Below are positions 1 to 12,895 of a stretch of 12,895 nt of DNA, piece by piece. Both the position numbers and the translations under genes were made by a program. The DNA is from Treponema sp. Its GTDB lineage: Bacteria > Spirochaetota > Spirochaetia > Treponematales > Breznakiellaceae. Where the stretch lies: NCBI GenBank assembly GCA_031277045.1, contig JAISLX010000157.1, positions 1 through 12,895 on the forward strand. Reading direction: 5' to 3'. How positions within the stretch are numbered: position 1 is the first letter of the stretch; every line of letters starts with the position of its first letter. Under the pieces are notes generated by a model. It saw only the letters and a list, made by a program, of their open reading frames with translations, was not told the origin of the DNA and did not search any database.

Positions 1-381
1 GGGGTGTATTACGAAGGGGAGTACATGTCGATGATGCTGTATTCCGCGCGGGACTGCTACTTCCGAATCGTTCATGTGGATGTAAACGGGACGGCGCAGC
101 TTATTTACCCTTTGGCTGCCGGGGACAACAATTTTATCCGGGCGGGGGAAACCCGGCGCATACCGGACCGGACGCGCTTCCGTATGGGGGCTCCCTACGG
201 GGAAGAATACATCCTTGTCGCGGCCTATGACCGGCCGTTCCGGCCCGCGCAATCCGGGGCTGAACAAATTTCCGGGGAGGCCGTCAGCCGGGGGCTTGTT
301 GTTGAGGGACAAGGTGACGGAGTACACATGAGCCCCATCGCGACCGCGAAATTCAGCTATACGATTCTGCCAAAGAATTAA
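1..381 (+). CDS. DUF4384-like domain protein, 3' end only
   Basis: The frame is open from base 1, so this is the C-terminal end of a longer protein whose start lies outside the window. The GTG at base 4 is unlikely to be the true start, because the first visible residues already read as the interior of a domain. About 126 residues are visible. The pattern YxxGEYxxxxxYSxRDCYFRIVHVD, then NGTAQLIYP, an N-x-I-x-AG segment, an IP, and a late AAYDRPF resembles DUF4384, a small beta-rich domain often found at the C-terminus of envelope-associated or caspase-like bacterial proteins. The function of DUF4384 is not established. The gene ends with TAA at 379-381 and converges on the ankyrin gene 39 bases away. 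The family call is by remembered pattern, so it is moderate. Confidence 0.6.
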   Translation, partial: GVYYEGEYMSMMLYSARDCYFRIVHVDVNGTAQLIYPLAAGDNNFIRAGETRRIPDRTRFRMGAPYGEEYILVAAYDRPFRPAQSGAEQISGEAVSRGLVVEGQGDGVHMSPIATAKFSYTILPKN

Positions 382-393
382 GCCGGCAGGGCA

Positions 394-414
394 GGGGACG
401 CCGGTACAACGTCC
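394..414. other. Weak inverted repeat between convergent genes
   Basis: GGACG (396-400) and CGTCC (410-414) can pair across a nine-base loop in the 39-base gap between the convergent DUF4384 and ankyrin genes. There is no T-run on either side, so it is a poor candidate for an intrinsic terminator. No better terminator is visible in this gap. Confidence 0.25.
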
Positions 415-420
415 ACGCCC

Positions 421-3204
421 CTACTGCAACAATGCTTCGGCCTCCCTGTGGTTCCACCTGCGGGCTATTTCGGCCGGGCTTTCCGAGGCGATGTTTTTTA
501 TGCTCTTGTCGGCGCCCAGGGCGATAAGCGCGCCGATAACGCCGGTGTCGCCGGTTTTCGCCGCGTAGTGAAGGACGGTATTTCCCGATCCGTCCCTGGC
601 CCCTATGGCCTTGCCTGAAAACACCGACTGTATCGCGTCGGGGCCTTTGGCTATGGCCAGATCCGCCGGGGTTTTGCCGTCGATGGCGGAAGCGAATACG
701 TCGGATCCCGCGTCGGCGAGGACCTTTGCCTCGCTAAAGGAATCCATGTCAAGGGCAAGCCTTAACGGGGTTCTGCCGTCTCTGTCTGTGGCGGAAATCC
801 TGCATCCGCGCGTGATAATGGCCTGGATCATCGCGGGCGCCGCCCGCTGTTTTATCGCGATATGAAGGGGCGAAAGGCCGTCGTCATCGGCAACATAGAT
901 TCGGTCTTTGGTAAGAAGCGTGCTTACCATGTACGGAGATACGGTAAGGGCCGTGTTGAACGGGGTAATACCCTGGGAATTTCTCGCGTGGATGCTCGAT
1001 CCGCAGCCGAGGAGCAGGGTAACAAGATCGACGCGCCGCATCACTACCGCTATATGGAGGGGAGTGTCGCCGGAATTGTTTCTGGCGGCCGGATCCGCGC
1101 CTTTTTCGACAAGCCGTTCCGCCGATCCGGGGAATCCCGCCATAACCGCTTCCATAAGGGGGGTATTGCCCTGATTATCCCTGGTTTCCAGCAAGGCCCC
1201 GCGATCCATAAGCTGTTCTTCCATGTCGTTAAGGCCCAGCCGCACGGCATCGTGAAGGGGGGCTTTGCCCGACAGATTCTGGGAATTGACGTTGAGCCCC
1301 GCCCCGATAAGGACAGGAACCGTTTTTTGGGCGTTCCATCGTACCGCGCTGTGAAGGCAGGAATTCCCCAGGGAATCCCTGGCGCCGGGCATCGCCCCCT
1401 GTTTAAGCAGGGCTTCCACGGTTTCGGGAGAATCCGCCCTGGCCGCCCAGAACAGGGGCGTTTCGCCCGTGGCGTTCACCGCCTCAAGTCTGGCGCCCTG
1501 CTTGACCATAAGCGGGACATGCTGGGCGAGTTTCCACTGCGCGATATAGTGAAGCGCGCTGTTTCCCAGCCCGTCTCTGGCTTCCAGGGTTTTTTCGTTC
1601 AGCATCCATTCCCGTACCGAATCGGAAGAATGAAAGGCCAGATAGAGGGGGCTTTCGCCCGCCGAATTTGGCGCGAAAATGTCGGCGCCCCGGGCGATAA
1701 GAAGATTGCCGGAATTTGCGTCGTTATTTGCAACGGCAATATGGAGCGCCGTGTTTCCTTCCCTGTTACGCGCGTTTACTTCCGCGTTTTTATCCAGGAT
1801 TTGGCTTATCAGGGCCGGATCCGCCCTGTTCCGCACGGCGATATGAAGAACGGTGTTTCCGGTACTGTCGTTTTTCTGTACCGTTTCCGGGGTGATAAGC
1901 TCTTCCAGGGAAGGCCGCTTTTCCCGTATGGCTTTTTCGATGGGAGTAAGCCCGGAATTGTCCGCCGCGAAGATGTCGGAATTATAGGCAAGCAACAAAG
2001 GGATAATGTTGACGCTGTCTTCCTCAACCGCGAGGTACAGGGCTGTTTTGCCCTCAATGTTACGGTTGGCGACTTCCGCTCCGCCGGAAAGCAGGCTCTC
2101 CGTCACATCGTAGTTCCGGCGAAGGGTTATCGCAACCTGGAGCGGTATTTCGCCGTGTTCGTCGCGAAGGTTGGGATTGGCCCCCCGGCCAATGAGCAGC
2201 AAAACGGCGGCCCTGTGCTGTTCAGGCGGTATTGCCAGATGCAAGGGCGTATTGCCTTTCGCGTCCTGAGCGTTTGCGTCGGCCCCGGCGGCGATAAGCT
2301 GTTCCATCGCCTCAAGCCGCCCGTTTCTGGCGGCTTCGTGAAGGGGCGTGGAGCCGGAGTTGTTTTTCACGTTAACATCGGCCCTCTTATCGATAAGATA
2401 TTCGATATAGCCTGAATAACCTTCCTGAGCGGCGTAGTGGTATACCGTATATCCGTCCATCAGTCTGATGTTATAATTGGAACTTCGTACCGCCGGCGCC
2501 AGATAGGCGAAAAACGGATTTTCCGAGGATCCTCCGGCGCGAATGATTTTTTCCGCCGTATAGGCGTGGTTTAGCGAGTCTGTCCGTAAAAAAGCCGTGT
2601 CCAGGGCGGTTTGTCCCGAAGCGTCTTTCCGGTTTACCTCTCCGCCTTTGGCGATGATGTAATCGACCATGCCGTGGGATCCGGTAAGGGCCGCGAGGTG
2701 AAGTATGGTTCTGCCCGAAGAATCGGCGTTGTTACTATTGCCGGCGCCGAGTATCGCTTTGGCAAAATCCTCGTTACGAAGACTTTGCAGGGCGATGGTT
2801 TCGGACGATTCGGCGGAAAGGGGCCGGTGAATGTCCGCCCCGGCGGCCGCCAAAACGGATCCGACAGCCGGATCCGCCTTTGCCGCGCTGATCGCCAGCG
2901 GGGTACGTCCCAGGTTGTCTGTGGCGTTCACATCGGCGCCCATGGCCACAAGGAAAGCGGCAAGCTCCGAATCTTCCATCTCGGCGGCTATATGAAGAGT
3001 TGTTCTTCCCTCTTCATCCCGTTCGGAAACATTGGTTTTACCCCGAAACAGCTCTTTCGCTTCCGCGGTTTTACCCTCCGCGAGCAGGCTAAAGACCGTC
3101 TCTTCCCCGGCCGGAGGAGTACTTTTACAGCCGGAAACCAGCAGAACAAGGGGCAATACGACAATCGTAAAAAACGTATACTTCATAGTATCTATTTTCG
3201 ACAT
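421..3204 (-). CDS. Large ankyrin-repeat lipoprotein (927 aa)
   Basis: The N-terminus is a lipoprotein signal: a short polar start, a hydrophobic stretch at residues ~10-23, and a lipobox V-S-G-C with the lipidated cysteine at 26. The mature protein is therefore predicted to be membrane-anchored and exposed to the periplasm or surface. From about residue 36 to the end it consists almost wholly of ankyrin repeats. I count about 26, with the usual G-x-T-P-L-H-x-A and L-L-x-x-G-A-D-V-N marks (for example near residues 66-98 and 270-300). Ankyrin arrays bind other proteins; no enzymatic domain is visible. Four repeats are shortened and lack the GADVN turn, and they recur at intervals of three or seven repeats. 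Two starts are possible: ATG at 3202-3204 and an in-frame ATG at 3184-3186 (residue 7). Neither has a Shine-Dalgarno sequence. The stop is TAG at 421-423. The partner and role are unknown. Confidence 0.93.
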   Translation of the reverse strand: MSKIDTMKYTFFTIVVLPLVLLVSGCKSTPPAGEETVFSLLAEGKTAEAKELFRGKTNVSERDEEGRTTLHIAAEMEDSELAAFLVAMGADVNATDNLGRTPLAISAAKADPAVGSVLAAAGADIHRPLSAESSETIALQSLRNEDFAKAILGAGNSNNADSSGRTILHLAALTGSHGMVDYIIAKGGEVNRKDASGQTALDTAFLRTDSLNHAYTAEKIIRAGGSSENPFFAYLAPAVRSSNYNIRLMDGYTVYHYAAQEGYSGYIEYLIDKRADVNVKNNSGSTPLHEAARNGRLEAMEQLIAAGADANAQDAKGNTPLHLAIPPEQHRAAVLLLIGRGANPNLRDEHGEIPLQVAITLRRNYDVTESLLSGGAEVANRNIEGKTALYLAVEEDSVNIIPLLLAYNSDIFAADNSGLTPIEKAIREKRPSLEELITPETVQKNDSTGNTVLHIAVRNRADPALISQILDKNAEVNARNREGNTALHIAVANNDANSGNLLIARGADIFAPNSAGESPLYLAFHSSDSVREWMLNEKTLEARDGLGNSALHYIAQWKLAQHVPLMVKQGARLEAVNATGETPLFWAARADSPETVEALLKQGAMPGARDSLGNSCLHSAVRWNAQKTVPVLIGAGLNVNSQNLSGKAPLHDAVRLGLNDMEEQLMDRGALLETRDNQGNTPLMEAVMAGFPGSAERLVEKGADPAARNNSGDTPLHIAVVMRRVDLVTLLLGCGSSIHARNSQGITPFNTALTVSPYMVSTLLTKDRIYVADDDGLSPLHIAIKQRAAPAMIQAIITRGCRISATDRDGRTPLRLALDMDSFSEAKVLADAGSDVFASAIDGKTPADLAIAKGPDAIQSVFSGKAIGARDGSGNTVLHYAAKTGDTGVIGALIALGADKSIKNIASESPAEIARRWNHREAEALLQ

Positions 3205-3205
3205 A

Positions 3206-3235
3206 TTGACATAATAGGCTTAGTCCTGTTACGCT
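3206..3235 (+). promoter_or_regulatory. Predicted sigma-70-type promoter of tRNA-Leu
   Basis: TTGACA at 3206-3211 is a perfect -35. Eighteen bases later is TACGCT (3230-3235), a weak -10 that carries the extended TG motif (TG at 3227-3228). The predicted start is about 3242, just before the tRNA at 3246. The placement fits a stable-RNA promoter; the poor -10 keeps the call moderate. Confidence 0.5.
3211..3216 (-). promoter_or_regulatory. Possible -10 element for the ankyrin gene
   Basis: Read on the minus strand this is TATTAT, five of six matches to TATAAT, with no recognisable -35 at 16-18 bases. Transcription would start near 3204, almost on the upstream ATG. The mRNA would then be leaderless, or would have an 18-base leader if the second ATG is used. 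It overlaps the -35 of the divergent tRNA promoter candidate. Confidence 0.25.
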
Positions 3236-3245
3236 AGTTTTACAC

Positions 3246-3327
3246 GCGGCCATGGTGGAACTTGTAGACACGCCAGCTTGAGGTGCTGGTGCCGAGAGGC
3301 ATGGAAGTTCAAGTCTTCTTGGCCGCA
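3246..3327 (+). tRNA. tRNA-Leu (anticodon GAG)
   Basis: A full cloverleaf can be folded. The 7-bp acceptor stem is GCGGCCA (3246-3252) with TGGCCGC (3320-3326), followed by discriminator A at 3327. The anticodon stem is CCAGC/GCTGG around the loop TTGAGGT, giving anticodon GAG at 3280-3282, which reads CUC and CUU leucine codons. A long variable arm (GCC...GGC, about 3291-3300) marks a class II tRNA, as expected for leucine. The T arm is 3303-3319 with loop TTCAAGT. CCA is not encoded (GAT follows), so it must be added after transcription. No downstream T-rich terminator is visible. Confidence 0.96.
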
Positions 3328-3366
3328 GATCTTTGAGCTTTAAGAAGCGAATTTTCACGCCGGGAA

Positions 3367-3393
3367 CGGCAAATGGGGCCGGAGGCATTGCCG
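3367..3393 (+). other. Stem-loop downstream of tRNA-Leu
   Basis: CGGCAA(A)TG at 3367-3375 pairs with CATTGCCG at 3386-3393 with one bulged A and a ten-base GC-rich loop. It has no following T-run, so it is not a clear terminator. It may contribute to 3' trimming of the tRNA transcript or be incidental. It lies in the 118-base gap between the tRNA and the exporter gene. Confidence 0.3.
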
Positions 3394-3395
3394 GG

Positions 3396-3416
3396 CCGTA
3401 AGCTTTACTTTTACGG
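3396..3416. promoter_or_regulatory. Operator-like inverted repeat CCGTAA-N9-TTACGG
   Basis: CCGTAA (3396-3401) and TTACGG (3411-3416) are perfect inverted half-sites with nine bases between them. The repeat overlaps the candidate -35 (3404-3409) of the exporter promoter. This is the position expected for a dimeric repressor site, but no regulator is encoded nearby and six-base half-sites can occur by chance. Confidence 0.3.
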
Positions 3417-3432
3417 TTGAAGCCTTTATAGT
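3404..3432 (+). promoter_or_regulatory. Predicted sigma-70-type promoter of the exporter gene
   Basis: TTTACT (3404-3409, four of six to TTGACA) and TATAGT (3427-3432, five of six to TATAAT) are separated by 17 bases. The predicted start is about 3439, leaving an untranslated leader of only about seven bases before the ATG at 3446. That agrees with the lack of a ribosome-binding site there. Confidence 0.4.
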
Positions 3433-3445
3433 TATCCATGTTCCT

Positions 3446-6106
3446 ATGGAAAAAATTTACAAACACCCTTGGTTGATACTTGCGGTACTGGCGGTCATAA
3501 CAGCGTTCTTTGCCTTTCAGCTTCCCCGGGTAAAGCTTGACAACAACAACATTCGTTTTGTTCCCGCCAGCGATCCGGCCCGGCTTACCTCGTCCTATAT
3601 TGACGACACTTTCGGGAGTTCGCTGTTTATCCTGGTGGGGCTTGAACGGAAATACGGGACCGTGTTTGACGGGCCTTTCCTGAACCGGGTCAGGGATTAC
3701 GTGGCGCGGATCGAGCAGATCAGCATGGTGGGCGAGGTGTATTCCATCGTCAGCGCGGACTACCTGTACGGGGATGAAGGGTCGATCTTTGTCGAGTCCC
3801 TGGTTTCCGGCGATTTTACCGGAACGGAGGAGGAAATCGCGGAACTGCGGAGACGACTCTTTTCCTGGGACCTTTACGAAAACGCCCTTATTTCAGGCGA
3901 TCTTACCGCCACCCAAATACTGGTTCCGCTGAACCTTACGGAAGAAAATTATGGTTCCTCCGAACTGGTGCGCGAATACATGGAAGTAAGGAACATTGCC
4001 CGCGCTTCTTTCGCGGATATGGCGGACGTGTACGTTACCGGGATCCCCGTTATCGCGTCCACGATCAGCGAGGCGATGGTCCAGGACATACGGCTCATGG
4101 TCCCCCTGGTTGTCCTGGTGGTAATCGTTATTGTCTTTATCCCTTTCAGGCGCATGGGGGCCACTATCCTGTCCCTGGTATCCGTCCTGATAGCCGTTAT
4201 TTGGTCCATTGGGGCTATGCCGCTTTTCGGCATCAAGCTGTCGGTTATTTCCACGGTGCTGCCGGTTATTTTGATTGCTATGGGCAGTTCCTACGGTCTG
4301 CATGTGGTAATTCACTACATCGAAGACCGGGGAATGGGGGGACCGGTCATGACGGCGCGGGAACACCGTAACCTGGTGATGGTTATGGTCCGCCGGACGG
4401 GAAAACCTATCTTTCTTGCCGCTCTTACCACCTTTGCCAGCTTTGTGTCCTTTTGTTTTACCCGCGTAACGCCCATTCGGGAGTTTGGGTTTTTCGCCAG
4501 TTTCGGCGTACTGGTATCGTTTGCGCTTACCATGACCCTCGTTCCGGCGATTCTGCTAATCCGGGGGGCCGTGCCCTTAAAGGAATTTCACCCCGCCCAC
4601 GGGGGTTCCACGCTGATTCCCGGAAAAAACGACAGCGTCCGGAACAAAATCGCGAGTTTTTTTTGCGCGGTGGCTTCCCGCAAGTTTTTGGTACTGTGGG
4701 GAGTCCTTATCGTGGCCGTTCTTTCGGTGTACGGCGCGTCAAAGATAATCATTGATAACGTGCTGGTGGAATATTTCAGAAGCGATACCGATATTTACCG
4801 GTCGGATAAATTTATCCGGGAAAAATTCGGGGGCTCCAAGATTCTAAGCGTCGTCGTGGAAGCGGAAAAGCCGGAGATTCTGCTTCACCCGGACAGCCTG
4901 GCGGCGATGGACCGTCTGGAAACCTATCTGGAATACCGGGTTCCCGAGGTAGGGAACGTGATGGGTTTTACCGATCTGATAAAACGTGTCAACCAGGTGC
5001 AGAATACCGGCGAAAGTCCCGGCGGCGTAGCGGCGGGTTTGGCTTCCCCGGCTTCGGAGAGCGCGGGTTTTTGGAATTTTGATTCGGATGAACAGGGCTA
5101 CGCGGGGGAGGAATCCTGGGCCGCGATTCCCGAAACCGGGGAGCCTGAGTATTCGGACGCCGCCGGGGACCGGGTGTACAGCATTGATGAAATCGCCGGG
5201 CTCCTGGACCGGGCTTCCAAATCCGGATTAAGCCGTTCCATAAGCGCCGGCGAGCTGGCGCGGGAATTCGGGCGGCTTATCAATTACGAGGGATATTCGT
5301 ATTACGAAATACCCCAGGACCCGGCCCGTTACGGGAAGGCCAGCAAAGAAGAACTGACCGATCTTATTTTCAGCTATCTGCTGCTGCTCTCCGGCGATAT
5401 TTCCAGTTATGCCAACGATCCCCTGGAGCCGACCAGCGTCAAGCTTACGGTCCAGTTGAAAACAATGGGCCAGGAGGATACGAACAGGGGCGTTGAGGAA
5501 ATACGCCGTTTTGTGGAGGCCAATTTCCCCAAAAACCTGAACGTTATTATAGGGGGCAGCGCCATCGTGGAGGGTACCACCAACGGTCTGGTGGTCCAGT
5601 CCCAGTTAATATCGGTAATCATCTCGATTATCGCCATGTTTGTGATTATGTCGGTTTCGTACCGGTCTCTGGCCGCGGGGGGCATTGCCATAATTCCCCT
5701 TTCCATACTTATCCTGGCCAACTTCGCGGCTATGGGGTTTTTGAAGATCAAACTGAACCTTGCCACCGCCATGATCTCCAGTGTTTCCATCGGGGTGGGC
5801 ATCGATTATACCATTCATTTTATCGAGGCCTATATGCGCGAATACAGGCTGTCCGGCGGGACGGGGGATTTTTTGCGGCGGGCTTACTATGTTTCGGGAA
5901 CGGCGATTCTGGTGGATACCCTTTCGGTCGGCCTTGGTTTCGCGGTTCTCTGGTTTTCCAATTTTATCGTGCTGAGGGATTTCGGGCTTCTGGTCTGTCT
6001 GGCCATGATGATAAGCGCCCTTTCCGGGCTTATAATTGTTCCTGCGCTGCTGGGGGTTCTGAAACCAAAATTTATCAGCCGGGAGTTTCCCCAAAAACTT
6101 GGGTAA
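3446..6106 (+). CDS. RND/MMPL-superfamily inner-membrane exporter (886 aa)
   Basis: The layout is that of RND transporters: one membrane helix (~8-26), a large periplasmic loop (~27-215), five helices (~216-370), a second single helix (~412-430), a second large loop (~431-710) and five more helices (~715-875). Helix-associated motifs include GSSYGLHVVIHYIED (~275) and GVGIDYTIHFIEAY (~780), the latter typical of MMPL-type predicted exporters rather than AcrB-type drug pumps. These proteins use proton flow to move lipidic or hydrophobic substrates outward. The downstream LolA-like and barrel genes suggest cargo destined for the outer membrane, which is inference. The second loop holds a Gly/Ser/Glu-rich, probably disordered stretch at ~518-580. 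The ATG at 3446 has no Shine-Dalgarno sequence but opens directly onto the first helix. The stop TAA (6104-6106) lies inside a strong hairpin. A T8 run lies at 4657-4664. Confidence 0.93.
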   Translation: MEKIYKHPWLILAVLAVITAFFAFQLPRVKLDNNNIRFVPASDPARLTSSYIDDTFGSSLFILVGLERKYGTVFDGPFLNRVRDYVARIEQISMVGEVYSIVSADYLYGDEGSIFVESLVSGDFTGTEEEIAELRRRLFSWDLYENALISGDLTATQILVPLNLTEENYGSSELVREYMEVRNIARASFADMADVYVTGIPVIASTISEAMVQDIRLMVPLVVLVVIVIVFIPFRRMGATILSLVSVLIAVIWSIGAMPLFGIKLSVISTVLPVILIAMGSSYGLHVVIHYIEDRGMGGPVMTAREHRNLVMVMVRRTGKPIFLAALTTFASFVSFCFTRVTPIREFGFFASFGVLVSFALTMTLVPAILLIRGAVPLKEFHPAHGGSTLIPGKNDSVRNKIASFFCAVASRKFLVLWGVLIVAVLSVYGASKIIIDNVLVEYFRSDTDIYRSDKFIREKFGGSKILSVVVEAEKPEILLHPDSLAAMDRLETYLEYRVPEVGNVMGFTDLIKRVNQVQNTGESPGGVAAGLASPASESAGFWNFDSDEQGYAGEESWAAIPETGEPEYSDAAGDRVYSIDEIAGLLDRASKSGLSRSISAGELAREFGRLINYEGYSYYEIPQDPARYGKASKEELTDLIFSYLLLLSGDISSYANDPLEPTSVKLTVQLKTMGQEDTNRGVEEIRRFVEANFPKNLNVIIGGSAIVEGTTNGLVVQSQLISVIISIIAMFVIMSVSYRSLAAGGIAIIPLSILILANFAAMGFLKIKLNLATAMISSVSIGVGIDYTIHFIEAYMREYRLSGGTGDFLRRAYYVSGTAILVDTLSVGLGFAVLWFSNFIVLRDFGLLVCLAMMISALSGLIIVPALLGVLKPKFISREFPQKLG

Positions 6107-6126
6107 GTTTGGGGGAAACTCCCGGC
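6078..6126 (+). repeat. Long palindrome enclosing the exporter stop codon
   Basis: GCCGGGAGTTTCCCC (6078-6092) and its exact reverse complement (6112-6126) form a 15-bp perfect stem. The interior pairs further (AACTT 6096-6100 with AAGTT 6105-6109) around a GGGT loop, so the whole structure has about 20 base pairs. The TAA stop is at the edge of the loop. There is no T-run on the downstream side. It could protect the mRNA 3' end, attenuate transcription, or be a copy of a dispersed palindromic element. Confidence 0.85.
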
Positions 6127-6130
6127 AAAG

Positions 6131-6162
6131 GCCGTTTCAACAGGTCAAATTTTGAAACCGGC
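6131..6162 (+). repeat. Imperfect hairpin in the exporter-carrier spacer
   Basis: GTTTCAA (6134-6140) pairs with TTGAAAC (6152-6158). The flanking GCC/GGC (6131-6133 and 6160-6162) can extend the stem past one bulged base. The loop is eleven bases. It is the second of three successive inverted repeats in this spacer. Confidence 0.55.
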
Positions 6163-6172
6163 TTGAATAGAG

Positions 6173-6200
6173 TTGTTCAGAAACCTCAGTTTCTGAACAA
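6173..6200 (+). repeat. Perfect 12-bp inverted repeat, four-base loop
   Basis: TTGTTCAGAAAC (6173-6184), loop CTCA, then GTTTCTGAACAA (6189-6200): a perfect stem of 12 base pairs. It is AT-rich compared with its surroundings and lacks a following T-run. It could be a processing or stability element, a protein-binding palindrome or a dispersed repeat. Confidence 0.8.
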
Positions 6201-6223
6201 TATCCGCTTAAAATACACTGCCC

Positions 6224-6248
6224 CCCGCCCACGGGCGGACCGGGCGGG
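6224..6248 (+). promoter_or_regulatory. GC-only stem reaching the carrier gene's ribosome site
   Basis: CCCGCCC (6224-6230) can pair with GGGCGGG (6242-6248), an all-GC stem of seven pairs with an eleven-base loop. Its right arm runs into the GGGAGGT Shine-Dalgarno sequence (6246-6252) of the downstream gene, so folding would partly hide that site. An alternative pairing with 6233-6238 leaves too short a loop. Confidence 0.35.
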
Positions 6249-6258
6249 AGGTAATGAG

Positions 6259-7086
6259 ATGAGAACAAAAAAAATGAGCTGCCTCGTCCTGAAAGGCGGG
6301 GTGTTACGCCCGCGCTTTCCAATAACCGGCGCCGTGTTGTTTTTCCTGGCGGCCCTTTCCGCGGGCGCCCAAAACGCGGAGGAAATTGTCCGCGCTTCCC
6401 GGGACAGGATAAAGGCGGACACCACGTATACCAGATCCACAATGGCGCTGAGGGCGAAGAACGGTTCCGAAACCCGGCGGGTTATCGAGCAGTTTACCAA
6501 AAACGGACCCGGCGGGGACCGGGTTATGATCGTGTTCCACGAACCGCGTTCGGTGGCGGGGACAAGGTTTTTGACAATCGAGAATCCCGGCGCGGAGGAC
6601 GACCGCTGGATATTCCAGCCCGCCCGCGGCAGGGAGCAGCGGATTGCCCAGGGAGACGGGTCGAAGAGTTTCGTGGGAACCGACTTTTCCAACGACGATA
6701 TTTCCAGCGCCAACCGGGACGCGGAACTGGACACCCACACGCTGGTCCGGGAAGAGAAAGTGGGGGAGAATCCCTGTTACGTGATCCAGTCCGTACCCAA
6801 AGACAGCTCCTACCAGTATTCCAAAATGATCCAGTGGATCGACAAAAACACCGGGGTATGCCACAAAATCGATCTGTACGACAGGAAGAACGCGCTGGTA
6901 AAAACCCTGGAAACCCTGGAGCTTAAGCTTATCGAGGGCCGCCTTACTGCCACGCAGACCCGGATGACCAGCCACGCCGCGGGTACTTCCACGCAAATCA
7001 TCGTGGACGATATCCGTTACAACGCCAACATCCCCGACGGGATCTTTACGCGGCAGTTCCTCGCTACGGGGAGGGTGCCCCAGTGA
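6259..7086 (+). CDS. LolA-like outer-membrane lipoprotein-sorting protein (275 aa)
   Basis: The start is placed at ATG 6259 because GGGAGGT lies seven to thirteen bases upstream and because residues 1-37 then form a proper signal peptide: basic start, hydrophobic core VLFFLAALSA, cleavage after AGA. An upstream TTG extension would run through the palindromic spacer and is not credible. The mature part matches the LolA-like family that pairs with MMPL exporters: DDRWIFQPARGREQRI (~115-130) and FVGTDFSNDDISS (~138-150) are characteristic. The fold is an open half-barrel that shields a lipid or acyl chain in the periplasm. It probably passes cargo from the preceding exporter to the following outer-membrane protein, which is inference. 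Its TGA overlaps the next GTG (GTGA), implying translational coupling. The exact cargo cannot be told. Confidence 0.9.
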   Translation: MRTKKMSCLVLKGGVLRPRFPITGAVLFFLAALSAGAQNAEEIVRASRDRIKADTTYTRSTMALRAKNGSETRRVIEQFTKNGPGGDRVMIVFHEPRSVAGTRFLTIENPGAEDDRWIFQPARGREQRIAQGDGSKSFVGTDFSNDDISSANRDAELDTHTLVREEKVGENPCYVIQSVPKDSSYQYSKMIQWIDKNTGVCHKIDLYDRKNALVKTLETLELKLIEGRLTATQTRMTSHAAGTSTQIIVDDIRYNANIPDGIFTRQFLATGRVPQ

Positions 7087-8636
7087 AACGGTTTTCAAAC
7101 GGCGGCCGGCCGCTCGGCCTGCTGGCCGCCTTTGTCCTTTTCGGGGCCTCCGCGCTGGGGGCGCAGGATTACTGGTTTGACTTCGCGGACGGCGCCGGAA
7201 ACGGCGGCGCTGAAAGTGTCGAAAGCGCCGGAAACAGCGGTTCCGGCGGCCTAACCGGCAAGACCGGGCTTAGAGCGGGCGGGGAGATTGCCGCGGAACT
7301 CCTGGTGTTTCCCCGCGAATTGCGCGACAGGGGGGGGGGCGCGGATTGGGGCAATCTGATAAACGCCAAACTCAATATCGGGGCGTCAAGCTCCAGGGCC
7401 GAGGCGGTGCTGAATTTCAAGCTGTCTCCGGCCGCGCTCGCGGCTTCCGGCAGCCCGTTCTGGACCCCTCCGGTCATCGACGAAGCCTATCTGCGGGTCT
7501 TCCTGGGGTCCCTGACCCTGGAAACGGGCCTGCGGAAGCTGGCCTGGGGCCGCGCGGACATCCGGGGTCCGCTTGACGTAACCAACCCCCTGGACTACAC
7601 GGACCTGACCAACGCGGGCGACACGATGGGCCGCAAGATAGCCCGGCCCATGATCCGCGCTTCCCTTCCTCTGGGCGCCGCCGCCGGCCTGGAGGGGGTT
7701 TTTATTCCCTCGTTCCAGGGCCACCTCTACGCCCTGGACCCGGACCATCGCTGGCACCCCAGCGCCATAACCACCGGCCGCCGGGACCGCATGATCGGGG
7801 ACCTGGCGGCGGGAATTGTAGAACGTCTGCCCGTACCCCTTATATCCCCGGACCAGTTAGCCGCTATGATACAATCCAATCCAAATGCGCCTGCCATTGG
7901 CCCAAACGATATTCCCGACACCCGCGGCCTTGAGTACGCCCAGGGGGGCATTAGGTTCAGCGCCACGCTGGGACACGCGGACATCGGGGCGCAGTACTAC
8001 TCAGGCCACCTGTTCCGGCCCAGTTTTACGATTGGGGGGGCGGAAGAACTCCTGGCCACGATACCCGCCATTCCCATTCTCCAGTTGGAAAATGCTCTTC
8101 AATCGGCGAATCTGAAGCCCCGCATCGCGTACAACCGCTACCACCAGATCGGCCTGGACTATACTCAGGTGATCTTTGACTCAGGCTTCCGGGCGGAACT
8201 GGCGGCTTTCATTACCGGAGACCTTGGGGGGGACGACGGGGGCGTCTACAATCCCTTCCTGGCCTGGTCCGCGGGCTTTGACCGGGATATCTTGGGCTTC
8301 ACGTTTTTTATCGAGGCGGACGGGAACATACGCCTGCTCGAAGGCAGGGTGGGAAGCAGTGCCGCCCTGGACACGGAGGCGGGTTCCCCCTTTACCGCGA
8401 CGGCCCTGACTGCCCAGGTTTCCCGGGCCTTTTTCCAGGACCGGCTGGAGGCGAAATTCGGCCTTCTGTGGAACATTGAAGCCGCCGATGTCTACCTGAT
8501 GCCCTCCCTAAGCTACAGCATCGACGATGTAACGGTTGTCCTTTCAGGCGGGATCTTCGCCGGAAAGGACGGGGGGGAACTTTCCCAGTACCGGGACAGG
8601 GCTTATGTCAAAACCGCGCTGACGTATTCGTTTTAG
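7083..8636 (+). CDS. Outer-membrane beta-barrel protein, DUF1302-like (517 aa)
   Basis: GTG 7083 is the start; GGGGAGGG (7068-7075) precedes it by seven bases and it overlaps the previous stop. Residues 1-27 form a signal peptide (cleavage near LGA-Q). The rest alternates short hydrophobic and polar strands and ends ...TALTYSF, the terminal phenylalanine typical of barrels inserted by BamA. The segment GLRKLAWGRADIRGP with VTNPLDYTD (~149-173) recalls DUF1302 and related barrels. In proteobacteria DUF1302 genes neighbour DUF1329 and RND exporter genes, a set like this one. The barrel assignment is firm; the DUF1302 label is tentative. A Gly/Ser-rich stretch follows the signal (~residues 37-62). 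The gene contains a G10 run at 7330-7339 and G7 runs at 8034, 8226 and 8571. Slippage at the G10 run would truncate the protein after about residue 86. Confidence 0.8.
   Translation: MKRFSNGGRPLGLLAAFVLFGASALGAQDYWFDFADGAGNGGAESVESAGNSGSGGLTGKTGLRAGGEIAAELLVFPRELRDRGGGADWGNLINAKLNIGASSSRAEAVLNFKLSPAALAASGSPFWTPPVIDEAYLRVFLGSLTLETGLRKLAWGRADIRGPLDVTNPLDYTDLTNAGDTMGRKIARPMIRASLPLGAAAGLEGVFIPSFQGHLYALDPDHRWHPSAITTGRRDRMIGDLAAGIVERLPVPLISPDQLAAMIQSNPNAPAIGPNDIPDTRGLEYAQGGIRFSATLGHADIGAQYYSGHLFRPSFTIGGAEELLATIPAIPILQLENALQSANLKPRIAYNRYHQIGLDYTQVIFDSGFRAELAAFITGDLGGDDGGVYNPFLAWSAGFDRDILGFTFFIEADGNIRLLEGRVGSSAALDTEAGSPFTATALTAQVSRAFFQDRLEAKFGLLWNIEAADVYLMPSLSYSIDDVTVVLSGGIFAGKDGGELSQYRDRAYVKTALTYSF
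7330..7339 (+). repeat. Homopolymer G10 inside the barrel gene
   Basis: Ten consecutive Gs cover codons 83-86 (Arg-Gly-Gly-Gly). The gene is in frame at this length. Runs of this size in GC-rich or spirochaete genes are prone to slipped-strand changes, so this is a candidate on/off switch. Confidence 0.9.
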
Positions 8637-8649
8637 CGGGTTGAACGAT

Positions 8650-8669
8650 ACCCCGGGCAAGCCCCGGGT
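8650..8669 (+). other. GC hairpin after the barrel gene
   Basis: ACCC-C-GGG (8650-8657) pairs with CCC-C-GGGT (8662-8669) around a CAAG loop, with one C-C mismatch. It starts 13 bases after the barrel stop and is the only candidate for ending the exporter transcript. The absence of a T-run makes it a weak terminator at best, so read-through into the flagellar operon is possible. Confidence 0.4.
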
Positions 8670-8712
8670 GCAGTATTTGACGCCGGGACCGGCCCGTTTA
8701 AGAGGTTTACGT

Positions 8713-8738
8713 TAAAAAAAAAAATCACCCGCCGATAT
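8713..8738 (+). promoter_or_regulatory. Sigma-28 (FliA/SigD-type) promoter of the flgN operon
   Basis: TAAA at 8713-8716 and GCCGATAT at 8731-8738 are 14 bases apart. This matches the known sigma-28/SigD pattern TAAA-N14-16-GCCGATA(A/T) with a complete -10. The position, 24 bases before the flgN ATG, and the late-class flagellar genes that follow support it. The predicted start is about 8744-8746, giving a leader of only 16-18 bases that still contains the AAGGGG ribosome site. The -35 is the first part of an A11 run (8714-8724). Confidence 0.85.
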
Positions 8739-8756
8739 GTAATCGAAGGGGTGATT
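8714..8756 (-). terminator. Intrinsic terminator on the minus strand, overlapping the flgN promoter
   Basis: AATCACCC (8723-8730) and GGGTGATT (8749-8756) pair perfectly over eight bases. An inner CGAT/ATCG (8733-8736 and 8742-8745) adds four pairs around a five-base loop. Read on the minus strand, the hairpin is followed directly by an unbroken T-run (complement of A 8714-8724), the textbook form of a Rho-independent terminator. On the plus strand there is no T-run, and the right arm contains the flgN Shine-Dalgarno sequence. No minus-strand gene to the right needs it, so it would act on antisense transcription of the flagellar operon. Confidence 0.65.
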
Positions 8757-8761
8757 CAGAA

Positions 8762-9244
8762 ATGCACAAAGTCTGTTCCCAGGTTCTAGGGCGGGAGGCC
8801 GAACTCCTGCAAGGTATCGCGGAAGCTCAAAAGCGGGTCCGGAACGCGGTGATTAAACGGAAATGGGCCGATTTCGAGACCATTTTGGCCGCCATAGGCC
8901 GGACCGCCGCGGAACTGGAAGGGCTGGAAAGGGAACGAAAGGCTCTTTTTGGTAAATTATCCGGTGGTTTTCCGGACAATGAAGCCGGTTTCTACCGGTT
9001 TCTCGCATTCCTTCCTCCCGGCGAACAAAAAGAACTAACGGCGAAATACCGGGAACTCAAGATAGCGGCGCTCCGGATCAAAATCAACAACGAGAATCTT
9101 CTGGCCTATATCACCGGAATCAAGGCCACCATGTCGGCCTTTATCGAGTCCGCCTTTCCCGACCGCAGGGGGCGGGTTTACTCCCGCAGCGGCGCGGTAA
9201 TGCCCCAGGACATGCGCTGTATGGTGCTTAACCGCAGCCTTTAG
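8762..9244 (+). CDS. flgN: FlgN-like flagellar export chaperone (160 aa)
   Basis: This is a small, helix-rich, charged protein with heptad-like stretches (about residues 12-65 and 88-120), directly before flgK and flgL, as expected for FlgN. FlgN keeps the junction proteins FlgK and FlgL soluble in the cytoplasm and delivers them to the flagellar type III export gate. FlgN proteins vary widely in sequence, so the call leans on size, helical make-up, an LxxLxxERKALF-type segment near residues 53-64 and position. The ATG at 8762 follows AAGGGG (8746-8751) by ten bases. The stop TAG (9242-9244) overlaps the AGGAG of flgK, so translation of the two is probably coupled. It is the first gene after a sigma-28 promoter. 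Confidence 0.85.
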   Translation: MHKVCSQVLGREAELLQGIAEAQKRVRNAVIKRKWADFETILAAIGRTAAELEGLERERKALFGKLSGGFPDNEAGFYRFLAFLPPGEQKELTAKYRELKIAALRIKINNENLLAYITGIKATMSAFIESAFPDRRGRVYSRSGAVMPQDMRCMVLNRSL

Positions 9245-9252
9245 GAGTAAAT

Positions 9253-11148
9253 ATGACATCCACCTTTATGGGTATCGAAATCGGGAAACGGGGGGTTCAT
9301 GCTCATCAGCAGGCCCTGAACGTTACGGGCCACAACCTGACCAACGCTTCTACCGAAGGCTATTCCCACCAGCGGATCGAGATGTCCGCTTTTGATCCCA
9401 TCTATCTGCCCGGACTTAACCGGGAGGAAACCCCGGGTCAGATTGGCCAAGGGACCGTAGTGGAACGGATTCAGCGGGTCCGGGATCAACTGCTGGACAG
9501 GCAGATCGTCTCCCAGGCTTCCGAGGAGGGGTACTGGCAGACGCGGGATCCCTATGTCAGGATGATGGACCAGATATACCTGGAACCCGGTGAAAAATCC
9601 GTCCGGAGCAAGATGGACGAATTCTGGGACGCGTGGCAGGAGCTGGCGACCTACCCGGCGGATACCCCCCCCCGTACCGCTGTACTGGAACGGGGGAAAA
9701 CCCTTATTGACGGAATACACCACCGCTACCAGGCCCTAAAAGGGCTGCAGGTGATGGCGGACGAGGATATTCAGCTTACCGTGGCCAAGGTAAACGAGAT
9801 TTCCAGGGAAATTGCCGCCCTAAACCGGGATATTGCACGGGTAAAAGCACAGGGAGATAACCCCAACGACCTTATGGACCGCCGGGATCTGCTGGTGGAC
9901 AACCTTTCGTCCATCATCGACATAACCGTGGACTACCGGGACAACGACGAATTCATGGTTCACACTGCGGGGCTCGTGCTGGTTCAGGGGCAGATCGGGC
10001 GGCAGTTTGGGCTGGAACGGAACATCGATACCGAAGGTTACTCCCGGATCGTCTGGCAGGACACCGGGGACGAAGCCCGCTTTCAGCGGGGGAGTTTGGC
10101 GGCCCTGGTGGAACTGCGGGATGTAACCATTGAAGACGAAATTCAGACCCTGGACAACATGACCATGAATTTCGCGGACCTGGTAAACGAAGTCCACCAG
10201 GCCGGTTACGGCATCAACGGTACGACGGGGAACAACTTCTTTTCCGAATATCCCTTTGTTACCAATGTAAACGGAAACTATGACCGGGACGGGGACGGGG
10301 TGTACGATTCCAGTTACATTTACCGCGTCAACGGGACTAACGTCCTGGAAAGCCAGGCCCAGGTTGGACTTGACGGGGAGCTTACCTTTTCCGGTCCCGG
10401 CGGCGAAAATAAAACGATCCCTTACTATTCCACCGACACCGTACAGGACATCATCACCAGAATCAACAATTCGGGGGCCGAGGTGGTAGCCCGGCTTAAC
10501 CGGGACGGTTTTCTTTCCCTCAAGGCTACCACTGCCGGAATTGTGGACGGGCTGGAACGGCAAAACCCCGACTTTGTGATCCGGCATATCGAGGATTCCG
10601 GTTTTTTTCTGGGGGGATACGCGGGGATCTTCGCGGATCCCGGGCCGGGGGGAAGCTATGACTGGGCCCAGGCGGACGCGGCGGGGGTACTGCGGGGCGG
10701 CGCGGAATATTACGCTCTGGCTCCTATCGCCCATCCTTCCGGCTGGATCGAGGTGAACCCCTCCCTGCTCAAGGATCCCGGCTCCGTGGCCTCCGGCTTC
10801 GGCGTTAACGGGCAGCCTGCCAATCCGGGAAACGGCGACGCGGCGGCGGCCATTGCGGCTATCCGCAACACGGCGGTCATGGTCGGATCCCTGGGGACTT
10901 TTGACGATTACTTCGCCGACGCCGCCGGGCGGATCGGTCTGCTGGGGGAGCGGGCGGTAACAGCCCTGGAAACGGAAAACCTGATCATGAAACAACTGCA
11001 TGACATGCGGCAGTCGGTTTCCGGGGTGAATATCGACGAGGAACTTTCCAACATGATCAAGTACCAGCACGGTTACGCCGCCGCCGCCCGGTTTATTACC
11101 ACGGTAAATTCCATGCTGGATACGCTGATCAACCGGATGGGGGTGTAA
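9253..11148 (+). CDS. flgK: Flagellar hook-associated protein 1, FlgK (HAP1, 631 aa)
   Basis: The N-terminal basal-body-rod segment contains the diagnostic QQALNVTGHNLTNASTEGYS near residues 18-37. The C-terminus ends with the family's helical zipper (SGVNIDEELSNMIKYQHGYAAAARFITT and NSMLDTLINRMGV). FlgK forms the first junction ring between hook and filament, which in spirochaetes lies in the periplasm. A flagellin-IN-like motif (TVQDIITRINNSGAEVVARL) lies near residue 396 in the variable middle. The length is normal for treponemes and longer than the ~550 residues of enteric FlgK. Start ATG 9253 is preceded by TAGGAG (9242-9247). A C9 run at 9665-9673 (about codons 138-140) is a possible slippage site. 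flgL begins three bases after the stop. Confidence 0.97.
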   Translation: MTSTFMGIEIGKRGVHAHQQALNVTGHNLTNASTEGYSHQRIEMSAFDPIYLPGLNREETPGQIGQGTVVERIQRVRDQLLDRQIVSQASEEGYWQTRDPYVRMMDQIYLEPGEKSVRSKMDEFWDAWQELATYPADTPPRTAVLERGKTLIDGIHHRYQALKGLQVMADEDIQLTVAKVNEISREIAALNRDIARVKAQGDNPNDLMDRRDLLVDNLSSIIDITVDYRDNDEFMVHTAGLVLVQGQIGRQFGLERNIDTEGYSRIVWQDTGDEARFQRGSLAALVELRDVTIEDEIQTLDNMTMNFADLVNEVHQAGYGINGTTGNNFFSEYPFVTNVNGNYDRDGDGVYDSSYIYRVNGTNVLESQAQVGLDGELTFSGPGGENKTIPYYSTDTVQDIITRINNSGAEVVARLNRDGFLSLKATTAGIVDGLERQNPDFVIRHIEDSGFFLGGYAGIFADPGPGGSYDWAQADAAGVLRGGAEYYALAPIAHPSGWIEVNPSLLKDPGSVASGFGVNGQPANPGNGDAAAAIAAIRNTAVMVGSLGTFDDYFADAAGRIGLLGERAVTALETENLIMKQLHDMRQSVSGVNIDEELSNMIKYQHGYAAAARFITTVNSMLDTLINRMGV

Positions 11149-11151
11149 CAA

Positions 11152-12399
11152 ATGAGACGGGTTTCCACAGACATGCCGAATAACGACATGCGGTACTACC
11201 TGCGCCGTCAGGAAGACGGGCTGGACAACGTTCAGTCAAAAATTGCCAGCCAGTCCCGTATCCTGGCCCTGCGGGACGATCCCCTGGCGGCGAGCCACGC
11301 GGTACGCTACCAGTCCTACTTGGCCCGGCTGGAACGCTTCGAGAAGAATACCTACTACGCCCGGGAACATTACAACAACACCTATGCCTACATGAACGAG
11401 GCCAACGCCGTACTCCAGAGGATTCGGGAACTGGCGGTCCAGGGGGCCAACGGAACCTACGCCGCCGATGACATGAAGATCATGGCGGGGGAAATAAACG
11501 AGCTTATCAAGGAACTGGCGGCCATCGCCAACGCCCAGGGGCCGGACGGCAAACAGATCTTCGCCGGGGACCGGGCCCTTTCCGAACCCTTCCGCATGGT
11601 GGAAGGAACCGTGGCCGGGGGCGGGGAGAGCATGGTGGTCCGGGTTGAATACCGGGGGGCCGGCGCGTCCCGGCGGACCGAAATAAGCGACGGGACCTAT
11701 GCGGAACTGGATATATCCGGCGGCGAGGCCTTTTGGGCTGAAAAGATGCAGATCATCTCCACCCTGGATTCAAGCGAATTCCGGGTCACCGAAGATGCCG
11801 GCATTTTTATTGACGGGGTGGAGATTCCCCTCAGCGTGGGGGACACGGTCCAGGCCGTCATCGCCAAGATCAACGACTCCGCCGCCCCGGTAAAAGCCTA
11901 CCTGGACCCCCAGACCCGGGGCCTTGCCCTGGAAGGGACCAACGCCCACCTCATCCGCCTGGAGGACAGGGAGGGTTCCCGGACCCTCCAGGAACTGGGC
12001 CTGATCCGGGGGAACCCGGTAAACGGGGCCCCCAACTGGGCCGATTCCGCCCGGGTGGCCGGGGGCTCAATCTTCGACATGACGATCCGGCTCCGGGACG
12101 CCCTGTACCGGGGGGACCAGGAATTCGTGGGGAGCCTGGGGATCGGCGGCCTTGATCTGGCCCTGGGAAATCTGAACGCCAAAATCTCCGAGCTGGGAAG
12201 CCGGGAGGAGCGGGCGGAGATGACCTGGCAGCGGCTGAACCAGGAAATCCCCGACGTCACCGCCCAGCTTGGCCGGGAGGCGGGCCTGGACTTTATAAAC
12301 GCCGCCGCGGAACTGGGGATGATGGACTTTGCCCACCGGGCGGCCCTGCAAACCACCGCCAAGATCCTCCCCCCCACGCTGTTGGATTTTTTACGGTAG
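11152..12399 (+). CDS. flgL: Flagellar hook-associated protein 3, FlgL (HAP3, 415 aa)
   Basis: This is a flagellin-family N-terminal helical domain with ILALRDDPLAASHAVRY (~37-53), a coiled region ending in GPDGKQIFAGDRALSEPF (~130-147), a beta-rich middle and a C-terminal flagellin helix (~365-415). It ends LLDFLR, as FlgL proteins often do. FlgL is the second junction protein, which joins FlgK to the first flagellin subunits. A flagellin-IN-like motif (TVQAVIAKINDSAAPVKAYL) is at ~231-250, matching the one in FlgK. At 415 residues it exceeds enteric FlgL (~317) through a larger middle domain. Start ATG 11152 follows the flgK stop by three bases, with GGGGG (11139-11143) as ribosome site. 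A C7 run lies near the 3' end (12369-12375). Confidence 0.96.
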   Translation: MRRVSTDMPNNDMRYYLRRQEDGLDNVQSKIASQSRILALRDDPLAASHAVRYQSYLARLERFEKNTYYAREHYNNTYAYMNEANAVLQRIRELAVQGANGTYAADDMKIMAGEINELIKELAAIANAQGPDGKQIFAGDRALSEPFRMVEGTVAGGGESMVVRVEYRGAGASRRTEISDGTYAELDISGGEAFWAEKMQIISTLDSSEFRVTEDAGIFIDGVEIPLSVGDTVQAVIAKINDSAAPVKAYLDPQTRGLALEGTNAHLIRLEDREGSRTLQELGLIRGNPVNGAPNWADSARVAGGSIFDMTIRLRDALYRGDQEFVGSLGIGGLDLALGNLNAKISELGSREERAEMTWQRLNQEIPDVTAQLGREAGLDFINAAAELGMMDFAHRAALQTTAKILPPTLLDFLR

Positions 12400-12425
12400 G
12401 CGTAATTTAGTTTCAGGAGAACGAG

Positions 12426-12872
12426 GTGAAAGTACGGACCAAGGCCTTTGGCTTTATCGAAGCGGAAGAGCGGCAGAGAATAGTATTCCCCCAGGGACTC
12501 TTCGGGTTTGAGGAACTCAAGGAGTATGTACTCCTGGACGCGGAAAAACAGCCCTTCTACTGGCTCCAATCGGTGGATAAGGAGCAGGTGGCCTTTGTCG
12601 TGGTAAACCCCTTCCTGATCCGCGCCGACTACGAGGTGAATATCGGCAACGAGGAACTGGCGGATATCGGCATCGACGCCCCGGAAAAGACCCTTATCTT
12701 TAGCATCGTTACGATTCCCCCGGCCGGCGATCCCATGACGGTAAACCTGCAGGGCCCCCTGGTGATCAACCGGGATACCCGCCGGGGAAAGCAGGCCATC
12801 CTTACCGACTCCCGCTGGAAGACCAAGCACGACATCATGGCGGAACTTGCCTCCGCCCGGGCCCGGGGGTAA
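12426..12872 (+). CDS. fliW: Flagellar assembly factor FliW (148 aa)
   Basis: Recognised by FPQGLFGFEEL (residues 21-31), a Q-x-x-x-x-F-x-V-V-x-P segment near 51-60, and MTVNLQGPLVIN with ...GKQAIL towards the C-terminus. FliW binds free flagellin. When flagellin is exported, FliW is released, binds CsrA and relieves CsrA repression of flagellin translation; this mechanism was worked out in Bacillus and Campylobacter. Start GTG 12426 is chosen because AGGAG (12415-12419) precedes it by six bases and the protein then begins in line with the family. The 26-base gap after flgL contains CAGGAG, which resembles a CsrA-binding GGA site and would overlap the ribosome site. That is only a suggestion. 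csrA starts three bases after the stop. Confidence 0.96.
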   Translation: MKVRTKAFGFIEAEERQRIVFPQGLFGFEELKEYVLLDAEKQPFYWLQSVDKEQVAFVVVNPFLIRADYEVNIGNEELADIGIDAPEKTLIFSIVTIPPAGDPMTVNLQGPLVINRDTRRGKQAILTDSRWKTKHDIMAELASARARG

Positions 12873-12875
12873 GTC

Positions 12876-12895
12876 ATGCTCATACTCTCCAGAAA
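12876..12895 (+). CDS. csrA: CsrA translational regulator, first codons only
   Basis: ATG at 12876 opens MLILSR(K), the highly conserved N-terminus of CsrA, an RNA-binding dimer that recognises GGA motifs in mRNA leaders. Only six codons and two further bases are in the window. The call rests on this signature plus the position directly after fliW, a standard fliW-csrA pair. GGGGGT (12865-12870), overlapping the end of fliW, can act as ribosome site, so translation is probably coupled. Confidence 0.9.

What the first reader, a model, noticed from the sequence alone, without database searches (positions are those of the whole stretch)
8713..8762. Sigma-28 promoter, ribosome-site hairpin and antisense terminator share the same 45 bases before flgN
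A complete sigma-28 -10 (GCCGATAT) lies in the loop region of an inverted repeat whose right arm carries the flgN ribosome site and whose left arm abuts an A11 run. The three functions reuse the same bases, and I know of no standard description of this combination.
Basis: partly seen in the sequence, partly recalled or inferred. Interest (0 to 1): 0.7.

Follow-up and report, generated by a model that had tools for sequence, protein, structure and literature searches.

The report
Flagellar promoter with an incidental hairpin
A spirochete flagellar operon has an ordinary, well-conserved flagellar promoter set right against its ribosome site; the hairpin around it in this sequence is real but not kept by relatives, and the switch it could form is already known from phage T4.

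Summary
The anatomy is confirmed. A sigma-28-type promoter (-35 TAAA 8713-8716 or TTAA 8712-8715; -10 GCCGATAT 8731-8738) lies inside a perfect 8-bp inverted repeat (8723-8730/8749-8756). The right arm holds much of the flgN Shine-Dalgarno (SD); the left arm runs out of an A11 tract. The promoter is the conserved part: 109 of 133 distinct relatives' regions (window included) have it upstream of flgK/flgN, against 4.7 in shuffles. In 68 of 100 the start codon lies at most 23 nt after the -10, so the mRNA should begin at the SD. The repeat is not conserved: the closest relative keeps all 34 bases from the -10 through the ATG but its longest Watson-Crick stem is 3 bp. Across 69 loci, SD occlusion in read-through RNA is no stronger than with shuffled upstream DNA (ddG 2.98 against 2.78 kcal/mol, p 0.89), though some weaker tests gave small positive signals. 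The A tract recurs in 2 other loci, and no antisense client gene was recognised. A promoter inside an SD-hiding hairpin is known from T4 genes e and I-TevI. Best reading: ordinary sigma-28 promoter, hairpin probably incidental.

The parts
8712..8716 (+). -35 element of the sigma-28 promoter: TTAA 8712-8715 (spacer 15) or TAAA 8713-8716 (spacer 14)
   Evidence: aligned T-A-A elements in relatives
8714..8724 (+). A11 tract, overlapping the -35 and the first two bases of the left arm
   Evidence: A8 or more in 3 of 109 loci
8723..8730 (+). left arm of the inverted repeat, AATCACCC, in the promoter spacer; not conserved
8731..8738 (+). sigma-28 -10 element GCCGATAT
   Evidence: motif in 109 of 133 regions
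8733..8745 (+). inner helix CGAT/ATCG inside the loop of the repeat
   Evidence: 86.4% of cells paired over six aligned sequences
8745..8746 (+). inferred transcription start of the sigma-28 mRNA (7-8 nt after the -10); not mapped
   Evidence: inference from the -10 position
8746..8754 (+). SD-like sequence AAGGGGTGA of flgN
8749..8756 (+). right arm of the inverted repeat, GGGTGATT
8762..9244 (+). flgN (PF05130)
9253..11148 (+). flgK
   Evidence: FlgK_D1
11152..12399 (+). flgL-like gene (Flagellin_N, Flagellin_IN; name inferred from position)
12426..12872 (+). fliW (PF02623)
7083..8636 (+). co-directional upstream gene of 517 aa without a Pfam match, possible source of read-through RNA
   Evidence: no terminator-like site listed in 8637-8761 (loops of 3-8 nt only)

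Best explanation
This is a standard sigma-28 (FliA) late flagellar promoter for the flgN-flgK-flgL-like-fliW genes, in a compact form common in related spirochetes: the SD begins about 7 nt after the -10, so the sigma-28 mRNA should start at or just before its own ribosome site. The 8-bp inverted repeat is a species-specific complementarity between the fast-changing promoter spacer and the SD, most likely incidental. Any RNA reading through from the co-directional upstream gene would still fold and hide most of the SD, so in this species read-through RNA is probably a poor flgN template while sigma-28 RNA, which lacks the left arm, is a better one. Shown here: the sequence elements, conservation of promoter and spacing, lack of conservation of the repeat, computed folding energies. 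Inferred: transcription start, sigma-28 dependence, existence of read-through RNA, any effect on translation.
For: Sigma-28 motif in 109 of 133 regions against 4.7 in shuffles and 4 on the reverse strand; strict form 103 of 133 against 1.5 and 1. ATG at most 23 nt after the -10 in 68 of 100 with a start found; first SD-like motif 6-7 nt after the -10 in 67 of 109. L001 (FlgK 92%) is identical from the -10 through the ATG, yet its longest Watson-Crick stem is 3 bp. SD-opening cost does not differ from shuffled upstream DNA over 69 loci. SD-covering stems are not enriched over 494 gene starts. Complementarity ranks for spacer and SD (9 of 85 below 0.05) are matched by control windows (3 to 9 of 85).
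Against: The window's own fold is extreme (z -4.0; 0 of 100 shuffles). Some tests gave weak positive signals: own arms pair better than swapped arms (p 0.028; stems of 8 bp or more 3 against 0.65, p 0.029), 13 of 87 loci have spacer-shuffle rank below 0.05 where 4.4 are expected, and segments fold slightly better than shuffles (mean z -0.43, 9 of 70 below 0.05). L004 of the same genus also hides its SD (P 0.03), and L055 has its own 8-bp stem.
Confidence: 0.55

Rival explanations
1. The hairpin is a selected read-through silencer of the T4 gene e kind: RNA from upstream hides the flgN SD, while RNA started at the sigma-28 promoter in the loop lacks the left arm and is translated, so flgN-to-fliW translation occurs only when FliA is active.
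For: Geometry matches. SD opening costs 8.4-12.3 kcal/mol in 8 of 9 read-through models against 2.6-4.9 in the sigma-28 RNA. A co-directional gene ends 76 nt before the -35 region with no terminator-like site listed between. L004 and L055 hide their SDs too.
Against: No family-wide signal; lost in L001, and L002, L003, L005, L006, L007 are like their shuffles in SD-opening cost. With a 6-base SD the predicted difference vanishes (0.48 against 0.46 unpaired), because GGG can pair with early flgN codons in the sigma-28 RNA. No RNA data show read-through.
Confidence: 0.3
2. The A11 tract and the stem form an intrinsic terminator on the minus strand that stops antisense RNA before it runs through the promoter.
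For: Minus strand of 8700-8770 folds to -16.4 kcal/mol, z -3.0, with the stem followed by a T11 run.
Against: No recognised gene on the minus strand nearby; A tract in 3 of 109 loci; L001 keeps A8 but not the 8-bp stem.
Confidence: 0.05
3. The repeat is a binding site for a protein (a dimeric DNA regulator, or an RNA regulator such as CsrA) over the promoter or SD.
For: The gene cluster carries fliW; a CsrA homolog and sites near flaB1 and flaB2 SDs are suggested in T. denticola (passage).
Against: The predicted leader has no GGA, the core of a CsrA site (recalled; sequence); the arms are not conserved.
Confidence: 0.05

Closest known systems
sigma-28 (FliA) flagellar promoters, e.g. Treponema denticola PflaB2 (PMC9481697, passages)
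   Same: -10 CCGATAA and -35 TTAA there, matching the elements here; T. denticola also has the order flgN-flgK-flgL-fliW-csrA.
   Different: PflaB2 starts 124 bp before its gene; here the SD is expected at the very 5' end of the mRNA.
Phage T4 gene e and I-TevI translational control (PMC3014915 and PMC2988022, passages)
   Same: A promoter just upstream of the ribosome site yields RNA without the 5' part of an SD-hiding hairpin that longer RNA would form.
   Different: There it is shown by experiment and works in phage timing; here it is only predicted, in a bacterial flagellar operon, and not conserved.
Short-leader and leaderless mRNAs of Leptospira interrogans (PMC5243855, abstract and passages)
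   Same: A spirochete in which many transcripts start within 10 nt of the start codon.
   Different: Here the SD is kept, so the mRNA is not leaderless; in Leptospira leaderless genes were under-represented in cell motility at 37 C.

Membership tests
sigma-28 flagellar promoter | -10 like GCCGATAA and -35 like TAAA at about 15 nt (consensus recalled) | tested here: met
   7 of 8 and 4 of 4 at spacer 14, or 7 of 8 and 3 of 4 at spacer 15
sigma-28 flagellar promoter | lies before late flagellar genes and is kept in relatives | tested here: met
   flgN, flgK, flgL-like, fliW; 109 of 133 regions
sigma-28 flagellar promoter | start site and dependence on FliA | not testable with these tools
   no RNA data; no whole genome held for the window
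T4 gene e type read-through control | SD paired in longer RNA and freer in promoter-derived RNA | tested here: met
   computed only; but not seen with a 6-base SD
T4 gene e type read-through control | longer RNA exists and is poorly translated | not testable with these tools
   no RNA or protein data
T4 gene e type read-through control | hairpin kept by selection in relatives | tested here: not met
   69 loci, p 0.89; weak signals
intrinsic terminator (minus strand) | stem-loop followed by a T tract | tested here: met
   loop region larger than the scan allows, so not listed there
intrinsic terminator (minus strand) | ends a transcript of a recognised gene | tested here: inconclusive
   no recognised minus-strand gene nearby; 3' ends not testable

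The most novel reading that the evidence does not exclude
In this species, and perhaps independently in others (L004, L055), a chromosomal sigma-28 promoter has acquired a T4-gene-e-style hairpin that makes the flagellar hook-junction operon translatable mainly from FliA-started RNA: a checkpoint that arises and is lost quickly because the promoter spacer is free to drift into complementarity with the SD just downstream.
Probability: 0.2. Interest if true: 0.55.

Novelty: new member of a known kind. Interest (0 to 1): 0.25.

Why it matters
If the hairpin works as a read-through silencer, a phage timing device would sit on a bacterial flagellar checkpoint. Even if it does not, the data indicate that many related spirochetes start their flgN mRNA at the SD itself, a simple prediction for start-site mapping, and they show how readily an SD-hiding hairpin can appear around such a compact promoter without being conserved.

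Tried and rejected
Conserved hairpin: tested by longest stems and SD pairing, own-versus-swapped arms (p 0.16, 64 loci; p 0.028, 89 loci; p 0.024, 87 loci, 0.10 when matched for GC, while a window 22 nt further upstream gave 0.009 and 0.027), spacer shuffles (13 of 87 below 0.05, 4.4 expected; 9 of 85, with five controls at 3, 8, 6, 7 and 9 of 85), pair counts on six aligned sequences (outer helix 62.5% of cells paired, 26 of 500 shuffles as high), dinucleotide-shuffle folds (9 of 70 below 0.05) and SD-opening cost (6 of 69 below 0.05, p 0.89 overall). I weigh the last most, because it measures the proposed effect.

Antisense terminator: set aside for want of a recognised client gene and of conservation. 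General use of SD-covering hairpins: not enriched over 494 gene starts. The repeat-pattern search over 195 genomes was too unspecific to use. A search of phage records found no match. Paper searches: one search held none; two searches listed papers that I judged off topic from titles and abstract starts only.

Rows dropped: L072 (no FlgK start found); regions with under 520 nt upstream and duplicates, from 185 (window included) to 133. Of 133, 24 had no motif by the rule; of 109 with a motif, 9 had no start codon found. Near-identical arm pairs were removed before the swap tests (109 to 89). Beyond the 30 loci returned I fetched 60 more stretches and left its other listed places.

Full report
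What is there. The stretch before flgN (PF05130) holds an A11 tract 8714-8724 overlapping a -35 element (TTAA 8712-8715 with a 15-nt spacer, or TAAA 8713-8716 with 14), AATCACCC 8723-8730, the sigma-28 -10 GCCGATAT 8731-8738, an SD-like AAGGGGTGA 8746-8754, GGGTGATT 8749-8756 and the ATG at 8762. The two 8-base arms pair perfectly around an 18-nt loop that holds the whole -10; a four-pair helix CGAT/ATCG forms inside the loop. RNA of 8713-8762 folds to -14.3 kcal/mol, z -4.0; the minus strand of 8700-8770 to -16.4, z -3.0; the longer plus-strand stretch 8700-8790 is unremarkable as a whole (z -0.37), although its centroid is the same hairpin.

Chance. Fourteen perfect repeats of 8 bp or more (loops 3-25) occur in the window, against a mean of 4.25 in 20 shuffles. 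In 40 related loci a stem of 8 bp or more with a loop of 15-25 nt occurs about every 1,779 bases. Less common is an arm that covers an SD: 3 of 494 gene starts in 80 related loci, no more than in swapped (1-4) or shuffled (1-7) controls; one of the three is the flgN of L055. At this locus shuffled upstream sequence gives a stem as long in 0.5% of 200 trials.

The promoter is conserved. FlgK relatives were found at 101 places and the best 80 kept, the closest titled Treponema sp.. The sigma-28 motif is in 109 of 133 (shuffled mean 4.7; reverse strand 4), or 103 of 133 by a stricter rule (1.5; 1). Of the 109, 100 had a start codon by the rule used, and in 68 of these the ATG lies at most 23 nt after the -10. 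In 67 of 109 the first SD-like motif begins 6-7 nt after the -10. The sigma-28 mRNA should therefore begin at its SD. The start itself is inferred; no RNA data were available.

The hairpin is not conserved. L001 (FlgK 92%) is identical to the window from the -10 through the ATG, 34 bases, yet its spacer ends TTTCCCGCCC. Its longest Watson-Crick stem is 3 bp, and a weaker fold with a G-U pair remains (-10.8 kcal/mol). Swapped-arm and shuffle tests gave mixed results: positive but weak, not, and matched by control windows. The measure closest to the proposed effect, the cost of opening the SD in read-through RNA minus that in sigma-28 RNA, averages 2.98 kcal/mol against 2.78 with shuffled upstream sequence (69 loci, Wilcoxon p 0.89); 6 of 69 have rank below 0.05. 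Of the eight genus members tested, only the window (7.5 against 1.0; 0 of 100 shuffles) and L004 (10.7 against 4.7; P 0.03) stand out; L001, L002, L003, L005, L006 and L007 do not. Against this, folding of the short segment shows a slight general excess over dinucleotide shuffles (mean z -0.43; 9 of 70 below 0.05), with L002 and L004 at P 0.013 and L001 at 0.127.

What it would do. In read-through models the 9-nt SD costs 8.4-12.3 kcal/mol to open in 8 of 9 cases (6.0 in the ninth), against 2.6-4.9 in six models of RNA starting at 8745 or 8746. With a 6-base SD the difference vanishes (0.48 against 0.46 unpaired), because GGG can pair with early flgN codons. The upstream gene ends at 8636 on the same strand, and no terminator-like site is listed between it and flgN (loops of 3-8 nt only). 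None of the three upstream proteins tested matched the 80 loci, many of which hold little DNA upstream of flgN. Read-through is possible but not shown.

The antisense terminator. The shape is right, but no recognised minus-strand gene nearby would use it. An A tract of 8 or more occurs in 3 of 109 loci, and L001, one of them, lacks the 8-bp stem.

Known comparisons. For T4 gene e and I-TevI a late promoter yields RNA without the 5' part of an SD-hiding hairpin present in longer RNA (passages of PMC3014915 and PMC2988022). T. denticola has a mapped sigma-28 promoter with -10 CCGATAA and -35 TTAA and the order flgN-flgK-flgL-fliW-csrA (passages of PMC9481697). Short and leaderless 5' ends are common in Leptospira, though under-represented in motility genes at 37 C (abstract and passages of PMC5243855). 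Searches of the held open-licence library listed no bacterial sigma-28 case of the T4 device that I recognised from titles and abstract starts; this is not proof that none is in print.

Verdict. The finding is a correct reading of an ordinary, conserved sigma-28 promoter with a species-specific hairpin. The hairpin may lower translation of read-through RNA in this species, but the comparative evidence favours an incidental origin.

Noticed in passing
window 6070-6215: Three strong hairpins between the MMPL and LolA-like genes fold to -65.8 kcal/mol (z -8.6). The last, about 6162-6213, is a dispersed palindromic repeat: matches in 6 of 7 genus genomes (G007 41, G003 32, G008 14, G002 11, G006 3, G001 1, G004 0; both strands of one copy can count twice, and in two genomes only 40 candidates were scored). 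Rfam matches there were all below gathering score.
   Followed up: partly
L216 (G004:C37), upstream of a TPR-repeat lipoprotein gene; also L217 and L218: A 10-bp perfect stem AACCTTGCGG/CCGCAAGGTT encloses CCGATAAT and covers the SD; 12 bp in L217, 7 bp in L218, not seen in L219, L220 and L221. The -35 TAAA is not kept in place, and TTGCGG of the left arm could be a sigma-70 -35 (inference). A possible second promoter-in-hairpin in the genus.
   Followed up: partly
133 distinct regions upstream of flgK, including window 8712-8764: Compact spacing of sigma-28 -10, SD and ATG: ATG at most 23 nt after the -10 in 68 of 100 with a start found. Several longer-leader loci (L008, L021, L023, L042) keep a GAGG- or GAGA-like motif just after the -10.
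   Followed up: partly
window 3246-3327: tRNA-Leu (anticodon GAG) on the plus strand.
   Followed up: no
window 421-3204: A 927-aa minus-strand protein made of many ankyrin repeats.
   Followed up: no
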